Source of the DNA: Acidaminococcus fermentans DSM 20731
Lineage (GTDB): Bacteria > Bacillota > Negativicutes > Acidaminococcales > Acidaminococcaceae
Length of the DNA stretch: 64,000 nt
Assembly (NCBI RefSeq): GCF_000025305.1
Contig: NC_013740.1
Location: forward strand, 310,001-374,000
Direction of reading: 5' to 3'
The notes below the pieces were generated by a model. That model ran no database searches, was not told the DNA's origin, and saw only the letters and a program-made list of their open reading frames with translations. Positions within the stretch are counted from its first letter, which is position 1, and each line of letters begins with the position of its first letter. A program made the translations under genes and the position numbers. Shown piece after piece: positions 1 through 64,000 of the stretch.

Positions 1-53
1 TGGGGATTTCTTTCGGAGACGAAAAACCGGAAGACTGAATAATAGAAACAAAG

Positions 54-117
54 AAAAAAGAGAAGGACAATTTTTCTTAAACTCTGAGGAAAAATCCGTG
101 TCTTCTCTTTTTTTTTA
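54..117 (+). terminator. Long hairpin with T-run upstream of uppP
   Basis: A run AAAAAAGAGAAG near 55-66 pairs with CTTCTC plus a long T-run at 101-116. An inner arm (ATTTTTC with GAAAAAT) extends the stem. It probably ends transcription of the gene to the left of the window. Nothing coding is supported in 1-178. Confidence 0.6.
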
Positions 118-129
118 TGGTATTTGCCA

Positions 130-135
130 TATAAT
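130..135 (+). promoter_or_regulatory. Candidate -10 box for uppP
   Basis: A perfect TATAAT lies at 130-135, about 50 bases before the uppP start. The region 17 bases upstream is the T-run of the preceding terminator, so no convincing -35 box is visible. Confidence 0.4.
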
Positions 136-187
136 GAACAAGTTCTCTTAACCAAAAAGAATTGCAGAAGAAAAAGGAGTGTATGAC

Positions 188-991
188 GTGAGTGAAAATC
201 TGATTGCCGTCCTGTTGGGCATTGTGGAAGGCCTGACGGAATTTATCCCTGTATCCTCCACCGGCCATATGATCATTGTAGGGCATATGATCGGCTTTGA
301 GGGCAACCTGGCCAAGATCTTCGACGTGGTGATCCAGCTGGGGGCCATCCTGGCCGTCCTGGTGATTTACAAGGAACGGTTTGCCCGGTTCCTGACCAAA
401 GAAGGGTGGCAGATGGGCACCGGACTGACCGGCTGGCACATTGCCGCCGGCTGCGTGCCCACCATGGCCTTTGCTTATCTGGTCCACTCCTTCATCAAAA
501 AATACCTGTTTTCTCCGGCTACGGTGGCTGTGGGCCTGGTGCTGGGAGCCCTTCTGATGATTGTGGCGGAACGGAAGATCCGGGGCCATGAGGCGGAACT
601 GGTCCAGGATGTGGATCACATCAGCATCCGCCAGGCGCTGTACATCGGCTTCTTCCAGTTCCTGTCCCTGTGGCCCGGGTTCTCCCGGAGCGGGTCCACC
701 ATGGGAGGTGCCCTGCTGGTGGGGGTGAACCGGAAAGCCGGGGCGGATTTCACTTTCATCATGGCCCTGCCCGTTATGGTGGTGGCCTGTCTGTATGAAC
801 TGCTGAAGAACATCTCCGCGCTGACAGGAGGAGATCTGGCGGTACTGACCATCGGTTTCGTCACCGCGTTTGTGGTGGGGTACTTCTCCATTGTCTGGTT
901 TATGAAGTTCCTCCAGCGGTCCACCCTGACCGCTTTCGGGATCTACCGGATCCTCCTGGCCCTGGTGACTGTGTGGTACTTTTATATGTAA
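188..991 (+). CDS. uppP: Undecaprenyl-diphosphatase (UppP/BacA)
   Basis: This is an integral membrane enzyme that dephosphorylates undecaprenyl diphosphate so the lipid carrier for peptidoglycan precursors can be reused; in this family it also gives bacitracin tolerance. The two family motifs are present: EGLTEFIPVSSTGH near residues 14-27 and PGFSRSGST near 163-171, among several hydrophobic segments. Length (267 aa) is typical. A GTG at 179 is in frame but overlaps the ribosome site AAAGGAG (173-179), so I start at the GTG at 188, eight bases after it. The gene stands alone between terminators. Confidence 0.93.
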   Translation: MSENLIAVLLGIVEGLTEFIPVSSTGHMIIVGHMIGFEGNLAKIFDVVIQLGAILAVLVIYKERFARFLTKEGWQMGTGLTGWHIAAGCVPTMAFAYLVHSFIKKYLFSPATVAVGLVLGALLMIVAERKIRGHEAELVQDVDHISIRQALYIGFFQFLSLWPGFSRSGSTMGGALLVGVNRKAGADFTFIMALPVMVVACLYELLKNISALTGGDLAVLTIGFVTAFVVGYFSIVWFMKFLQRSTLTAFGIYRILLALVTVWYFYM

Positions 992-996
992 GAAAG

Positions 997-1030
997 CGGG
1001 GGCTGAGGGAGGGCATCAGCCCCCGTTTTT
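997..1030 (+). terminator. Intrinsic terminator after uppP
   Basis: A ten-base GC-rich stem, CGGGGGCTGA with TCAGCCCCCG, is followed by TTTTT directly downstream of the uppP stop codon. Confidence 0.9.
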
Positions 1031-1070
1031 CTGGTTTATAAAATTTCTTACACTTTTTTTAAAAAAGTTG

Positions 1071-1099
1071 TTGACAAAAACCCCAACATCCTTTATACT
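1071..1099 (+). promoter_or_regulatory. Promoter of the tRNA-tuf cluster
   Basis: TTGACA at 1071-1076 and a TTATAC/TATACT box at 1093-1099 have near-consensus spacing. The first tRNA starts about 25 bases downstream. Confidence 0.8.
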
Positions 1100-1122
1100 T
1101 ACACTTGTTACGAACGAAAAGC

Positions 1123-1198
<76 letters not shown>

Positions 1199-1220
1199 AA
1201 TGTTCCTGACAGACAAATGT

Positions 1221-1305
1221 GGAGAGATTCCCGAGTGGTTAAAGGGAGCAGACTGTAAATCTGCCGCCTCTGGCTTCGAAGGTTCGAATCCTTCTCTCTC
1301 CACCA
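1221..1305 (+). tRNA. tRNA-Tyr (anticodon GTA)
   Basis: An 85-base class II tRNA with a long variable arm. Acceptor GGAGAGA pairs with TCTCTCC, anticodon GTA lies within ACTGTAAAT, and CCA is encoded. Confidence 0.95.
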
Positions 1306-1310
1306 AACAT

Positions 1311-1386
<76 letters not shown>

Positions 1387-1389
1387 AAT

Positions 1390-1465
1390 GCTGATGTAGC
1401 TCAGATGGTAGAGCGTATCCTTGGTAAGGATAAGGTCACCAGTTCGATTCTGGTCATCAGCTCCA
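1390..1465 (+). tRNA. tRNA-Thr (anticodon GGT)
   Basis: 76-base cloverleaf: acceptor GCTGATG with CATCAGC, anticodon loop TTGGTAA giving GGT, CCA encoded. Second threonine isoacceptor of the cluster. Confidence 0.94.
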
Positions 1466-1471
1466 ATTTAT

Positions 1472-1548
1472 GGCGGCGTAGCTCAGTTGGCTAGAGCAGT
1501 CGGTTCATACCCGGCCTGTCCGCGGTTCAAATCCGTGCGCCGCTACCA
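1472..1548 (+). tRNA. Elongator tRNA-Met (anticodon CAT)
   Basis: 77-base cloverleaf beginning GGCGGCG with anticodon loop TTCATAC. The body resembles Firmicute elongator tRNA-Met, and its discriminator base is A73. A lysidine-modified tRNA-Ile2 also carries CAT but is less likely. Confidence 0.88.
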
Positions 1549-1558
1549 TTACCAACAC

Positions 1559-1580
1559 AGCCCCGTAAAGGGGCTATTTT
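1559..1580 (+). terminator. Short hairpin between tRNAs and tuf
   Basis: AGCCCC and GGGGCT form a short stem followed by ATTTT. It may mark the tRNA 3' end or partly attenuate read-through into tuf; no separate tuf promoter is obvious in the 40 bases that follow. Confidence 0.55.
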
Positions 1581-1622
1581 AAAATCCAAAAAAATATTCA
1601 GAAAGCGTTGGGAGGTATTCTA

Positions 1623-2816
1623 ATGGCGAAAGAGAAATTTGAAAGAACAAAACCCCATGTAAACATTGGGACCATTGGTCACGTTGACCATGGCAAGACG
1701 ACCCTGACTGCGGCCATCACCAAGGTCCTGTCCGAAACTCCGGGCTGCAAAGCCACTTTCGAAGCTTACGCTGACATCGATAAGGCTCCGGAAGAAAGAG
1801 AACGTGGTATTACCATTAATACCGCCCACGTTGAATATGAAACCGAAACCAGACACTATGCACACGTTGACTGCCCGGGGCACGCTGACTATGTAAAGAA
1901 TATGATCACCGGTGCTGCTCAGATGGACGGTGCCATCCTGGTTGTTTCCGCTGCTGACGGCCCCATGCCTCAGACCCGTGAACACATCCTGCTGGCCCGC
2001 CAGGTTGGCGTTCCTGCCATCGTTGTGTTCCTGAACAAATCCGACCAGGTTGACGATCCCGAACTGATTGAACTGGTTGAAATGGAAGTCCGTGACCTGC
2101 TGAGCCAGTACGGTTATCCCGGAGATGATATTCCCATCGTTGTTGGCTCCGCTCTGAAAGCCCTGGAAGGGGACAAGGAACAGGAAGACAACATCCGGAA
2201 ACTGATGAAGGCTGTTGACGAATACATCCCCACTCCGGAACACGATCTGGCCAAACCGTTCCTGATGCCTATCGAAGACGTGTTCACCATCACCGGCCGT
2301 GGTACCGTAGCTACCGGCCGTGTGGAACGTGGTGTGATCAAAGTTGGTGACACTGTTGAAATCGTCGGCCTGTCCGAAGAAAAGAAACAGTCCGTAGCCA
2401 CCGGTCTGGAAATGTTCCGGAAGACCCTGGATCAGGCTGAAGCCGGCGACAACATCGGCTGCCTGCTGCGTGGTATCGACCGTACCGAAATCGAAAGAGG
2501 TCAGGTACTGGCCAAACCGGGCACCATCCATCCTCATACCAAATTCAAAGGCCAGGTTTACGTACTGACCAAAGAAGAAGGCGGCCGTCATACTCCGTTC
2601 TTCAACGGCTACCGTCCGCAGTTCTACTTCCGTACCACCGACGTTACCGGTGTTGCTCACCTGCCTGAAGGCACCGAAATGGTTATGCCTGGGGACAACG
2701 TGGTGATGGATGTTGAACTGATCACCCCGATCGCTATCGAACAAGGTCTGCGTTTCGCTATCCGCGAAGGCGGCCATACCGTTGGCGCCGGTGTTGTTAC
2801 CGAAATCGAAGGCTAA
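1623..2816 (+). CDS. tuf: Translation elongation factor EF-Tu
   Basis: EF-Tu carries aminoacyl-tRNA to the ribosomal A site using GTP. The 397-aa protein shows the P-loop GHVDHGKT (residues 19-26), the switch II motif [12 protein letters not shown], the NKSD guanine-specificity motif, and domains 2 and 3 to the expected end. The ATG at 1623 follows GGGAGGT by six bases; an in-frame TTG at 1608 overlaps that site and is not the start. Codon use is that of a highly expressed gene (many GTT and CGT). It follows five tRNAs and precedes rpmG-secE-nusG. Confidence 0.98.
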
Positions 2817-2838
2817 TCGAATCATCTGGATGTAAAAC

Positions 2839-2871
2839 TGAGGCCGACCTATCCATCGGCCTCACTTTTTT
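2839..2871 (+). terminator. Intrinsic terminator after tuf
   Basis: TGAGGCCGA pairs with TCGGCCTCA and is followed by CTTTTTT. It separates tuf from the rpmG-secE-nusG unit. Confidence 0.9.
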
Positions 2872-2872
2872 G

Positions 2873-2901
2873 TTGACATCCTGACGGTTCTATGATAACC
2901 T
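2873..2901 (+). promoter_or_regulatory. Promoter of rpmG-secE-nusG-rplKA
   Basis: TTGACA at 2873-2878 is perfect. The best-spaced -10 is TAACCT at 2896-2901 (17-base spacer); a better-looking TATGAT at 2891 is spaced too short. Confidence 0.6.
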
Positions 2902-2954
2902 TTATAGGCGGCTTTTGGGAATCAAGAGTTTGAATGTAAGTGAGGTGTTAAGGA

Positions 2955-3116
2955 ATGGCAGCTGGAAACCGTGTGGGTATTACCCTGGCTTGCACCGAAT
3001 GCAAACAGCGTAACTACCAGACTACGAAGAATAAAAAGAACGATACTGAACGTATCGAAATCAAAAAGTATTGCAAGTTCTGCAAAAAGCATACGATGCA
3101 TAAAGAAACGAAATAA
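2955..3116 (+). CDS. rpmG: 50S ribosomal protein L33
   Basis: L33 is a small zinc-ribbon protein of the large ribosomal subunit. The 53-aa product starts [20 protein letters not shown] and has two CxxC pairs (C13/C16 and C40/C43), so it is the zinc-binding form. The start is the ATG at 2955, preceded by GAGGTG with seven-base spacing. It lies directly upstream of secE, a common arrangement in Firmicutes. Confidence 0.95.
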
Positions 3117-3127
3117 GGTGGAGCAAT

Positions 3128-3352
3128 ATGGCAGCATCTCAGATCACCCCGGATGGGAAGAGCACTCCTGGAACAGGTGGTTTTCTCCGAGAAGTGAAAA
3201 CCGAAATGAAAAAGGTAACCTGGCCGACGAAGCGGGAACTGATCGGATATACCGTGACGGTTATCCTGTCCTCTCTCTTTGCAGCTTTTTTAATCTGGGC
3301 CATTGATGCTATTTTGTCCGTACTGTTCCGTTTAGTGATGGGAGTGCAATAA
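3128..3352 (+). CDS. secE: Preprotein translocase subunit SecE
   Basis: SecE is the small essential subunit of the SecYEG protein-conducting channel. The 74-aa protein has the conserved amphipathic motif EMKKVTWPTKREL (about residues 26-38) followed by one membrane span (about 43-65). This is the single-span form usual in Firmicutes. It lies 11 bases after rpmG and 2 bases before nusG. Confidence 0.96.
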   Translation: MAASQITPDGKSTPGTGGFLREVKTEMKKVTWPTKRELIGYTVTVILSSLFAAFLIWAIDAILSVLFRLVMGVQ

Positions 3353-3354
3353 GC

Positions 3355-3930
3355 ATGGAAAATCAAAAGCACTGGTATGTCATTCATACTTATTCCGGAT
3401 ACGAGAATAAGGTAAAGATGAATCTGGAAAGCAAAATCCATTCCCTGGGTATGGAAGAGCAGATCTTCCAGGTGCTGGTTCCCATGCAGAATGAAGTGGA
3501 CGCAAAGGATGACAAGCAAAAGGTCGTGGCACGGAAGGTATTTCCGGGCTATGTGCTGATCGAAATGATCGTGGACGACCGGACTTGGTATGCTGTGCGG
3601 AACACCCCTGGTGTAACCGGCTTCGTTGGTACTGGCACGAAACCCATTCCTTTATCTGACCGTGAAGTGGAACGCATCCTGGGGGCACAACCCAAAGAAG
3701 GCGACAAGGCGGAAGCGGCCGGCAAGGCTGTGGAAGAACCGGTTGTCCGGATGGAATGCCCTGTAGGTTTGAATGATACCGTCCGCATCAAAGCCCCTGG
3801 CTTTACCGATATGGTCGGGACGGTAGCGGAGATCAACGACGAACAGCAGAAGATCAAAGTCATGGTTGAAATGTTCGGACGTGAGACTCCCATTGAAGTT
3901 AAATTCACCCAAGTGGAAGCTATTGAATAA
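3355..3930 (+). CDS. nusG: Transcription termination/antitermination factor NusG
   Basis: NusG binds RNA polymerase and couples elongation with pausing, Rho and ribosomes. The 191-aa protein has the N-terminal NGN domain (HWYVIHTYSGYENKV, residues 6-20) and a C-terminal KOW domain ending in MFGRETPIEVKF. The domains are joined by an acidic/alanine linker near residues 116-130. It lies two bases after secE, so translational coupling is likely. Confidence 0.97.
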   Translation: MENQKHWYVIHTYSGYENKVKMNLESKIHSLGMEEQIFQVLVPMQNEVDAKDDKQKVVARKVFPGYVLIEMIVDDRTWYAVRNTPGVTGFVGTGTKPIPLSDREVERILGAQPKEGDKAEAAGKAVEEPVVRMECPVGLNDTVRIKAPGFTDMVGTVAEINDEQQKIKVMVEMFGRETPIEVKFTQVEAIE

Positions 3931-3947
3931 GTAAGGAGGTGTAAATT

Positions 3948-4373
3948 ATGCCTAAGAAAGTCGTAAAGATGGTTAAACTGCAGGTACCTGCTGGTAAGGC
4001 AACTCCGGCACCTCCCGTAGGTCCGGCACTGGGCCAGGCTGGTATCAACATCATGGCCTTCGTAAAAGACTTCAACGAACGGACTGCCAAACAGGTTGGC
4101 CTGATCATCCCTGTCGAAATCACCGTTTTCGAAGATCGTTCTTTTACTTTCGTTACCAAGACTCCTCCTGCAGCTGTTCTGCTGAAGAAGGCCTGCGGTA
4201 TCGAAAAGGCTTCCGGTGAACCCAACAAGAACAAAGTTGCCACCATTAAACGTGACAAAGTTCGGGAAATCGCTGAAAGCAAAATGAAAGACCTAAACGC
4301 TGGCTCCGTTGAAGCTGCCATGCGCATGGTCGAAGGTACTGCCCGGAGCATGGGTATTACTGTAGAAGACTAA
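3948..4373 (+). CDS. rplK: 50S ribosomal protein L11
   Basis: L11 binds 23S rRNA at the GTPase-associated centre. The 141-aa protein has the N-terminal lysine/proline-rich segment ([20 protein letters not shown]) and the C-terminal RNA-binding domain. The ATG follows AAGGAGGTG. It lies 17 bases after nusG and is followed by rplA in the standard order. Confidence 0.98.
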
Positions 4374-4427
4374 TGTCTGAAAAACTGTGGGAGGCAAAAG
4401 CCGCTTGACCACAAGGAGGAACAAACA

Positions 4428-5129
4428 ATGAGTAAAGCTGGTAAGAAATATACCGACGCCGCAAAGCTCATCGAAGCTGGCAAGGCATATTCCCCCAAGG
4501 AAGCAGTAGAACTGGTAAAACAGACTTCTGTGACCAAATTCGACAGCACTGTTGAAGTTTCCGTCCGTCTGGGCGTTGATCCCAAGTACGCTGACCAGCA
4601 GGTCCGCGGTGCTCTGGTTCTCCCCAACGGTACCGGCAAATCCAAGACCGTGCTGGTATTCGCCAGAGGCGCTAAGGCCAAAGAAGCCGAAGCTGCCGGC
4701 GCAGACTTTGTTGGCACTGATGAATACGTGGAAAAGATCAAAGGCGGCTGGACCGACTTCGACGTCTGCGTAGCCACTCCTGACATGATGGGTACTGTTG
4801 GCCGTCTGGGTAAAATCCTGGGCCCCAAAGGCTTGATGCCTAACCCCAAAGTGGGTACTGTGACCATGGATGTCACCCGTGCCGTCAACGAAATCAAAGC
4901 TGGTAAAATCGAGTACCGTACCGACAAAGCCGGTAACGTACAGACTGCCATCGGCAAGGTTTCCTTTGACGCTGACAAGCTGCTGGAAAACTATCTGACT
5001 CTGATCACCACCCTGATCAAAGTAAAACCCTCCGGCGCAAAAGGCCAGTACATCAAGAGCGTAACCCTGAGCACCACCATGGGCCCTGGCGTTCCCGTTG
5101 ACGTACTGAAAGCCGACAGCAACAAATAA
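4428..5129 (+). CDS. rplA: 50S ribosomal protein L1
   Basis: L1 forms the mobile stalk near the ribosomal E site; in many bacteria it also represses its own operon by binding mRNA. The 233-aa length is normal, and the family segment [15 protein letters not shown] is present. The start follows AAGGAGGAACAA. An L10 leader separates it from rplJ. Confidence 0.98.
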
Positions 5130-5141
5130 TCAAATAGAAAA

Positions 5142-5250
5142 TGACCATCGGACCCAAGACAGCAGGCGCGCAAGCCTAACGGATTTCCACCTGCCTAGGT
5201 CGGAGTGTTGATAAACATGACCTCCGGCTGACCCGCCGAGAGGTCTTTTC
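5142..5250 (+). promoter_or_regulatory. Ribosomal protein L10 leader
   Basis: The stretch ACAGCAGGCGC, CCTAACGG and CCACCTGCCTAGGT is the conserved core of the Firmicute L10 leader, the mRNA structure bound by the L10-L12 complex for feedback control. It ends in a terminator-like hairpin: GACCTC (5219-5224) pairs with GAGGTC (5240-5245), followed by TTTT. Excess L10 would favour termination before rplJ (known behaviour of the family). Confidence 0.85.
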
Positions 5251-5289
5251 ATTGATTAATAAAAACTGACGCAAGGAGGTGTACTACTG

Positions 5290-5823
5290 ATGCATGACAT
5301 TAGACCTGAAAAAGCTGGTAAAGTAGCAGAACTGAAAGATCTGCTGTCCAGTTCCAAAGGTGCTGTTCTGGTTGACTACTGCGGTCTGACCGTAGCTGAG
5401 GATACTGAACTGAGAAGCAAGATGCGTGAAGCCGGTGTGAAGTACATGGTTGCCAAAAACACCTTCATCCGCATTGCCGCCAAAGAAGCTGGTATTGAAG
5501 GACTGGATGCTTATCTGGAACACAATACCGCCGTGGCCTTCTCCGCTGAAGACCCTGTGGCTCCTGCCAAGATCCTGAACGATTTCAGCAAGGACCACAA
5601 AGCTCTGGAAATCAAAGCCGGCATCCTGGACGGTAAAGTAATCGCCCTGGACGAAGTCAAGGCTCTGGCAGAACTGCCTTCCAGAGAAGAACTGCTGGCC
5701 AAACTGGTTGGCAGCATGCAGGCCCCCATTTCCGGGCTGGTCAACGTACTGCAGGGGACGATCCGCAACTTTGTGTATACCCTGGAAGCCGTACGGCAAA
5801 AGAAAGAGCAGGAATCTGCTTAA
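5290..5823 (+). CDS. rplJ: 50S ribosomal protein L10
   Basis: L10 anchors the L7/L12 dimers to the 23S rRNA stalk base. The 177-aa protein has the family N-terminus (KAGKVAELKDLLSSSKGAVLVDY) and a helical C-terminal tail that binds L12. The ATG follows AAGGAGGTG. It is probably autoregulated by the leader just upstream. Confidence 0.97.
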   Translation: MHDIRPEKAGKVAELKDLLSSSKGAVLVDYCGLTVAEDTELRSKMREAGVKYMVAKNTFIRIAAKEAGIEGLDAYLEHNTAVAFSAEDPVAPAKILNDFSKDHKALEIKAGILDGKVIALDEVKALAELPSREELLAKLVGSMQAPISGLVNVLQGTIRNFVYTLEAVRQKKEQESA

Positions 5824-5897
5824 TCGAAAAACAGGCTGACGCAGTCGCCTGAGTAAAACCATTACCCATTTCATTTAAAATTTTGGAGGTATGAAAA

Positions 5898-6263
5898 ATG
5901 GATAAAGATCAAATCATGGAAGCCATTGAAAATATGACTGTTCTGGAACTGGCCGACCTGGTTAAGGCCATGGAAGACAAGTTCGGTGTTAGCGCTGCTG
6001 CTCCTGTTGCTGTAGCTGCTGCTCCTGCTGCCGGCGCTGCCGCTGCTGAAAAGACCGAATTCGACGTTGTTCTGAAAGATGCTGGTGCCAGCAAGATCAA
6101 CGTAATCAAAGTTGTTCGGGAACTGACCGGCCTGGGCCTGAAAGAAGCCAAAGCTGCCGTTGATGCTGCTCCCAACGCCATCAAAGAACATGTTGCCAAA
6201 GCTGACGCTGAAGCCATGAAAGCCAAACTGGAAGAAGCTGGCGCTACCGTAGAACTGAAATAA
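5898..6263 (+). CDS. rplL: 50S ribosomal protein L7/L12
   Basis: L7/L12 is the multicopy stalk protein that recruits translation factors. The 121-aa product shows the N-terminal dimerisation domain, an alanine-rich hinge (about residues 35-55), and the C-terminal domain with [15 protein letters not shown]. It is the last gene of the block: a strong terminator follows, and rpoB/rpoC, usually next, are absent. Confidence 0.98.
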
Positions 6264-6281
6264 TTTCTGCTGGTACGTACC

Positions 6282-6318
6282 AAGAGGGACTGTTGCTCTG
6301 CAACGGTCCCTCTTTTTT
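6282..6318 (+). terminator. Intrinsic terminator after rplL
   Basis: AAGAGGGAC and GTCCCTCTT form a stem continued by GTTGC with GCAAC around a three-base loop, then a T-run. The GTTGC-GCAAC core links it to the recurrent hairpin family of this window. Confidence 0.92.
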
Positions 6319-6346
6319 ACTGTTTGAAAAAAAAATACAATTCCTC

Positions 6347-6375
6347 TTGACAAAATCCCCCCCTCATAGTAGGAT
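6347..6375 (+). promoter_or_regulatory. Promoter of the metNIQ-type operon
   Basis: TTGACA (6347-6352) and TAGGAT (6370-6375) are separated by 17 bases. The T-box leader begins about 15-20 bases downstream. Confidence 0.75.
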
Positions 6376-6392
6376 ATAGGCATATTGAAAAA

Positions 6393-6623
6393 AGCGATGA
6401 GCGGAACCAGTACCTTTGGGAAAGGTCCACAGAGAGTCCGGTGTTGGCTGAGAGCCGGGCGGCGGGAACCTTGGGGAATGCCTCCGTGAGCTGGGCCTCG
6501 AACCTTCAGTAGAGCGCCCCGGGCTGGCAGCCGTTATTTCTGCCGCAAAGGCCGGTCTTTGGATGCCGGTGAATCAGAGTGGAACCACGAACCATCGTCT
6601 CTGGAGAGACGGTGGTTCTTTTT
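6393..6623 (+). ncRNA. T-box leader, specifier best read as TGC (Cys)
   Basis: A T-box senses uncharged tRNA and lets transcription continue. Seen here: K-turn element TGAG (6398-6401), 4-bp helix CGGA/TCCG (6402-6405 with 6483-6486), AGTA loop (6409-6412), AGAGAGTCCGG and GGCTGAGAGCC in stem I, the T-box motif AGTGGAACCACG (6579-6590), and a terminator with stem AACCATCGTCTC/GAGACGGTGGTT and T-run. Aligned with the tRNA-Trp T-box at 22860, the specifier is TGC at 6479-6481; ATG one base earlier is the alternative. The bulge TGGA (6580-6583) fits a U73 discriminator, as in tRNA-Cys, not the A73 of tRNA-Met. Confidence 0.88.
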
Positions 6624-6648
6624 GTTTACTCAGCAAGAGGTGTTGGAT

Positions 6649-7674
6649 TTGATCAAATTTCAGGATATCAGCAAAACGTTTAAAATCGGCAGCGGAGCGG
6701 TACAGGCCCTCCAGCATGTGGACCTGGAAGTGGAAAAAGGAGACATCTTCGGGGTCATCGGTTTCAGCGGGGCCGGGAAATCCACCCTGCTGCGGATGGT
6801 GAATGCCCTGGAGACCCCTACGGAGGGCCATGTGGAGATCGAAGGGCAGATCATCGACCAGCTGTCCCACAATGAACTCCGGAAAGTCCGGAAAAAGATA
6901 GGCATGATCTTCCAGCAGTTCAATCTGCTGGATTCCCGGACTGTTTACGAGAATGTGGCCATCCCCCTGCGGCTGAACCATACGGAACCGGTACAGCTGG
7001 ACCGGACGGTGAAGACTCTGCTCCAGTTTGTGGGACTGGAAGACAAGGCCGGGTCCTATCCCATCCAGCTGTCCGGGGGACAGAAACAGCGGGTGGGCAT
7101 TGCCCGGGCCCTGGCCACCAATCCCAGCATCCTGCTCTGCGACGAAGCCACCAGCGCTCTGGATCCGGAAACCACGGAACAGATCCTGCAGCTGCTCCGG
7201 CGGATCAACCGGGAACTGAAGATCACCATCCTGTTCGTGACCCATCAGATCCAGGTGATCCAGCAGCTGTGCAACAAAGTGGCAGTCATGGAACACGGAC
7301 GGGTGGTGGAACAGGGATCCGTGCTGGAAGTATTCAGCAATCCCCAGCAGGAAATCACCCGGAAGTTTGTCCGGACCGTCATCCCTGACACCATTCCGGA
7401 AAGCATCCAGGAAGATCTGAAAAAAGATCCCCGGCCCTTCAGGCTGCTGAAGCTGCGGTTTCTGGGGCGGCAGGCTTCGGAGGGAGACATTTCCGTACTC
7501 AGCGAGGAAATCGGACTGAAGACCAACATCGTCTTCGCCACAGTGACGGAACTCCAGCAGACCGCCCTGGGCATCTTCATCCTCCAGTGTCTGGATGAAG
7601 GGGACAAGCTGGCCCGGAGCGAGGAATATCTGACCCGGAAGGGAATTCTCTGGAAGGAGGTGAGCCTGTCATGA
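6649..7674 (+). CDS. metN: ABC importer ATPase, MetN family (methionine or cysteine derivative)
   Basis: This is the ATPase of a MetNIQ-type importer on the inner face of the cytoplasmic membrane. The 341-aa protein has Walker A GFSGAGKST (residues 38-46), signature LSGGQKQR (near 141), Walker B ILLCDEAT (near 160), and a C-terminal NIL substrate-sensing domain (about 265-341). Reading from the upstream in-frame ATG at 6559 would run through the T-box, so I start at the TTG at 6649, eight bases after AAGAGG. It overlaps metI by four bases. Homology says D/L-methionine; the T-box suggests cysteine compounds. Confidence 0.92.
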   Translation: MIKFQDISKTFKIGSGAVQALQHVDLEVEKGDIFGVIGFSGAGKSTLLRMVNALETPTEGHVEIEGQIIDQLSHNELRKVRKKIGMIFQQFNLLDSRTVYENVAIPLRLNHTEPVQLDRTVKTLLQFVGLEDKAGSYPIQLSGGQKQRVGIARALATNPSILLCDEATSALDPETTEQILQLLRRINRELKITILFVTHQIQVIQQLCNKVAVMEHGRVVEQGSVLEVFSNPQQEITRKFVRTVIPDTIPESIQEDLKKDPRPFRLLKLRFLGRQASEGDISVLSEEIGLKTNIVFATVTELQQTALGIFILQCLDEGDKLARSEEYLTRKGILWKEVSLS

Positions 7675-8336
7675 TCGAGAAACTGGGAGTTCCCGCGTCC
7701 CAGCTGATCCTGAGCGCGGAACAGACTTTGTACATGGTGTTCGTTTCCCTGGTGGTGGGCTCCATTCTGGCCATTGTCCTGGCCATGATCCTGGTGCTGA
7801 CCAACGATAATGGGATCCTCAAGAACCGGCCCATCTACCTGGTGCTGAACACCATCATCAACATCATCCGAAGCGTACCCTTCATCATCCTGATGGTATT
7901 CATCATGCCGCTGACCAAGACCATTGTGGGAACCCGGATCGGGACCACCGCAGCCCTGATCCCGCTGATTGTGTTCATCACACCGTATCTCACCCGGCTG
8001 TTCGAGAATTCCATCCTGGATGTGAACCGGGGGATTGTGGAAGCCGCCCAGGCCATGGGGGCCTCCTATTTTGAAATCGTCTGGTACTTCCTGCTGCCGG
8101 AGGCCAAGGGATCCCTGATCCTGTCCATCACCACCGGTACCATCGGGCTGATCGGCGCCACGGCCATGGCCGGTGCCATCGGCGCCGGAGGCGTGGGGGA
8201 CCTGGCTCTGACCTACGGGTATGAACGGATGAACACACCGCTGATGCTGTTTACCGTGGTGGTGCTGATCATCTTTGTCCAGATCATCCAGACCGTGGGC
8301 AATCACTTTGCTTATAAAACCAGAAATCATGGTTAA
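7671..8336 (+). CDS. metI: ABC importer permease, MetI family
   Basis: This is the membrane subunit of the MetNIQ-type importer. The 221-aa protein has about five to six spans and the EAAQAMGAS coupling loop (near residues 123-131) that contacts the ATPase. Its ATG overlaps the metN stop (ATGA), typical of translational coupling. Substrate as discussed for metN. Confidence 0.93.
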   Translation: MIEKLGVPASQLILSAEQTLYMVFVSLVVGSILAIVLAMILVLTNDNGILKNRPIYLVLNTIINIIRSVPFIILMVFIMPLTKTIVGTRIGTTAALIPLIVFITPYLTRLFENSILDVNRGIVEAAQAMGASYFEIVWYFLLPEAKGSLILSITTGTIGLIGATAMAGAIGAGGVGDLALTYGYERMNTPLMLFTVVVLIIFVQIIQTVGNHFAYKTRNHG

Positions 8337-8357
8337 TTATTTTGAGGGGGTAATACA

Positions 8358-9209
8358 ATGAATACGGGAAAACTGAAAAAATGGCTGGTAATCGGATTGG
8401 CAGCGGTGATGACCACCGCACTGGTGGCAGGCTGCGGAAGTGATTCCGGCAAAAGTACGGACAAGGGCGCTTCCACCAAAAAGGAACTGAAGTACAGCAA
8501 GTCCCAGGGACCGTACTCCGATCTGTTTGAAAAAGGCGTAAAGCCCATCCTGGAAAAGAAGGGTTACAAATTCGCAGGCAAGGATATGTCCGATCTGCTC
8601 CAGGCTGATATTGCCCTGAACGAAGGGGAAGTGGACTTCAACGTGGAACAGCATACGGCCTATATGGAAAACTTCAACAAGAAGCAGGGGGGCCATCTGG
8701 CGGCCATCACCCCCATTCCCACCGTTCCCGCCGGGATCTTCGCCGGGTCCAAGACCAGTCTGGATCAGGTGGCTGACGGGGATACGGTAGCCGTTCCCAA
8801 TGACGCGTCCAATACGGCCCGTGCCTATGCACTGCTGCAAAAGGCCGGCTGGATCAAACTGGATCCCAAGAAGGACCTGTCCACGGTGACCCAGCAGGAT
8901 ATCATCGAAAATCCCCATCACCTGAAATTCACGGAAATGAAATCCCTGAACATCCCGGCTGTCCGGAATGACTTCTCCTACATTGTGATCACCGGCGCCA
9001 TCATCTACAACGCCAAGATCGATCCGGCCACGGCCCTGATGAAGGAAGACATCCTGCTGCACCTGATGCTGCAGCTGGTGGTCCAGGACAAGAACAAGGA
9101 TGCCCAGTGGGCCAAGGATATTGCAGATGCCTACAAATCTGCGGAATTCCAGGAATACATGAAGAAAAACAACAAGGGTCTGTGGTTCGACCCCAATGCC
9201 AAGAAATAA
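8358..9209 (+). CDS. metQ: Substrate-binding lipoprotein, MetQ/NlpA family
   Basis: This is the extracytoplasmic binding protein of the importer. It has a signal peptide with lipobox LVAGC and predicted lipidated C26, then the NlpA-type fold (about residues 40-283). The KYSKSQGPYSDLFEKGVKPIL segment and the NDASNTARAYALLQKAGWIKL segment are typical of the family. Length (283 aa) is usual. The start follows GAGGGGG. It lies 21 bases after metI in the same operon. Confidence 0.93.
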   Translation: MNTGKLKKWLVIGLAAVMTTALVAGCGSDSGKSTDKGASTKKELKYSKSQGPYSDLFEKGVKPILEKKGYKFAGKDMSDLLQADIALNEGEVDFNVEQHTAYMENFNKKQGGHLAAITPIPTVPAGIFAGSKTSLDQVADGDTVAVPNDASNTARAYALLQKAGWIKLDPKKDLSTVTQQDIIENPHHLKFTEMKSLNIPAVRNDFSYIVITGAIIYNAKIDPATALMKEDILLHLMLQLVVQDKNKDAQWAKDIADAYKSAEFQEYMKKNNKGLWFDPNAKK

Positions 9210-9274
9210 TATGGTGCAGAAAAACCCCGGAGGCCCAGGCTGATGGGGTTTCCTGCTGAAAAGGAGACTTTGTG

Positions 9275-10450
9275 ATGGACGTAAAAGAACGGGTGGCAGC
9301 CCTTCAGCCGGAACTGGTCCGGCTGCGCCGCCATTTTCATGAAAAACCGGAACGGTCCTGGGAAGAATTCCAGACCCAGAAGGCCATTGAATCCTATCTG
9401 GATGCGCTGGGGATCCCCTATGTGGAATCCTGCAAATCCGGGGTGATCGCCACCCTGAAGGGACCCCACGCCTCGGACCGGATCATCGGAATCCGGGCGG
9501 ACATCGATGCCCTGCCCATTACGGAACTGGGGGATCCGGCGTACAAATCCCAGAACCCGGGAACCATGCATGCCTGCGGCCATGATACCCATATCACCAT
9601 CCTGCTGGGGGCTGCGAAGGTGCTGGCAGCCATGAAGGACCAGCTGACGGTGACCGTTCGGTTCCTGTTCCAGCCGGCGGAAGAGGAAATTGCCAACAGC
9701 GGGGCCGCCTACATGAAGGAAGAACCCCTGGTGAAGGAATGCGACCGGCTCATCGCCCTCCATATCTGGAGCAAGATCCCGGCAGGCTGGGCCTCTCTCC
9801 GGTACGGTCCGGTGATGAGCGCAGCGGATACTTTTGACGTGACGGTGGAAGGCAGGGGAGGCCATGGAGCCCTGCCCCATCAGACCGTGGATCCCATTGT
9901 GGCCGGGGCTGAATTCGTAACGGCCCTCCAGACCGTAGTGAGCCGGGAAGTGAATCCCCTGGAACCGGCGGTGCTCAGCATCACCCAGTTCCAGGGCGGC
10001 ACCACCAGTAATGTGATCCCTGGAGAAGCCCATCTGGCCGGTACGGCACGGACGTTCAGCAAGGAACTCCGGGATGCCTATCCCGGGATCCTGGAACGGG
10101 TGGCCCAGGGAGTGAGTACGGCCACCCGGGCCAAACTGCGGACCGTGTATCATTTCGGACCGCCGCCCATGATCAACGACAAAGCCTGTGTGGATACGGG
10201 CCGGAAAGCCTGCGCCAAAGTCTTTGCCCCGGACAAGCTGGTGGACTGGGAACTCCAGATGGGGGGAGAAGATTTCGCCAAGTACAGCAATCCCAAATGC
10301 CTGCTGCTGCTGGGCGGGGGCTTTGCTGACGAAGACCGCCGGTATCCCCAGCACAGCCCCTATTTCGACATCGATGAAAAGGCCCTGGGCCTGGGGGTGG
10401 AATACTTCGTCCAGTATGTGCTGGAATGGGAGAAGGAATTGAAGAAATAA
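9275..10450 (+). CDS. M20 family metal-dependent amidohydrolase
   Basis: This belongs to the M20 amidohydrolases that remove acyl groups from amino acids (relatives of hippurate hydrolase and YxeP/SndA). Motifs: GIRADIDALPI (near residue 68), MHACGHDTH (near 98) and FQPAEE (near 132), the binuclear metal site and catalytic glutamates. The 391-aa length is normal. ATG at 9275 lies eight bases after AAGGAG. No T-run terminator separates it from metQ, so it may be the fourth gene of that operon. An N-acyl-cysteine or N-acyl-methionine derivative would fit as substrate; this is inference. Confidence 0.85.
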   Translation: MDVKERVAALQPELVRLRRHFHEKPERSWEEFQTQKAIESYLDALGIPYVESCKSGVIATLKGPHASDRIIGIRADIDALPITELGDPAYKSQNPGTMHACGHDTHITILLGAAKVLAAMKDQLTVTVRFLFQPAEEEIANSGAAYMKEEPLVKECDRLIALHIWSKIPAGWASLRYGPVMSAADTFDVTVEGRGGHGALPHQTVDPIVAGAEFVTALQTVVSREVNPLEPAVLSITQFQGGTTSNVIPGEAHLAGTARTFSKELRDAYPGILERVAQGVSTATRAKLRTVYHFGPPPMINDKACVDTGRKACAKVFAPDKLVDWELQMGGEDFAKYSNPKCLLLLGGGFADEDRRYPQHSPYFDIDEKALGLGVEYFVQYVLEWEKELKK

Positions 10451-10522
10451 GAGAATTGGAGTAAAATAAGAAGACTGTTCCGTCAGGGGGCAGTCTTCAA
10501 GTGTCTTAAGAAAGGAAGGCGG

Positions 10523-10981
10523 ATGATGCAGCCATATCTGATCCTTGGATTTATGATCGTCCTGGGCTATCTGGCCCACAATCTGACTGTATCCTATGCA
10601 GCCGGGCTTCTGGTTCTCATGAAGCTGGTGCTGCCGGAGGAAAAATTGATGTATTTCAGCAGCCACGGCGTGAACTGGGGCATTATCCTGCTGATGGCGG
10701 CTTTGATGGTGCCCATCGCCACGGGCAAGATCGGCCTTTCTGAAACCCTGGGGGTGTTCAGGAACCCCATGGGAATCGCATCCCTGGTCATCGGCGCCCT
10801 GGTAGCGCTGTTGGGGCGCTGGGGCGTGGATCTGATGGGAGAAGATCCGGAAGTGGTGGCGGCCATGCTCATCGGGACCATCATCGGGGTATTCCTGTTC
10901 AAGGGGGTGCCTGTAGGCCCCATGATCGCCAGTGGCCTGCTGTACTGTCTGATGAAACTGATGCATCTGTTCTTCCATTAA
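10523..10981 (+). CDS. UPF0756 (DUF441) membrane protein
   Basis: A 152-aa protein of the UPF0756/DUF441 (YeaL-like) family, whose function is unknown. About five hydrophobic segments fill nearly the whole chain, and the glycine-rich segment FLFKGVPVGPMIASGLLY near the C-terminus is typical. Two consecutive ATG codons (10523 and 10526) follow AAGGAAGG; either could start. Two hairpins follow. Confidence 0.85.
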   Translation: MMQPYLILGFMIVLGYLAHNLTVSYAAGLLVLMKLVLPEEKLMYFSSHGVNWGIILLMAALMVPIATGKIGLSETLGVFRNPMGIASLVIGALVALLGRWGVDLMGEDPEVVAAMLIGTIIGVFLFKGVPVGPMIASGLLYCLMKLMHLFFH

Positions 10982-11022
10982 AAAAAGGCACTGTGAAAAA
11001 ATCATCCACAGTGCCTTTTTTT
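10981..11022 (+). terminator. Terminator after the UPF0756 gene
   Basis: AAAAAAGGCACTGTG pairs with CACAGTGCCTTTTTT around a loop near 10996-11006. A-run and T-run make it usable in both directions. The CTGTG core relates it to the TGTGAA hairpin family. Confidence 0.9.
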
Positions 11023-11049
11023 CGCTAGCGTCAGCTGGCTTCCATCGGC

Positions 11050-11077
11050 TAGTGACTAGAGACTAGAGACTAGTGAC
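11050..11077. repeat. Heptamer array 1 (four 7-bp units)
   Basis: Four head-to-tail 7-base units fill exactly 28 bases: TAGTGAC at both ends and TAGAGAC twice in the middle. The array abuts a hairpin at 11078. Not coding. Confidence 0.85.
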
Positions 11078-11116
11078 GGGGTGTGAAAAGCATTTTTTCA
11101 CACCCCCCTTTTTGTT
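11078..11116 (+). terminator. TGTGAA-family hairpin with T-run
   Basis: GGGGTGTGAAAA pairs with TTTTCACACCCC around a short loop, followed by CCTTTTTG. The T-run is on the plus side, so it serves rightward transcription. It lies between converging genes, and nothing comparable is seen for the leftward flavodoxin transcript. Confidence 0.75.
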
Positions 11117-11118
11117 TT

Positions 11119-11541
11119 TTATGCCAGCGCCTCTCCCAGTGCCCTGCATTGGGCCAGGGCTTCATCGTCCGGGGCATTGTTGGCCATGACCGGATCGGCG
11201 GCCAGCACGGCGCCTTCTCCTTCCGCCTCGGCTTTCCAGTTGTCCATCCATTCCCCGCTGCCCCAGCCGTAAGAGCCGAACAGGGCGATTTTTTTGCCTT
11301 TCAGGCTGCCTTTGACCTCATCCCACATGGGCTGGAATTCTCCTTCTTCCAGGACTTCCGCCCCCATGGCCGGGCAGCCGAAAGCAATGGCATCGTATTT
11401 GCTCACTTCGCCGGCGGAAAAGGCGGAAGCACCGTATTCCACCACCTCAGCTCCTTTTCCTTTGGCCCCTTCTTCCACAGCCTTGGCCATGGCTTCCGTA
11501 TTGCCGGTCCCGCTCCAGAACACCACTGCGATTTTGCTCAT
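11119..11541 (-). CDS. Flavodoxin
   Basis: A short-chain FMN electron carrier replacing ferredoxin under iron limitation in many anaerobes. The 140-aa protein has the phosphate-binding loop SGTGNTEAMA (residues 10-19), CPAMGAEVLEEGEF at the first FMN loop, and LFGSYGWGSGEWMD at the second. These segments closely resemble Megasphaera elsdenii flavodoxin (recognised from memory). It is the second gene of a minus-strand pair with the DUF3793 gene. The 26-bp palindrome upstream of the pair may control it. Confidence 0.93.
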   Translation of the reverse strand: MSKIAVVFWSGTGNTEAMAKAVEEGAKGKGAEVVEYGASAFSAGEVSKYDAIAFGCPAMGAEVLEEGEFQPMWDEVKGSLKGKKIALFGSYGWGSGEWMDNWKAEAEGEGAVLAADPVMANNAPDDEALAQCRALGEALA

Positions 11542-11588
11542 GTTTTTTCATCCTTTCTGCCGTCGAAACGGCTTGAAGCATTTTTATT

Positions 11589-12152
11589 TTAAGCCACTGC
11601 CAGCCTGCTGAGGGGAGTCCCGGCGCAGTAGCAGCGCCAGTAGATCCGGGTGCATTTCTGGCATTTGGCAAAATAACAGGCGGCCCGTTCCCGGTTTCCG
11701 TAGGCCTTCCAACACCCGGAACAAACACCTTTGTCCCGGGGGGAGGCCATATAGGCTTTCACATCTTCCAGAGGATAGTCCAGCAGAATGCCGATTTCAT
11801 GGGGGAAGGGGTCCCGCCGTGCCAGGCGCAGGGCCATCTGGTCCAAAATCTCCTGACAGGTGGTACTCCCATAGCCCTGGCGTTTCAGGAAGGATCTGCT
11901 TTCCGGATCCTGGAGAAGGATGCTGAGCCGGTGGGGGCGGTATACATACAGGAGGGCACTCTGCCGGATGCAGTCATAGCTCAGGACTTCCAGGCGGATT
12001 TCCTTGGGTTCCAGACTGCGGCGGATTTCCGCAATCTGGGCAAAAGGACTGTCTTCCGGGCGGAACACAAAGCGGAACAGGCTGGCGGCTTTCAGTCCGG
12101 TCAGGGTGGGTGCACACTGGCGCACCAGTTCTGTTTCCAGAGTAATGGTCAT
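11589..12152 (-). CDS. DUF3793 family protein
   Basis: A 187-aa protein I recognise as DUF3793, of unknown function, often found beside flavodoxin genes in Firmicutes (recalled association). It carries a segment PFPHEIGILLDYPLEDVKAYM and a cysteine-rich tail with seven cysteines (CSGCWKAYGN, CYFAKCQKC, CYC), suggesting metal or haem binding, though this is not shown. The start follows AAGGAGG. It lies 47 bases upstream of the flavodoxin gene on the same strand. Confidence 0.8.
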   Translation of the reverse strand: MTITLETELVRQCAPTLTGLKAASLFRFVFRPEDSPFAQIAEIRRSLEPKEIRLEVLSYDCIRQSALLYVYRPHRLSILLQDPESRSFLKRQGYGSTTCQEILDQMALRLARRDPFPHEIGILLDYPLEDVKAYMASPRDKGVCSGCWKAYGNRERAACYFAKCQKCTRIYWRCYCAGTPLSRLAVA

Positions 12153-12234
12153 GGGTGGAGCCTCCTTGGTATAAGTTAGTTAAAACTAATTTAAAATCAA
12201 ATAAAAAAGCATTGTATCGAAAAAATACAAGCCA

Positions 12235-12260
12235 ATTTAGTTAGTAATTACTAACTAAAT
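12235..12260. promoter_or_regulatory. 26-bp perfect palindrome, probable operator
   Basis: ATTTAGTTAGTAA is followed directly by its reverse complement TTACTAACTAAAT. A second imperfect site, TTAGTT-AA-AACTAA, lies at 12176-12189 next to the DUF3793 ribosome site. The region divides the minus-strand DUF3793-flavodoxin pair from the plus-strand exporter operon, so one regulator could act on both. No regulator gene is adjacent. Confidence 0.7.
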
Positions 12261-12307
12261 GCAGTATAACAGAAGTCGTGAGATTCTGCAACCCTTTTTT
12301 CTCCGTC

Positions 12308-12336
12308 TTGCCACAGGGAGTGTTTTAGGCTATAAT
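12308..12336 (+). promoter_or_regulatory. Promoter of the exporter operon
   Basis: TTGCCA (12308-12313), a 17-base spacer and a perfect TATAAT (12331-12336), about 58 bases before the first start codon. Confidence 0.8.
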
Positions 12337-12394
12337 GGATATATAATTAATCAGACGAATAATTATCTTACTGGTACAGATAGGAGCGATGGCC

Positions 12395-13924
12395 ATGAAA
12401 TGGTGGAAACCTGTGGTTGTGGGGCTTTCCCTGACCCTGGCACCCGGGCTGATGCAGCCGGCCCAGGCCGGGAAGAAGAACCCCCAGCCCAAAGCAGAAA
12501 AAATGCCTTCCTGGACGGAGCTGGCCCAGAAACATCCGGCGGCTTATGACCGGACCACACCGGAGACCTCTCTGACAGAACAGCAGCTGGCAGACTGGTG
12601 GAAGACCTTCCAGGATCCCAAACTGGATGCCCTGATCGATCTGTCCCTGAAGAACAACCGGGATCTTCAGGCGGCCCAGGCCCGGGTGGAAGAAGCCCGG
12701 GCCCAGCTGGGCATCAGCAAAGGGGAAGCCCTGCCCTGGCTGAACCTGGGAGGGACCTATGGCCGTTATGAAGCCCCCCGGGGGATCAATGACAAAATCA
12801 GCGGTATGAGTCCCTATCCCGGGGTCATCAATCCCCCCGACCGGAATTCTTCCGTGGCCGGGCTGGGCATCGATGCCTCCTGGGAACCGGATTTCTTTGG
12901 CCGGCTGAAAGCCAGGAAGCAGAGTGCCGCCCACAATCTGGCAGCCCAGCATGCGGCCCTTTACAGCACCTGGGTGACCCTCAGTGCGGAAACGGCCCTC
13001 AACTATGTATCTCTCCGGACCCTTCAGCAGGATCTGGATCTTCTGGAACGGCATGCCGCCCTGGAAGGGGAAAAGGCGGATCTGCTCCAGACCAACTACC
13101 AGGCGGGACTGATCAGTGCCTATCCCCTGGAAGCCATGCGGACCCAGGAACAGAACACCCGGGCGGAAATCCCCAGGACCCGGCAGGCCATCCAGGAAAC
13201 CCTCACCCGGCTGTCCATTCTGACGGGAACGGAACCGGGTCAGCTGAATGATTTTCTGGATCCGGAAGATCTGCCGGAAATCGATCCGGAACTGTACCAT
13301 GCCATTCCGGCCAACCTGATGCGCCAGCGTCCGGATATCCGGGCCGCGGAAGAACGGCTGGAGGCCCAGATCGCCCGGACCAAAGAAGCACGGGCTGAGC
13401 TGAAGCCCCGGTTCACCCTGGGCGGATTCCTGGGTCTGATTACCCTGGGCGGAGGGAATCTGTTCGGGTCCGGGGCCCGTTCCTTTGCCATTGCTCCTTC
13501 CTTCACCTTTCCCCTGTTCCATGGAGGGCAGCTGCGGCAGAATGTGAAGCTGCAGGATGCCCGGGCCAGGGAATATCAGGCCCAGTATGAAAATACGGTA
13601 CTGAAGGCGGCCGGAGAAGTCCAGGACGCCATGACCGGCATCGTCCAGGAAAAAGAGCGGAAGGACAAGCTGAGTGCCGGGGTGGACAACGCCCAGGGAG
13701 CCTTTGACCTGGCGGAAAACCGGTTCCAGGCGGGACTCAGTGATTACCAGCCGGTGCTGGACAGCGAACGGACCCTGCTGACCATGAAACGGCAGGAGAA
13801 CCGGAGCCGGGGCCAGGAACTGGCGGATCTGATCCATCTGTACAAAGCCCTGGGCGGCGGCTGGAAACCTTTGTCGGACGGGGAACAGGCAGAAATCAGC
13901 AGGGCAGAAGGGAAGGGTAAATGA
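12395..13924 (+). CDS. TolC/NodT-type outer membrane efflux protein
   Basis: This is the outer-membrane channel of a tripartite exporter. The 509-aa protein has a signal peptide (MKWWKPVVVGLSLTLAPG, cleavage likely after AQA) and two outer-membrane-efflux repeats (about residues 85-270 and 295-485). LDALIDLSLKNNRDLQAAQARVEEARAQLG and LRQRPDIRAAE-like segments are typical of RND-associated channels. It lacks the NodT lipobox cysteine. The ATG at 12395 is eight bases after AGGAG; the ATG at 12389 is too close. It overlaps the adaptor gene by four bases. Confidence 0.9.
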   Translation: MKWWKPVVVGLSLTLAPGLMQPAQAGKKNPQPKAEKMPSWTELAQKHPAAYDRTTPETSLTEQQLADWWKTFQDPKLDALIDLSLKNNRDLQAAQARVEEARAQLGISKGEALPWLNLGGTYGRYEAPRGINDKISGMSPYPGVINPPDRNSSVAGLGIDASWEPDFFGRLKARKQSAAHNLAAQHAALYSTWVTLSAETALNYVSLRTLQQDLDLLERHAALEGEKADLLQTNYQAGLISAYPLEAMRTQEQNTRAEIPRTRQAIQETLTRLSILTGTEPGQLNDFLDPEDLPEIDPELYHAIPANLMRQRPDIRAAEERLEAQIARTKEARAELKPRFTLGGFLGLITLGGGNLFGSGARSFAIAPSFTFPLFHGGQLRQNVKLQDARAREYQAQYENTVLKAAGEVQDAMTGIVQEKERKDKLSAGVDNAQGAFDLAENRFQAGLSDYQPVLDSERTLLTMKRQENRSRGQELADLIHLYKALGGGWKPLSDGEQAEISRAEGKGK

Positions 13925-14961
13925 TGGCATTCTGGAACACACTTTTGCAGGATAAAAAGAAACTGGCGGCAGCGGTGGCCGTAGTGGTACTGGCCTGCGG
14001 GCTGGGGGGCTACGGGTATCAGCAGTACCAGGCCAAAAAGGCGGCCCGGCAGCTGACGCTCTACGGAAATGTGGATGTACGGGAAGTGGCGGTGGCCTTC
14101 CGGGAAAGTGACCGGATTGCAGAAGAACTGGTGGAAGAAGGGGACAAGGTCAAAAAGGGCCAGGTGCTGGCCCGGCTGGATACGGAAGAACTGAAGATCA
14201 AGAAGAGCAAGCTCCAGGCCCAGATTGCCGCCCAGCAGAGCGTGGTGGACAAACTCCACAACGGAACCCGGGCAGAAGATCTGGAGGCGGCCCGGGCCAA
14301 GGCCGATGAAGCGGCGGCCCAGGCCGACCAGGCCCGGCAGGACCTGGCACGGGTGGAGAATGCCTTTGCCTCTTCCCAGGGGAAATCCGTCAGCAAACAG
14401 GACCGGGATGCGGCCCGGACCAAGGTGGATGTGACGGCAGCCCAGGCGGAAGCAGCCCGGCAGGAATACGAAAAGGCCCAGGCCGGTCCCCGGGATGAAG
14501 ATGTGGCCGGCGGAGAAGCCCAGCTGAAAGCTCTCCAGGAAGATGCCAAACACATCGATTACCTGCTGAGCCAGGCGGAACTCAAGGCGCCGGCGGACGG
14601 GGTCATCCGGTCCCGGCTGCTGGAAGTGGGGGATATGGCTTCTCCCCAGAAACCGGTGTTCAAACTGTCTCTCAATGACAAAAAATGGGTCCGGGTCTAT
14701 GTAAGCGAAAAGGATCTGGGACGGATCTATGAAGGGATGAAGGCCCGGGTCTATACGGACAGCCACCCCAAGAATCCCATTGAAGGGCAGATCGGCTATA
14801 TTTCCTCTACGGCGGAATTCACCCCCAAGACGGTCCAGACCACGGAGCTGCGTACTTCCCTGCTGTACGAAGTCCGTGTCTATGTGACCGATCCGGACAA
14901 TGTGCTGCGGATGGGGATGCCCGCCACCGTGAAGATCGACACGGAGCAGAGCCATGACTGA
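13921..14961 (+). CDS. HlyD-family periplasmic adaptor (YbhG-like)
   Basis: This membrane-fusion protein links an inner-membrane ABC transporter to the outer-membrane channel. The 346-aa protein has one N-terminal span (about residues 13-33), a lipoyl-like half motif (VEEGDKVKKGQVLARLD), a long alanine-rich coiled coil (about 90-210), and a beta-barrel part. The C-terminal STAEFTPKTVQTTELRTSLL is very like YbhG. It overlaps the genes on both sides by a few bases, so the operon is translationally coupled. Confidence 0.9.
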   Translation: MMAFWNTLLQDKKKLAAAVAVVVLACGLGGYGYQQYQAKKAARQLTLYGNVDVREVAVAFRESDRIAEELVEEGDKVKKGQVLARLDTEELKIKKSKLQAQIAAQQSVVDKLHNGTRAEDLEAARAKADEAAAQADQARQDLARVENAFASSQGKSVSKQDRDAARTKVDVTAAQAEAARQEYEKAQAGPRDEDVAGGEAQLKALQEDAKHIDYLLSQAELKAPADGVIRSRLLEVGDMASPQKPVFKLSLNDKKWVRVYVSEKDLGRIYEGMKARVYTDSHPKNPIEGQIGYISSTAEFTPKTVQTTELRTSLLYEVRVYVTDPDNVLRMGMPATVKIDTEQSHD

Positions 14962-16702
14962 ATGGGTGGTCCAGGCTGAAAAGCTGGACAAACTCTTTGA
15001 TGACAAGCAGGGAAAGGCCCATGCGCTGAAACAGGTGGATTTCCTGGCCAAAAAAGGAAAAATGACCGCCCTGATCGGTCCTGACGGAGCCGGCAAGACC
15101 ACCACCATGCGTCTGATCTGCGGTCTGATGGATCCCACGGGAGGAAGCCTGAAGGTGCTGGGGCTGGATTCGGTGAAGGACGCTTCGGAAATCCAGTCCC
15201 GGATCAGTTACATGCCCCAGAAATTCGGCCTCTATGAAGACCTGACCATCCAGGAGAACATGGATCTGTATGCGGATCTTCACGGGGTTCCGGATGACGT
15301 GCGGAAAACCCGGTTTGCCAAACTCCTGGACATGACCGGTCTGGCCCCTTTTACCGGACGGCTGGCCGGGAAACTGTCCGGGGGCATGAAGCAGAAACTG
15401 GGACTGGCCTGTACCCTGGTCCGGTCTCCGGATCTGCTGCTCCTGGATGAACCCACCGTAGGGGTGGATCCCCTGTCCCGGAAGGACCTGTGGATCATCA
15501 TCAACCAGATGGTCCAGGAGGAACATCTCAGCGTCATTGTCTGTACGGCCTATATGAATGAGGCGGCCATGTGCGATGAAGTCTATGTGCTCAACGAGGG
15601 GAACATCCTGTTCAACGGGACTCCGGAGGGCCTCAGCCAGGTGGCGGCGGGAAAGTGCTTTGAAGTGAATCCTCCTGCAGGACTGCCGTACCGGGTGCTC
15701 CAGGGATCTCTGCTGGATGACAAGGAGGAAATTATCGATGCGGTGCCCCAGAGCGGTACGGTGCGTTATATTGCCGCCCATCCGGGAACGGCGCTGCCGG
15801 CCCTGGAACGGTGGAATCTGGTGCCCAAAGCCGTGCCGCCCCGGGTGGAAGACGGGTTCATGATCCTCCTCCACCAGGCGGCCAACCTGGAAGAAAAACG
15901 GATTCCCCTGGCGCCCCTGGACAAAGTGCCTTCTGACCCCACCCAAAACGATATGAGCATCACCGTCAGGGATCTGGTGAAGAAATTCGGGGATTTCACG
16001 GCGGTGTCCCATACTTCCTTTGAAGTCCACAAAGGAGAGGTGTTCGGGCTCCTGGGTCCCAACGGGGCCGGCAAGACCACCACCTTCCGGATGCTCTGCG
16101 GTCTTTTGCCCGCTACCAGCGGGGTCCTCAGCGTGGCCGGAGAGAATCTGCGGACTGCCCGGACCCAGGCAAGAGCCAAAATCGGTTACGTGTCCCAGAA
16201 ATTTTCTCTCTACAGCAAGCTCAGCGTGCTGGAGAATCTCCAGTTCTACGGGGGGATCTACGGCCTGCCGCCCCGGAAACTGAAGGAGCGGATCCAGGCG
16301 GTGCTGGAGGAATTCCAGCTTACCGGCCAGGAAGCGCACAATGCCGGAGATCTGCCGGGAGGTTACAAACAGCGGCTGTCCATGGCCTGTGCCCTGCTCC
16401 AGGAACCGGAGATCCTGTTTCTGGATGAACCCACCAGCGGTATCGATCCCCTGGCCCGCCGGATGTTCTGGCGGCAGATCACGGACCTGGCCTGCCGGGG
16501 AGTCACCATCATCATTACCACCCACTTTATGGAAGAAGCGGAATACTGCGACCGGATCATGATCCAGGACCGGGGAAAATGCCTGGTGCTGGGGAGTCCC
16601 ACCCGGATCCGGGCGGATCTGGGGATGCCCGATGCCAATATGGATGATGTGTTCATCGAAATCGTCCATCGGGGACGGGGAGAGGAGGCGGCTGGATCAT
16701 GA
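14954..16702 (+). CDS. ABC exporter ATPase with two nucleotide-binding domains (YbhF-like)
   Basis: A 582-aa fusion of two ABC ATPase domains powers the two permeases that follow. Domain 1: Walker A GPDGAGKTT (residues 42-50), LSGGMKQKL, LLLLDEPTVGVDP. Domain 2: Walker A GPNGAGKTT (near 368), a changed signature LPGGYKQRL, and ILFLDEPTSGIDP. The LPGGY in place of LSGGQ may make one ATP site weaker. Length and order match YbhF. The ATGA overlap joins it to the adaptor gene. Confidence 0.92.
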   Translation: MTEWVVQAEKLDKLFDDKQGKAHALKQVDFLAKKGKMTALIGPDGAGKTTTMRLICGLMDPTGGSLKVLGLDSVKDASEIQSRISYMPQKFGLYEDLTIQENMDLYADLHGVPDDVRKTRFAKLLDMTGLAPFTGRLAGKLSGGMKQKLGLACTLVRSPDLLLLDEPTVGVDPLSRKDLWIIINQMVQEEHLSVIVCTAYMNEAAMCDEVYVLNEGNILFNGTPEGLSQVAAGKCFEVNPPAGLPYRVLQGSLLDDKEEIIDAVPQSGTVRYIAAHPGTALPALERWNLVPKAVPPRVEDGFMILLHQAANLEEKRIPLAPLDKVPSDPTQNDMSITVRDLVKKFGDFTAVSHTSFEVHKGEVFGLLGPNGAGKTTTFRMLCGLLPATSGVLSVAGENLRTARTQARAKIGYVSQKFSLYSKLSVLENLQFYGGIYGLPPRKLKERIQAVLEEFQLTGQEAHNAGDLPGGYKQRLSMACALLQEPEILFLDEPTSGIDPLARRMFWRQITDLACRGVTIIITTHFMEEAEYCDRIMIQDRGKCLVLGSPTRIRADLGMPDANMDDVFIEIVHRGRGEEAAGS

Positions 16703-17808
16703 AGGAAAAACTGCGCCGGATCCGGGCCCTTACCGTGAAGGAATTCCGGGAGGTGCTCCGGGACAATTCCAGCCTGGCCATGGGCCTGCTGCTGCCCCTG
16801 ATCCTGATCCTGGTCATCGGCTATGGCATCAGCCTGGATGTAAAGCACGCCCCCATCGGGGTGGTGCTGGAAGATGCCTCTCCGGAAGCTCAGCAGGTGG
16901 TGGACTTTGTGGACGGATCAGAATACTTCCAGCCCACCTACCTGACCAGCATGCACCAGGCGGTCCGTGCCCTGGAACAGCGGAAAATCGATGCCATCCT
17001 CCGGGTGCCGCCGGATTTCACCCGGCAGCTCCATCAGGGGGATGGCCGTCTCCAACTGTTGCTCTACGGCACGGACACCACCACCGCCATGACCATCCAG
17101 AGCTATGTGGAAACAGCGGCGGCCCAGTGGTCCGCACGGCAGATGGCCAGCCGGGGGGTGGGGGGCGTGGACCTGGAGACCCGGCTCTGGTTCAATGATG
17201 CCCATGAAAGCACATGGTATTTCCTGCCCGGGCTGATCCTGATGATCGTGACCCTGGTGGGGGTGCTTTTGACCGCCGGGGTCATGGCCCGGGAATACGA
17301 ACGGGGAACCTTTGAATCCCTGTTTGTGACTCCGGTGAAAAAAGGGGAAATCATCGTGGCCAAGATGATTCCCTATTTCTGCATCGCCATGCTGGGGGTA
17401 TTCCTGTGCCTGATCCTGTCCCGGTTCCTGTTCCAGGTGCCTCTGGTGGGATCCCTGGCCCTGGTGATCTTCATGTCCATCCTGTACCTGTTGACGGCCC
17501 TGGGCATGGGGATGCTGATTTCCGTAGTGACCAAGGCCCAGTTCATGGCCATCCAGATAGCCCTCCTGGTCAGCTTCCTGCCCAGCATCATGCTCTCCGG
17601 GTTCCTGTTCGATCTCCGGGCCACGCCCCAGTGGGTCCAGTGGATCGGGGAATTCCTGCCCTTCAAGCATTATCTGGTGGTGCTGAAGACCCTGCTCCTG
17701 GCCGGGAATCTGTGGCCGGTGATCCTGCCCCAGACCGGGTTCCTGATTTTCTTCATGGTCCTGTTTGTGGGGCTGGCCCTGAAAACCATTCGAAAGAAGG
17801 TGGAGTAA
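16699..17808 (+). CDS. ABC-2 type permease (YbhS-like)
   Basis: This is one of two inner-membrane subunits of the exporter. The 369-aa protein has one N-terminal span (about residues 24-44), a large extracytoplasmic domain (about 45-175) and five spans in the C-terminal half. It contains the ABC-2 segment MAREYERGTFESLFVTPVKKGE. It starts inside the ATPase stop (ATGA). Substrates of YbhFSR-type systems include drugs and cations in E. coli; here the substrate is unknown. Confidence 0.9.
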   Translation: MKEKLRRIRALTVKEFREVLRDNSSLAMGLLLPLILILVIGYGISLDVKHAPIGVVLEDASPEAQQVVDFVDGSEYFQPTYLTSMHQAVRALEQRKIDAILRVPPDFTRQLHQGDGRLQLLLYGTDTTTAMTIQSYVETAAAQWSARQMASRGVGGVDLETRLWFNDAHESTWYFLPGLILMIVTLVGVLLTAGVMAREYERGTFESLFVTPVKKGEIIVAKMIPYFCIAMLGVFLCLILSRFLFQVPLVGSLALVIFMSILYLLTALGMGMLISVVTKAQFMAIQIALLVSFLPSIMLSGFLFDLRATPQWVQWIGEFLPFKHYLVVLKTLLLAGNLWPVILPQTGFLIFFMVLFVGLALKTIRKKVE

Positions 17809-18924
17809 ATGAGTCCATGGCAGCTTTTCTGTCAGCAGGTCCGGTTCATCTGCCGGAAAGAACTGCTGGCCATCTGGAAGGACAAGGCCTTCCGGTATGT
17901 GCTGGTGATCCCCACCCTGGTCCTGGGGGTGGTCTTTGGCTATACGGCCACCTTCAACGTGGAAAATGTCACCTATGCGGTGCTGGACCAGAGCCATTCA
18001 GAAGCTTCCACCTCTCTTCTGGCCACCCTGGACGGCACCCGTTTCTTCCAGCGGGTGGCGGATCTCCAGAATACGGCCCAGATCCAGGAACCCATTGATC
18101 AGGAAAATGTGATGGTGGTCCTGTCCATTCCGGAAGATTTTGAAGAAAAACTGGCCCGGGGCGAAAAAGCGCCCCTCCAGGTGATCACCGACGGCCGGAA
18201 CACCATGACTGCCAGCCTGGCTTCCGCCTATACCTCCCGGGTGGTCCAGCAGTGGCTGGAAGCCCGGACGGGCCGGCACCCTCCCCTTTCCGTGGAAGCC
18301 CGGACCTGGTTCAACCCCAACCAGCTGACACTGTGGTATTTTGCCCCCGGAATCCTGGGGCTCATGAGCTTTGCCCAGGTGATCCTCCTGGCCGGCATGT
18401 CCGTGGCACGGGAACGGGAAGAAGGGACTTTTGAACAGCTGCTGGTGACCCCGGCACCGCCTTTGGTGCTGCTGATCGGGAAAGCTTTCCCCCCAGTGCT
18501 GGTAGGGATGATGCAGGGGACCCTGCTCCTGCTGCTGGACCTGTTCTGGTTTCAGGTGCCTTTTGAAGGGTCCTATCTGACACTGTACCTGGTGCTGTTC
18601 ATCTATTTCCTCAGTTCCACCGGCATCGGGCTCAGCATTTCTTCCGTATGCAGCTCCATGCAGCAGGTCCAGGTGTATACCTATGTGTACCTGATTCCCA
18701 ATGCCCTTTTGAGCGGGGTGGCCACTCCGGTACGGAACATGCCCCAGTTCCTCCAGCTCCTTACCTACGGGGATCCTCTCCGGTTCGCCCTGGACGCCAT
18801 CCGGCGGATCTATTTCGAAGGAGCGGGCCTTGCCGCCATCGCCCCGGATCTGTTGCCCATGACCATCGTGGCTGTGCTGACCCTGTGGCTGGCGGCGGTT
18901 CTCTTCAGGAAGAATTTGGGGTAA
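17809..18924 (+). CDS. ABC-2 type permease (YbhR-like)
   Basis: The second permease of the exporter, 371 aa, with the same plan as its neighbour: an N-terminal span, a periplasmic domain and five C-terminal spans, with VAREREEGTFEQLLVTPAPP as the ABC-2 motif. The ATG directly follows the previous stop codon. It is the last gene of the five-gene operon; no classical terminator follows, only an array of 7-bp repeats. Confidence 0.9.
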   Translation: MSPWQLFCQQVRFICRKELLAIWKDKAFRYVLVIPTLVLGVVFGYTATFNVENVTYAVLDQSHSEASTSLLATLDGTRFFQRVADLQNTAQIQEPIDQENVMVVLSIPEDFEEKLARGEKAPLQVITDGRNTMTASLASAYTSRVVQQWLEARTGRHPPLSVEARTWFNPNQLTLWYFAPGILGLMSFAQVILLAGMSVAREREEGTFEQLLVTPAPPLVLLIGKAFPPVLVGMMQGTLLLLLDLFWFQVPFEGSYLTLYLVLFIYFLSSTGIGLSISSVCSSMQQVQVYTYVYLIPNALLSGVATPVRNMPQFLQLLTYGDPLRFALDAIRRIYFEGAGLAAIAPDLLPMTIVAVLTLWLAAVLFRKNLG

Positions 18925-18929
18925 AATGA

Positions 18930-18957
18930 GTGAAGAGCGAAGAGCGAAGAGGAGAAG
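18930..18957. repeat. Heptamer array 2a (four 7-bp units)
   Basis: Units GTGAAGA, GCGAAGA, GCGAAGA and GGAGAAG follow each other for 28 bases, starting just after the exporter operon. The first unit is the reverse complement of TCTTCAC in array 2b, so the two arrays face each other across 74 bases. Confidence 0.8.
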
Positions 18958-19031
18958 ACTGGACAGATTCCTCTGGACGGTTTTCTGCATGGAGACAAGC
19001 AATAGAGCTTGCGTTTGGCAGGGACAGAAAC

Positions 19032-19059
19032 TCTGCCCTCTGGACTCTTCACTCTGCAC
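19032..19059. repeat. Heptamer array 2b (four 7-bp units, inverted to 2a)
   Basis: Units TCTGCCC, TCTGGAC, TCTTCAC and TCTGCAC fill exactly 28 bases immediately before the ribosome site of the M20 peptidase. Nothing else is recognisable in 18958-19031. Confidence 0.78.
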
Positions 19060-19086
19060 TGGTCAAAAATGAAAGGAGCCATGCCC

Positions 19087-20202
19087 ATGAATGATGTGCT
19101 GCGCAAAATGGTGGAGGACTATATCCACAACCGGATGCCGGAATACATCCAGACCCTGTATGATGTGATCACCATTCCTTCTCCCACCGGAGAAGAAGGG
19201 GAAAAGGCCCGGTGGATCCTGGACCAGCTGAAGGCCATGGGGGCGGAAGGAGCCTGCCAGGATGAAGCCGGGAACGTCATTTTTCCTTATTGTATCGAGG
19301 GCGTGGAAAAGTTCCCCCTGTACACCGCCCATATGGATACGGTGTTTGCAGGGGTGGAGAAAATCATGCCGGAAATCGACGGCCATACCCTGAAGGCCCC
19401 TTCCTGCGGAGACAACAGTTCCGATGTGGCGGCCCTGCTGTTCCTGATCCGGATGATGCTGACCCTGAAGCTCCGGACTCCGGCGGTCTTTGCCTTCAAT
19501 GTGGGGGAGGAAGGCCTGGGGAATCTGAAGGGGAGCCGGGCCCTGACCGATGCCTTCGGAGACCGGCTTAGTTACTTCATGGCGGTGGACGGGAACAGTG
19601 ACCGGTTCGTGAACCTGGCCGTAGGGTCCCGGCGGTACGCGGTCCATGTGGTTACGCCCGGGGGCCACAGCTATGCCGCTTTCGGAGCGGCCAACGCCAT
19701 CAGCGAAGCGGCGGGGATCATCCGGGACTTTTACGATCTCCAGGTGCCTGAAGATCCCAAAACCACCTACAATGTGGGGACCATCCAGGGAGGGACCACC
19801 ATCAATTCCATTGCGGCGGAGGTGGAATTCACCGTGGACATGCGGTCCGTTTCCCATACGGAACTGGAAAAGCTGGATGCCGCTTTCCAGGTCATCCTGC
19901 AGGCCCATCAGAGGGCGGATGTGAAAATCGAAACCCTGCTCCTGGGAGAACGGCCCTGCAGTGAAGGAGTGCAGCATCACGAAATCCATGACCGGATCAC
20001 GGCCATCCGGAAACGGGCCGGGCTGCAGACCACATTCAGTGCCAGCAGTACCGATGCCAATATCCCTCTCAGCCGGAATATCCCGGCCATCGCCTTTGGC
20101 GTCAGCCGGGGCAAAGGGGCCCATACCCTCCAGGAAGAACTGGATATGACCAGCCTGGAACCGGGTCTGAAGCAGCTGGCGGCGTTTATTTGGAATTTGT
20201 AA
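19087..20202 (+). CDS. M20 family peptidase (PepT-like)
   Basis: A cytoplasmic zinc peptidase of the M20 family, nearest in pattern to tripeptidase PepT-like proteins. The 371-aa protein shows TAHMDTVF (first metal ligand, near residue 80), FNVGEEGLGNLKGS (catalytic glutamate, near 140), and a dimerisation insert. The usual GADDK motif reads GDNSSDV (near 106), a notable variation at the second metal region. ATG at 19087 is eight bases after AAAGGAG; ATGs at 19069 and 19081 lie before or too close to it. Confidence 0.82.
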   Translation: MNDVLRKMVEDYIHNRMPEYIQTLYDVITIPSPTGEEGEKARWILDQLKAMGAEGACQDEAGNVIFPYCIEGVEKFPLYTAHMDTVFAGVEKIMPEIDGHTLKAPSCGDNSSDVAALLFLIRMMLTLKLRTPAVFAFNVGEEGLGNLKGSRALTDAFGDRLSYFMAVDGNSDRFVNLAVGSRRYAVHVVTPGGHSYAAFGAANAISEAAGIIRDFYDLQVPEDPKTTYNVGTIQGGTTINSIAAEVEFTVDMRSVSHTELEKLDAAFQVILQAHQRADVKIETLLLGERPCSEGVQHHEIHDRITAIRKRAGLQTTFSASSTDANIPLSRNIPAIAFGVSRGKGAHTLQEELDMTSLEPGLKQLAAFIWNL

Positions 20203-20289
20203 GAGCTGCTGCTGAGGCAGCAGCTCTGTCAGCTGACAAAAAGGGGGCTGTTGCATGTGTGAAAACCTCACACATGCAACAGCCCCCTT
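20203..20289 (+). terminator. Compound hairpin region after the M20 peptidase
   Basis: Three palindromes follow the stop codon. GAGCTGCTGC/GCAGCAGCTC has a TGAG loop (20203-20226). TGTCAGCTGACA is a perfect 12-bp palindrome (20227-20238). A 21-bp perfect stem (20241-20261 with 20269-20289) contains GGGGGCTGTTGC and its complement. The last belongs to the window's GCTGTTGC hairpin family. A weak -10 box TATAAT lies at 20311-20316. Confidence 0.8.
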
Positions 20290-20379
20290 TCCTATTCCCC
20301 TTTTTCTGCGTATAATAAGAATCAGAAAAAATGACGGAATCCCGGGCTTTGCCGGTTTCCGGAACGGAGGGGTATGGTT

Positions 20380-21156
20380 ATGTCCAAGAAATGCAAACAG
20401 TGCGGCTGCGAACTGGCCGATGATGCCCTGTTCTGCGTCCAGTGCGGCGCCAAACAGGATCCGGTGGTAAAATGTCCCAAATGCGGCCATGTGAATCCGG
20501 CAGGCAATGATTTCTGCACCGAATGCGGCACCCGGCTGAAGGAAGCTGAACCGGCGGAAAAAAAGTCTGAAGGGGAGAAACCGGCAGCGGAACCCCAGGA
20601 AGCAACGGCGGAAAACACCAAAGTGGTAGTGGCGGAACCGGTGACCGGCGGCCAGGGAGGCGGCGGAAACCAGGGATTCCAGGGGTTCCAGATGCCTCCT
20701 GTGCCGCCGGAAGGCAATGGGAAGAAAAAGAAGATCCTGGCCATCATCGCTGCCGTAGTGGTGATCCTGGGCCTGTTCTTTGCCTTCGGGGGCAGCAGCA
20801 AACCCATCCAGGTGAAATCCGGAGAAATGGTGGATGACTACATCCGTGACCAGAGTTCCGGAGACAAGAAATACAAGGACAAAACCGTCCAGCTTTCCGG
20901 CAAAGTGAAATGGAAGGGACAGTTCAACAATTCCCAGAACTACAGCATCACCCTGGAAAGCCGGAACAATGGCGGCAAGACCTATCAGATCCTGGTGGAT
21001 GTGCCGGCCAAACGGGCCAGCATCGTCAACAGCCTGAAGACCGGTGATTTCGTCAATGTGAAGGGGAAATGTGTGGGCATCGTGAAGCAAAAGAATCCCA
21101 CTCTGATCAGTGTCCAGATCAAATCCACCAAGATCAACGACCAGGACGCGGACTGA
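20380..21156 (+). CDS. Double zinc-ribbon membrane protein
   Basis: A 258-aa protein of unknown function. Two zinc ribbons fill the N-terminus (CKQCG with CVQCG, then CPKCG with CTECG). An acidic/proline-glycine linker follows, then one span (KILAIIAAVVVILGLFFAFGG, about residues 115-135) and an external domain (about 150-258). That domain resembles the tRNA_anti-like OB folds seen behind zinc-ribbon anchors (YKDKTVQLSGKVKWKGQF). ATG at 20380 lies seven bases after GGAGGGG; ATG at 20374 is too close. Confidence 0.75.
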   Translation: MSKKCKQCGCELADDALFCVQCGAKQDPVVKCPKCGHVNPAGNDFCTECGTRLKEAEPAEKKSEGEKPAAEPQEATAENTKVVVAEPVTGGQGGGGNQGFQGFQMPPVPPEGNGKKKKILAIIAAVVVILGLFFAFGGSSKPIQVKSGEMVDDYIRDQSSGDKKYKDKTVQLSGKVKWKGQFNNSQNYSITLESRNNGGKTYQILVDVPAKRASIVNSLKTGDFVNVKGKCVGIVKQKNPTLISVQIKSTKINDQDAD

Positions 21157-21175
21157 ATCACAGGAGGAATGACGG

Positions 21176-21766
21176 ATGGCCAGATATTGTGCGCACTGCG
21201 GGAATCAGCTGACGGAAGGGGAAAAATTCTGCCCGGTCTGCGGCAGTCCGGTGGAACAGCCGGCGGCTCCGGCCCGGCCGGAGGGAGGAAAAAACACCGC
21301 GCCCCAGCCGGGGCCCCGGTCCCAGCAGCCTGCCGGCTCTTTCCAGCCCAAGGGAGACCTGCCCCATCAGAGCGGCCGGGGAAAATGGATCGCCCTGGTG
21401 ATCGGGCTGATGCTGGCGGCTGTGGGTGCAGGGATCTTTTTTGCCCGGCAGAAGGATGACAAAAGTGCCGCCGACACCAAGCCGCCGGTGACCCAGGAAG
21501 AAAAGAAGCAGGAGGCTCCCAGGAAACCCGCCAACGGGGCGGCCCAGGGAGAAAAAAACCAGAAGGACGCCAATCAATCCTACGGGAAGATCACCGGTAC
21601 CGATGTGCGGCTCCGGGCCGGTGCCGGAACCCATACGGATATCGTGGATTACTTCGACGAAGGGGAAAAGGTGGAAATCACCGGACGGAAGAACAACTGG
21701 TATCAGGTGAAACGGGCGAACGGGCAGACCGGGTACGTGTCGACCCAGTTCTGCCGCCGTCTGTAA
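21176..21766 (+). CDS. Zinc-ribbon membrane protein with SH3b domain
   Basis: A 196-aa protein with one zinc ribbon at the N-terminus (CAHCG and CPVCG), a proline-rich linker and one span (about residues 66-84). A C-terminal bacterial SH3 domain (about 138-196, DVRLRAGAGTHTDIVDYF to GYVSTQFC) is of the type that binds cell-wall peptides. It shares its plan with the gene 19 bases upstream and precedes an L,D-transpeptidase, which suggests a cell-envelope role. Exact function unknown. Confidence 0.78.
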   Translation: MARYCAHCGNQLTEGEKFCPVCGSPVEQPAAPARPEGGKNTAPQPGPRSQQPAGSFQPKGDLPHQSGRGKWIALVIGLMLAAVGAGIFFARQKDDKSAADTKPPVTQEEKKQEAPRKPANGAAQGEKNQKDANQSYGKITGTDVRLRAGAGTHTDIVDYFDEGEKVEITGRKNNWYQVKRANGQTGYVSTQFCRRL

Positions 21767-21790
21767 ACGGTTTCAGGAAGGAGGGGGACC

Positions 21791-22408
21791 ATGGGAAAGT
21801 ATCATGATGCGTACCAGAAGCGGAGATGGAAGGGTCCGGCCTGGGGTGTCTTTTTTCTCCTGGTCCTGCTCCTGGCGGTGGGCTCCGGTATCAAAGGCTG
21901 CCGGAACGGCCAGAAGGCGGAACCGGCAGCTGCCCCACCGGCAGAGACAGCTGTTACCGGGGACGTGCGCCAGACGCCGGAGCCCCATGACTACGCTCTC
22001 CTGATCAAAAAAGGGGAGTTCACCCTGTATCTCCTGGATCATGGGGAACCGGTGGCCAAGTGGCCGGTGGCCCTGGGGAAGAACCCCGGACAGAAGCAGG
22101 TGAGCGGGGATATGAAAACACCGGAAGGGACATTCCCGGTGGATGAGATCATCGATGCGTCCAGCTGGTCCCACGATTTCCACGATGGCAAAGGGGTGAT
22201 CCAGCACGCCTATGGGCCCTGGTTCATCAGCCTGGACACCCGGAATCTGAGCAAGGGCAAGTGGGACGGCATCGGCATCCACGGTACCCACGATCCGGCT
22301 TCCATCGGCACCCGGGCCTCTGAAGGATGCATCCGGCTGGAAAACGGAAACCTGCAGAAGCTGAAACCCTATGTGAAAGTGGGGATGAAGGTGACGGTGG
22401 AGGAGTAG
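21791..22408 (+). CDS. L,D-transpeptidase (YkuD family)
   Basis: These enzymes form 3-3 peptidoglycan cross-links or attach proteins to the wall. The 205-aa protein has one N-terminal span (about residues 16-35) and a YkuD domain (about 65-205). The active site shows IHGTHDP (near 163) and SEGCIRL with catalytic cysteine near residue 180. It lies 24 bases after the SH3 gene and may share its transcript. Start follows AGGAGGGGG. Confidence 0.9.
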   Translation: MGKYHDAYQKRRWKGPAWGVFFLLVLLLAVGSGIKGCRNGQKAEPAAAPPAETAVTGDVRQTPEPHDYALLIKKGEFTLYLLDHGEPVAKWPVALGKNPGQKQVSGDMKTPEGTFPVDEIIDASSWSHDFHDGKGVIQHAYGPWFISLDTRNLSKGKWDGIGIHGTHDPASIGTRASEGCIRLENGNLQKLKPYVKVGMKVTVEE

Positions 22409-22450
22409 AAAAAAAGCTGTCAGTGGCCAGGCCTTGAAAGGAGAAGAACC

Positions 22451-22741
22451 ATGGAAACCATTCGTCTTGTGAAGGAACCGGAGAAATTCCGGGCGGCCCT
22501 GTATGACGGGGCGGAAGAAATCGGACAGTGCACCTATGTGAACGCCCGGCCCGGGGTCTGGACCCTGGACCACACCATTGTGGATCCCCGGTACGGGGGC
22601 CGGGGACTGGCCGGGAAACTGGTCCGGGCGGTGGCGGAGATGGCCCGGGAGGCCGGGGTGAAGATCATCCCCCAGTGCTCCTATGCCCGGGTCCAGTTCG
22701 ACCGGAAACCGGAATACGCCGACGTGTATGAGAAAGAGTAG
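22451..22741 (+). CDS. Small GNAT N-acetyltransferase (YidJ/GtnA type)
   Basis: A 96-aa minimal GNAT-like protein. The acetyl-CoA loop is visible as DPRYGGRGLAGKLVRAVAEMA (about residues 52-72), and IIPQCSYARVQFDRKPEYADV is typical of the YidJ-like group. Substrate unknown. ATG follows AAAGGAG. It ends the peptidase/zinc-ribbon/transpeptidase run. Confidence 0.82.
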   Translation: METIRLVKEPEKFRAALYDGAEEIGQCTYVNARPGVWTLDHTIVDPRYGGRGLAGKLVRAVAEMAREAGVKIIPQCSYARVQFDRKPEYADVYEKE

Positions 22742-22820
22742 CCTGCAGGACAACAAAAGTACGGAAAAGTGTTAAAAGAGATACAAAAGATTACATCTTT
22801 CTGCTTTTCAGGGAAAATAG

Positions 22821-22849
22821 TTGACAAGATGTTCTGCCAGTGCTACTAT
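22821..22849 (+). promoter_or_regulatory. Promoter of the trp operon
   Basis: TTGACA (22821-22826), a 17-base spacer and TACTAT (22844-22849). The T-box leader follows directly. Confidence 0.75.
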
Positions 22850-22859
22850 ACAACCATCA

Positions 22860-23130
22860 ATTCAATACGAACCAGAAACCTTTGAGGTGGAGATAACGCC
22901 AGAAAATGTGCGCACAGAGAGTCCGGAAAGCTGAGAGCCGGATCGTGGCAGTCTGACAAATGGACCACTGAGGGCGCGATGAAATCTTCGGAAAGTATCC
23001 CGCGACGCAGCACCGACGTTACCGGTGAGGAATGTGTTGGCATTCTGCTTGAGGTGTGGGGCTCCGGCTCCATTACAGGGTGGTACCGCAGGTTATGACA
23101 CCTGTCCTTGTAGGAGGACAGGTGTTTTTT
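22860..23130 (+). ncRNA. T-box leader with Trp specifier (TGG)
   Basis: Stem I shows TTTGAGGTGG facing CCACTGAGG, AGAGAGTCCGG, GCTGAGAGCC and the specifier TGG at 22961-22963 in ACAAATGGACCAC. The T-box motif AGGGTGGTACCGC is at 23077-23089. The terminator at 23098-23130 has stem ACACCTGTCC/GGACAGGTGT plus a T-run. Uncharged tRNA-Trp should stabilise the antiterminator and switch on trpEGDCFBA. Confidence 0.93.
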
Positions 23131-23157
23131 ATTGCAGCGACAGGTTTTGCAATCCAG

Positions 23158-23197
23158 GTATCCGGGTGGAATGATCAGCCCGGATACCTTTTCTTTT
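23158..23197 (+). terminator. Second hairpin with T-run in the trp leader
   Basis: GGTATCCGGG (23158-23167) pairs perfectly with CCCGGATACC (23179-23188), followed by TTTTCTTTT. It lies between the T-box terminator and the trpE ribosome site, so transcripts that pass the T-box meet a second possible stop. Confidence 0.75.
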
Positions 23198-23217
23198 GTC
23201 AGCAAGGAGGAATAGAA

Positions 23218-24681
23218 ATGAAACAACAGAGTCTGGAAGAAATCAAAGCCCTGGCACAGGGATATGCGGCAGTGCCGGTGGTCCGGGAAATCCTGGCGGA
23301 TACGGCCACCCCCATCGGTCTGGTGAGCCTGGTACGGAAAGAAAGCAGCCGGTACTTCCTGTTGGAAAGCCTGGAACAGAACGATCAGGCCGGCCGGTAT
23401 TCCTTCATCGGGTTCGATCCCATTGCCCGGATCCGGGCCAAGGACCGGAACACCCAGGTGGAATTTGCCGGCAGCCGGATCCCGGTGGATCCCCGGCAGC
23501 CCCTGGAAGCCCTTCGGTCCATCCTGAAGGCCTACCGGGTGCCTACAATTCCTGGCCTGCCTCCTTTTACCGGCGGGTTCGTGGGATACTTCTCCTACGA
23601 TTTCTTCCAGTACTGTGAGCCCAGTCTCCATTTCGACCCGGCCAAGGCCACAGAGTTCCCGGATTTCGACCTGATGCTCTTTGACAAGGTGATCGTTTTC
23701 GACCGGGTGCTCCAGAAAATGTACCTGATCGTGAATATCAAGACCGACGATCTGGAAGGGAACTACGCCAAAGCTCAGAAGAACCTGGATGCCATGGAAG
23801 CCCTGGTCCGCCAGCCGGTGGCGCCTCCGGCATTCACCCCGGCCCGGCTGGGCGAAATCACCAGCAACCAGGAACGGAAAACCTATGGTGAAAACATGGA
23901 AAAAATCAAGGAACACATCCGCCAGGGCGACATTTTCCAGGCGGTGTATTCCCAGCGGTTCTCCGCTTCCTATGACCAGGATCTGTTCAACATGTACCGG
24001 ATCCTCCGGACCACCAATCCTTCCCAGTACATGGTGCTGCTGAAGAACGACAAGGTGGAAATCGCCGGATCCTCTCCGGAAACCCTGATCAAGGTCCAGG
24101 GACGGGAAATTACTTCCATGCCCATTGCCGGCACCCGGCGGAGAGGCCGGACGGAAGAGGAGGACAATGCCCTGGAACGGGATATGCAGACGGACCCCAA
24201 GGAACTGGCGGAACACAATATGCTGGTGGATCTGGCCCGGAACGATGTGGGCAAGGTGGCGGAATTCGGGTCTGTGAAGGTCCATGACCATCTGCTGGTG
24301 AAGAAATTCTCCCATGTGATGCACATGACCACCCGGGTCACCGGTACCCTGAAGGAAGACAGGGATGCCATCGATGCCCTGTGTGCCGCCTTCCCGGCGG
24401 GGACTCTTTCCGGGGCACCGAAAGTCCGGGCCTGTGAAATCCTGGACGGACTGGAACCGGAACGGAGGGGACCCTACGGCGGAGGCATGGGCTACCTGGA
24501 TTTCGCCGGGAACATGGATATCTGCATCGTGATCCGCACCGCCGTGAAATACGGGGACAGGGTTTCCTTCCAGACCGGCAGCGGCATCGTGGCCGACTCC
24601 AAAGTGGAGGATGAATTCATGGAAACCATCAACAAGGCAGCAGCGGTACGGCAGGCGCTGGAAGTAACCACGGAGGCATGA
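23218..24681 (+). CDS. trpE: Anthranilate synthase component I
   Basis: TrpE converts chorismate to anthranilate with ammonia from TrpG. The 487-aa protein has the N-terminal regulatory domain (LLESLEQNDQAGRYSFIG near residue 43) and the chorismate-binding domain with IAGTRRRGRTEEED, ELAEHNMLVDLARNDVG and GTLSGAPKVRA. ATG at 23218 follows AAGGAGG. The reading frame stays open back to 23056, but that part is leader RNA. First of seven trp genes. Confidence 0.96.
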   Translation: MKQQSLEEIKALAQGYAAVPVVREILADTATPIGLVSLVRKESSRYFLLESLEQNDQAGRYSFIGFDPIARIRAKDRNTQVEFAGSRIPVDPRQPLEALRSILKAYRVPTIPGLPPFTGGFVGYFSYDFFQYCEPSLHFDPAKATEFPDFDLMLFDKVIVFDRVLQKMYLIVNIKTDDLEGNYAKAQKNLDAMEALVRQPVAPPAFTPARLGEITSNQERKTYGENMEKIKEHIRQGDIFQAVYSQRFSASYDQDLFNMYRILRTTNPSQYMVLLKNDKVEIAGSSPETLIKVQGREITSMPIAGTRRRGRTEEEDNALERDMQTDPKELAEHNMLVDLARNDVGKVAEFGSVKVHDHLLVKKFSHVMHMTTRVTGTLKEDRDAIDALCAAFPAGTLSGAPKVRACEILDGLEPERRGPYGGGMGYLDFAGNMDICIVIRTAVKYGDRVSFQTGSGIVADSKVEDEFMETINKAAAVRQALEVTTEA

Positions 24682-24682
24682 C

Positions 24683-25261
24683 ATGGAACTGATCATCGAC
24701 AACTACGACAGCTTTACCTACAATCTGTATCAATACATGGGCACCCTGAACCCGGACATCCAGGTAATCCGGAACGATGCCATTACAGTGGAGGGCATCC
24801 GGAAGCTTCAGCCGGACCACCTGATCCTTTCACCGGGCCCGGGACGTCCCTGTGATGCAGGGGTCTGCGAACCGGCCCTCCGGGAGCTGAAAGGGGAATT
24901 CCCCATCCTGGGAGTGTGCCTGGGCCATCAGGCCATCGGAGAAGTGTTTGGAGGGACTGTGACCTACGCCCGGCAGCTGATGCACGGGAAGCGGTCCACG
25001 GTGATCCTGGACCGGACCTCTCCTTTGTTCAGGGGCCTGCCGGAACAGATCCTGGTGGGCCGGTACCATTCCCTGGCCATCGATCCGGATACGATGCCGG
25101 AAGTGCTGAAAGCCACAGCCACTACGGCGGACGGGGAAGTGATGGCGGTGGAACACCGGGAATATCCCATCTACGGGCTCCAGTTCCATCCGGAATCCAT
25201 CCTGACCCCGGAGGGCATGACCATCATCCGGAATTTCCTGGATCTGAGAATCAGCAAATAA
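24683..25261 (+). CDS. trpG: Anthranilate synthase component II (glutamine amidotransferase)
   Basis: This class I amidotransferase supplies ammonia to TrpE. The 192-aa protein has DNYDSFTYNLYQY at the N-terminus, the nucleophile loop GVCLGHQAIGE (cysteine near residue 79), and the His-Glu pair in LQFHPESI. It starts one base after the trpE stop. In some bacteria this subunit also serves folate synthesis; here the context is tryptophan. Confidence 0.96.
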   Translation: MELIIDNYDSFTYNLYQYMGTLNPDIQVIRNDAITVEGIRKLQPDHLILSPGPGRPCDAGVCEPALRELKGEFPILGVCLGHQAIGEVFGGTVTYARQLMHGKRSTVILDRTSPLFRGLPEQILVGRYHSLAIDPDTMPEVLKATATTADGEVMAVEHREYPIYGLQFHPESILTPEGMTIIRNFLDLRISK

Positions 25262-25282
25262 CAAGCAGGAGGCATAGAAATC

Positions 25283-26305
25283 ATGATTAAGGAAGCCATT
25301 ATCAAACTGGTCAACAAAGGGGACCTGACCTGTAACGAAGCCAAAGAAGTGATGCTGGAGATCATGGGGGGGAAAACCACCCCCACCCAGAATGCGGCTT
25401 TCCTGGCAGCCCTTTCCACCAAGAGCACCAAGGCGGAAACCATCGACGAAATTTACGGCTGTGCGGAAGCCATGCGGTCTCTGGCCACGCCCGTGCCCCA
25501 TCCGGGGATGGAAGTGATGGAAATCGTGGGGACCGGCGGGGACGGCGCCCATTCCTTCAACATTTCCACCACTTCCGCCATGGTGCTGGCCGCCGGCGGG
25601 GTGAAGGTGGCCAAGCACGGGAACAGGGCTGCTTCTTCCCTGTGCGGTACTGCGGACTGTCTGGAAGCCCTGGGGGTAAATATCCAGCAGGATCCTGCCC
25701 TGGCCCTGAAGATGCTGCAGGAAACCAATTTCTGCTTCCTGTTCGCCCAGAAATACCATGCGGCCATGAAGTATGTGGGGCCCATCCGGAAGGAACTGGG
25801 GTTCCGGACGGTGTTCAACATCCTGGGGCCCCTCACCAACCCGGCCAAACCGGAAATGTTCCTGCTGGGGGTTTATGACGGATACCTGGTGGAACCCCTG
25901 GCCAAGGTGTTGTGCTCCCTGGGGGTGAAGCGGGGCCTGGTGGGCTACGGACAGGAAAAACTGGACGAAATCTCCCCCAACGGGCCCACCACCATCTGTG
26001 AACTCCGGGACGGGTACTACCGGTCTTCGGTGATCCGGCCGGAAGATTTCGGCCTGGTCCCCGGGAAGAAAGAAGACCTGATCGGGGGCGCACCGGAAGA
26101 AAACGCCCGGATTACCCGGGATATCCTGTCCGGGAAACACCAGGGCACCAAGCGGAATGCGGTGCTCCTGAATGCCGGGGCCGGCCTGTTCGTGGCCGGG
26201 AAGGCGGATACCCTTGCCGGCGGGGTGAAGCTGGCCGGGGAACTCATTGACAGCGGCAAAGCCCTGGCGGCCCTGGAAAAAGTTGTCAAAGTGAGCAACG
26301 AATAA
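25283..26305 (+). CDS. trpD: Anthranilate phosphoribosyltransferase
   Basis: TrpD joins anthranilate to PRPP. The 340-aa protein has the phosphate-binding loop [17 protein letters not shown] (near residues 79-95), [15 protein letters not shown] and the [19 protein letters not shown] segment. Separate from trpG, unlike the fused enterobacterial form. Start follows AGGAGG. Confidence 0.96.
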
Positions 26306-26321
26306 ACGGAAGGTGGGGAAC

Positions 26322-27107
26322 ATGATCCTGGATACCCTGGCAGAAGCCACCCGGCAGCGGGTGGAAAAACAGAAAAAGGAAAAGGATTTCTTCACCCTCC
26401 GGCGGGAAGCGGAAGCTCTGCCCCGGGACCGGGCCGGCTGCTTCCGGAAGGCTCTGGAGAAACCGGGACTGAACTTCATTACTGAAGTGAAGAAAGCCTC
26501 TCCTTCCAAAGGGCTCATTGCCCTGGATTTCCCCTATGTGGCCATTGCCCGACAGTATGAAGCCCTGGGCGCCGCCGCCATTTCCGTCCTGACGGAAACG
26601 GATCATTTCCTGGGCAGCGACCGGTATCTCCGGGAAATCCGCCAGGCGGTGGCAACACCCCTGCTCCGGAAGGACTTCACCATCGATGCCTACATGGTGG
26701 TCCAGGCCAGGACCCTGGGGGCTGATGCCATCCTGCTGATCGCCGCCATTCTCAGCGACAGCCAGCTGGAGGAATACCGGCTGATGGCAGAAAGCCTGGG
26801 GATGGATGCCCTGGTGGAAGCCCATGATGAAGAAGAGGTGGAACGGGCCCTCCGGTCCGGGGCCCGGGTCCTGGGGGTGAACAACCGGAACCTGAAGGAT
26901 TTCACTGTGGACATCGGCAACAGCCTCCGGCTCCGGCCCCGGGTACCGAAAAACATCCCCTTTGTGGCGGAAAGCGGCATCAAAAGCCGGCAACAGACCG
27001 CAGCCCTGGAACAGGCGGGGGTCAACGGGGTGCTGATCGGGGAAACCCTTATGCGGAGCCCGGACATGAAAGCCGCCCTGGCGGAACTGCGGGGTGAGAT
27101 CCTGTGA
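26322..27107 (+). CDS. trpC: Indole-3-glycerol-phosphate synthase
   Basis: TrpC closes the indole ring. The 261-aa TIM barrel shows FITEVKKASPSKG (catalytic lysine, near residue 50), ISVLTETDHFLGS, LLRKDFTIDAYM and VNNRNLKDF. ATG at 26322 follows GGAAGGTGGGG; the in-frame GTG at 26313 overlaps that site. It overlaps trpF by four bases (GTGA). Confidence 0.96.
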   Translation: MILDTLAEATRQRVEKQKKEKDFFTLRREAEALPRDRAGCFRKALEKPGLNFITEVKKASPSKGLIALDFPYVAIARQYEALGAAAISVLTETDHFLGSDRYLREIRQAVATPLLRKDFTIDAYMVVQARTLGADAILLIAAILSDSQLEEYRLMAESLGMDALVEAHDEEEVERALRSGARVLGVNNRNLKDFTVDIGNSLRLRPRVPKNIPFVAESGIKSRQQTAALEQAGVNGVLIGETLMRSPDMKAALAELRGEIL

Positions 27108-27730
27108 CGAAGATCAAGCTCTGCGGTCTCCGGCGGCTGGAAGATGTGGCCATGGTGAACCGGGCCAGACCGGACTATGCCGGCTTCGTGTTCGCTCCCG
27201 GGAAACGGCAGGTGACGGCGGATGAAGCGGAAATCCTCCGTCAGCAGCTGGATCCGGCCATTGCCGCGGTGGGAGTCTTTGTGAAGGCCCCTGTGGAAGA
27301 GGCGGTGGCCCTGGCCAACCGGGGCATCATCCAGCTGATCCAGCTCCATGGGGACGAAGAGGAAGCCTATGTAAAAGAACTCCGATGGCGGACGAAGGCT
27401 TCCATCATCCGGGTACTCCGGGTCCGGGGACCGGAAAGCCTCCGGGATCTGGACCGGTATGACTGTGATTATTTCCTGCTGGACACGTTTTCCGGGAACG
27501 CCTTTGGCGGGGTGGGACGGACCTTCGACCACAGCCTGCTCCGGCAGGTCCGGTTCCCCAGACCATTTTTCCTGGCCGGGGGACTGGATCCGGAAAATGT
27601 GAAGGCAGCCATTGAACAGGTGGGTCCCTACGGGGTGGACACCAGCAGCGGCATCGAAACCGCTGGCAGAAAAGACGAAACCAAGATCCGCGCTTTCGTA
27701 AGCGCTGTAAGAAAAGAGGAAAAACCATGA
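27104..27730 (+). CDS. trpF: Phosphoribosylanthranilate isomerase
   Basis: TrpF catalyses the Amadori rearrangement between TrpD and TrpC. The 208-aa protein has [11 protein letters not shown] (catalytic cysteine near residue 7), [14 protein letters not shown] and [15 protein letters not shown] at the phosphate site. It starts with GTG within the trpC stop and overlaps trpB by four bases. Not fused to trpC. Confidence 0.95.
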
Positions 27731-28911
27731 GCAAAGGAAGATTTGGCAGACACGGCGGCCAGTATGTATCGGAAACCCTGATGAACGCAGTGCTGCAGCT
27801 GGAAGAAGCCTACAACCGTTTCAAGGATGATCCGGAATTTCTCCAGGAACTCCGGACCCTGTACCATGACTATGCCAACCGGCCCAGCCTGCTGTACTAT
27901 GCGGAAAAAATGACCAAAGACCTGGGAGGCGCCAAGATCTACCTGAAACGGGAAGATCTGAACCATACCGGAGCCCACAAGATCAACAATGCCCTGGGCC
28001 AGTGCCTGCTGGCCAAAAAGATGGGGAAGAAACGGGTCATCGCCGAAACCGGCGCCGGCCAGCACGGGGTGGCCACGGCTACGGTGGCGGCTCTGATGGG
28101 GCTGGAATGTGAAGTGTACATGGGCAGGGAAGACACCATCCGCCAGGCCCTGAACGTGTACCGGATGGAACTCCTGGGAGCCAAAGTGGTCCCTGTGACC
28201 ACCGGCACCGGTACCCTGAAGGACGCAGTCAGCGAGGCCATGCGGGATTGGTGCACCAATGTGGAAGACACCTTCTATGTGCTGGGATCCTGCATGGGGC
28301 CTCACCCCTATCCCACCATCGTCCGTGACTTCCAGAAAGTCATCGGGGAAGAAGTGAAGGCCCAGATTCTGGAAAAGGAAGGCCGGCTGCCCGATGTGGT
28401 CATGGCCTGCGTAGGGGGCGGCAGCAATGCCATCGGCCTGTTCTATGATTTCATCCCGGACAGGGATGTCCAGCTGATCGGAGTGGAAGCGGCCGGCCGG
28501 GGCGTGAATACGGCGGAAACCGCCGCCACCATCGCCCGGGGGAAACCGGGGATCTTCCACGGGATGGAATCCTATTTCCTCCAGGATGAAGACGGGCAGA
28601 TCGCTCCGGTGTATTCCATTTCCGCCGGACTGGATTACCCGGGCATCGGGCCGGAACACGCCAATCTGTACGATACCGGCCGGGCCCAGTATGTGCCCAT
28701 AACCGATGATGAATCCGTAGAGGCTTTTGAATATCTGTCCCGGACGGAAGGAATCATTCCCGCCATTGAAAGTGCCCATGCCGTGGCCTATGCCATGAAA
28801 CTGGCACCCACCCTGCCCAAGGACAAGATCATTGTGGTGAATCTGTCCGGCCGGGGGGACAAGGACGTGGCTGCCATTGCCAGATACAAGGGGGTTGACC
28901 TGCATGACTAG
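27727..28911 (+). CDS. trpB: Tryptophan synthase beta subunit
   Basis: TrpB joins indole and serine using pyridoxal phosphate. The 394-aa protein has the PLP-lysine motif [13 protein letters not shown] (near residues 80-92), [11 protein letters not shown] and the phosphate loop [10 protein letters not shown]. This is the standard TrpB1 form. It overlaps trpF and trpA. Confidence 0.97.
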
Positions 28912-29686
28912 GATTACTGATGCATTCAAGAAACAGGGGAAGCTGTTCATTCCCTTCATTACCGCCGGGGATCCGGACCTGGCCACTACGGAAAAACTGA
29001 TCTATGCCATGGAAGAAGCGGGGGCCGGCCTCATTGAAATCGGCATCCCTTTTTCTGATCCCACTGCGGAAGGACCGGTGATCCTGGAAGCGGATACCCG
29101 GGCCCTGGCTGCCGGGACCAAAATCAAGGACATCTTTGCCATGCTGGCCCGGGTCCGGGAAAAGACCCGGATCCCCATGGTGTTCCTGACCTATGCGAAC
29201 CCCATCTTCACCTACGGCCGGGACAAGTTCTTCCAGCAGTGCCGGGATGTGGAGATCGACGGGGTCATCGTTCCCGATGTACCTTTTGAAGAAAAGGCCA
29301 CCATCGCTCCGGAAGCGGAAAAATACGGGGTGGAGATCATCTCCATGATCGCCCCCACCTCCCATCAGCGGATCCAGATGATTGCCAAAGAAGCCCAGGG
29401 GTACATCTACCTGGTTTCCTCTTTGGGAGTCACCGGGGTGCGGAAAGAGATTACCACCAACCTGAAGGAAATCGTGGAGAAGATCCGGGAAGTGTCCGAC
29501 AAACCCATTGCCGTGGGCTTCGGGATCTCCACCCCGGAACAGGCCAGGGAAATGGCGGCAATCAGCGACGGAGCCATCGTGGGCAGCGCCATCGTGAAAC
29601 TCTGTGCCCAGTACGGCAAAGACTGCGTGGAGCCGGTGAAGCAGTACGTAAAGAAAATGGCGGAGGCCGTGGACGAGGCGAAGTGA
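28904..29686 (+). CDS. trpA: Tryptophan synthase alpha subunit
   Basis: TrpA cleaves indole-3-glycerol phosphate to release indole to TrpB. The 260-aa barrel has [21 protein letters not shown] with the catalytic Glu and Asp (near residues 47 and 58) and [22 protein letters not shown]. The ATG at 28904 overlaps the trpB end by eight bases; an upstream in-frame ATG at 28877 lies inside trpB. Last gene of the operon. Confidence 0.96.
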
Positions 29687-29690
29687 AGAG

Positions 29691-29714
29691 GGGCTGTTGC
29701 TTCTGCAACAGCCC
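29691..29714 (+). terminator. GCTGTTGC-family hairpin after trpA
   Basis: GGGCTGTTGC pairs perfectly with GCAACAGCCC around TTCT. There is no T-run, so it may be an mRNA 3' end protector rather than a terminator. Confidence 0.65.
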
Positions 29715-29717
29715 TGC

Positions 29718-29745
29718 CAACGGTCAGCTGTCAACGGTCAACGGC
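29718..29745. repeat. Heptamer array 3 (four 7-bp units)
   Basis: Units CAACGGT, CAGCTGT, CAACGGT and CAACGGC fill 28 bases, three bases after the trpA hairpin. Not coding. Confidence 0.8.
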
Positions 29746-29791
29746 CGGATGATAAAATTTGCGGGTAAATTTTTATGAAAACAGGTCGGAT

Positions 29792-29875
29792 CCGTAGGGG
29801 CTGCACGCCGGGCAGCCCGCCGCGCCATCGTCTGATCGGGTGTCCTGCGGGACGCCGGGCCTGCGTCCCCTACGG
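29792..29875. repeat. 84-bp GC-rich element with inverted ends
   Basis: CCGTAGGGG at the left end (29792-29800) is the reverse complement of CCCCTACGG at the right end (29867-29875). The inside is very GC-rich (CGCCGGGCAGCCCGCCGCGCC). It resembles a short mobile or amplified palindromic unit. Apart from the listed hairpins and repeats I see nothing coding in 29687-30069. Confidence 0.6.
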
Positions 29876-29933
29876 TTTTATCCAATAAAAAGAACCTGGA
29901 CGAAGGATGGGTTCTGTCCAATGGCTGCTGACA

Positions 29934-29987
29934 AAAAGGGGTTGCAGCACGTGTGTGGTTTTTACACGTGCAACATCCCCTTTTTCT
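29934..29987 (+). terminator. Terminator-like hairpin before the LCP gene
   Basis: AAAAAGGGGTTGCAGCACGTGT pairs, with one bulge, with ACACGTGCAACATCCCCTTTTT. A GCTGACA motif precedes it, as at 20232. Confidence 0.8.
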
Positions 29988-30016
29988 TGTGCATCAATCT
30001 CTTTTTACGGTATAAT
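29987..30016 (+). promoter_or_regulatory. Promoter of the LCP gene
   Basis: TTGTGC (29987-29992), an 18-base spacer and perfect TATAAT (30011-30016). Confidence 0.6.
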
Positions 30017-30069
30017 AAAAATAAAAGAGGGAAACAACCACAAACTGTAACGTTTAAAGGAGATCCATC

Positions 30070-31446
30070 ATGCTGGCAAAATATAAAGCGCTGATTGCAG
30101 GAATAACGGCCCTTGTGGTGGCAGTGGCGGGATTTTTCCTGCTGGGACAGGAGAAAAAAACGGATCCCGGCCAGACGGCCCAGATCCATGGGAAACGGAA
30201 CATCCTGGTGCTGGGGGTGGACCGGCGGACCGGGGACACTGGCCGGTCCGACACCCTGTTTGTGACCATGCTGGATACGTCCCGGAACCAGGCGGCTCTG
30301 CTGTCCATTCCCCGGGATACCCTGGTGCCCATTCCCGGCCACGGATGGGACAAGGTGAACCATGTCTATGCCTACGGAGGCCAGGAACTGAGCCGGAAGA
30401 CCCTGGAGAACTTCCTGGGGATCCGGATCAGCAATTATGTGCTGGTGGATTTCCAGGGATTCATCAAACTGGTGGATGCCATCGGCGGGGTGGATATCGA
30501 TGTGGAAAAGCCCATGCAGTACACGGATCCCTACGATGGGGAAAAGGGCCTGGTGATCAGTCTCCAGCCGGGAAAACAGCATATGGACGGAACCACGGCC
30601 ATCCAGTACGTCCGGTACCGGGATGAGGAAGGGGACATCGGCCGGGTGGTCCGGCAGCAGAAATTCATGAAGGCGGTGTTCGCCAGGCTCCGGTCCGCCA
30701 GCCTGCTGACCCGGGCTCCGGAAATCGCCCATACCCTGTACCAGAGCATCGACACGGATCTTTCCGTGACGGACCTGGCTTCTCTGCTGGTGACCTTTGC
30801 CAAGAACGTATCCGGCACCTCCCAGCTGGAAACCGCCATGGTCCAGGGGAGTCCCGCCTATATTGATGACCTCAGCTACTGGATCCCCAATATGACGGCC
30901 CTGCGCCAGCAGGTGGCCCGGCTCCAGGGCGAGGAGCCCGGGGAAGGATACCGGCTGGCCGCCCAGGCCGCCAAGAAAAAGTATGATGAACTGCTGGGGA
31001 CCAACAGTGCCGCCGGCAGCGGAGAAAAACGGAAAATCGAAATCAGGAGCCAGGAACTGAAGAAGGCGGTGGAGCAGTCCCGGAAAATGGATGGGGAAAA
31101 GGCGGGGATGCCGGCAGGAAACGGCAGCAGCGCCGCCAGGGAAAGAACGGCACCCAATCTGCCGCCGCCTCCTCAAAAAAACCTCAAGGCATCCCTGGTG
31201 AACTGCAGCGGCAATCCCCGCTATGGGGTGGAAGCCGCCAATGATGCCCGGAATGCGGGATTTTCCATTGTCAGCATCACCAATGGCAGCCCCATGGACC
31301 GGACCCAGGTGCTGATCAACGCCGGCAGCACGGCAGCAGAGGAACGGACCGGGGCCCTGCCTTTCGACTTCCAGCTGATCCAGGGAGCGGTAAGCCCCAG
31401 CAGCGGGGATGTGGTGATCTATGTGGGGAAGGATTATGGGAAGTAG
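30070..31446 (+). CDS. LytR-CpsA-Psr (LCP) family protein with LytR_C domain
   Basis: LCP proteins transfer glycopolymers from lipid carriers to peptidoglycan. The 458-aa protein has one N-terminal span (about residues 9-25), an LCP domain (about 42-200; ILVLGVDRRTG, GRSDTLFVTM, LLSIPRDTLVPIPG), a charged linker, and a C-terminal LytR_C domain (about 372-458). Catalytic arginines of the family are visible in SIPRDT. Single-gene unit with its own promoter and terminator. The wall ligand in this organism is unknown. Confidence 0.9.
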   Translation: MLAKYKALIAGITALVVAVAGFFLLGQEKKTDPGQTAQIHGKRNILVLGVDRRTGDTGRSDTLFVTMLDTSRNQAALLSIPRDTLVPIPGHGWDKVNHVYAYGGQELSRKTLENFLGIRISNYVLVDFQGFIKLVDAIGGVDIDVEKPMQYTDPYDGEKGLVISLQPGKQHMDGTTAIQYVRYRDEEGDIGRVVRQQKFMKAVFARLRSASLLTRAPEIAHTLYQSIDTDLSVTDLASLLVTFAKNVSGTSQLETAMVQGSPAYIDDLSYWIPNMTALRQQVARLQGEEPGEGYRLAAQAAKKKYDELLGTNSAAGSGEKRKIEIRSQELKKAVEQSRKMDGEKAGMPAGNGSSAARERTAPNLPPPPQKNLKASLVNCSGNPRYGVEAANDARNAGFSIVSITNGSPMDRTQVLINAGSTAAEERTGALPFDFQLIQGAVSPSSGDVVIYVGKDYGK

Positions 31447-31475
31447 GGGTGCTGCCCAAGTAACACCCCTTTTTT
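31446..31475 (+). terminator. Terminator after the LCP gene
   Basis: GGGGTG and CACCCC pair around a 12-base loop, followed by TTTTTT. Confidence 0.8.
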
Positions 31476-31539
31476 ACCCTACTAACAGCATATGAATTCA
31501 CCAATAAATAAAAAAACTATGAAAAAACAGAAAATAATC

Positions 31540-31568
31540 TTGCATATTGTATACAAGCGTGTTATAAT
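31540..31568 (+). promoter_or_regulatory. Promoter with TTGTATACAA operator in the spacer
   Basis: TTGCAT (31540-31545), 17 bases and TATAAT (31563-31568). The perfect palindrome TTGTATACAA (31547-31556) sits inside the spacer, an ideal site for a repressor. The same palindrome occurs at 31958, and a spaced form at 44018. Confidence 0.75.
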
Positions 31569-31574
31569 GTTCCT

Positions 31575-31628
31575 GTAAGTTGAAGTTGCCCCTCATTTGG
31601 CCCTTGTTTTACAGGGGCTTTTTTTTTA
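31575..31628 (+). ncRNA. Candidate short RNA or attenuated leader
   Basis: Between the promoter at 31540 and a nine-T run lie only about 50 bases. GCCCCT (31588-31593) with AGGGGC (31613-31618) makes a terminator. CCTGTAA (31572-31578) can instead pair with TTACAGG (31609-31615), which would break that terminator. It could be a small RNA or a leader for the 59-aa gene downstream. Confidence 0.5.
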
Positions 31629-31725
31629 TGCTTTTTCGGGAAGGGTTTGTGAAAAATGAGTCAATTGAAGAAAATAAAGTATGCTATAATGGCAATACTG
31701 TAAATAAAGGGAAGAGGGGAAGCCT

Positions 31726-31905
31726 GTGGGATTTGAAGAAATACTCCAACTGCTGATGGATGTACTCTTTCCTCCGACCCTGGGATTCCTGTTCCGGCTG
31801 GATGTGGAGCTGACCATAGCGGCTTTCCTCCTTACTACGGCGTTCTATGTGGTCCTGGTGGTACCGCTGTTCTATCTGTACATCCGGATGGGTGGGATGC
31901 TGTAG
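31726..31905 (+). CDS. 59-aa membrane protein of unknown function
   Basis: A short gene starting with GTG, about seven bases after GAGGGG. The product begins MGFEEILQLLMDVLFPPTLG, then a charged point (FRLDVE) and one strong span (LTIAAFLLTTAFYVVLVVPL, about residues 28-49), ending YLYIRMGGML. An extended -10 box TGCTATAAT lies at 31682-31690, supporting real transcription. I recognise no family. It lies between two TTGTATACAA sites and upstream of the AroE-TRAP operon, which has its own promoter. Confidence 0.6.
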   Translation: MGFEEILQLLMDVLFPPTLGFLFRLDVELTIAAFLLTTAFYVVLVVPLFYLYIRMGGML

Positions 31906-31913
31906 GGGAGCCA

Positions 31914-31942
31914 TTGACAAAACGGAGTTACACGCCTAAAAT
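31914..31942 (+). promoter_or_regulatory. Promoter of the aroE-TRAP operon
   Basis: Near-perfect TTGACA (31914-31919), 17-base spacer and TAAAAT (31937-31942). Confidence 0.85.
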
Positions 31943-31957
31943 GGGAACCATAACAAA

Positions 31958-31967
31958 TTGTATACAA
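31958..31967. promoter_or_regulatory. TTGTATACAA operator downstream of the aroE promoter
   Basis: A perfect ten-base palindrome about ten bases after the expected transcription start. A small hairpin GCGGGA/TCCCGC (31971-31985) follows. Sites with central GTATAC are common for FCD-type GntR repressors (family knowledge). Confidence 0.65.
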
Positions 31968-32011
31968 AATGCGGGATTGTCCCGCAGAGCAGGAAAGTAG
32001 GATGGTAGAAA

Positions 32012-32878
32012 ATGCATATCGATATCCATACCCGGTTCATAACCCTGTTGGGAGATCCCCTGGCCCAGTCCTTTGCGGCCCGGATGCAGAACCGGGGCTA
32101 TGAGGCGGCCGGGCTGAACCTGGTGTACTTCTACACCATCACCGGCCAGGAACACCTGGGTGACATTGTGAACGGGCTACGGTACATGCCCGTTGCCGGG
32201 TTTGCTGTTACAAAGCCCAACAAGGTAAAAGTGCTGGAATATCTGGATGAACTGGATCCCCTCTGCCGGAAAATGGGCTCCAGCAACACGGTGGTGAAGC
32301 TGCCGGACGGGCGGCTGAAGGGATACAATACCGACGGTACGGGCTTTTACACGGCACTGACGGAAGCCGGCATCGACGTGACGAAGGAAAGGTTTTTCTG
32401 CTTCGGCAGCGGCGGCGCCGGCCGGGCCATGTGCTCGGTGCTGGCCTATCATGGTGCGACGAAGATCTGGATCACGGACCTGTTTCCGGAAAGTGCCCGC
32501 AGCCTGGTGGAAGACATCAACAAAAACTTCGCCCCGGTGGCCGAAATGGTTCCCTATGAGGATTTCTCCAAAGTGGGAGAAGCCACAGTGGTGTTGAACG
32601 CCAGCGGCGTGGGCATGGGGCAGAGCATCGGGAAAACGCCCCTGCCCCCGGAATTCATCCAAAAGGACCAGTTCTATTTCGACGCCTGTTACAACCCGGC
32701 CCGGACCCGGTTCCTGGAAAATGCGGAAAAGGCCGGCTGCCGGGTCATGAACGGCCTCACCATGAGTCTGTACCAGGGCACGGCCCAGGTGGAACTGTGG
32801 TCGGGGCAGAAGGCACCGGAGGAAGCCATGCGCCGGGAACTGGAGAAGATCCTGGAAGAAAAGAAGCAGCAGGACTGA
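32012..32878 (+). CDS. Shikimate/quinate dehydrogenase family protein (AroE/YdiB-like)
   Basis: NAD(P)-dependent dehydrogenase of the shikimate family, 288 aa. It shows VTKPNK with the catalytic lysine (K71), NTDGTG with D108, and a Rossmann loop GSGGAGRAM. The substrate-binding SxS motif reads S20-F-A22, losing the second serine, and the segment MQNRGYEAAGLN recalls YdiB. It is transcribed with a TRAP transporter, so a catabolic or salvage role on imported quinate- or shikimate-like acids is likelier than the biosynthetic step. An in-frame TAG just upstream fixes the start. Confidence 0.85.
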   Translation: MHIDIHTRFITLLGDPLAQSFAARMQNRGYEAAGLNLVYFYTITGQEHLGDIVNGLRYMPVAGFAVTKPNKVKVLEYLDELDPLCRKMGSSNTVVKLPDGRLKGYNTDGTGFYTALTEAGIDVTKERFFCFGSGGAGRAMCSVLAYHGATKIWITDLFPESARSLVEDINKNFAPVAEMVPYEDFSKVGEATVVLNASGVGMGQSIGKTPLPPEFIQKDQFYFDACYNPARTRFLENAEKAGCRVMNGLTMSLYQGTAQVELWSGQKAPEEAMRRELEKILEEKKQQD

Positions 32879-32906
32879 GGGTCCTGCCCCCAAGCAGGAA
32901 AGTAGA

Positions 32907-33527
32907 ATGGAGAGTATGATGATGGAAAATGTGAAGGAAAGCAGCAAGGCAGTACAACAAAAGAATTCTTTGAACGCTCTGATCCACTGGCTGGATCTGC
33001 ACCTGGAAGAGACTTTTCTGGTGGTGATGCTGGTTCTCATTGCCGGCGTGACCATGCTCCAGGTCATTGTCCGGAAAATCCCCGGCATGGCCTCTCTCAC
33101 CTGGGCAGAAGAACTGTGCCGGTTCCTGTGGATCTGGAGCGTTTTTCTGTCCCTGCCCTATACCATCCGGACGGACAGCATGCTCCGGGTGGGGGTGCTG
33201 AAGGATCTGCTGCCGGAAACCCTCCGGAAGGTGCTGAACCTGGCGGTGGACGGCATTACCCTGGGCTGCATGAGTGTCCTGGGGCTCTATGGGGTGGAAG
33301 TGGTTTCCGTCATCGGGGAAAGCCATGAGATTTCCCCGGCCATGCAGTGGCCCATGGCGTTTGTGTACAGCTTCATGGTATTGGGCTTTTTCCTGGCGGC
33401 GCTGCGGGCCGTCCAGATGCTCTGGTTCCATGTCCAGCATCTCCAGGAACCGGAACTGTCCACCCTGGAACAGACTCTCCGGGATGCAGCCGATGAAACG
33501 GCACTGGCCCAGGAAGGAGATGACTGA
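32907..33527 (+). CDS. TRAP transporter small permease (DctQ family)
   Basis: This small membrane subunit of a tripartite ATP-independent periplasmic transporter supports the large permease. The 206-aa protein has four spans and the DctQ motif AEELCRFLWIWSVFL near residues 68-82. Ribosome site AGGAAAG; the segment AGCAGGAAAGTAG is repeated before the AroE-like gene. It lies 28 bases after that gene in one operon. Confidence 0.9.
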   Translation: MESMMMENVKESSKAVQQKNSLNALIHWLDLHLEETFLVVMLVLIAGVTMLQVIVRKIPGMASLTWAEELCRFLWIWSVFLSLPYTIRTDSMLRVGVLKDLLPETLRKVLNLAVDGITLGCMSVLGLYGVEVVSVIGESHEISPAMQWPMAFVYSFMVLGFFLAALRAVQMLWFHVQHLQEPELSTLEQTLRDAADETALAQEGDD

Positions 33528-33529
33528 CG

Positions 33530-34825
33530 GTGCAGGCGGTACTGATCTTTTCCGTTTTTCTCCTGGCCATTGCCCTGTCCCTGCCCATCGGCATCAGCAT
33601 GATCCTGGGGGCCACGGCTCCCATTGCCCTGTTCCATCAGGGCGGGACCATGGGACAGGTGCTGAACAACGCGTTTTCCGGGGCCAATTCCACCCCCATC
33701 CTGGCAGTTCCCCTGTTCATCCTGGGCGGGGTGATCATGGCCAAGGGCGGGATTTCCCGGAAACTGTTCAATTTCTTTGCTTTTTTTGCCGGCCGGATCC
33801 CCGGGGGACTGCCCTGTGCCGTGATCCTGACCTGTCTGTTCTATGGTGCCATTTCCGGTTCCGGCCCGGCTACCACGGCAGCGGTGGGAGCCATGTGCGT
33901 CCCCTTCCTGACAGAACTGGGCTATGACAAAACCTGGAGTGCCGGGCTGGTGGCGGTGGCAGGCGGCCTGGGAGTCATCATCCCGCCCTCCATTCCCTTT
34001 GTGCTCTATTCCCTGGCCACCGGGGTTTCCACCGGCAAGCTGTTCCTGGCGGGAATCATTCCCGGGTTCCTGGTGGGGCTGGCCCTGATGGTCTATGCGG
34101 TGATCCACTGTCTCCGGAACGGGGAAGACAAGGCCAAAGTCCGGGAACGGATGGACGAACTGTCCCGTCTGGGCTTTTTCCGGTTGTTCCGGGACAGTTC
34201 CTGGGCCCTGCTCTGCCCGGTCATTGTCCTGGGGGGCATCTATACCGGGTTCACCACGCCCACGGAAGCAGCGGCGGTTTCTGTTTTTTATGCCCTGCTG
34301 GTATCTCTTTTTGTTTACCGGACCATGACCTTCGGGGATATCCTGCCCATGCTCCGGGAATCGGTCCGGACCTATGGGGGACTGGCCTTCGTCCTGGCTT
34401 TTGCCACGGCCTTTGGCCGGGTACTTTCCATGACCCGGGCCACCAAGGTGGTGGAAAGCTTCATCCTGGGGAACTTTACTTCCGGGGTGGCAGTACTGAC
34501 GGTACTGGTGCTGATTTTCCTGCTCCTGGGGATGGTCATGGATACGGGACCGGCCATCATCATCCTGGTGCCGGTGCTGCTCCCTGCCTGCAAAAAACTG
34601 GGGGTGGATCCGGTCCATCTGGGGGTGGTGCTGGTATGCTGCCTGTCCATCGGGCTGGCGACGCCGCCTTTTGGACTGGATCTGTTTGTGGCCGGGAACA
34701 TTGCCGGGAAGCAGCCCATGAGCGTGGCCCGGAAATCCATTCCTTTTATCTGTGCGTTCCTGGCGGCGCTGGTGGGAATCACCTATATTCCGGCTCTTTC
34801 CACCTTCCTGCCGGCCCTTTGGTAA
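33530..34825 (+). CDS. TRAP transporter large permease (DctM family)
   Basis: This transport subunit couples solute uptake to a sodium or proton gradient. The 431-aa protein has about twelve spans and family segments VPLFILGGVIMAKGGISRKL, GAISGSGPATTAAVG and GIYTGFTTPTEAAAVSVFYA. It starts with GTG two bases after the DctQ stop. Separate Q and M subunits, not fused. Confidence 0.93.
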   Translation: MQAVLIFSVFLLAIALSLPIGISMILGATAPIALFHQGGTMGQVLNNAFSGANSTPILAVPLFILGGVIMAKGGISRKLFNFFAFFAGRIPGGLPCAVILTCLFYGAISGSGPATTAAVGAMCVPFLTELGYDKTWSAGLVAVAGGLGVIIPPSIPFVLYSLATGVSTGKLFLAGIIPGFLVGLALMVYAVIHCLRNGEDKAKVRERMDELSRLGFFRLFRDSSWALLCPVIVLGGIYTGFTTPTEAAAVSVFYALLVSLFVYRTMTFGDILPMLRESVRTYGGLAFVLAFATAFGRVLSMTRATKVVESFILGNFTSGVAVLTVLVLIFLLLGMVMDTGPAIIILVPVLLPACKKLGVDPVHLGVVLVCCLSIGLATPPFGLDLFVAGNIAGKQPMSVARKSIPFICAFLAALVGITYIPALSTFLPALW

Positions 34826-34853
34826 CGATCCTGTACAGAGAGAGGAAAATACA

Positions 34854-35921
34854 ATGGAAAAACCATGGAAAAAACTGGCCGGTCTCTGTCTGGCAGGACT
34901 GCTCCTTTTCGGGGTCACCGCCTGCGGGAAAGCACCGGCTGCCGCAAAGCCTGAAGAAAAAACAGCGGGGCCCTATAAGAATCTGCCCCAGGTGGTGCTG
35001 GTAGGGGGAGATTCTGCCGGAAAAGGGTCCGTGGGCCAGAAGTTCGGGGAACTGGTGGCCCGGAAAGTGGAAGAGAAATCCGGTGGACGGCTGAAAATCG
35101 ATTACCATCCCAATGCGGAACTGGGAGGGGATGAAGACCTTCTCCGGCAGCTCCGGGCCAATGATATCCAGCTGGTGGTGGGCCAGATGGCTCCGGTGAC
35201 GGCTTTCGTGCCGGAAGGAGCGGTGTTCGACCTGCCCATGGTCTTCGCTCCCTATGACGGAAAGACCATCGACCGGGTGCTGAATGGACCGGGCCCCTTC
35301 CGGCAGAAACTGGCCGCCGCCTACGAAAAAGCCGGGCTCCATTACATGGGGACCCTTCAGAACGGGACCTACCGGCTGATGACCTCCAACCGGCCGGTGA
35401 AGACGGTGGAGGATTTCAGGGGGCTGAAGATCCGGACCATGAGCAACCGGAACCATATGGCCTTCTGGTCCGCTCTGGGCGCCAATCCCACCCCCCTGGC
35501 CTGGCCGGAACTGTATTTCTCCCTTCAGAGCGGCATCGTGGATGCGGAGGAAAATGCGGCGGACAGCATCCTTTCCGCCAATTTCAACGAAGTCCAGAAA
35601 TACGTGGGGGAAACCAACGTGATTCTCTATGCCAATGAAATGGTCCTGAACCAAAAAGCCTGGGACAGCCTGCCGGAAGCCTACCGACAGGTACTGGACC
35701 AGTCCGTCCGGGAGGCCCTGGAAGAACTGTCGCCCACCCTGGTCCAGGTGGACCGGGACTGCAAAGAGAAGCTTCAGAAAAAGGGCATGACCCTGGTCAC
35801 CTACGGACCGGAATTCTACCAGGAAGTCCGGAACCAGCCGGCAGTCCAGGAACTGTACAAAAAAATCGACGCCCAGACCGGAGGCCTGGGAACGCTGATG
35901 GTGGAAGAGTTGGGGAAATGA
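34854..35921 (+). CDS. TRAP transporter solute-binding lipoprotein (DctP family)
   Basis: This is the periplasmic binding subunit. The 355-aa protein has lipobox GVTAC with lipidated C24, then the DctP fold. The carboxylate-binding arginine region is LKIRTMSNRNHMAFWSALGANPTPLAWPELYFSLQSG, pointing to an organic acid. The reading frame is open upstream to 34752, but the ATG at 34854 follows AGAGGAAAA and begins a proper signal peptide. The ligand is unknown; quinate or shikimate is inferred from the neighbours. Confidence 0.9.
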   Translation: MEKPWKKLAGLCLAGLLLFGVTACGKAPAAAKPEEKTAGPYKNLPQVVLVGGDSAGKGSVGQKFGELVARKVEEKSGGRLKIDYHPNAELGGDEDLLRQLRANDIQLVVGQMAPVTAFVPEGAVFDLPMVFAPYDGKTIDRVLNGPGPFRQKLAAAYEKAGLHYMGTLQNGTYRLMTSNRPVKTVEDFRGLKIRTMSNRNHMAFWSALGANPTPLAWPELYFSLQSGIVDAEENAADSILSANFNEVQKYVGETNVILYANEMVLNQKAWDSLPEAYRQVLDQSVREALEELSPTLVQVDRDCKEKLQKKGMTLVTYGPEFYQEVRNQPAVQELYKKIDAQTGGLGTLMVEELGK

Positions 35922-35946
35922 AAGACGGGGGCTGCTGACCGCTGAT

Positions 35947-35998
35947 AAAAAAGGAGATGTGAAAAAATGAAAAATCATTTTTTCACATCTCCTTTTTC
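35947..35998 (+). terminator. Bidirectional TGTGAA-family hairpin
   Basis: AAAAAGGAGATGTGAAAAAATGA pairs perfectly with its complement around AAAA, with A- and T-runs on both sides. It ends the TRAP operon and the converging aroD gene. Confidence 0.9.
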
Positions 35999-36749
35999 AT
36001 ACCCTCGGCAATACCTGGGCCAGCAGATCAGCCGGGAGCTGGCCCGGTGCGGAGGCCGGACCGGCGGTGGCAAAGGTCACGGCGGAACCGAACCGCCCGC
36101 CTCCGATCCGGGTAACGGCCCCCATGGCTCCCATGGACATGGTGATCACCGGGGTCCGGGGATGTTCCTCCTTCATTTCCAGGGTGGCTGCCAGCAGGGT
36201 CAGCACATCCTGTTCCGTTTGGGGCATCACTGCGTATTTGGCCAGATCACAGCCAAGATCCTGCATGGCGCACAGGGTACGGACCAGCGCTTCCCGGGAG
36301 GGGGTCTTCTGGAAATCGTGGCAGGAACCCACCACTTTGATTCCCTTTCTGTGGGCCCGGTCCACCAGGCGTTCCATCACCTGGGAGCCCCGGGACAGTT
36401 CCACGTCCGCCAGATCCATGGCGCCGCTGTCCATGGCCTCTTCCAGGAGCTGGACATAGGCCTCCGTGGAAATGGCCAGGTTTCCGCCTTCCGCCGCCGT
36501 ACGGATGGTGAAAAGCAGGGGCAGGTGGGGAATCCTTTCCCGGAAAAGGGCCAGGGGAGCTTTCCAGCTGCCCGGTTCCCGGATGGGACCATAGCAGTCC
36601 GCTCGCCATTCGACCAGGTCACAGGGACATTCTGCCAGCTGATCCAGGGCTTCTTCCAGTCCGGACAGGGTGGGGGCTGTCAGTGGGACGGCAATTTTCG
36701 GCTGTCCTTCGCCGATTGCCAGATTTTTTACAAGTACAGGTTGGGCCAT
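35997..36749 (-). CDS. aroD: Type I 3-dehydroquinate dehydratase
   Basis: This enzyme interconverts 3-dehydroquinate and 3-dehydroshikimate through a Schiff base. The 250-aa protein has E47 in CDLVEWRADCY, catalytic H144 in GSCHDFQKTP and Schiff-base K171 in DLAKYAV, as in the E. coli enzyme (46/143/170). The frame opens upstream to 36911, but MAQPVLVKN at 36749 follows AAAGGAG by ten bases. It converges on the AroE-TRAP operon, whose substrates it would share. Confidence 0.95.
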   Translation of the reverse strand: MAQPVLVKNLAIGEGQPKIAVPLTAPTLSGLEEALDQLAECPCDLVEWRADCYGPIREPGSWKAPLALFRERIPHLPLLFTIRTAAEGGNLAISTEAYVQLLEEAMDSGAMDLADVELSRGSQVMERLVDRAHRKGIKVVGSCHDFQKTPSREALVRTLCAMQDLGCDLAKYAVMPQTEQDVLTLLAATLEMKEEHPRTPVITMSMGAMGAVTRIGGGRFGSAVTFATAGPASAPGQLPADLLAQVLPRV

Positions 36750-36897
36750 GATGGATATGCTCCTTTTTTCTTCTTTGTTCCAGTATACGGCAGCCGGTGG
36801 AAAAGTGTCAATAAAGGCTGCTGGCTGCATACAGGAAGGCTGAAGTTTCAGGACAGTCCTCCCGTATGTTTTCCTGTCAGATAAAACTGTGCAAAAG

Positions 36898-36927
36898 TTC
36901 GAAAAATTCAAAAATCCATGGTATAAT
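36898..36927 (+). promoter_or_regulatory. Promoter of the yfcC-like gene
   Basis: Extended -10 TGGTATAAT (36919-36927) with a weak -35 TTCGAA 18 bases upstream. Nothing else is recognisable in the 247 bases between aroD and this gene. Confidence 0.65.
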
Positions 36928-36996
36928 TTTCCTGTACCCTGCCGCAGACAGCGGCTGTATCACCAAAAATGCCATTGCAGAAAGAAGGAATGCCTC

Positions 36997-38553
36997 ATGG
37001 CGGATCAACCCAAGAAACAAAGAAAAATGCTCAGTTCCTATTCCATCGTTTTCCTGTTCCTGATCTTCACAGCCATCCTGACCTGGTTCGTGCCCCAGTC
37101 CGTGGTCATCAACGACCATGGAACCAAGAAAATCATCTATGATGCCATCCTGGTGAAGGGAAAAGTGATGGCCGGCCAGGGGCTCCAGCCCATGGGGCTG
37201 TGGGACATCATCATGGCCCCGGCCAAGGGGTTCGTGAAGGCGGCCCAGCTGTGCTTTGCCCTCTTGATGGCCGGAGCGTTCCTCCATCTGCTGAACTATG
37301 TGGGAGCCATGCGGGCCGGGATCGGCTGGCTGCTGAAGCGGTTCACCGGCAAGACCCTGATTGTGGTGCTGACCTTCTTCTCCGCCCTTTTCGGGGCCGT
37401 TTACGGCCTCTGGGAAGAGATCCCCGCTTATTCCATGGCGGTGGTGCCCCTGTTCGTCCTGGCCGGATATGATGTGGTCACCGGCATCGGGGTGCTGACG
37501 GTGGGGGCCACGGCCGGCAACATGGCCAGCGTGGTGAACCCTTTCTCCCTGGGGGCTGCCGTGGGGGCCATCGGCAATGAAAGCCTGTCCCTGGGCAGCG
37601 GCATCGTCCTGCGGCTGGTGCTTTTCGCCGTGCTCTATCTGGTGGCCCTGGCCTATGTGCTCCAGTATGCGGCCCGGGTGAAGAAAGATCCCTCCAGATC
37701 CATTGTGGCCGGACTGCCGGTGAACACCATGGTGGAGGAAAGGCAGGAAGAGGTGGAAATCACCTCCCGTCAGGCTCTTTCCATCGGGCTCCTGGTACTG
37801 ATCGTCATTGCCATGATCTGCGGCTATGTGCCCTGGGACTCCATTAAATTTGCGGATGGAACCACGGCAAAGACCCTGGTGAATCTGCCTTTTACCACCC
37901 TGGCCAAGGTACCGGTACTGGGGAACCTGCTGGGCGCGGAACATTACACCCAGTTCGGAGACTGGTATTTTGAAGAATTTTCCTTCGTATTCCTGGCCGG
38001 TGCCCTGCTGCTGGGAATCATCAACAAGATCCCGGAAGCCACCTTCATCAAAGAATTCATCGCCGGAGCCCGGGACCTGCTCAGCGTGGTGCTGGTGCTG
38101 GCCATTGCCAATGGGATTTCCGTGATCATGGGCAGCAAGACCGCCGGCATGTCCGTCACCTTTGTGTACTGGATCCAGAATGCCCTCCAGGGCGTGCCTT
38201 CCTGGGCTTTCTCCCTGGCCGTCATCCTGTCCTATGTGGCCATCGGGTTCTTCATGCAGTCCACCAGCGGGGTAGCCGGGATCACCATGCCCATCCTGGG
38301 GGCCGTGGCCTATGCCCTGTATGAAACCGCTCCCATCGGGCCGGTGGGGGGGCAGGTACTGCTGATCGCCAGCTTCACCATCGGGCTGAACTTCACCAGT
38401 GCCCTGTATCCCAGTGCCACCAACATGGGGACTTTGGAACTCTACAAGGTACCCTATGACATCTACCTGAAGTTCATCCTGAAAGGGGCCCTGCTGCTGC
38501 TCGTTACCGGCGGGATCATCGTTTCCGTGGCGCCCATGCTGGGCATCCTGTAA
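36997..38553 (+). CDS. YfcC family carrier (DcuC-like)
   Basis: A 518-aa integral membrane protein of the YfcC/C4-dicarboxylate carrier superfamily, with about twelve spans. Segments VYGLWEEIPAYSMAVVPL and GATAGNMASVVNPFSLGAAVG are typical. Related proteins exchange dicarboxylates or amino acids (arginine-ornithine type antiporters are distant relatives). Substrate not determinable here. ATG at 36997 follows AGAAGGA. It may supply the peptidase gene downstream. Confidence 0.85.
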   Translation: MADQPKKQRKMLSSYSIVFLFLIFTAILTWFVPQSVVINDHGTKKIIYDAILVKGKVMAGQGLQPMGLWDIIMAPAKGFVKAAQLCFALLMAGAFLHLLNYVGAMRAGIGWLLKRFTGKTLIVVLTFFSALFGAVYGLWEEIPAYSMAVVPLFVLAGYDVVTGIGVLTVGATAGNMASVVNPFSLGAAVGAIGNESLSLGSGIVLRLVLFAVLYLVALAYVLQYAARVKKDPSRSIVAGLPVNTMVEERQEEVEITSRQALSIGLLVLIVIAMICGYVPWDSIKFADGTTAKTLVNLPFTTLAKVPVLGNLLGAEHYTQFGDWYFEEFSFVFLAGALLLGIINKIPEATFIKEFIAGARDLLSVVLVLAIANGISVIMGSKTAGMSVTFVYWIQNALQGVPSWAFSLAVILSYVAIGFFMQSTSGVAGITMPILGAVAYALYETAPIGPVGGQVLLIASFTIGLNFTSALYPSATNMGTLELYKVPYDIYLKFILKGALLLLVTGGIIVSVAPMLGIL

Positions 38554-38603
38554 CCTTTTGGGGTATAATGGAACCAATCAACAAGAAAAGGAGTTTTGCT
38601 GTC

Positions 38604-40043
38604 ATGACCGTACTGGATTCTCTGGAACCCCGCCGGGTGTTCCATTTCTTTGAAGAAATTTCCCGGATTCCCCATGGGTCCGGCCATACCAAAGCCATCA
38701 GTGACTGGCTGGTGGAATTTGGCCGGAAACGGGGCCTGGAAGTCCGTCAGGATGCCCTGAACAATGTGGTCCTGGTGGGACCGGCTTCTCCCGGATATGA
38801 ACAGGCAGAGCCGGTGATTTTCCAGGGCCACATGGACATGGTCTGTGAAAAGGCCCCGGACTGCCCCAAGGACATGGAAAAGGAAGGCCTGGATCTGGAA
38901 GTGTCCGGGGATGAAATCACCGCCCGGGGGACCACCCTGGGGGCGGATGACGGGATTGCCGTGGCCATGGGCCTGGCCCTGCTGGATGATCCCTCCATTC
39001 CCCGGCCCCGGCTGGAAGCGGTGTTCACCGTGGACGAGGAAATCGGCATGCTGGGAGCAGTGGATCTGGATGCCAGCGGACTTGCAGGCCGGCGGATGAT
39101 CAATATGGATTCGGAGGAAGAAGGGGTCTTCACCGCAGGCTGTGCCGGCGGAGTGGATGTGAACTGCGCCCTGCCCGTCCGGCGGGAAGCCTTTGCCGGC
39201 ACCTGCCTGGAACTGAAGATCAGCGGCCTGACAGGGGGACACTCTGGAGCGGAAATCCACAAGGGAAGGGCCAACGGGGACAGGCTCATGGGCCGTCTCC
39301 TGCTCCATCTGGACCGGGAAGTCCTGTACCGGCTGGTTGAAGTGGAAGGGGGAACCAAGGACAACGCCATTCCCCGGGAAGCCAGGGCGGCTGTGCTGAC
39401 TCCCGAACCGGAAAAACTCCGGCAGGCAGTGGCGGCTTTTGACCGGATTCTCCGGCAGGAATTCCAGGTGACCGATCCGGACCTCCAGGTGACGGCAGAG
39501 CCGGCAAGGGCGGAACGCCTGCCCATGGACCGGGAATCCACGGAAAAGGTCCAGTGTCTCCTGACCAGTCTGCCGGGAGGGGTCCAGGTCATGAGTCCGG
39601 AACTGGAAGGCATGGTCCAGACCTCCCTGAACCTGGGGATCCTCTATACGGAAGACGGGCAGGTGTGCGCCGGCCTGCTGGTGCGCAGCAGTGTGGAAAG
39701 CCAGAAGGAAATGGTGGCGGAACAGATCGAAGGGCTGCTGCGGCAGCTGGGAGGACAGGCCATCCGCTCCGGGGACTATCCGGGCTGGGCCTACCGGGCA
39801 GATTCGCCTCTCCGGGACCTGTTTGTCCAGGTGTACCGGGAACAGTATGGAAAGGAACCCAAAGTGGAAGCCATCCACGCCGGGGTGGAATGCGGCATGT
39901 TCGCCGCCAAGCTCCCGGGACTGGACTGCATTTCCCTGGGGCCCACCCTGACGGAAATCCATACGTATCGGGAAACCATGCACATCGCTTCCGTCCAGCG
40001 GACCTGGAACCTGCTGCTGGAAGTACTGAAACGGATGAAATGA
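38604..40043 (+). CDS. pepD: Aminoacyl-histidine dipeptidase (PepD, M20)
   Basis: Cytosolic zinc dipeptidase of broad specificity (Xaa-His). The 479-aa protein shows IPHGSGHTKAISDWL, metal site QGHMDMVCEK (near residue 77), GADDGIAVAMGLALLDD (near 115) and catalytic TVDEEIGMLGA (near 145). A -10 TATAAT lies at 38564-38569, and the ATG at 38604 is ten bases after AAAGGAG. The end overlaps the next open frame. Confidence 0.92.
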   Translation: MTVLDSLEPRRVFHFFEEISRIPHGSGHTKAISDWLVEFGRKRGLEVRQDALNNVVLVGPASPGYEQAEPVIFQGHMDMVCEKAPDCPKDMEKEGLDLEVSGDEITARGTTLGADDGIAVAMGLALLDDPSIPRPRLEAVFTVDEEIGMLGAVDLDASGLAGRRMINMDSEEEGVFTAGCAGGVDVNCALPVRREAFAGTCLELKISGLTGGHSGAEIHKGRANGDRLMGRLLLHLDREVLYRLVEVEGGTKDNAIPREARAAVLTPEPEKLRQAVAAFDRILRQEFQVTDPDLQVTAEPARAERLPMDRESTEKVQCLLTSLPGGVQVMSPELEGMVQTSLNLGILYTEDGQVCAGLLVRSSVESQKEMVAEQIEGLLRQLGGQAIRSGDYPGWAYRADSPLRDLFVQVYREQYGKEPKVEAIHAGVECGMFAAKLPGLDCISLGPTLTEIHTYRETMHIASVQRTWNLLLEVLKRMK

Positions 40044-40054
40044 GGGTGTACACC

Positions 40055-40624
40055 ATGAATGATATGGAACAGCGGACCCAGGCCATCATCGAAGCCTGTG
40101 CCCAGGAAAAGGAAACCAATCCCCTGGCCATTTTCCGTCATGTGGCCAGCAGGGATTTTGTCCGGATCCATGGACCGGAACATCATGTGCTGGATGGAGC
40201 CTGCCTGCTGACAGCGCTCCACAATGCCGGTATGGAATTTGATCTCAGGGAGCTGTTGGGCAGGCTGCGGCAGGAGGGACTCCAGATGCCCGGGGCCATC
40301 TGCGGCCACTGGGGCGTCTGCGGTGCCGTGGCTTCCATAGGGGCTGCCCTGGCTCTCCTGGAAGAAACCGGGCCTTTGACCACGGATTCTTCCTGGGGCA
40401 GCCACATGACCTGCACGGCCAGGGCCCTGGCCAATCTGGCGGCCATTGGCGGGCCACGCTGCTGCAAGCGGGATGCATATACGGCTTTGAAAACAGCCAT
40501 TCCCTATGTAAAGGAACGGTTCGGGATCACCCTGCCGGAAGAAAAAACCGTTTGTGGTTTCTATCCCAGGAACCAGCAGTGCCTGGAGGAAAGGTGTCCG
40601 TATAATCCGCAGTTTTGCGACTAG
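40055..40624 (+). CDS. DUF5714 family protein
   Basis: A 189-aa protein that I recognise as a DUF5714-type domain (function unknown; some members are mislabelled methyltransferases). It is cysteine-rich in conserved places: CGHWGVCGAVASIG, GGPRCCKRDAY and the tail CLEERCPYNPQFCD, which suggests metal or cluster binding. Start at the ATG at 40055, six bases after GAGGGTG; an alternative ATG at 40040 overlaps the pepD stop. Followed by a strong terminator. Confidence 0.75.
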   Translation: MNDMEQRTQAIIEACAQEKETNPLAIFRHVASRDFVRIHGPEHHVLDGACLLTALHNAGMEFDLRELLGRLRQEGLQMPGAICGHWGVCGAVASIGAALALLEETGPLTTDSSWGSHMTCTARALANLAAIGGPRCCKRDAYTALKTAIPYVKERFGITLPEEKTVCGFYPRNQQCLEERCPYNPQFCD

Positions 40625-40631
40625 CGGTCCG

Positions 40632-40665
40632 AAGGGGCTGTTGCTCAGGCAACAGCCCCTTTCTT
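40632..40665 (+). terminator. GCTGTTGC-family terminator
   Basis: AAGGGGCTGTTGC pairs perfectly with GCAACAGCCCCTT around TCAG, then TCTTCTT. Confidence 0.85.
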
Positions 40666-40734
40666 CTTCTTTGATTCTAGTGTAAAATAGATTCAATACG
40701 TCGATGCTATGATACTGTATTGGAGGAACAATGT

Positions 40735-42375
40735 ATGAAGAAGAAATACTGGCTGGGGTTTTGGGCCGCGGCTGTTTTTTTGCTGTTTTTCATGAACTCA
40801 TCCCTGCCTCTGACGGACAGCGTGGAAGGGAACTATGCCCTGACGGCCAAGGAAATGGTCCTCAGCGGAGACTGGCTGTCTCCCCAGATCTACGGCCGGT
40901 ACTGGTATGACAAACCGGTTTTCGCCTACTGGATGATCGCCCTTGGCTTCAAGATTTTCGGGTTCAGCGAATTCGGGGCCCGTTTCTTTCCGTCCCTGTT
41001 CGGACTGGGAGGCCTGTGGCTGACGGTGCAGGCGGGAAAACGGCTGTATCGGGAAGAAGTGGGCTTTTTAAGCGGTGTCCTGTTGCTGATGACCCTGGAG
41101 TTTTTTACTATTTCCAAAAGTGTCCTGACCGACGGCATGCTGTTCCTGTTCATGGACGGGGCGCTGCTGTGTTTTTTCCTGGGATACAGCAGCCGGGAAA
41201 AGAACTGGTATTACGGGGTGTATCTCCTGTCCGCTCTGGCCACCCTTACCAAAGGGCCCATCGGATTTCTCATGCCCGGGTTCATCATTACGCTTTTCCT
41301 GCTGTACCAGAAGGACTGGAAATGTCTGAAAGACGCCAAACTGGCCACCGGGATCCCGCTGTTCCTGCTGGTGGCCCTGCCCTGGTACATTGCCATGGCC
41401 CGGGTCCATCCGGATTTCCTGGGCAGTTTTCTGGGTACCCAGAATGTGCTCCGGGCTACGGTTTCTGAACATCCCCGGGACAATGTGATCTGGTACTATA
41501 CGGCGGTAAATATCCTGAACGCCTATGCCTGGGTGGGCTTTGTGCCCGGCATGCTGTGGAACCTGCTGCGGAAAAACGGAAAATGGAATTATCCGGCTGC
41601 CCGGGAAGCTTTCCTGCTGCTGTGGATGGCGGCCATTTTTGTATTCTTCCAGTGCATGGCCACTAAATACATTACCTACACTTACCCCCTGCTGCTGCCC
41701 CTGTGCGTGCTGACGGCGGACTATATCTGGAAAAAGGGAAGCAGCCTGCCCCTGAAGGGGATGCTGCTGTGCAATATCCTTTTCTACGGGGCCCTGACCT
41801 TTGCCGCTTCCAAAGTGACCAAACTGGCCCCCGGGGTGTTTCCCAATCCCGGCAATCTCTTCTATTTCATGCTGATCTACACACTCTGCATGGTTGTGCT
41901 GGCCTTCCACAAATACAAGGGGAAAAGCAGCCAGGAAGTATTTTCCACCGTGGTGATGCTGACCATTGCCTTCCACTGCTGCAGTCTGGATCTGCTGGCC
42001 AAACCTCTGATGGAGGACGTGACCGGGAAGACTGCGGCCCAGTTCATCAACGCCCTGGTCCCGGCGGATATGCCCATTTACATCCGGGGCGGCGGCTATC
42101 CCACTTCCGGGGTGTTCTACACCGGCCGGGAAATGGTGATGCTGGTGCCCGATGAGGAGGCGGAAGCCTTCAAACCCAGGCAAGACAGCTGGTCCGCCAA
42201 GAACATCATGCCCTGGACCACCTATGGTCAGGTCCGGGAACAGCAGGGGAAGGCCCTGGTGCTGGTGGACACCAAGACACGGAAACTGAAGACAAAGCTG
42301 GAGGAAGACTGGCCGGGTACCTGGAAACGGGTGAAGCTGCCCGGACAGTGGACGGTTATGATCAAAGAGAGGTAG
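40735..42375 (+). CDS. ArnT-like membrane glycosyltransferase
   Basis: A 546-aa polytopic transferase of the ArnT/PMT superfamily, which uses polyprenyl-phosphate sugars to modify lipid A or other envelope molecules outside the inner membrane. The first periplasmic loop SVEGNYALTAKEMVLSGDW with GRYWYDKPVFAYWM (residues about 24-60) is characteristic. About eleven spans follow, then a soluble C-terminal part. ATG at 40735 is seven bases after GGAGGA; ATG at 40731 is out of frame. Acceptor unknown; lipid A is plausible in a diderm. Confidence 0.87.
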   Translation: MKKKYWLGFWAAAVFLLFFMNSSLPLTDSVEGNYALTAKEMVLSGDWLSPQIYGRYWYDKPVFAYWMIALGFKIFGFSEFGARFFPSLFGLGGLWLTVQAGKRLYREEVGFLSGVLLLMTLEFFTISKSVLTDGMLFLFMDGALLCFFLGYSSREKNWYYGVYLLSALATLTKGPIGFLMPGFIITLFLLYQKDWKCLKDAKLATGIPLFLLVALPWYIAMARVHPDFLGSFLGTQNVLRATVSEHPRDNVIWYYTAVNILNAYAWVGFVPGMLWNLLRKNGKWNYPAAREAFLLLWMAAIFVFFQCMATKYITYTYPLLLPLCVLTADYIWKKGSSLPLKGMLLCNILFYGALTFAASKVTKLAPGVFPNPGNLFYFMLIYTLCMVVLAFHKYKGKSSQEVFSTVVMLTIAFHCCSLDLLAKPLMEDVTGKTAAQFINALVPADMPIYIRGGGYPTSGVFYTGREMVMLVPDEEAEAFKPRQDSWSAKNIMPWTTYGQVREQQGKALVLVDTKTRKLKTKLEEDWPGTWKRVKLPGQWTVMIKER

Positions 42376-42381
42376 GAAAAC

Positions 42382-42873
42382 ATGGACGAAGAAAAAATCC
42401 GTTCCTATCTGGAACGGCAGGAGTTTATTGGATTCCGGGTGCGCCAGGAGGAACTGGACCATCCGGAACAGCTCCAGCGGTATTTCCAGCTGCTGGAGTA
42501 TGTGGGGAGCCATCCGGCCCTGGCCCGGAAGTTCTGCAGCCGCTGGGGGCTTTCCTTCGGGGAGGACTGCGGTTCCACCCTTTGGACCAATCCGGCAGCG
42601 GTGGCATTCGTGGAGAAAATGGCAGATGCCTTTCCTTTTCTCTTCTTTCTGGCGGAAAAGGAGGGGGAAACCCTGAAACTGCTGGTGATGCTTACCTGCC
42701 AGAGCGACCGGGTGGAAGGGGACAATCTGTCCCTGGACCCGGAGAAATTCAACCGCTTTCTGAAACAGCAGCTGAAGGGGCTGCTGCTGCTCAGTGAAAA
42801 AGCGGGGTTGAGCCCGGAAAATGCCCAGGGACTGATCCAGAATATCTATGAATATTTCGGGTTGTCTGACTGA
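42382..42873 (+). CDS. Hypothetical 163-aa protein
   Basis: I do not recognise this protein. It is soluble, acidic and rich in leucine and phenylalanine, with no span or signal peptide. Segments include FPFLFFLAEKEGETLKLLVMLTC and the C-terminal ENAQGLIQNIYEYFGLSD. It starts six bases after the glycosyltransferase stop with GGTAGGAAA upstream, so it is probably co-transcribed and may act with it. Confidence 0.7.
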   Translation: MDEEKIRSYLERQEFIGFRVRQEELDHPEQLQRYFQLLEYVGSHPALARKFCSRWGLSFGEDCGSTLWTNPAAVAFVEKMADAFPFLFFLAEKEGETLKLLVMLTCQSDRVEGDNLSLDPEKFNRFLKQQLKGLLLLSEKAGLSPENAQGLIQNIYEYFGLSD

Positions 42874-42913
42874 AGAGTCAAATTCACAAATCATTCAAGA
42901 ATTTGCCCTTCCT

Positions 42914-43048
42914 TTGACACAGGTCATGGGTATACTGATAACCGTAACAGGGATTACCCCTCCTTGTTACATCTTCCCCATCAAATCATCATAAACAACT
43001 TCCTTTCAAGGAAAAAGCCTTCTGCTTCCCCAGCAGAAGGCTTTTTCC
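42914..43048 (+). ncRNA. Candidate small RNA between unknown gene and LysR gene
   Basis: TTGACA (42914-42919), 17 bases and GATAAC (42937-42942) form a plausible promoter with no gene behind it. About 100 bases later lies the strong terminator at 43010-43048. The presumed RNA begins near 42949 and contains GTAACA/TGTTAC arms. No reading frame of note. It would be antisense only to the LysR 3' region. Confidence 0.4.
43010..43048. terminator. Bidirectional terminator
   Basis: GGAAAAAGCCTTCTGCT pairs perfectly with AGCAGAAGGCTTTTTCC. The A- and T-runs allow function in both directions, serving the LysR gene on the minus strand. Confidence 0.9.
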
Positions 43049-43062
43049 GTATGGTACGGTTT

Positions 43063-43944
43063 TTACGGTTTTTCAATGGTTCCATGTTCCTGGGCAAATT
43101 CCAGGAAGGTCCGGATGGTTTCATTTTCCAGGGCACTATTCTGCCACAGCATCTCGATTTCATAATAGAGAGGCGGGGTCAGGGAAAGAGGAACCAGGTC
43201 CGGTTCCCGTTCCGCCACTGCACGGTACAGGAATCCGCCGGCCACTCCGCTGCGAAGCAGCTGGATCTTGGTGTAAAGCTGGGAGGTGGACCACTGGATC
43301 CGGGGGGTGCAGTGATCCTGGTGGAACCGTTCCAGGACCGTTTCCCTGAATTTCTGGCTGTTTTCGATTTCCACCAGATCCTCCTGGGCCAGCTGGGGAA
43401 TGGAAATGGCCGTTTCCCGGGCCAGGGGATGGCTGCGGCTGACACAGTAGACAATTTCGCAGTGTTTCATGGCACGGGTGGCCATGTCATCCTGGTCCGC
43501 TCCCTTGCCGCTGACAATGGCAATGTCGATCCGGCCATCCTGGAGGGCTTTCCGCAGGGAAAGGGAGTTTCCGTGATGGAGTTCCAGCCGGATTTCCGGA
43601 TGCTTTCTGTGGAAAAGAGCCAGAAAGGGGATTTCCAGGGCTTCCATCATGGGGGGCAGTCCCACCCGGATGGAGGTGTTTTTCTTCTGGAGACGGGTCA
43701 TATCATCGGCAATCTGATTGGCCTTCTGGAGCAGTTCTTCCACTTCCAGAGAAAAATAGGATCCTTCCGTGGTGAGCACCAGCTTTTTGTGGGACCGCTT
43801 GAACAGCTTCAGGCCAAATTCCTCTTCCAGTTCCCGGATGGCCGCCGAAACAGCAGGTTGGGATATGTGAAGTTCTTCCGCTGCCTTGGTGATGCTGTGC
43901 TGACGGCAGACCTCCTGAAAATAGCGCAATTGATGTAATTTCAT
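43063..43944 (-). CDS. LysR-family transcriptional regulator
   Basis: A 293-aa LysR-type regulator: N-terminal winged helix-turn-helix (MKLHQLRYFQEVCRQHSITKAAEEL, SQPAVSAAIRELEEEFG, residues 1-60) and a type-2 periplasmic-binding effector domain (about 90-290). The start follows GGGAGGAACATCC. Its own promoter overlaps a perfect inverted repeat TTGTATA-N5-TATACAA at 44018. Target unknown; it is divergent from bioY, with 272 bases between. Confidence 0.92.
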   Translation of the reverse strand: MKLHQLRYFQEVCRQHSITKAAEELHISQPAVSAAIRELEEEFGLKLFKRSHKKLVLTTEGSYFSLEVEELLQKANQIADDMTRLQKKNTSIRVGLPPMMEALEIPFLALFHRKHPEIRLELHHGNSLSLRKALQDGRIDIAIVSGKGADQDDMATRAMKHCEIVYCVSRSHPLARETAISIPQLAQEDLVEIENSQKFRETVLERFHQDHCTPRIQWSTSQLYTKIQLLRSGVAGGFLYRAVAEREPDLVPLSLTPPLYYEIEMLWQNSALENETIRTFLEFAQEHGTIEKP

Positions 43945-44017
43945 GGATGTTCCTCCCAACCTGGGGGTACAGCCAGGACAAAAATATCCTGTACTTCCTA
44001 CCCAGTAATGTCTTGTA

Positions 44018-44036
44018 TTGTATACATTATATACAA
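44018..44036. promoter_or_regulatory. Inverted repeat TTGTATA-N5-TATACAA
   Basis: Perfect seven-base arms, spacer CATTA. Read on the minus strand, the centre contains TATAAT, the likely -10 box of the LysR gene, so the bound protein should block that promoter. The arms match the TTGTATACAA sites at 31547 and 31958. Confidence 0.7.
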
Positions 44037-44147
44037 AATAGTCGGGAAAAATAACAGCAGGTTCACTTATGATTATTATAAAAGAAATAGATAATTCCAA
44101 AAGAAAGAAATTTGTAGGAAAAACAACGGTGCAAAAAGACGATCCCT

Positions 44148-44156
44148 GTTATAATA
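44148..44156 (+). promoter_or_regulatory. Extended -10 box before bioY
   Basis: TGTTATAAT at 44148-44156, about 60 bases before bioY; no good -35 box. No BirA-type operator (TTGTTAACC-like) is visible, although a short AACAACGG lies nearby. Confidence 0.5.
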
Positions 44157-44216
44157 GAAAAGATATCACCGTCCTTTCCTCTGCTTTTTCGAGAAGGGAC
44201 ACAAGGAGAGAAGTAC

Positions 44217-44777
44217 ATGAAGGAAAACCATGCACCGTTGGCCCTTTGCGGCTTGTTTACGGCTCTGATGGCCGTGGGAGCGTTCATCCATATCATGGTA
44301 CCCCTGGGAATCTGGCAGGTGACCATTTCCCTGCAGATTTTTGTGGCCGTGCTGGCAGGTCTTTTCCTGGGCCGCCGGCTGGGGTTCCTCAGCGTCCTGG
44401 CCTATCTGGTCCTGGGGCTGGCAGGGCTGCCGGTCTTTGCCCATGGCGGGGGACTGGGGTATCTGATGAAGCCCACTTTTGGCTTTCTGCTGGGGTTTCC
44501 CTGTGCGGCCTGGATGACCGGTCTGCTGGCGGGCAATCCGTCCCGGGCCGGGCTGAAACGGCTGCTGGGGGCAGCCTTTGGCGGAGAAATGGTCTACTAT
44601 GCCTGCGGGCTGGTCTATTATGATGTGATGTTCAATCTGGTGCTCCAGAATACCGGAGGCATCGGACTGGTACGGCTGCTGGAGATCTGGTTCCTGAGTA
44701 CGGTGCTGCCGGATTGGGTCCTTTGTGCCCTGGCCGTCCTGGTCTATCGGAAGCTGGCACCCATGGTAAGGAGATAA
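44217..44777 (+). CDS. bioY: Biotin transporter BioY
   Basis: The S-component of an energy-coupling-factor transporter that binds biotin in the membrane. The 186-aa protein has about six spans and the family segments GIWQVTISLQIFVAVLAGLFLG, GGGLGYLMKPTFGFLLGF and GGEMVYYACGLVYY. The ATG follows AAGGAGA. ECF ATPases are not in the window. It lies one base before hemC and may be transcribed with the tetrapyrrole genes. Confidence 0.93.
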   Translation: MKENHAPLALCGLFTALMAVGAFIHIMVPLGIWQVTISLQIFVAVLAGLFLGRRLGFLSVLAYLVLGLAGLPVFAHGGGLGYLMKPTFGFLLGFPCAAWMTGLLAGNPSRAGLKRLLGAAFGGEMVYYACGLVYYDVMFNLVLQNTGGIGLVRLLEIWFLSTVLPDWVLCALAVLVYRKLAPMVRR

Positions 44778-44778
44778 G

Positions 44779-45645
44779 ATGAAAAAACTGATTGTGGCCA
44801 CCCGGGGCAGCCGCCTTGCCCTGGCACAGACCCATATTGTATGCCGGCTCCTGGAGGAAGCGGGGGTGGAGACGGAAATCCGGACCATCACCACGGCCGG
44901 GGACCGGGACCGGATCCATGCTCTGGTGAAAATCGGCGGCCGGGGGATCTTCGTCCGGGAAATCGAACGGGAACTGCTCAGCGGCGAAGCGGATATCGCC
45001 GTCCACAGTGCCAAGGATCTTCCCTACCAGCTGGCGTCCGGGCTGGTGATCGCCGGGACGCCTTCACAGGCGGATCCCCGGGATGCCCTGGTGCTGCTGA
45101 AGGAACGGAAACTGGAAGCGGGCTCCGTGGTGGGGACCGGGAGTCCCCGGCGGATCCGGGAAATCAGCCGGGTGCTGCCGGAACTGGTTTTCCGGGATAT
45201 CCGGGGCAATGTGACCACCCGGCTCCACAAACTGGAACGGGGAGAATATGATGCCATTGTGCTGGCCATGGCCGGTATCCAACGGCTGGCCCTGGATATG
45301 GAACAGTTCCAGATCAGACCTCTTTCCACGGAGCAGGTGATCCCGGCCGGCTGTCAGGGCATCATCGGAGTGGAATGCCGGCAGAAGGACCGGGAACTGG
45401 TCCGGCTGCTCCAGCAGATATCCGATCCGGAAACCTGGCGGCGGTTCCAGTGGGAGCGGCAGCTGTTCACCAGCATGAAAGTGGACTGTTCCCGTCCGGT
45501 GGGAATCCACTGCCGGCTGCTGAAAAGCGGCCGGATGGAACTGCTGGCCATGGTGGACGGGAAACGGGCCCGGCGGCTGGGAATGGAGAAAGAAGGGAAG
45601 GCCCTGTGTGCTTCCCTGAAGGAGGAACTGTATGACCGAAAATAA
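44779..45645 (+). CDS. hemC: Porphobilinogen deaminase (hydroxymethylbilane synthase)
   Basis: HemC polymerises four porphobilinogens on a dipyrromethane cofactor. The 288-aa protein has RGSRLALAQ, the catalytic loop AVHSAKDLP (near residues 74-82), SPRRIREI and CQGIIGVECR. The cofactor cysteine lies in MKVDCSRPVG (near 238). It is slightly shorter than the usual 300-315 aa at the C-terminus. It overlaps the next gene by 14 bases. Confidence 0.94.
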   Translation: MKKLIVATRGSRLALAQTHIVCRLLEEAGVETEIRTITTAGDRDRIHALVKIGGRGIFVREIERELLSGEADIAVHSAKDLPYQLASGLVIAGTPSQADPRDALVLLKERKLEAGSVVGTGSPRRIREISRVLPELVFRDIRGNVTTRLHKLERGEYDAIVLAMAGIQRLALDMEQFQIRPLSTEQVIPAGCQGIIGVECRQKDRELVRLLQQISDPETWRRFQWERQLFTSMKVDCSRPVGIHCRLLKSGRMELLAMVDGKRARRLGMEKEGKALCASLKEELYDRK

Positions 45646-47101
45646 AGGCCCGGCAGGCGAAGTGTGGCTGGTGGGAGCCGGCTGCGGCAGGGGTCTGCTG
45701 ACCCGGGAAGGGCGGGAAACCCTGGCCCGGGCCCACACCGTGCTGTACGATGCCCTGGTGCCCCTGGACGGACTCCGGGAAATCAATCCCCGGGCGGAAT
45801 GGCTGCCGGTGGGCAAACGCAGCGGCCGTCACAGCATGGATCAGGAGTCCATCAACGGTCTGCTGATCCGGAAGGCCCGGGAAGGGAAGATGGTGGTGCG
45901 GCTGAAAGGCGGGGACAGCTTCGTCTTTGGCCGGGGCGGGGAGGAAGCCCTGGCGCTCCAGGCCGCGGGGATTTCCTGGCATGTGGTGCCCGGTGTCAGT
46001 TCTTCCATTGCCGTGCCGGAACATTTCGGGATTCCGGTGACCCACCGGGGGCTGGCCCGGTCCTTTACCGTGGTCACCGGCCACACCCGGGACGGGCAGG
46101 AAGAGGACTGGCAGGCCCTGGCCCGGCTGCAGGGGACTCTGGTTTTCCTGATGGGGCTGGAACGGCTGGAAACCATCTGCCGCCGGCTGATCCTGGAAGG
46201 AAAGGCACCGGATACACCGGCCAGCATCCTGTGCGGGGGATACACTTCTCAGGAAATCCGCCTCGACGGGACCCTGGCGGATCTGCCGGAAAAAGCCCGG
46301 GCTCAGGGAGCCTTTGCCCCGGCCATTATCCTGGTGGGTCCTGTAGCCGGATTGGGACTTCGGCCTGCCCGGGAAGACGATCCGGAAAAGATCCTGGTCA
46401 CCGGGACCCCGGTATTTTGCGGAGAAGTGGCCAGAGCCCTGGCGTCGGTTGGAAAAACGGTCACGGAACTGCCCATCCTGGAGCTGGAACCCTTGTTCCA
46501 GAATATCCCGGAAGATTTTGACCGGTATGGCTGGCTGGTCTTTACCAGCCGGAACGGGGTCCGGCTGTTTTTCCGCTGGTTCCGGTCTGCCCGGCAGGAT
46601 TTCCGGCGGTTGGGACAGGTGCGGTTTGCCTGTATCGGCCAGGGTACGGCGGAAGAACTGGCTGATCAGGGATTCCAGGCGGATCTGATGCCGGAGGTGT
46701 TTACGGCGGAAGACCTGGGACGGCTTCTGGGAGAAACCCTGGAAGCCGGGGACCGCTGTCTTCTGCTCCGGGCGGAAGAAGGATCCCCGGATCTGGTCCG
46801 GGAACTGGACAGGGCGGGACGGAAATACCGGGATGTGCCTCTTTACCGGATCCGTACCCGGAAAATCCTGACCGGGGCGGAAACCCGCCTGGCACCTCAG
46901 GTGATGATCTTTGGCAGCGGCCGGGGGGTCCGGGAGTTTTTCCGGCGGTTTACCCTGGCTCCGGAAACCAGGGTGCTGTGCATCGGACCGGTTACGGCCC
47001 GGGCTGCCCGGGAAGCCGGATGCAGCCAGGTGGAAACGGCGGCCATCCATTCGGCGGCCGGCATCCGGGATGCTCTGGAAAAGAAAGGAAGCCGGCCATG
47101 A
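45632..47101 (+). CDS. Fused uroporphyrinogen-III methyltransferase and synthase
   Basis: A 489-aa fusion. The N-terminal part (about residues 1-245) is a SAM-dependent uroporphyrinogen-III C-methyltransferase (CobA/SirA type): VRLKGGDSFVFGRGGEE, PGVSSSIAVPEHFGIPVTHR and GHTRDGQEEDW are visible. The usual GAGPGDxxLLT loop reads GAGCGRGLLT. The C-terminal part (about 250-489) is a HemD-type synthase (LVFTSRNGVRLFF, GQGTAEELADQGF). Together they convert hydroxymethylbilane to precorrin-2, the branch to sirohaem and cobalamin. Confidence 0.93.
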   Translation: MTENKGPAGEVWLVGAGCGRGLLTREGRETLARAHTVLYDALVPLDGLREINPRAEWLPVGKRSGRHSMDQESINGLLIRKAREGKMVVRLKGGDSFVFGRGGEEALALQAAGISWHVVPGVSSSIAVPEHFGIPVTHRGLARSFTVVTGHTRDGQEEDWQALARLQGTLVFLMGLERLETICRRLILEGKAPDTPASILCGGYTSQEIRLDGTLADLPEKARAQGAFAPAIILVGPVAGLGLRPAREDDPEKILVTGTPVFCGEVARALASVGKTVTELPILELEPLFQNIPEDFDRYGWLVFTSRNGVRLFFRWFRSARQDFRRLGQVRFACIGQGTAEELADQGFQADLMPEVFTAEDLGRLLGETLEAGDRCLLLRAEEGSPDLVRELDRAGRKYRDVPLYRIRTRKILTGAETRLAPQVMIFGSGRGVREFFRRFTLAPETRVLCIGPVTARAAREAGCSQVETAAIHSAAGIRDALEKKGSRP

Positions 47102-47676
47102 GTTATTTTCCCCTGATGATCCAATTGGACCAGGCACCGGTGCTGCTGGTGGGAGGCGGCCGGACCGCTTTCCACAAGGCCCGGATCCTGGTGGATTTCG
47201 GGGCCTGTGTCCGGGTGGTGGCGCCGGAGGTGCTGCCGGAACTGGAACAGCTGCCGGTCCAGGTGGAGCGGCGTCCTTTTTCCGGGGCGGACCTGGAACA
47301 GTCGGACTGGACCCTGGTGGTGGCGGCTACGGACTGCCGGACGGTGAACGGGCAGGTCAGCCGCCTCTGCCGGCAGAGACGGATCCCGGTGAATGTGGTG
47401 GATGATCCGGAACTTTGTTCTTTCTATTTCCCGGCGCTGCTCCGGGAGGGGGAAGTGGTCTGTGCCGTCAGCAGCGGCGGACGGAGCCCCCTTGTGACCC
47501 AGTATGTAAAGGAGAAGATCCGCCAGGTGCTTCCGGCCGGCCTGGGATGGATCAATGAGCAGATGGGAGCCTTCCGGAAACAGCTGAAAGGGGAAGAAAC
47601 GAATCCGGACAAACGGAAAAAACGGCTCCAGGACAAGCTACGGTCCCTGTTGGAGAGCCAGGAACACACTCTGTAA
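47098..47676 (+). CDS. Precorrin-2 dehydrogenase / sirohydrochlorin ferrochelatase (Met8/CysG-N type)
   Basis: Oxidises precorrin-2 to sirohydrochlorin and may insert iron. The 192-aa protein has the NAD-binding GGGRTAFHKARIL (residues 20-32), VVAATDCRTVNGQV and NVVDDPELCSFYFPALL with the family aspartate region. The ATG at 47098 overlaps the fusion gene stop. Last gene of the tetrapyrrole run; hemA, hemB and hemL are not in the window. Confidence 0.92.
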   Translation: MSYFPLMIQLDQAPVLLVGGGRTAFHKARILVDFGACVRVVAPEVLPELEQLPVQVERRPFSGADLEQSDWTLVVAATDCRTVNGQVSRLCRQRRIPVNVVDDPELCSFYFPALLREGEVVCAVSSGGRSPLVTQYVKEKIRQVLPAGLGWINEQMGAFRKQLKGEETNPDKRKKRLQDKLRSLLESQEHTL

Positions 47677-47716
47677 AAGAAAATAGTAGAAATGGAAAAA
47701 TATTTTCCAGAAAGAC

Positions 47717-47744
47717 TTGCATTATTTTAACAGTCTGCTATAAT
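47717..47744 (+). promoter_or_regulatory. Promoter of the rubrerythrin gene
   Basis: TTGCAT (47717-47722), a 16-base spacer and extended -10 TGCTATAAT (47736-47744). Confidence 0.8.
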
Positions 47745-47756
47745 AATAACCGTAAG

Positions 47757-47771
47757 AGATAACTACTATCA
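47757..47771. promoter_or_regulatory. Fur/PerR-like box
   Basis: AGATAACTACTATCA agrees with the Fur consensus TGATAATNATTATCA at 11 of 14 defined positions and with the PerR consensus at about 9. It lies just after the expected start of transcription. A hairpin (AGTTCCTT/AAGGAACC) follows in the leader. Confidence 0.5.
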
Positions 47772-47823
47772 ATAAATACCAGTTCCTTAAAAAGGAACCG
47801 GATATTCAGGGGAGGAAAATCGT

Positions 47824-48372
47824 ATGAAAAAATTCATTTGCAGAGTGTGCGGTTATGTGTATGAAGGGGACGAAGCTCCGGAAAAATGCCCGCAGTGCGG
47901 CGCCCCGAAAGATAAATTCGATGAACTGAAAGAAGGCGTAAAGGAATACGCTGATGAACACGTGGTTGGCGTTGCCAAGGGCGTGGATGAACGGGTGCTG
48001 GAAGGCCTGCGTCAGCACTTCACTGGTGAATGCTCCGAAGTGGGCATGTACCTGGCCATGAGCCGTGTGGCTGACCGGGAAGGGTATCCGGAAGTGGCGG
48101 AAGCCTACAAACGGATCGCTTTCGAAGAAGCGGAACACGCTGCCAAATTCGCTGAACTGCTGGGCGAAGTGGTCACCGACAGCACCAAGAAGAACCTGGA
48201 AATGCGGGCTGCCGCCGAACAGGGTGCCTGCGCCGGCAAGAAGGAAATCGCCACCCTGGCCAAACAGCTGGGCTACGATGCCATCCATGACACCGTCCAT
48301 GAAATGGCCAAGGACGAAGCCCGTCACGGCCGTGTATTCGATGGTCTGCTGGCCCGTTACTTCGCAAAATAA
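47824..48372 (+). CDS. Rubrerythrin with N-terminal rubredoxin domain
   Basis: Reduces hydrogen peroxide in anaerobes. The 182-aa protein has the rubredoxin part first (C6, C9, C22 and C25) and the di-iron four-helix domain second (about residues 45-182; glutamates and histidine in [37 protein letters not shown]). This is the reverse order of classical rubrerythrin. CGT-rich codon use suggests strong expression. Single gene between its promoter and a terminator. Confidence 0.95.
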
Positions 48373-48380
48373 AAAAGACA

Positions 48381-48415
48381 AAAAGGGGCTGTTGCGTGGG
48401 CAACAGCCCCTTTTT
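48381..48415 (+). terminator. GCTGTTGC-family terminator after rubrerythrin
   Basis: AAAAGGGGCTGTTGC pairs perfectly with GCAACAGCCCCTTTT around GTGG, followed by more T. Confidence 0.92.
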
Positions 48416-48459
48416 CTATGGTACAATGAAAGGAAAATGCTGGATGAGGGGGAAATGAC

Positions 48460-49089
48460 ATGCAGGAAGCACTGAGAAGACGGAATGAACTGCTGGCCCA
48501 GGTGGCGATCCGGGGGCTGGCATCCCGGAACATGAAGGGATACTATGCCGCCAATGTGGAAGAAGCGGTGCAGAAGGCCCTGGAACTGATTCCCCAGGGC
48601 AGTGTGGTGACCATGGGGGGCAGTACCACCGTACGGGAAAGCGGCCTGGTGGAACGGCTGAAGGCGGGGAACTGGACGTTCATCGACCGGGAGGAATATC
48701 CCTCCCGGCGTCCGGCCCATCTGAAAGCCTATGATGCGGACTGGTATCTGGCCAGCTGCAACGCCATGACCCGGGACGGGATCCTGGTGAACATCGACGG
48801 CAACGGGAACCGGGTATCCGCCATTTCCTACGGGCCCCATCACGTGCTGTTCCTGGTGAGCCTGAACAAGGTGTGCTCCAGCCTGGAAACGGCCCTGGAC
48901 CGGGCGGAGAATACGGCGGCTGCAGTCTGCGCCCAGAAGTTCGACATCCAGACTCCCTGCCGGACCACCGGGTTCTGTTCCCACTGCAAAGCGCCGGAAA
49001 CCCGTTGCTGTGAAATCCTCATTACCCGGTACGCCCGGCACCCGGAGCGGATCCATGTGATCCTGGTCAATGACCAATTGGGGTTCTGA
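48460..49089 (+). CDS. LUD domain protein (LutC-like)
   Basis: A 209-aa protein of the lactate-utilisation LUD family (DUF162). Visible: VTMGGSTTVRESGL (residues 49-62), YLASCNAMTRDGILVNIDGNGNRVSAI and GPHHVLFLVSLNKV. A cysteine-rich tail (TPCRTTGFCSHC, ETRCCE) is typical of stand-alone members. LutA and LutB are not neighbours, so lactate oxidation cannot be assumed. An extended -10 TGGTACAAT lies at 48419-48427. Confidence 0.85.
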   Translation: MQEALRRRNELLAQVAIRGLASRNMKGYYAANVEEAVQKALELIPQGSVVTMGGSTTVRESGLVERLKAGNWTFIDREEYPSRRPAHLKAYDADWYLASCNAMTRDGILVNIDGNGNRVSAISYGPHHVLFLVSLNKVCSSLETALDRAENTAAAVCAQKFDIQTPCRTTGFCSHCKAPETRCCEILITRYARHPERIHVILVNDQLGF

Positions 49090-49095
49090 CAGGAG

Positions 49096-49139
49096 AAGAG
49101 AACGGAAGTTGGCGGACCAACCACTCCGTTCTCTTTTTT
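49096..49139 (+). terminator. Terminator before citC
   Basis: GAGAACGGA pairs with TCCGTTCTC, followed by TTTTTTG. A TATAAT at 49144-49149 is a candidate -10 box for citC. Confidence 0.88.
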
Positions 49140-49180
49140 GTGATATAATGATAGGACTTTGAAACCTGAAGGAGACCAGA

Positions 49181-50227
49181 ATGTCTGATTATTTTATTTC
49201 CCAAGTATATCCTTCCGACAAGCGGACCAATGCCCAGGTGGATGCCTTGCTGGAGCAGGAGGGGATCCGCCGGGATGCCAACCTGGATTATACCTGTGTG
49301 ATGTTCGACAATGACTACCATGCCATTGCCACCGGCAGCTGTTTCGGCAACACCCTGCGCTGCATGGCCGTGGACCATCATCACCAGGGAGAAGGGCTGA
49401 TGAATGAAATCGTTTCCCACCTGGTCCAATACCAGTATGAACGGGGCAACCTCCATCTTTTCCTCTATACCAAATGCAGTTCCGCCAAATTTTTCGGCGA
49501 TCTGGGATTCTATGAGATCGCCCGGATCGAAGACCAGATCGTCTTTATGGAAAACCGGAAGGACGGCTTTTCCAGTTACCTGGACAATCTGGCCCGGAGC
49601 CGGGTGGAAGCGCCCAAAGTGGCAGCCATTGTCATGAACGCCAATCCCTTTACCCTGGGGCACCAGTATCTGGTGGAAAAAGCCGCGGCGGAAAATGATC
49701 TGGTCCATCTGTTCATGGTCAGCGAGGATGCCAGCCTGTTCCCCTATGCCGTGCGGAAACAGCTGATCCAGGAGGGCACCCGCCATCTGTCCAATCTCCG
49801 GTATCATGACAGCGGCCCCTACATCATCAGCCAGGCTACCTTCCCCAGCTATTTCCAGAAGGATGCGGAAGCGGTGATCGCCAGCCATGCCAATCTGGAT
49901 CTGGCCATCTTTACCAAAATCGCCCATCGGCTGGGCATTACCGTCCGGTATGTGGGGGAAGAGCCCACCAGTGTGGTGACCGGCCTGTACAACCAGGTGA
50001 TGCAGCGGCGGCTGCCGGAAGCCGGCATCCAGTGCATCGTGGTGCCCCGCCGGGAAGAACAGGGCCAGGTGGTCAGTGCATCCATCGTCCGGAAGGCGCT
50101 CCAGGAAGGGAACTGGGCACTGGTCCGGGAACAGGTGCCTGCCACCACCCTGGAATTCCTCCAGAGCGAGGCTGCCCGTCCCATCCTGGAACGGATCCGG
50201 AAAGAGCAGGACGTGGTCCACTATTAA
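49181..50227 (+). CDS. citC: [Citrate (pro-3S)-lyase] ligase
   Basis: Activates citrate lyase by acetylating its prosthetic group with ATP and acetate. The 348-aa protein has an N-terminal GNAT-like part (about residues 20-130) and a C-terminal cytidylyltransferase-like part with MNANPFTLGHQYLVEKAA (HxGH-type motif near 153) and VVSASIVRKAL. citD, citE and citF are absent nearby, so it is an orphan gene acting on a lyase encoded elsewhere, or on a related lyase. Confidence 0.9.
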   Translation: MSDYFISQVYPSDKRTNAQVDALLEQEGIRRDANLDYTCVMFDNDYHAIATGSCFGNTLRCMAVDHHHQGEGLMNEIVSHLVQYQYERGNLHLFLYTKCSSAKFFGDLGFYEIARIEDQIVFMENRKDGFSSYLDNLARSRVEAPKVAAIVMNANPFTLGHQYLVEKAAAENDLVHLFMVSEDASLFPYAVRKQLIQEGTRHLSNLRYHDSGPYIISQATFPSYFQKDAEAVIASHANLDLAIFTKIAHRLGITVRYVGEEPTSVVTGLYNQVMQRRLPEAGIQCIVVPRREEQGQVVSASIVRKALQEGNWALVREQVPATTLEFLQSEAARPILERIRKEQDVVHY

Positions 50228-50236
50228 GGGCCCGTC

Positions 50237-50265
50237 TTGCATTTCCCTACTGTATTTGTTATAAT
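50237..50265 (+). promoter_or_regulatory. Promoter of the SAM riboswitch-metK unit
   Basis: TTGCAT (50237-50242), a 17-base spacer and TATAAT (50260-50265). Confidence 0.8.
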
Positions 50266-50287
50266 TACAAAGCTAAATCGAATACAG

Positions 50288-50430
50288 CTCATCAAGAGTG
50301 GCGGAGGGAATGGCCCTATGAAACCACAGCAACCATGGCCTGTGGCCAACGGTGCTAATTCCTGCAATGCGGTTTGTCGATTGTAAGATGAGAGTCCTAT
50401 AAGTGCTCTCATTTTGGGAGTATTTTTTTT
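50288..50430 (+). ncRNA. SAM-I riboswitch (S box) with terminator
   Basis: The aptamer has P1 CTCATC (50288-50293) with GATGAG (50387-50392), the conserved AAGAGTGGCGGAGGGA, GCAACC and GGTGCTAATTCC. Expression platform: ATGAGAG (50388-50394) can pair with CTCTCAT (50406-50412) as antiterminator. When SAM holds P1 closed, TGCTCTC (50404-50410) pairs with GGGAGTA (50416-50422) ahead of eight T, ending transcription before metK. Confidence 0.95.
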
Positions 50431-50446
50431 GTGCAAGGAGGAAACA

Positions 50447-51625
50447 ATGAAAAAAGTATTTACGTCTGAATCCGTTACGGAAGGCCATCCTGACAAAATC
50501 GCCGATCAGATTTCTGATGCGGTGCTGGACGCTATCCTGGAACAGGACCCGGATGCCAGGGTTGCCTGCGAAACCCTGGTGGCCACCGGCCAGATCCATA
50601 TTGTAGGGGAAATTTCCACCAGCTGCTATGTGGACATTGCCAAGATCGCCCGCCAGACGGTGATCGATATTGGCTATGACCGGGCCAAGTACGGCTTTGA
50701 CGGTTCCACCTGCGGGGTGCTGATTTCCATCGATGAACAGTCTCCGGACATTGCCCAGGGGGTGGATGAATCGGACGAATCCAAACAGGGTGCCCAGGAT
50801 GAAACGGAAAAAATCGGTGCCGGTGACCAGGGCATGATGTTCGGGTATGCCACCGATGAAACCCCGGAATACATGCCCCTGCCCATTTCCCTGGCCCACA
50901 AGCTGGCCCGCCGGCTGGCCCAGGTGCGGAAAGACGGTACCCTGCCTTATCTCCGCCCGGATGGCAAGACCCAGGTAACGGTGGAATATGAGGATGACCA
51001 GCCCGTACGGGTGGATACCATTGTGGTTTCTGCCCAGCACAGCCCGGAAATCACCATGGAACAGCTGCGGAAGGATATCCTGGAACAGGTGGTCCGTCCG
51101 GTGGTGCCTGCCAGCCTGTTGGATGACAGGACCATCTATCACATCAACCCCACCGGCCGGTTCGTCATCGGCGGGCCCCAGGGGGATTCCGGTCTTACCG
51201 GCCGGAAGATCATCGTGGACACCTACGGGGGCATGGCCCGTCACGGGGGTGGCGCCTTCTCCGGGAAGGATGCCACCAAGGTGGACCGGAGTGCCGCCTA
51301 TGCAGCCCGGTATGTGGCCAAGAACGTGGTGGCTGCCGGCCTGGCCAAAAAATGCGAAATCCAGCTGGCCTATGCCATCGGGGTGGCCCGTCCTGTATCC
51401 ATCAGTGTGAATACCTTTGGTACGGCGGCCATTCCGGAAGAAAAAATCGTGGAACTGATCGAAAAGAACTTCTCCCTGACCCCGGCCGGGATCATCCGGA
51501 GCCTGGACCTGCGCCGGCCCATTTATCGGCAGACGGCGGCCTATGGCCATTTCGGCAGGACCGATGTGGATCTGCCCTGGGAACGGCTGGATAAAGTGGA
51601 TGTGCTGAAAAAAGCACTGGAATAA
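50447..51625 (+). CDS. metK: S-adenosylmethionine synthetase
   Basis: MetK makes SAM from methionine and ATP. The 392-aa protein has [16 protein letters not shown] (residues 8-23), [12 protein letters not shown], the P-loop-like [14 protein letters not shown] and [11 protein letters not shown]-like [19 protein letters not shown] at 50447 follows AAGGAGG and the riboswitch. The product feeds back on its own mRNA. priA follows after one base. Confidence 0.97.
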
Positions 51626-51626
51626 G

Positions 51627-54020
51627 ATGGAATACGCCAAGGTTGCCATCAATCTGCCTGCCAAAAACATTTTCCGGCAGTTCACCTATCATGTGCCGGA
51701 AACCCTGGATTTCCTGGGCCAGGGCTGGCGGGTGGTGGTGCCTTTCGGCCAGCAGCTGCTGGAAGGCTTTATTGTGGAAGAGGACCGGGAACCGGATCTG
51801 TCCCGGGAACTGAAGGATATTGCGGATGTGGTGGGGACGGAACCCTGGTTCGACAGTGAGATGCTGGCCACGGCCTACTGGCTGTCCCAGTATTACCTGT
51901 GCACCCTGGCGGAAGCCCTGCGCCTGTTCATTCCAGGCCGGAAAAGCCTGGCGGCAGTGGGGAAATACGTGCCGGTGCCGGAAGCGGAAGGATTGTCCCG
52001 GCCAGAGCAGGAACTGTATGATTTCCTGACACTGAAGGGGCCGCTGCCCCGGAAGGCCATCCGCCGGATCCCCGGGGGAGAGACGGCCCTGAAGGGACTG
52101 ATCGCCCGGAAGGCGGTGGTCCTTTCCTACGATGTGAAATACAAACTGCGGGAAAAAACCGAACGGACCTTCACAGCAACGCCGGAAGGACTGGCCGCAC
52201 AGGAAAACGGAGAGGTCCGGGGCAAAAGCCAGCAGGCTGCCCTGGACCTTTTGCCGTATGGAAAGACCGCCAGTGCCGGAGAACTGGAAGCCCGGGGCAT
52301 CACCTCCGCCGTCCTGCGGAATCTGGTCCGGAAGGGGTGGCTGCTGGAAGGCAGGCGGCGGGTCCTCCGGGACAGCTATCAGGGCCTGGAAGCCCGGAAA
52401 GAAACCCTGGAACTGACGGAGGAACAGCAGGCGGCCATCCAGGCAGTGGACGCAGCCCGGGAAAACCGGGAAGCCCGGACCTTCCTGCTCCAGGGCATCA
52501 CCGGCAGCGGCAAGACGGAAGTCTATCTGCGGCTGGCGGCCAGAGCACTCCAGGCTGGCCAGCAGGTGATGGTGCTGGTGCCGGAAATCGCCCTCACCGG
52601 GCAGATCGTCAAACGGTTCAAGGCATGGTTCGGAGCCGGAGTGGCGGTGGCCCACAGCCGTCTTTCCGCCAGTGAGCGGGGGGATGTGTGGAGCCGGATG
52701 CGGTCCGGCCAGGCCCGGGTCCTGATCGGGGTGCGGTCGGCGGTGTTCTGCCCCTTTGCGGATCTGGGACTGATCCTTATCGATGAAGAGCATGAAGGAA
52801 CCTACAAACAGGAAGAACGGCCCAGCTATCATGCCCGGCTGGTGGCCCAGTACCGGGCCCATTACCGGAAGGTGCCGGTGGTGCTGGGATCGGCTACCCC
52901 CGACCTGGAATCGTATTATCTGGCAGAAAAGGGGGGCTATACCCTCCTTCGGCTGACCCATCGGGCCAGGTCCGGCAGCCATCTGCCCAAAGTCTCGATT
53001 GTGGATATGCGGGAAGAGCTCCATCAGGGGAACCGGACGGTGCTTTCCGAAGCCCTGCGGACCCGGCTGGAGCATGTGGTGCAGAACGGGGAACAGGCCA
53101 TTGTCCTCTTGAACCGCCGGGGCTTTTCCACCTTTGTCCTGTGCCGGGACTGCGGGGAATCCCTCAGCTGTCCCAACTGTGCGGTTTCCCTGGTGTACCA
53201 TGCCCGGGAGCAGCTGATGGAATGCCATTACTGCGGCTATACGGAACCGGTGCCCACCAAATGTCCCTACTGCGGCAGTCCCCGGATCCGGTTCTTCGGG
53301 ACCGGGACAGAAAAGGCGGAACGGGAAATCCGGGAGCTGTGTCCGGGAGTGAAGCCCCTGCGCATGGATCAGGATTCCACCAGCGGAAAATTCGCCCATG
53401 AGCAGATCCTCCAGGCCTTCCGCAGCGGACTGTACAATGTGCTGCTGGGGACCCAGATGGTGGCCAAGGGCCACGATATCCCCAATGTGACCCTGGTGGG
53501 GGTGCTCAGTGCGGATTCCCAGCTGAACCTGCCGGATTTCCGCAGCGGAGAACGGTGCTTTGCCCTGCTGACCCAGGCAGCCGGCCGGGCCGGCCGGGGG
53601 GATAAGCCGGGGGAAGTGATCTTCCAGGCCTATGATGCAGAAAATCCCATCCTCCAGCTGGCGGCCAGGCAGGATTATGAAGGCTTCGCCAAAATGGAAC
53701 TGGAGCAGCGGAAGGAACTGAGCTATCCGCCCTTTACCCGGATGTTGAAGATCACCGTCCTCCACAAAAAGGAGGAAGAGGCCCTGGCCATTGCCCAGAA
53801 ACTGGTGAACGCCCTGGAGGCCTGGCAGCTGGAAAGCGGGCATCCCCTGGAGATCCTGGGACCTTTCCCGGCCATTGTGGCCCGGGTGAACCAGATCTAC
53901 CGGATCAACGTGCTGCTGAAAAGCCCCCGGATGAAACCGGTGAAAGAATGGCTCCGCCAGTCAGAATACCGGGAACTGCCCAATGTGTATTTTGACGTGG
54001 ATCCCATCAGTGTGGTGTAG
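51627..54020 (+). CDS. priA: Primosomal helicase PriA
   Basis: PriA reloads the replisome at stalled forks. The 797-aa protein has the N-terminal DNA-binding domain (about residues 1-105), Walker A GITGSGKTEVYL (near 290), the DEEH box (LILIDEEHEGTYKQEE), and helicase motifs through GRAGRGDKPGEV. Zinc-binding cysteine pairs are present (CRDCGESLSCPNC, CHYCG, CPYCG). Length is at the upper normal range. It starts one base after metK, so SAM levels might affect priA by read-through. Confidence 0.96.
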   Translation: MEYAKVAINLPAKNIFRQFTYHVPETLDFLGQGWRVVVPFGQQLLEGFIVEEDREPDLSRELKDIADVVGTEPWFDSEMLATAYWLSQYYLCTLAEALRLFIPGRKSLAAVGKYVPVPEAEGLSRPEQELYDFLTLKGPLPRKAIRRIPGGETALKGLIARKAVVLSYDVKYKLREKTERTFTATPEGLAAQENGEVRGKSQQAALDLLPYGKTASAGELEARGITSAVLRNLVRKGWLLEGRRRVLRDSYQGLEARKETLELTEEQQAAIQAVDAARENREARTFLLQGITGSGKTEVYLRLAARALQAGQQVMVLVPEIALTGQIVKRFKAWFGAGVAVAHSRLSASERGDVWSRMRSGQARVLIGVRSAVFCPFADLGLILIDEEHEGTYKQEERPSYHARLVAQYRAHYRKVPVVLGSATPDLESYYLAEKGGYTLLRLTHRARSGSHLPKVSIVDMREELHQGNRTVLSEALRTRLEHVVQNGEQAIVLLNRRGFSTFVLCRDCGESLSCPNCAVSLVYHAREQLMECHYCGYTEPVPTKCPYCGSPRIRFFGTGTEKAEREIRELCPGVKPLRMDQDSTSGKFAHEQILQAFRSGLYNVLLGTQMVAKGHDIPNVTLVGVLSADSQLNLPDFRSGERCFALLTQAAGRAGRGDKPGEVIFQAYDAENPILQLAARQDYEGFAKMELEQRKELSYPPFTRMLKITVLHKKEEEALAIAQKLVNALEAWQLESGHPLEILGPFPAIVARVNQIYRINVLLKSPRMKPVKEWLRQSEYRELPNVYFDVDPISVV

Positions 54021-54022
54021 GG

Positions 54023-54048
54023 GGAGCTGTTGCATGGGCAACAGCTCC
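54023..54048 (+). terminator. GCTGTTGC-family hairpin after priA
   Basis: GGAGCTGTTGC pairs perfectly with GCAACAGCTCC around ATGG. Only TTGTT follows. Confidence 0.7.
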
Positions 54049-54056
54049 TTGTTGGA

Positions 54057-54084
54057 GTCGCGGCTCGCGACCCGTGACCCGCGA
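54057..54084. repeat. Heptamer array 4 (four 7-bp units)
   Basis: Units GTCGCGG, CTCGCGA, CCCGTGA and CCCGCGA fill exactly 28 bases between two hairpins. Not coding. Confidence 0.8.
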
Positions 54085-54086
54085 CT

Positions 54087-54120
54087 GGGGGGTGTGAATT
54101 TTTTTCACACCCCCCCTTTT
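54087..54120 (+). terminator. TGTGAA-family hairpin with T-run
   Basis: GGGGGGTGTGAA pairs with TTCACACCCCCC, followed by CTTTT. It probably ends the metK-priA transcript. Confidence 0.8.
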
Positions 54121-54130
54121 CCATGTCCTA

Positions 54131-54139
54131 TGGTATAAT
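54131..54139 (+). promoter_or_regulatory. Extended -10 box before def
   Basis: TGGTATAAT, about 35 bases before def. The preceding bases belong to the terminator, and no -35 is clear. It is the only promoter seen for the long downstream run. Confidence 0.6.
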
Positions 54140-54173
54140 AGAAAGTAAAAATTGCGATAGGAGTCGATGATAT

Positions 54174-54650
54174 ATGGCAATCTATGACATTGTGAAAGTC
54201 GGGGCCCCGATCCTTCGGGAGAAGGCAGTCCCTGTTACCCGTTTCGATAAAAAGCTGGCCCGCCTGCTGAAGGATATGGCGGAAACCATGTATGCGGCCA
54301 ATGGCTGCGGCCTGGCTGCCCCCCAGATCGGCCTCAGCAAACGGCTGGTGGTCATCGATGCCGGAGACGGTGCCGGCATCCGGGAATTCGTGAATCCGGT
54401 ACTGACGGATCCGGAAGGAGAGGCAGTGGATTCCGAAGGATGCCTCAGCGTCCCTGATTACGAAGGGGAAGTGAAGCGGGCCGCCCGGATCACCGTCCAT
54501 TTCCAGGACCGGAAAGGGGATCATTACCGGCTGACCGCCGACGGGCTCCTGGCCCGGGCTCTCCAGCATGAATGCGATCATCTGGAAGGGGTCCTGTTCA
54601 TTGACAAGGCCGTCAGCCTGTCTGCCAAGCCGAAAGAAGGCCGAGAATGA
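54174..54650 (+). CDS. def: Peptide deformylase
   Basis: Removes the formyl group from new proteins. The 158-aa metalloenzyme has all three motifs: GCGLAAPQIG (near residues 43-52), EGCLSVP (near 89) and the zinc site HECDHLEG (near 131). It is followed by fmt, its functional partner, with a four-base overlap. First gene of a long tightly packed operon. Confidence 0.97.
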   Translation: MAIYDIVKVGAPILREKAVPVTRFDKKLARLLKDMAETMYAANGCGLAAPQIGLSKRLVVIDAGDGAGIREFVNPVLTDPEGEAVDSEGCLSVPDYEGEVKRAARITVHFQDRKGDHYRLTADGLLARALQHECDHLEGVLFIDKAVSLSAKPKEGRE

Positions 54651-55585
54651 AAATTGTATTTATGGGAACGCCGGAATTCGCCGCTGCCAGTCTGAAGGCA
54701 CTGGTGGAATCCGGAAACTGTGAAATCGCTGCGGTGGTGACTCAGCCGGACCGTCCCAAAGGACGGGGCCACAAGGTCATGATGAGTGCGGTGAAGGAAT
54801 ATGCCCTGACCCAGGATCTTCCGGTGCTCCAGCCCCAGCGGGTGAAAACCCCGGAATTCCAGGCAGAAATGGAAAAAATCCAACCGGATCTGATCGTGGT
54901 GGCTGCTTTTGGCCAGTTCCTGCCCAAAGAGCTCCTGGATCTGCCCCGGTACGGGTGCATCAATGTCCATGCGTCCCTGCTGCCCCGGTACCGGGGAGCG
55001 GCCCCCATCCATTACGCCATCCTGAAAGGGGAAAAGGAAGCGGGAGTCACCATCATGCAGATGGACGTGGGCATGGATACCGGCGCCATGCTCAGCAGGA
55101 CGGCGGTTCCCGTAGGACCGGAAATGACCCAGGGAGAACTCCATGACATCCTGAAGGAAAAAGGCGCCCGGCTGCTGCTGGACACCATTCCCCGGATCGT
55201 GGCGGGGACCGTACAGCCGGTTCCCCAGCCGGAAGAAGAAGCAACCTATGCATCTCTGATTACCCGGGATATGGAAAGGGCTGACTGGAACAAAAAAGCG
55301 GAAGACCTCCACAACCAGTTCCGGGCCTTTGATCCCTGGCCGGGTTCCTTTACCCTGCTGCCGGACGGAAAGCGGCTGAAGATCTGGAAGAGCCGGATCC
55401 TGGCAGGAGAAGGCAGCCAGGGAGCACCGGGAACGGTGCTCCAGGCGGACAGCCGGGGATTCCGGGTGGCCTGCGGACAGGGTTCCCTGGAAATCCTGGA
55501 ATGTCAGCCGGAAGGGAAAAAACGGATGCCGGCGGCTTCTTTTGTCAACGGCGGCCATGTAAAACCGGGGGACAGACTGGAATAA
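54647..55585 (+). CDS. fmt: Methionyl-tRNA formyltransferase
   Basis: Formylates initiator Met-tRNA. The 312-aa protein has FMGTPEFAAASLKALVE, the formyl-THF catalytic stretch INVHASLLPRYRGAAPIHYAI (near residues 105-125) and a C-terminal OB domain (about 210-312). Directly coupled to def, the usual pairing. Confidence 0.97.
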   Translation: MKIVFMGTPEFAAASLKALVESGNCEIAAVVTQPDRPKGRGHKVMMSAVKEYALTQDLPVLQPQRVKTPEFQAEMEKIQPDLIVVAAFGQFLPKELLDLPRYGCINVHASLLPRYRGAAPIHYAILKGEKEAGVTIMQMDVGMDTGAMLSRTAVPVGPEMTQGELHDILKEKGARLLLDTIPRIVAGTVQPVPQPEEEATYASLITRDMERADWNKKAEDLHNQFRAFDPWPGSFTLLPDGKRLKIWKSRILAGEGSQGAPGTVLQADSRGFRVACGQGSLEILECQPEGKKRMPAASFVNGGHVKPGDRLE

Positions 55586-55589
55586 GATC

Positions 55590-56363
55590 ATGAATATGGG
55601 AATTCGGCCGAAAAAACGGCTTTTTATGGCGCTGGCGTCCCTGGCTGTCCTTTTGGCCGGGGCAGCGGCCTACGGCCTGTGGCAGCTTCTGGTACCGGGT
55701 CTTTCCCAGATCCATCCCTGGCTGCCCCAGGTGGTGGGATGGGCAGTGCTGCTGCTGATCCTGTCCCTGCTTTCCGGGGTGGTGGGCATCGTCCTGGCCA
55801 TCCTGGGGTTTCCCACCATCCGGGTCTTTTATTTCTGGGCCTGGCACATCATCAATTTTCTGTATCCACTGTCCCTGTTCCTGGGGAAGCTGATGGGCAT
55901 TTCCAAGCGGCGGGTGGAACAGTCCTTTATCGAAGTCAGCAACCATCTGGTCCGGAACCAGCATGTGCGGGTGCCGGCCAACCGGCTGCTGATCCTGACG
56001 CCCCACTGCATCCAGCTGGATACCTGTCCCTATAAAGTCACCCGGGACATCACCAACTGTCATCAGTGCGGCCGGTGCGGGGTGGGCCAGCTGCTGGCCC
56101 TGTCAAAGAAATACGGAGTCCATGTGGCCATTGCCACCGGCGGGACCCTGGCCCGGCAGGCGGTGAAAAAGGCACGGCCCAAGGCCATCCTGGCGGTGGC
56201 CTGCGAACGGGATCTTACCAGCGGGATCCAGGATGTGTTCCCGCTGCCGGTCATCGGCGTACTCAATGAACGGCCCAACGGCCCCTGTTTCAACACCCGG
56301 GCGGATATGGGCAAAATCGAAGAGGCCATACGGTCATTTATTCTGGAAGAGGATGGACAATGA
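55590..56363 (+). CDS. DUF116 membrane protein
   Basis: A 257-aa DUF116 protein, function unknown. Two to three spans lie at the N-terminus (about residues 12-95), followed by a cytoplasmic domain. The conserved cysteines are in CIQLDTCPYKV and CHQCGRCGVGQL, with VACERDLTSGIQ after them; this looks like a metal or cluster site. In many Firmicutes it sits between fmt and rsmB, as here. It overlaps rsmB by four bases. Confidence 0.87.
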   Translation: MNMGIRPKKRLFMALASLAVLLAGAAAYGLWQLLVPGLSQIHPWLPQVVGWAVLLLILSLLSGVVGIVLAILGFPTIRVFYFWAWHIINFLYPLSLFLGKLMGISKRRVEQSFIEVSNHLVRNQHVRVPANRLLILTPHCIQLDTCPYKVTRDITNCHQCGRCGVGQLLALSKKYGVHVAIATGGTLARQAVKKARPKAILAVACERDLTSGIQDVFPLPVIGVLNERPNGPCFNTRADMGKIEEAIRSFILEEDGQ

Positions 56364-57700
56364 AGGGAACTGCCAAGAATCCGCGGGAAGCGGCATTACT
56401 GATACTGGAACAAATCTTTCTCAGGGGAGCCTATGCAAACCTGGCTCTGGATCAGGGCCTGCGGGGGGCTACCCTGTCCCCCCTTGACCGGAAACTGACT
56501 ACGGAACTGGTCTATGGCACGGTCAAGACCATGGGGACCCTGGACTGGTATCTGTCCAGGGTGGTGAACCGGCCGCTGCGGAAACTGGATCCCCTGGTGC
56601 TGGTGATCCTGCGGCTGGGGGCCTACCAGCTGCTGTACCTGGACCGGATCCCGGCATCGGCGGCCTGCAACGAAAGCGTCAAGCTGGCCAAGAAGTGGGT
56701 CCACGAAGGGGCCGGCAAGCTGGTGAACGGAGCATTGCGTCAGCTGGCCCGGACCCGGGACCAGTGGAAATTTCCCCAGGGACCGGACCATGAACTGGAG
56801 CGGATCGCCCTGGAATATTACCATCCGGAATGGCTGGTCCGACGGTGGAAATTCCGGTATGGACTGGAAGAGGCGGTAAAACTCTGTGCCTTTGACAACG
56901 CCCGTCCGGCTTTCTCGTTCCGGGTCAATACCCTCCGGGATACCCGGGAAGGGCTCCAGGAAAAACTGGCGGAAAAGGGCATCCGGACCCGGCCGTCCCA
57001 ATGGTCTCCGGACGGACTGCTTTGTGACAGCCTGCCTTCTCTGGATGACCTGGTGGAAGGTTTCGGACCGGATATCTACATCCAGGACGAAAGCTCCATG
57101 CTGGACGCGGCAGTGCTGGATCCTCAGCCCGGGGAACGGGTGCTGGATCTGTGCAGTGCCCCGGGAGGGAAGACCACCCATCTGGCCCAGAAAATGCAGG
57201 ACCAGGGAGAAATCCTGGCTCTGGACTTATACGATCACAAACTGGACCTGGTCCGGGAAAATGCCCGGCGGCTGGGAATCCACTGCATCCGGACGGAAAA
57301 ACAGGATGGCACTGTTTTTGTGCCCGAATGGGAAAATACCGCCCACCGGGTGCTGGTGGATGCTCCCTGCAGCGGCCTGGGAGTCCTGAACCGGAGAGCG
57401 GAAGCCCGGTGGACCAAGGAAGAACGGTCCCTGAGTCAGTTCCCGCCCCTGCAGAAAAAGATCCTGGCCAACGGCGCCCGGTATGTGATGCCCGGGGGAC
57501 GGCTGCTGTACAGCACCTGTACCCTGGAACAGGATGAAAACACCCGGGTGCGGAAGTGGTTCCTGGAAAACCATCCGGAGTTTGCTCCGGCCGCTTTTCC
57601 CCATCCCCTGACCGGGGAGCCGGTGGAAGAACTCCAGATCCTCCCCCAGCGGGACGGGATCAATGGATTCTATCTCTGTCTTTTTGAAAAACGAAAGTGA
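56360..57700 (+). CDS. rsmB: 16S rRNA (cytosine-967-C5)-methyltransferase
   Basis: The 446-aa protein has an N-terminal NusB-like RNA-binding domain (about residues 1-140) and a SAM-dependent methyltransferase domain. Motifs: DLCSAPGGKTTHLAQ, DAPCSGLGVLNRR (first cysteine) and YSTCTLEQDEN (catalytic cysteine). Normal length. Coupled to DUF116 by an ATGA overlap. Confidence 0.95.
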   Translation: MKGTAKNPREAALLILEQIFLRGAYANLALDQGLRGATLSPLDRKLTTELVYGTVKTMGTLDWYLSRVVNRPLRKLDPLVLVILRLGAYQLLYLDRIPASAACNESVKLAKKWVHEGAGKLVNGALRQLARTRDQWKFPQGPDHELERIALEYYHPEWLVRRWKFRYGLEEAVKLCAFDNARPAFSFRVNTLRDTREGLQEKLAEKGIRTRPSQWSPDGLLCDSLPSLDDLVEGFGPDIYIQDESSMLDAAVLDPQPGERVLDLCSAPGGKTTHLAQKMQDQGEILALDLYDHKLDLVRENARRLGIHCIRTEKQDGTVFVPEWENTAHRVLVDAPCSGLGVLNRRAEARWTKEERSLSQFPPLQKKILANGARYVMPGGRLLYSTCTLEQDENTRVRKWFLENHPEFAPAAFPHPLTGEPVEELQILPQRDGINGFYLCLFEKRK

Positions 57701-57708
57701 GACATACC

Positions 57709-58770
57709 ATGTGCAAAAAAGAAATCATGGGACTGACCCTGGAAGAACTCCAGACGGAGCTGGCCGGCCTGGGCATGAAAAAGTTCCGGGCCGAACAGGT
57801 CTTCCGCTGGCTGTATGAAAAGGCTGCCACGGACTTTTCCCAGATGAGCAACCTGAGCAAGGACGCCCGGCAGCAGCTGGCCGACCGGTATACCATTGCC
57901 ACGGCCCAGGTGAAGGTCCTGAAGGAATACCGTTCCCGGGACGGGCTGACCCACAAGGTGCTGCTGGAACTGACGGACGGTGCCACAGTGGAAACGGTGC
58001 TGATGCACCATGACTACGGCTACAGCGTATGCCTGTCTTCCCAGGTGGGCTGCGCCATGAACTGCGCCTTCTGCGCCAGCGGGCTCCACGGTTTTGTCCG
58101 GAATCTGACGGCAGCGGAGATCCTGGCCCAGCTGTACTTCTTCCAGAGCGGGCTCCAGCCCGGGGGGGAACGGGTCAGCCGGATCGTGGTCATGGGCAGC
58201 GGGGAACCCATGCTGAACCTGGACAACGTCCTCAAGGCCCTGGATATTCTCCACAGTGACCGGGGCCAGTGCATCGGGTACCGGAACATGACGGTTTCCA
58301 CCTGCGGGGTGGTGCCGGGCATCCAGGAACTGACCGCCCAGGGCCGGAACATCAATCTGGCCATTTCCCTCCATGGGGCCTCCCAGGAACTGCGGAACCG
58401 GCTGATGCCCATCAACCGGAAATATCCCTTCCCGGAAGTGATCCAGGCGGCGGATGCCTACGAAAAGAGCAATGGACGGCAGGTCATGTATGAATACATC
58501 CTGCTGGCCGGCATCAACGACCGGCCGGAAGATGCCCGGAACCTGGCCGATGCTCTGGAACACAAAGAATGTGTCATCAACCTGATCCCCGCCAATCCGG
58601 TGCCGGAAAAAGGGTTCGAACGGCCCAGTGACCGGGCAGTGGACCGGTTCTTCCAGATGCTGAAGAAACGGCGGCTGAACGTGACGGTCCGGAAAGAAAT
58701 GGGAAAGGACATCAATGCGGCCTGCGGCCAGCTGCGGGCCAGTGCATTAAAGGAGGCACAGAATCAATGA
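57709..58770 (+). CDS. rlmN: Dual-specificity RNA methyltransferase RlmN
   Basis: Radical-SAM enzyme methylating C2 of A2503 in 23S rRNA and A37 in some tRNAs. The 353-aa protein has the cluster motif CAMNCAFC (CxxxCxxC), VVMGSGEPMLNLDNV and INLIPANPVPEKGFERPS, with the mechanistic C-terminal cysteine in NAACGQLRA. Start at the ATG at 57709 (AAGTGAG eight bases upstream); a GTG at 57697 overlapping the rsmB stop is possible. Confidence 0.95.
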   Translation: MCKKEIMGLTLEELQTELAGLGMKKFRAEQVFRWLYEKAATDFSQMSNLSKDARQQLADRYTIATAQVKVLKEYRSRDGLTHKVLLELTDGATVETVLMHHDYGYSVCLSSQVGCAMNCAFCASGLHGFVRNLTAAEILAQLYFFQSGLQPGGERVSRIVVMGSGEPMLNLDNVLKALDILHSDRGQCIGYRNMTVSTCGVVPGIQELTAQGRNINLAISLHGASQELRNRLMPINRKYPFPEVIQAADAYEKSNGRQVMYEYILLAGINDRPEDARNLADALEHKECVINLIPANPVPEKGFERPSDRAVDRFFQMLKKRRLNVTVRKEMGKDINAACGQLRASALKEAQNQ

Positions 58771-59498
58771 TCGCAGTGAGCCGGACCAACCGGGGAATGG
58801 TGCGTCCCAACAATGAGGACAGCATCCTGGTGCGGGAACCGGATCTGTATGCCATTGCTGACGGCATGGGCGGAGCAGATGCGGGAGAAGTGGCCAGTTA
58901 TGAAGCCGTGCACCAGTTGAGCCGTCTGGACCTGAAAGGGCTCCAGAGAAAGGAAATCCTTCCGTTTTTGGAACGGAGCATCCAGAACATCAATAAAAAA
59001 ATCTGGGAACTTTCCCGGGAAAAAGAAAATTTCACCGGCATGGGGACTACCCTGACAGCGGTCTATCTGCCCAGTCCCCACAGCGCCTTTGTGGCCCATG
59101 TAGGGGACAGCCGGATCTATGTGTGGCAGGACGGGGTTCTGCGGCAGGTGACCAGTGACCACAGTTATGTGGCGGAACTGGTCCGCCAGAAACAGATGAC
59201 CCAGGAGGAAGCGGAAACTTCTTCCCAGAAGCACATGATCACCCGGGCCATCGGGGTGGATCCCCAGGTGCAGGTGGACACCTTTGAAATCCTGCTGGAC
59301 GGGGCCCAGAAGCTGCTGGTCTGTTCCGACGGACTGACCAACATGATTTCCGAAGCGGAAATCGAACGGACCCTGGGAGACCGGAACCTGGAGCGGCTGG
59401 CGGACGGCCTGATGAACGGCGCCATGACCGCCGGCGGCGATGATAACATTTCATTCATTGTCATTGATCTGGAGGCTGCAGAATGGAAGGTAGAATAA
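58767..59498 (+). CDS. PP2C-type Ser/Thr phosphatase (PrpC/Stp family)
   Basis: Reverses phosphorylation by the PASTA kinase encoded next. The 243-aa protein has the PP2C metal motifs MVRPNNEDS, DGMGGADAGE, AHVGDSRIYV, SDGLTNMI and GGDDNISFIV. It overlaps rlmN by four bases and the kinase gene by 16, so the two signalling proteins are made together. Confidence 0.95.
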   Translation: MIAVSRTNRGMVRPNNEDSILVREPDLYAIADGMGGADAGEVASYEAVHQLSRLDLKGLQRKEILPFLERSIQNINKKIWELSREKENFTGMGTTLTAVYLPSPHSAFVAHVGDSRIYVWQDGVLRQVTSDHSYVAELVRQKQMTQEEAETSSQKHMITRAIGVDPQVQVDTFEILLDGAQKLLVCSDGLTNMISEAEIERTLGDRNLERLADGLMNGAMTAGGDDNISFIVIDLEAAEWKVE

Positions 59499-61456
59499 CG
59501 CTCAATGGCCGCTATGAAATCATTGACAAAATCGGCGGAGGCGGCATGGCTGAGGTGTTCCACGGGTATGACACGGTACTCCACCGGGATGTGGGCATCA
59601 AGATCCTCCGGGATCAGTTCATCCAGGACAAACAGTTTGTGGCCCGGTTCCGTCAGGAAGCCTGCAATGCAGCCTGTCTGTCCCACCCCAACATTGTCAA
59701 TATCTACGACAGCGGCAACGAAAATGAGATTTACTATATTGTGATGGAATATGTGGTGGGCCGTTCCCTGAAGGAAGTCATCCAGGAAAACGGTGCCCTG
59801 GATTACAAGACGGCCGTCCGGTATGCCATCGGCATCGCATCGGCCCTGAAACAGGCCCATGACCATTCCATCGTCCATTGCGATGTGAAGAGCCAGAACA
59901 TCCTCATCGACACCAAAGGGGTGCCCAAGATCACGGATTTCGGCATCGCCCGGGCCTTTGGCCAGCCCAGCAATGCATCTGAAAAAAATGTCATCGGTTC
60001 GGTCTATTATCTTTCACCGGAACAGGCGGCCGGTCAGCCGGTGACTCCCCAATCGGATCTGTATTCCCTGGGGGTGGTGCTGTTCGAGATGCTCACCGGG
60101 AAACTGCCCTATGACGGGGATACGCCGCTGGAAGTGGCCCGGATGCATCTGGAATCCTCCACCCCTTCCGCCCGCCGGTATGATCCGGATATTCCCTATT
60201 ATCTGGACAACATCATCACCAAGGCCCTGGCCAAGAATCCCCGGCTGCGGTATGCCACGGCGGATGATTTCCTCACGGACCTGAAGCATGCCCAGACCCA
60301 TCTGCTTGGAGATCTGGGAGGGGACGAGGATGCCTGGAGCAATCCCCGGAAGCATCCGGTGAGCGATGAGACTATGGTCATCAGCAAAAGCGACATGCTG
60401 GACGGGATTCTGAAACCCCAGAGGGCGGAAGCGGCGGAAAAACGGCCGGAAGCCCAGACGGAAAAGCCCCAAAAGGATGGGGAGGATTCTGCGGGCGGTC
60501 TGTTGGAAAAATACGGGAAAAAGAAACTCCTGGCCTTCTTCATGGCGGCCATCGTACTGCTGTCCGGGATCATCTATGCCATCCTCAGCTATACCAGCGG
60601 GGATGTGACGGTGCCGGATCTGAAAGGCAAGACCATTGTGGAGGCGGAAGCCATCCTGACCAGGGATAAACTGGGGTATACCCTGACGGAGGAATATGAT
60701 TCCAAGGCCACTCCCGGGGTGATCATCAAGCAGAATCCGGCTGCCCACAGCCGGGTCAAGGCAGGAAGGAAGATCCACCTGGTGGTCAGCAAGGGACCGG
60801 AACCCGGGGTGGTGCCGGACCTGAAGAAGAAAACCCTGGCGGAGGCCACCACCATGCTGGAAAAGGCCAGGCTGAAAGTGGGGAACGTAACCGTGAAGTA
60901 TGAAGCGGGAGCCCCCAAGGGAAGCGTGCTCTCTCAGAGCATTGCCCCCAAACAGAAAGTCAGCGAAGGGACCAGTGTGGATCTGGTGGTGAACATCAGC
61001 GGCAACCAGACCGTGGTGCCCGATCTGTCCGGCCTGAGCCTGGCAGAAGCCCGGAACCAGCTGAGCAGTGTGGGACTGACCATCGGCAGCATCCAGGCCC
61101 AGGAAAGCGACAAGGCCAAGGATACGGTACTGTCCAGTGATCCGGGCAGCGGGTCCGTGATCGACCGGGGCGGAGCCGTCAGCCTGGTGGTGTCCGCAGG
61201 GAAGAAGGAAGAAAAGAAGAGCCGGAGCAGTTCCGGCAGCAGCGGGGGCAGTTCCCGGACCATCGGGTACACGGTTCCCGGCAGCGGCAGTGCCAAAAAC
61301 GTGAAAATCATCGTATCCGATGAGAACAGTACCCGGACCATCTTCTCCGATTCGGTGGCTCCCGGTACCCGGATCACCCGGACGGTTACAGTAGGCTCCG
61401 GGGCCAGCGTCCAGATCTATGTGAACGGAGAATTGGCGGAGGATAAGGCTCTGTGA
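59483..61456 (+). CDS. PASTA-domain Ser/Thr protein kinase (PknB/PrkC family)
   Basis: A membrane kinase sensing cell-wall fragments. The 657-aa protein has a cytoplasmic kinase domain (about residues 10-275; glycine loop GGGGMAEVFHGYD, catalytic D134, DFGIARA) and one span (about 349-369). Three PASTA domains follow (from about 374, 441 and 511), then a serine/glycine linker and an extra C-terminal domain. The usual HRD triad is H132-C133-D134, a variation seen in some Firmicute homologues. It acts with the phosphatase upstream and RsgA downstream. Confidence 0.94.
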   Translation: MEGRITLNGRYEIIDKIGGGGMAEVFHGYDTVLHRDVGIKILRDQFIQDKQFVARFRQEACNAACLSHPNIVNIYDSGNENEIYYIVMEYVVGRSLKEVIQENGALDYKTAVRYAIGIASALKQAHDHSIVHCDVKSQNILIDTKGVPKITDFGIARAFGQPSNASEKNVIGSVYYLSPEQAAGQPVTPQSDLYSLGVVLFEMLTGKLPYDGDTPLEVARMHLESSTPSARRYDPDIPYYLDNIITKALAKNPRLRYATADDFLTDLKHAQTHLLGDLGGDEDAWSNPRKHPVSDETMVISKSDMLDGILKPQRAEAAEKRPEAQTEKPQKDGEDSAGGLLEKYGKKKLLAFFMAAIVLLSGIIYAILSYTSGDVTVPDLKGKTIVEAEAILTRDKLGYTLTEEYDSKATPGVIIKQNPAAHSRVKAGRKIHLVVSKGPEPGVVPDLKKKTLAEATTMLEKARLKVGNVTVKYEAGAPKGSVLSQSIAPKQKVSEGTSVDLVVNISGNQTVVPDLSGLSLAEARNQLSSVGLTIGSIQAQESDKAKDTVLSSDPGSGSVIDRGGAVSLVVSAGKKEEKKSRSSSGSSGGSSRTIGYTVPGSGSAKNVKIIVSDENSTRTIFSDSVAPGTRITRTVTVGSGASVQIYVNGELAEDKAL

Positions 61457-62340
61457 GTACGGCAACAGGGAGAATCATCAAAACCTACAACGGGTATTAC
61501 TACGTGGCGGGAGACGACGGAGTCCTGTACACCTGCAAGGTGAAAGGGCGGATGAAGCAGAAACGCTTCATCATGGCCGCCGGCGACCGGGTGGAACTGG
61601 AAGCCCAGGGGGCGGAAGGGATGATCCGCCAGGTGCTTCCCCGGCAGAACCTGCTCCAGCGCCCTCTGGTGGCCAATCTGGATTGTCTGATGGCGGTCTT
61701 TGCCTGCGGGGATCCGGATCCCAGTTTCCTGCTGGTGGACAAACTGCTGGCCCTGGCGGAAGCGGCGGGGATCCCGGCGGCTCTGGTCCTGAACAAACGG
61801 GACCTGGCGCCGGCGGGACTCATCGACCGGTTCCGGTCCATCTATGAGCCCCTGGGCTATCCGGTACTTCCGGTGGAGGCCCGGGAAGGCCTGGGACTGG
61901 AACCCATCCTGGAGCGGGTCAAAGGCCATACGGTGGCTTTTGGCGGCCCTTCCGGGGCCGGGAAATCCACCCTGCTGAACCATCTGGATCCGTCCCTGAC
62001 CCTGAAAACCGGTCACGTAAGCAGCAAGATCGGCCGGGGGCGGCATACCACCCGGTTTGCAGAACTGCTGCCCTTTGCCGGAGGATATATTGTGGATACC
62101 CCCGGTTTCGGGAACATCGACCTGTCCGAACTCCAGATGGACCAGGCGGCGGACGGGTTCCGGGAAATCCGGAAACAGGAGGGCCTCTGCCGGTTCACCG
62201 GCTGCACCCATACCCATGAACCGGACTGTGAAGTGAAAGCGGCGGTGGAACGGGGAGAAATCGCCCCCAGCCGCTATGCTTCCTACTGCACCATCCGTCA
62301 GGAACTGGCGGATCCAAAGAAAAGAGGTAAAAAATCATGA
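61453..62340 (+). CDS. rsgA: Ribosome small subunit-dependent GTPase RsgA
   Basis: Checks late maturation of the 30S subunit. The 295-aa circularly permuted GTPase has an OB-fold N-terminus, G4 NKRD first, then the P-loop [13 protein letters not shown] (near residues 163-175), DTPGF, and a zinc-binding C-terminus ([14 protein letters not shown]). It starts with GTG overlapping the kinase stop. RsgA is a known kinase target in B. subtilis, matching the gene order. Confidence 0.95.
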
Positions 62341-62978
62341 CCATCATTGCTCCTTCCATTTTGTCTTCTGATTTTTCCCGTCTGGGGGAAGAAGTGGCCC
62401 GCATCCAGGATGCGGGAGCTGACTGGTGCCATATCGATGTGATGGACGGCCAGTTCGTCCCCAACCTGACCTTCGGGGCCCCTGTGGTGAAATCCCTGCG
62501 GAAACGGACGGAGATGTTTTTTGACTGCCACCTGATGGTGGAAAATCCGGAAAACTATGTGGACAGCTTTGCCGCAGCCGGGGCCGACCTGATCTGCGTC
62601 CATGCGGAAGCCACCCACCATCTCCACCGGCTGCTCCAGAGCATCCACAGCAAGGGCATCCAGGCCGGTGTGGCGCTGAACCCCGCCACGCCGCTGTGCC
62701 AGATCGAGGAAATCCTGCCTTATGCGGACATGATCCTGATCATGAGCGTGAACCCCGGCTTTGGCGGGCAGAAATTCATCCCCACCAGTGTGGACAAGAT
62801 CCGCCGGCTGAAACAGATGATCCGGGAGCGGGACCTGAAGACCCTGATCGAAGTGGACGGCGGGGTCAATGGGGAAACGGCCAAAGCCTGCCGGGAAGCC
62901 GGGGCCGATGTGCTGGTGGCCGGATCCTTTGTGTTCGGAGCGGCGGATATGCAGGAAGCGGTAGCGGCCCTGCGGTAA
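62337..62978 (+). CDS. rpe: Ribulose-phosphate 3-epimerase
   Basis: Interconverts ribulose-5-phosphate and xylulose-5-phosphate. The 213-aa TIM barrel has [57 protein letters not shown] and EVDGGVN. Coupled to rsgA by an ATGA overlap. Confidence 0.96.
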
Positions 62979-62982
62979 GACC

Positions 62983-64000
62983 ATGAAAGCCTTTCTGCAG
63001 AAACACCGGCGGAAAATCAAATGGATCCTGCTCTGCGTCCTGGCCAGTTTTCTGGTGCTGGCATGGCTGGCCTACATTGCCAGTATCCATGCGGCCCAGA
63101 TCTTCAACCGGGAAATGGCCAGGCAGCATTTCTTTGACGGGACCATTACCGTGGAACGGCTGACGGCCACCCCTCTGGGCCATGTACGGTTTGAAAATCT
63201 GGAATGGAAGGGCAGCCATGACGGCAACCGGGTATTCATCCCCAGAGGATCCTTCCAGGTGAAGCCCATGGATATCGTCCTGAGGAAAATCAGCACCCGG
63301 ACCATCCAGGAACTGGAGCTGAACGAGGCGGAAATCGATCTGACCTTTACGGAGCATATGCATATCCGGGGCATCCAGGCGGCGGAACTGTCCCAGCCGG
63401 CGGCCCGGAAGGGAAAGAAGAAATTCGACATCAAGCTGAAAAACGTGGATGCCCGGGTGAAACTGAATCACTGCCGGATGACCGCACGCTACAGACAGCG
63501 GATCCATACCTTCCAGGATGTGAATGCGGATCTTCGCTACAACAGCAATGACCGGCTCACCATTGATTTTTCCACCGGGGAACTGGGCGGGACCCTGGAA
63601 GGAAAAGGGGTGGACATCCAGGGCAGTGTGGATCTGAAGCCTCCGGTTTCTACCTATGATCTGAAACTGGGCATCAAGGAACTGAATCCCTCCTCTCTGG
63701 GTACGGGGCTGAATATCCGGGAACGGGTCACCGCCAGTGCCACGGTAACGGGAGAGCTGCCGAAACCGGTGATCGTGGGAGAACTGTATATGCCCAATCT
63801 GAATCTGCCGGGTCTGAAGTTCACCGAGGTCAAAGGAAATTTCAAATACGAAGATGGATACATCGATGCCCAGAATGTAACGGCGGACATCTTCGAGGGG
63901 AACTGTGATGCCCGGGGCGGCTTCAACATCGACACCAAGGCCTATACGGTCAGTGTCATGGGCCATGACCTCCACAGTGAAGATGCCACCAACATCCCCT
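62983..64000 (+). CDS. TamB/AsmA-superfamily protein, truncated by window end
   Basis: An open frame of at least 339 codons runs to the window edge. One N-terminal signal anchor (WILLCVLASFLVLAWLAYIA, about residues 14-33) is followed by beta-strand-rich repeats of the AsmA/TamB type (TVERLTATPLGHVRFENL, IQGSVDLKPPVSTYDLKL). Such proteins bridge the periplasm and move phospholipids or assemble outer-membrane proteins, which fits a diderm cell. It starts four bases after rpe. Family assignment is by pattern only. Confidence 0.72.
   Translation, partial: MKAFLQKHRRKIKWILLCVLASFLVLAWLAYIASIHAAQIFNREMARQHFFDGTITVERLTATPLGHVRFENLEWKGSHDGNRVFIPRGSFQVKPMDIVLRKISTRTIQELELNEAEIDLTFTEHMHIRGIQAAELSQPAARKGKKKFDIKLKNVDARVKLNHCRMTARYRQRIHTFQDVNADLRYNSNDRLTIDFSTGELGGTLEGKGVDIQGSVDLKPPVSTYDLKLGIKELNPSSLGTGLNIRERVTASATVTGELPKPVIVGELYMPNLNLPGLKFTEVKGNFKYEDGYIDAQNVTADIFEGNCDARGGFNIDTKAYTVSVMGHDLHSEDATNIP

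Follow-up and report, generated by a model that had tools for sequence, protein, structure and literature searches.

In Clostridium perfringens, Cys T-boxes precede cysK, cysP1, cysP2 and ubiG, and their control of genes for cysteine uptake and synthesis has been shown by expression (PMC2940859). The leader described here, which lies ahead of a four-gene operon in Acidaminococcus fermentans DSM 20731, resembles the clostridial ones in its TGC specifier, its AGAGTGGAACC core and its downstream terminator, but the transporters listed in C. perfringens are Na+-H+/amino acid symporters and not an ABC importer of the MetNIQ type (PMC2940859). One Cys T-box (TGC) is likewise found ahead of an ABC importer in Lactobacillus paracasei; that importer, however, is one for polar amino acids, and it is Met T-boxes (ATG) that precede metQ and metQ-metN-metP (PMC6004538). 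With the methionine importers of E. coli and Neisseria our operon shares a MetN with a NIL domain, a MetI and a MetQ/NlpA lipoprotein, but not the full set of ligand contacts. In Streptococcus pneumoniae, spd_0150-0154 also bring together genes for MetQ, an M20 peptidase, an ATPase and a permease and respond to cysteine, although the response runs through the CmbR protein and methionine is given as the imported compound (PMC5131005). Among the CC0, CC BY and CC BY-SA papers that we searched, we came across none that places a Cys T-box ahead of an operon of the MetNIQ type. The leader itself is an ordinary T-box, which may already be listed as Cys in TBDB; what is new is the Cys-linked MetNIQ branch.

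The window analysed is a stretch of 64,000 nucleotides (NC_013740.1, 310,001 to 374,000), and the leader and its operon are on its forward strand. The leader (6388-6605) is a full-length T-box, as it aligns with positions 1-219 of the Rfam covariance model RF00230 at 96.4 bits against a gathering score of 93 (E 6.3e-20), and the bases given for it in a preliminary description of this DNA proved exact. Directly 5′ of it is a sigma-70-like promoter, TTGACA-17-TAGGAT (6347-6375), with 10 of 12 consensus matches, the only match of the scan (0.2 expected). A 4-bp helix stands between the K-turn and the specifier loop, its 5′ strand CGGA (6402-6405) pairing with UCCG (6483-6486), which is followed by the K-turn UGAG. 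The T-box core AGAGUGGAACC (6576-6586), read directly from the sequence, contains the bulge UGGA (6580-6583), and an intrinsic terminator hairpin with a T tail (6589-6618), recognized by folding energy and a terminator scan, overlaps the 3′ part of the antiterminator; the region 6568-6622 folds at −24.6 kcal/mol (z −3.41). Score and architecture, with a UGGN bulge followed by an overlapping terminator, place the leader in RF00230, and we predict that it binds tRNA-Cys(GCA) and antiterminates as a leader of the transcription-terminating type.

The codon read by the leader could be mistaken, as UGC (6479-6481) is overlapped by AUG one base upstream (6478-6480) and by GCC one base downstream. The preliminary description had chosen TGC by using as a ruler a Trp T-box of the window, which is indeed present (22873-23112) and reads TGG-A-CCAC, although its 56.2 bits are under the gathering score. 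The choice holds on wider grounds. UGC falls in the specifier columns of the Rfam alignment, it occupies the first-choice frame of TBDB, counted two to four bases in from the loop's 3′ end, and a single base, C 6482, separates it from the UCCG strand. The same rule of codon, one base and helix was correct for all 12 T-boxes of the genome with a telling downstream gene. The table behind this rule covers 16 of the 17 T-boxes of the genome, L017 (glyQS), whose stem I is truncated, being omitted; for L002, L003, L011 and L015 it uses cmscan alignments in place of the motif parser, which missed L003 and L015, misread L002, L011 and L017, and returned some low-scoring matches without T-box structure. 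The base that follows the specifier is C here instead of the usual A, as it is in the ilvC (Ile) leader. The helix on which the frame is anchored paired in 92 of 92 cells, 22 of them with two-sided changes, across 23 distinct leaders, which are related sequences, so that a small number of events may account for the two-sided changes. In 500 shuffles, neither the percentage paired nor the count of two-sided cells nor the covariation score was ever reached, but 14 shuffles attained the count of two-sided pairs and all 500 that of further pair types.

The bulge provides an independent test. The preliminary description had taken UGGA to predict U73, and this is what both tRNA-Cys genes carry. Among the 50 tRNA genes read out of 60 matches, U73 is limited to Cys, Gly and Thr; all three CAU tRNAs found, including the elongator tRNA-Met of the window, for which A73 had been claimed, have A73, and so do the Ala tRNAs read. 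When codon, bulge and discriminator were combined, Cys was the only amino acid left for this leader. The discriminator on its own would favour a shifted Met frame in the trpE T-box, so it is not decisive in general.

Other leaders served as controls for both amino acids. The T-box of cysE-cysK has a loop, GGAAUGCC, and a UGGA bulge identical to those of the MetNIQ leader, in contrast to the metA T-box, which combines an AUG-G specifier with a UGGU bulge. The same held across the family: a T-box was parsed at 21 of 30 metA loci, every one AUG-G with UGGU, and at five of 23 cysE loci, every one UGC-C with UGGA. A search of 300 Negativicutes for the pattern GAATGCCTTTGNGAGC also picked out the leaders of cysE and cysK in Megasphaera-like genomes. 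The tRNA-Cys specificity proposed in the preliminary description is supported.

UGC is present in all 24 aligned leaders of related MetNIQ operons, a count from which a false second core (L074), the L114 match, where cmscan found no T-box, and the T-box of L163 (119.7 bits), which has the specifier CTC and stands 2.5 kb ahead of metN, were dropped, and to which L079, missed by the parser, was added. The L168 leader, found by eye and outside the 24, has UGC-C but a core of AGTGTAACC. Searches ahead of the operon in 20 relatives that share this MetQ branch (Selenomonas, Pectinatus, Veillonella, Succinivibrio and others; 18 by cmscan, L115 and L116 by motif only) revealed no such T-box, so the link between the Cys T-box and this branch is not universal.

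The leader is followed by genes for a MetN-like ATPase with a NIL domain (6649-7674, proposed TTG start; PF00005 and PF09383), a MetI-like permease (7671-8336; PF00528), a MetQ/NlpA-like lipoprotein (8358-9209; PF03180, 180 bits against a gathering score of 27) and an M20 amidohydrolase (9272-10450; TIGR01891, 328.2 bits against a cut-off of 153.75). None of the three importer proteins reaches the curated NCBIfam cut-off for MetN (TIGR02314, 354.4 bits against 499.7), MetI (PRK10782, 171 against 212) or MetQ (95.8 against 374); this alone says little, because the MetQ of L088, whose ligand pocket is canonical, is also under the MetQ cut-off (247.7). In the pocket of the lipoprotein, four of the seven residues that contact methionine (Y, F, H, Y, R, N, N) are altered: Y81, F98, N213 and N238 in Neisseria numbering correspond to L80, E97, T212 and M237 or L238, the last uncertain by one residue in the alignment, and H99, Y102 and R155 are kept. 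These changes replace both of the asparagines with which Neisseria MetQ holds the backbone of the amino acid. The pocket L-E-H-Y-R-T-L is found in all 55 ORFs of the branch (42 distinct sequences at 67% identity or more). Altered pockets are not confined to Cys-linked genes: L087, another MetQ paralogue of the genome, carries Y-Y-H-F-R-T-V, and none of the 17 T-boxes belongs to it. The predicted structure, obtained with 17 relatives, was too poor for a fold search (mean pLDDT 63.6, pTM 0.50), and the mapping of the pocket rests on the sequence alignment. Elsewhere in the genome, a second MetN-MetI (L050/L269) and the MetQ-M20 pair of L088 each have a SAM riboswitch in front.

Control of the four genes by tRNA-Cys appears to us nearly certain from the sequence evidence, and the operon likely imports a source of cysteine. 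When cysteine is short, the anticodon of uncharged tRNA-Cys(GCA) would pair with UGC, and its UCCA 3′ end is predicted to pair with the UGGA bulge; these contacts would hold the antiterminator, prevent the terminator and allow metN-metI-metQ-M20 to be transcribed. The ABC importer, of a branch whose binding protein no longer seems to have a methionine pocket, would most likely bring in cystine, or cysteine in N-acyl or peptide form, from which the M20 enzyme would release the free amino acid. We consider this explanation as a whole quite probable. The preliminary description proposed that cysteine compounds are what the importer takes up and the M20 enzyme deacylates, a view now backed by the lost methionine contacts and the SAM-riboswitch paralogues, though the substrate itself is a prediction; the comparison with YxeP made there stands insofar as, among solved structures, that of this B. 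subtilis enzyme (1ysj) is closest in sequence to the M20 protein (E 3.8e-74).

Other readings of the leader fare poorly. Homology-based gene names and the neighbouring AUG and GCC codons would speak for a T-box specific for Met or Ala, but both frames were rejected on the frame rule, the discriminator base, A73 in the CAU and Ala tRNAs where UGGA needs U73, and the metA and cysE controls; moreover, the Ala codon would have to be GCU in L118, GCA in L081 and GCG in L122, with UGC unchanged, and we regard this reading as extremely improbable. Hardly more credible is a leader that answers both tRNA-Met and tRNA-Cys, even though AUGC does occur in the loop and the authors of TBDB consider both other frames and a possible specificity for several tRNAs (PMC7778990). 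The A73 of the CAU tRNAs could not pair with the bulge, and the A 5′ of UGC, present in 23 of the 24 leaders, can be taken for the final A of the GAA common in specifier loops; the exception, L081, has GUGC and no AUG.

The main rival accepts a Cys-specific T-box but has the importer carry methionine, or homocysteine or cystathionine, for conversion to cysteine. It draws on the MetNIQ homology of the genes, on the C. perfringens Cys T-box before the ubiG operon of methionine-to-cysteine conversion (PMC2940859) and on the pneumococcal locus, cysteine-responsive yet described as a methionine importer (PMC5131005). However, the replacement of both backbone-holding asparagines tells against it, since in Neisseria MetQ N238A alone reduces L-Met binding more than 1e5-fold (PMC6739813), as do the SAM riboswitches that this genome has ahead of a second MetNI and of a MetQ with the canonical pocket, and we find it unlikely.

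Extending import of a cysteine source to the family, it seems reasonably probable that a Negativicutes branch of MetNIQ/NlpA, marked by L-E-H-Y-R-T-L, has given up methionine for a cysteine source as its substrate and forms with M20 a salvage unit under a tRNA-Cys T-box, with methionine uptake left to paralogous MetNI and MetQ-M20 under SAM riboswitches. The presence of both within one genome makes the change of substrate directly testable. Two genomes of the genus Acidaminococcus (G001 and G002) retain both T-box and importer, yet neither CysE nor CysK was matched in them at the thresholds used, and so the importer may be their cysteine supply. By homology alone the branch would be labelled a methionine importer in Acidaminococcus, Megasphaera, Veillonella and Selenomonas, but T-box and pocket say otherwise, and renaming it would alter which auxotrophies, and what exchange of sulfur, are predicted for anaerobic communities.

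The operon is preceded, downstream of rplL, by a promoter-like site (6347-6375, plus strand) and a T-box leader (6388-6605, plus strand; Rfam match, 96.4 bits), with a terminator hairpin (6589-6618, plus strand). The genes that follow encode, in order, a MetN-like ATPase with a NIL domain, a MetI-like permease, a MetQ/NlpA-like lipoprotein and an M20 amidohydrolase. In the cmscan alignment the specifier loop reads GGAA-UGC-C, and then come the helix UCCG (6483-6486), which pairs with CGGA (6402-6405), and UGAG. Depending on the frame, the codon here would be Met (AUG), Cys (UGC) or Ala (GCC). Elsewhere in the window, an L10-type ribosomal protein leader (5135-5259) scored 42.3 bits, slightly below the gathering score of 44.

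The rule used to read specifiers takes the codon that stands one base before the 4-bp helix; TBDB, too, gives this frame first choice (PMC7778990). The genome has 17 T-box matches (E ≤ 0.1), 16 of which were tabulated; the glyQS T-box was left out because its stem I is truncated. With gene names assigned by reading ORFs, without library searches, the rule gave a fitting amino acid for all 12 T-boxes that have an informative downstream gene: ilvB, leuA and leuC (Leu, each), ilvC and ileS (Ile), valS (Val), pheS (Phe), metA (Met), cysE-cysK (Cys), serA (Ser), thrS (Thr) and trpE (Trp). Moreover, the bulge base forms a Watson-Crick pair with the discriminator of the tRNA so read in 15/16 cases, the remaining one being trpE, whose U-G wobble is a known exception (PMC7778990). 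The preliminary description had held that the bulge UGGA predicts a tRNA with U73, and this stands: the bulge base of the studied leader is A, and of the Met, Cys and Ala tRNAs only Cys has U73, which is confined to Cys (two genes), Gly and Thr among the 50 tRNA genes read (60 tRNA matches in the genome). Taken alone, the discriminator test has less force elsewhere: trpE would form a better pair if read in the shifted frame AUG, and several leaders of this genome tolerate a wobble in a shifted frame. The cysE-cysK T-box of the same genome is identical to the studied leader in its loop, GGAAUGCC, and in its UGGA bulge. Across the family, T-boxes were called at 21 of 30 metA loci, every one with AUG then G and the bulge UGGU, and at 5 of 23 cysE loci, every one with UGC-C and UGGA, all five within the genus. 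Three further T-boxes of the genome precede transporter-like ORFs: two Ile-type (AUC; L002, L004), before ORFs that we take to resemble bile-acid-sodium-symporter-family transporters, and one Leu-type (CUG; L008, G000:C1 1112790-1113035), before an ORF that is presumably YkvI-like.

Relatives of the MetQ-like protein were sought in 59 genomes of the family (15 with a match at 1e-40), in 300 of the class (50 with a match at 1e-70) and among named genomes (18 loci), where the closest match was A. fermentans, with 97% MetQ identity. With identical leaders counted once, 22 loci contribute 24 T-boxes that precede such operons, spread over the genus, the same-family genus g17, the Megasphaera-named genera g24 and g83, g57 and a MAG contig (L122). 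UGC is present in 24/24. Its 3′ neighbour is C in 21 leaders and U, A or G in one each. Its 5′ neighbour is A in 23 leaders, and the exception, L081 (CAAG-UGC-A), has G and hence lacks AUG. In the bulge, 23 leaders have A, and L120 has a G that would wobble with U73. A 25th leader (L168) reads UGC-C, has a degenerate core and was kept outside the 24. The helix flanking the specifier is paired in 92/92 cells, 22 with two-sided changes (CG/AU/AU/AU, CG/GC/GC/AU and one GC/GC/AU/AU). Its percentage paired and covariation score were reached by 0/500 shuffles, its number of two-sided pairs by 14/500 and its further pair types by 500/500, and sliding it out of register left 16-52% paired. The frame is therefore fixed by a helix with covariation support, perhaps from few events. 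The cmscan alignment, the frame rule and the relatives' leaders thus uphold the earlier claim that the specifier is UGC, not AUG.

Two members of the genus, G005 and G006, have a tandem pair of units before metN, each made of a promoter-like site, a Cys T-box and a terminator (L076, minus strand 1391 and 1797; L077, 1396 and 1744). The MAG contig L122, labelled Aeromonadales, carries a UGC T-box (553-782) and M20-MetN-MetI-MetQ genes, by misbinning or transfer. We found no T-box before the operon in 20 relatives of the same branch (L111, L113-L116, L119, L123, L152, L154, L157, L158, L160-L163, L165, L166, L176-L178), by cmscan for 18 and by motif search alone for L115 and L116; L112/L155 and L159, with sequence cut too short, stand outside this tally. 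L163 (genome G121) has a T-box reading CTC with bulge UGGU (87-314, 119.7 bits) 2.5 kb upstream of metN. The Succinivibrio MAG contig L123 carries this importer, its MetQ 67% identical, together with M20 and next to a second MetN-MetI pair.

The pattern GAATGCCTTTGNGAGC is present in 25/300 class genomes, and its reversed control in 0 among the rows listed. Among the genes behind the 20 loci read outside those of the own genus and g57 are cysE, cysK, the MetNIQ/M20 operon and a glutathione-transferase-like gene; in G210 the neighbours are a URO-D-like gene and a cystine-type ABC importer. Three matches (L241-L243) lack a T-box core, and no clear gene was found behind L246. This G210 locus (L265, 501-5200) has two Cys T-boxes in tandem, with cores AGTGGAACC and AGTGGAATC, before the URO-D/MtaA-like gene and the importer, for whose ATPase the best match is cystine TcyN, at a score under the cut-off. 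Elsewhere in G210, a Cys T-box lies upstream of an SDR-like ORF, beyond which comes a LarE gene, and another before an O-acetylhomoserine sulfhydrylase gene (both L266). At L082 (191-427, minus strand) and L173 (G047), a T-box reading GAAG-UGC-C precedes URO-D, B12-binding and MtmB-family genes; its bulge, UGGU, does not match the discriminator of the tRNA-Cys that this frame calls for.

The binding pocket was mapped on the printed phmmer alignment and with MAFFT. At the methionine-contact positions of Neisseria MetQ (Y81, F98, H100, Y103, R156, N213, N238) the studied protein reads L, E, H, Y, R, T and M; for N238, the alternative is an L one residue further on. L-E-H-Y-R-T-L is common to 55/55 ORFs with 67% identity or more, among which 42 sequences are distinct. 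PMC6739813 reports that N238A raises the L-Met Kd of Neisseria MetQ from 0.2 nM to 78 µM. Y-F-H-Y/F-R-N plus the Asn in PYVN/PYAN is retained by E. coli MetQ and by two other MetQ proteins of this genome (L086 and L088, the latter behind a SAM riboswitch). The fourth (L087) has Y-Y-H-F-R-T-V and no T-box, which speaks against too simple a reading of pocket change as a Cys mark. In L084 and L085, the MetQ that adjoins a tRNA-Cys gene has that pocket too, and the branch of 46-51% identity (L081-L085) has S-D-H/N-W-R-R-R, including L081 (G003 operon) with its UGC T-box. The tRNA-Cys gene of these two family genomes (L084 173-246, L085 452-525) immediately precedes a MetQ-M20-MetQ-MetN-MetI cluster, followed in L085 by a Cys/Met metabolism PLP enzyme.

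Homology would make the operon a methionine importer. Three SAM riboswitches of the genome exceed the gathering score (a fourth match lies below): one precedes a second MetN-MetI pair (47% and 51% identity; L050, L269), one the canonical-pocket MetQ and another M20 gene (L088), and one, a SAM-I (window 50286-50394), an ORF read by eye as metK, without library search. The T-box of metA is of the Met type, and those of cysE-cysK and the studied operon are of the Cys type. Given this division, the operon is unlikely to be the main methionine importer of the cell. An importer under cysteine control might still carry methionine, and caution is due: spd_0150-0154 of S. pneumoniae is cysteine-responsive, yet PMC5131005 describes it as a methionine importer. 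In G001 and G002, which have the T-box importer, no CysE (E ≤ 1e-50) or CysK (E ≤ 1e-30) match was found at cut-offs that would miss distant enzymes, as expected if uptake is the cysteine source there. G005 has no CysE match and a CysK-like match of 42% only; G007 (85% complete) gave no match for CysE, CysK or a MetQ of the studied type.

Leader anatomy, specifier frame, discriminator match, covariation, conservation and pocket changes are visible in the sequences. By established T-box biology, uncharged tRNA-Cys would stabilise the antiterminator and switch the operon on. Less certain than this switching, the importer may carry a cysteine source and the M20 enzyme may release the amino acid from acylated or peptide-bound precursors; its TIGR01891 membership (328.2 bits) and its nearest solved structure, YxeP, fit such a role and are no proof of it. 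In L. paracasei, MetNIQ-type genes lie under Met T-boxes, and the ABC importer behind the Cys T-box is of a different type (PMC6004538). Among the papers listed by our literature searches, none showed a Cys T-box before a MetNIQ-type operon. The leader RNA is a further T-box of a known class; what is new is a variant, the Cys-linked MetNIQ branch.
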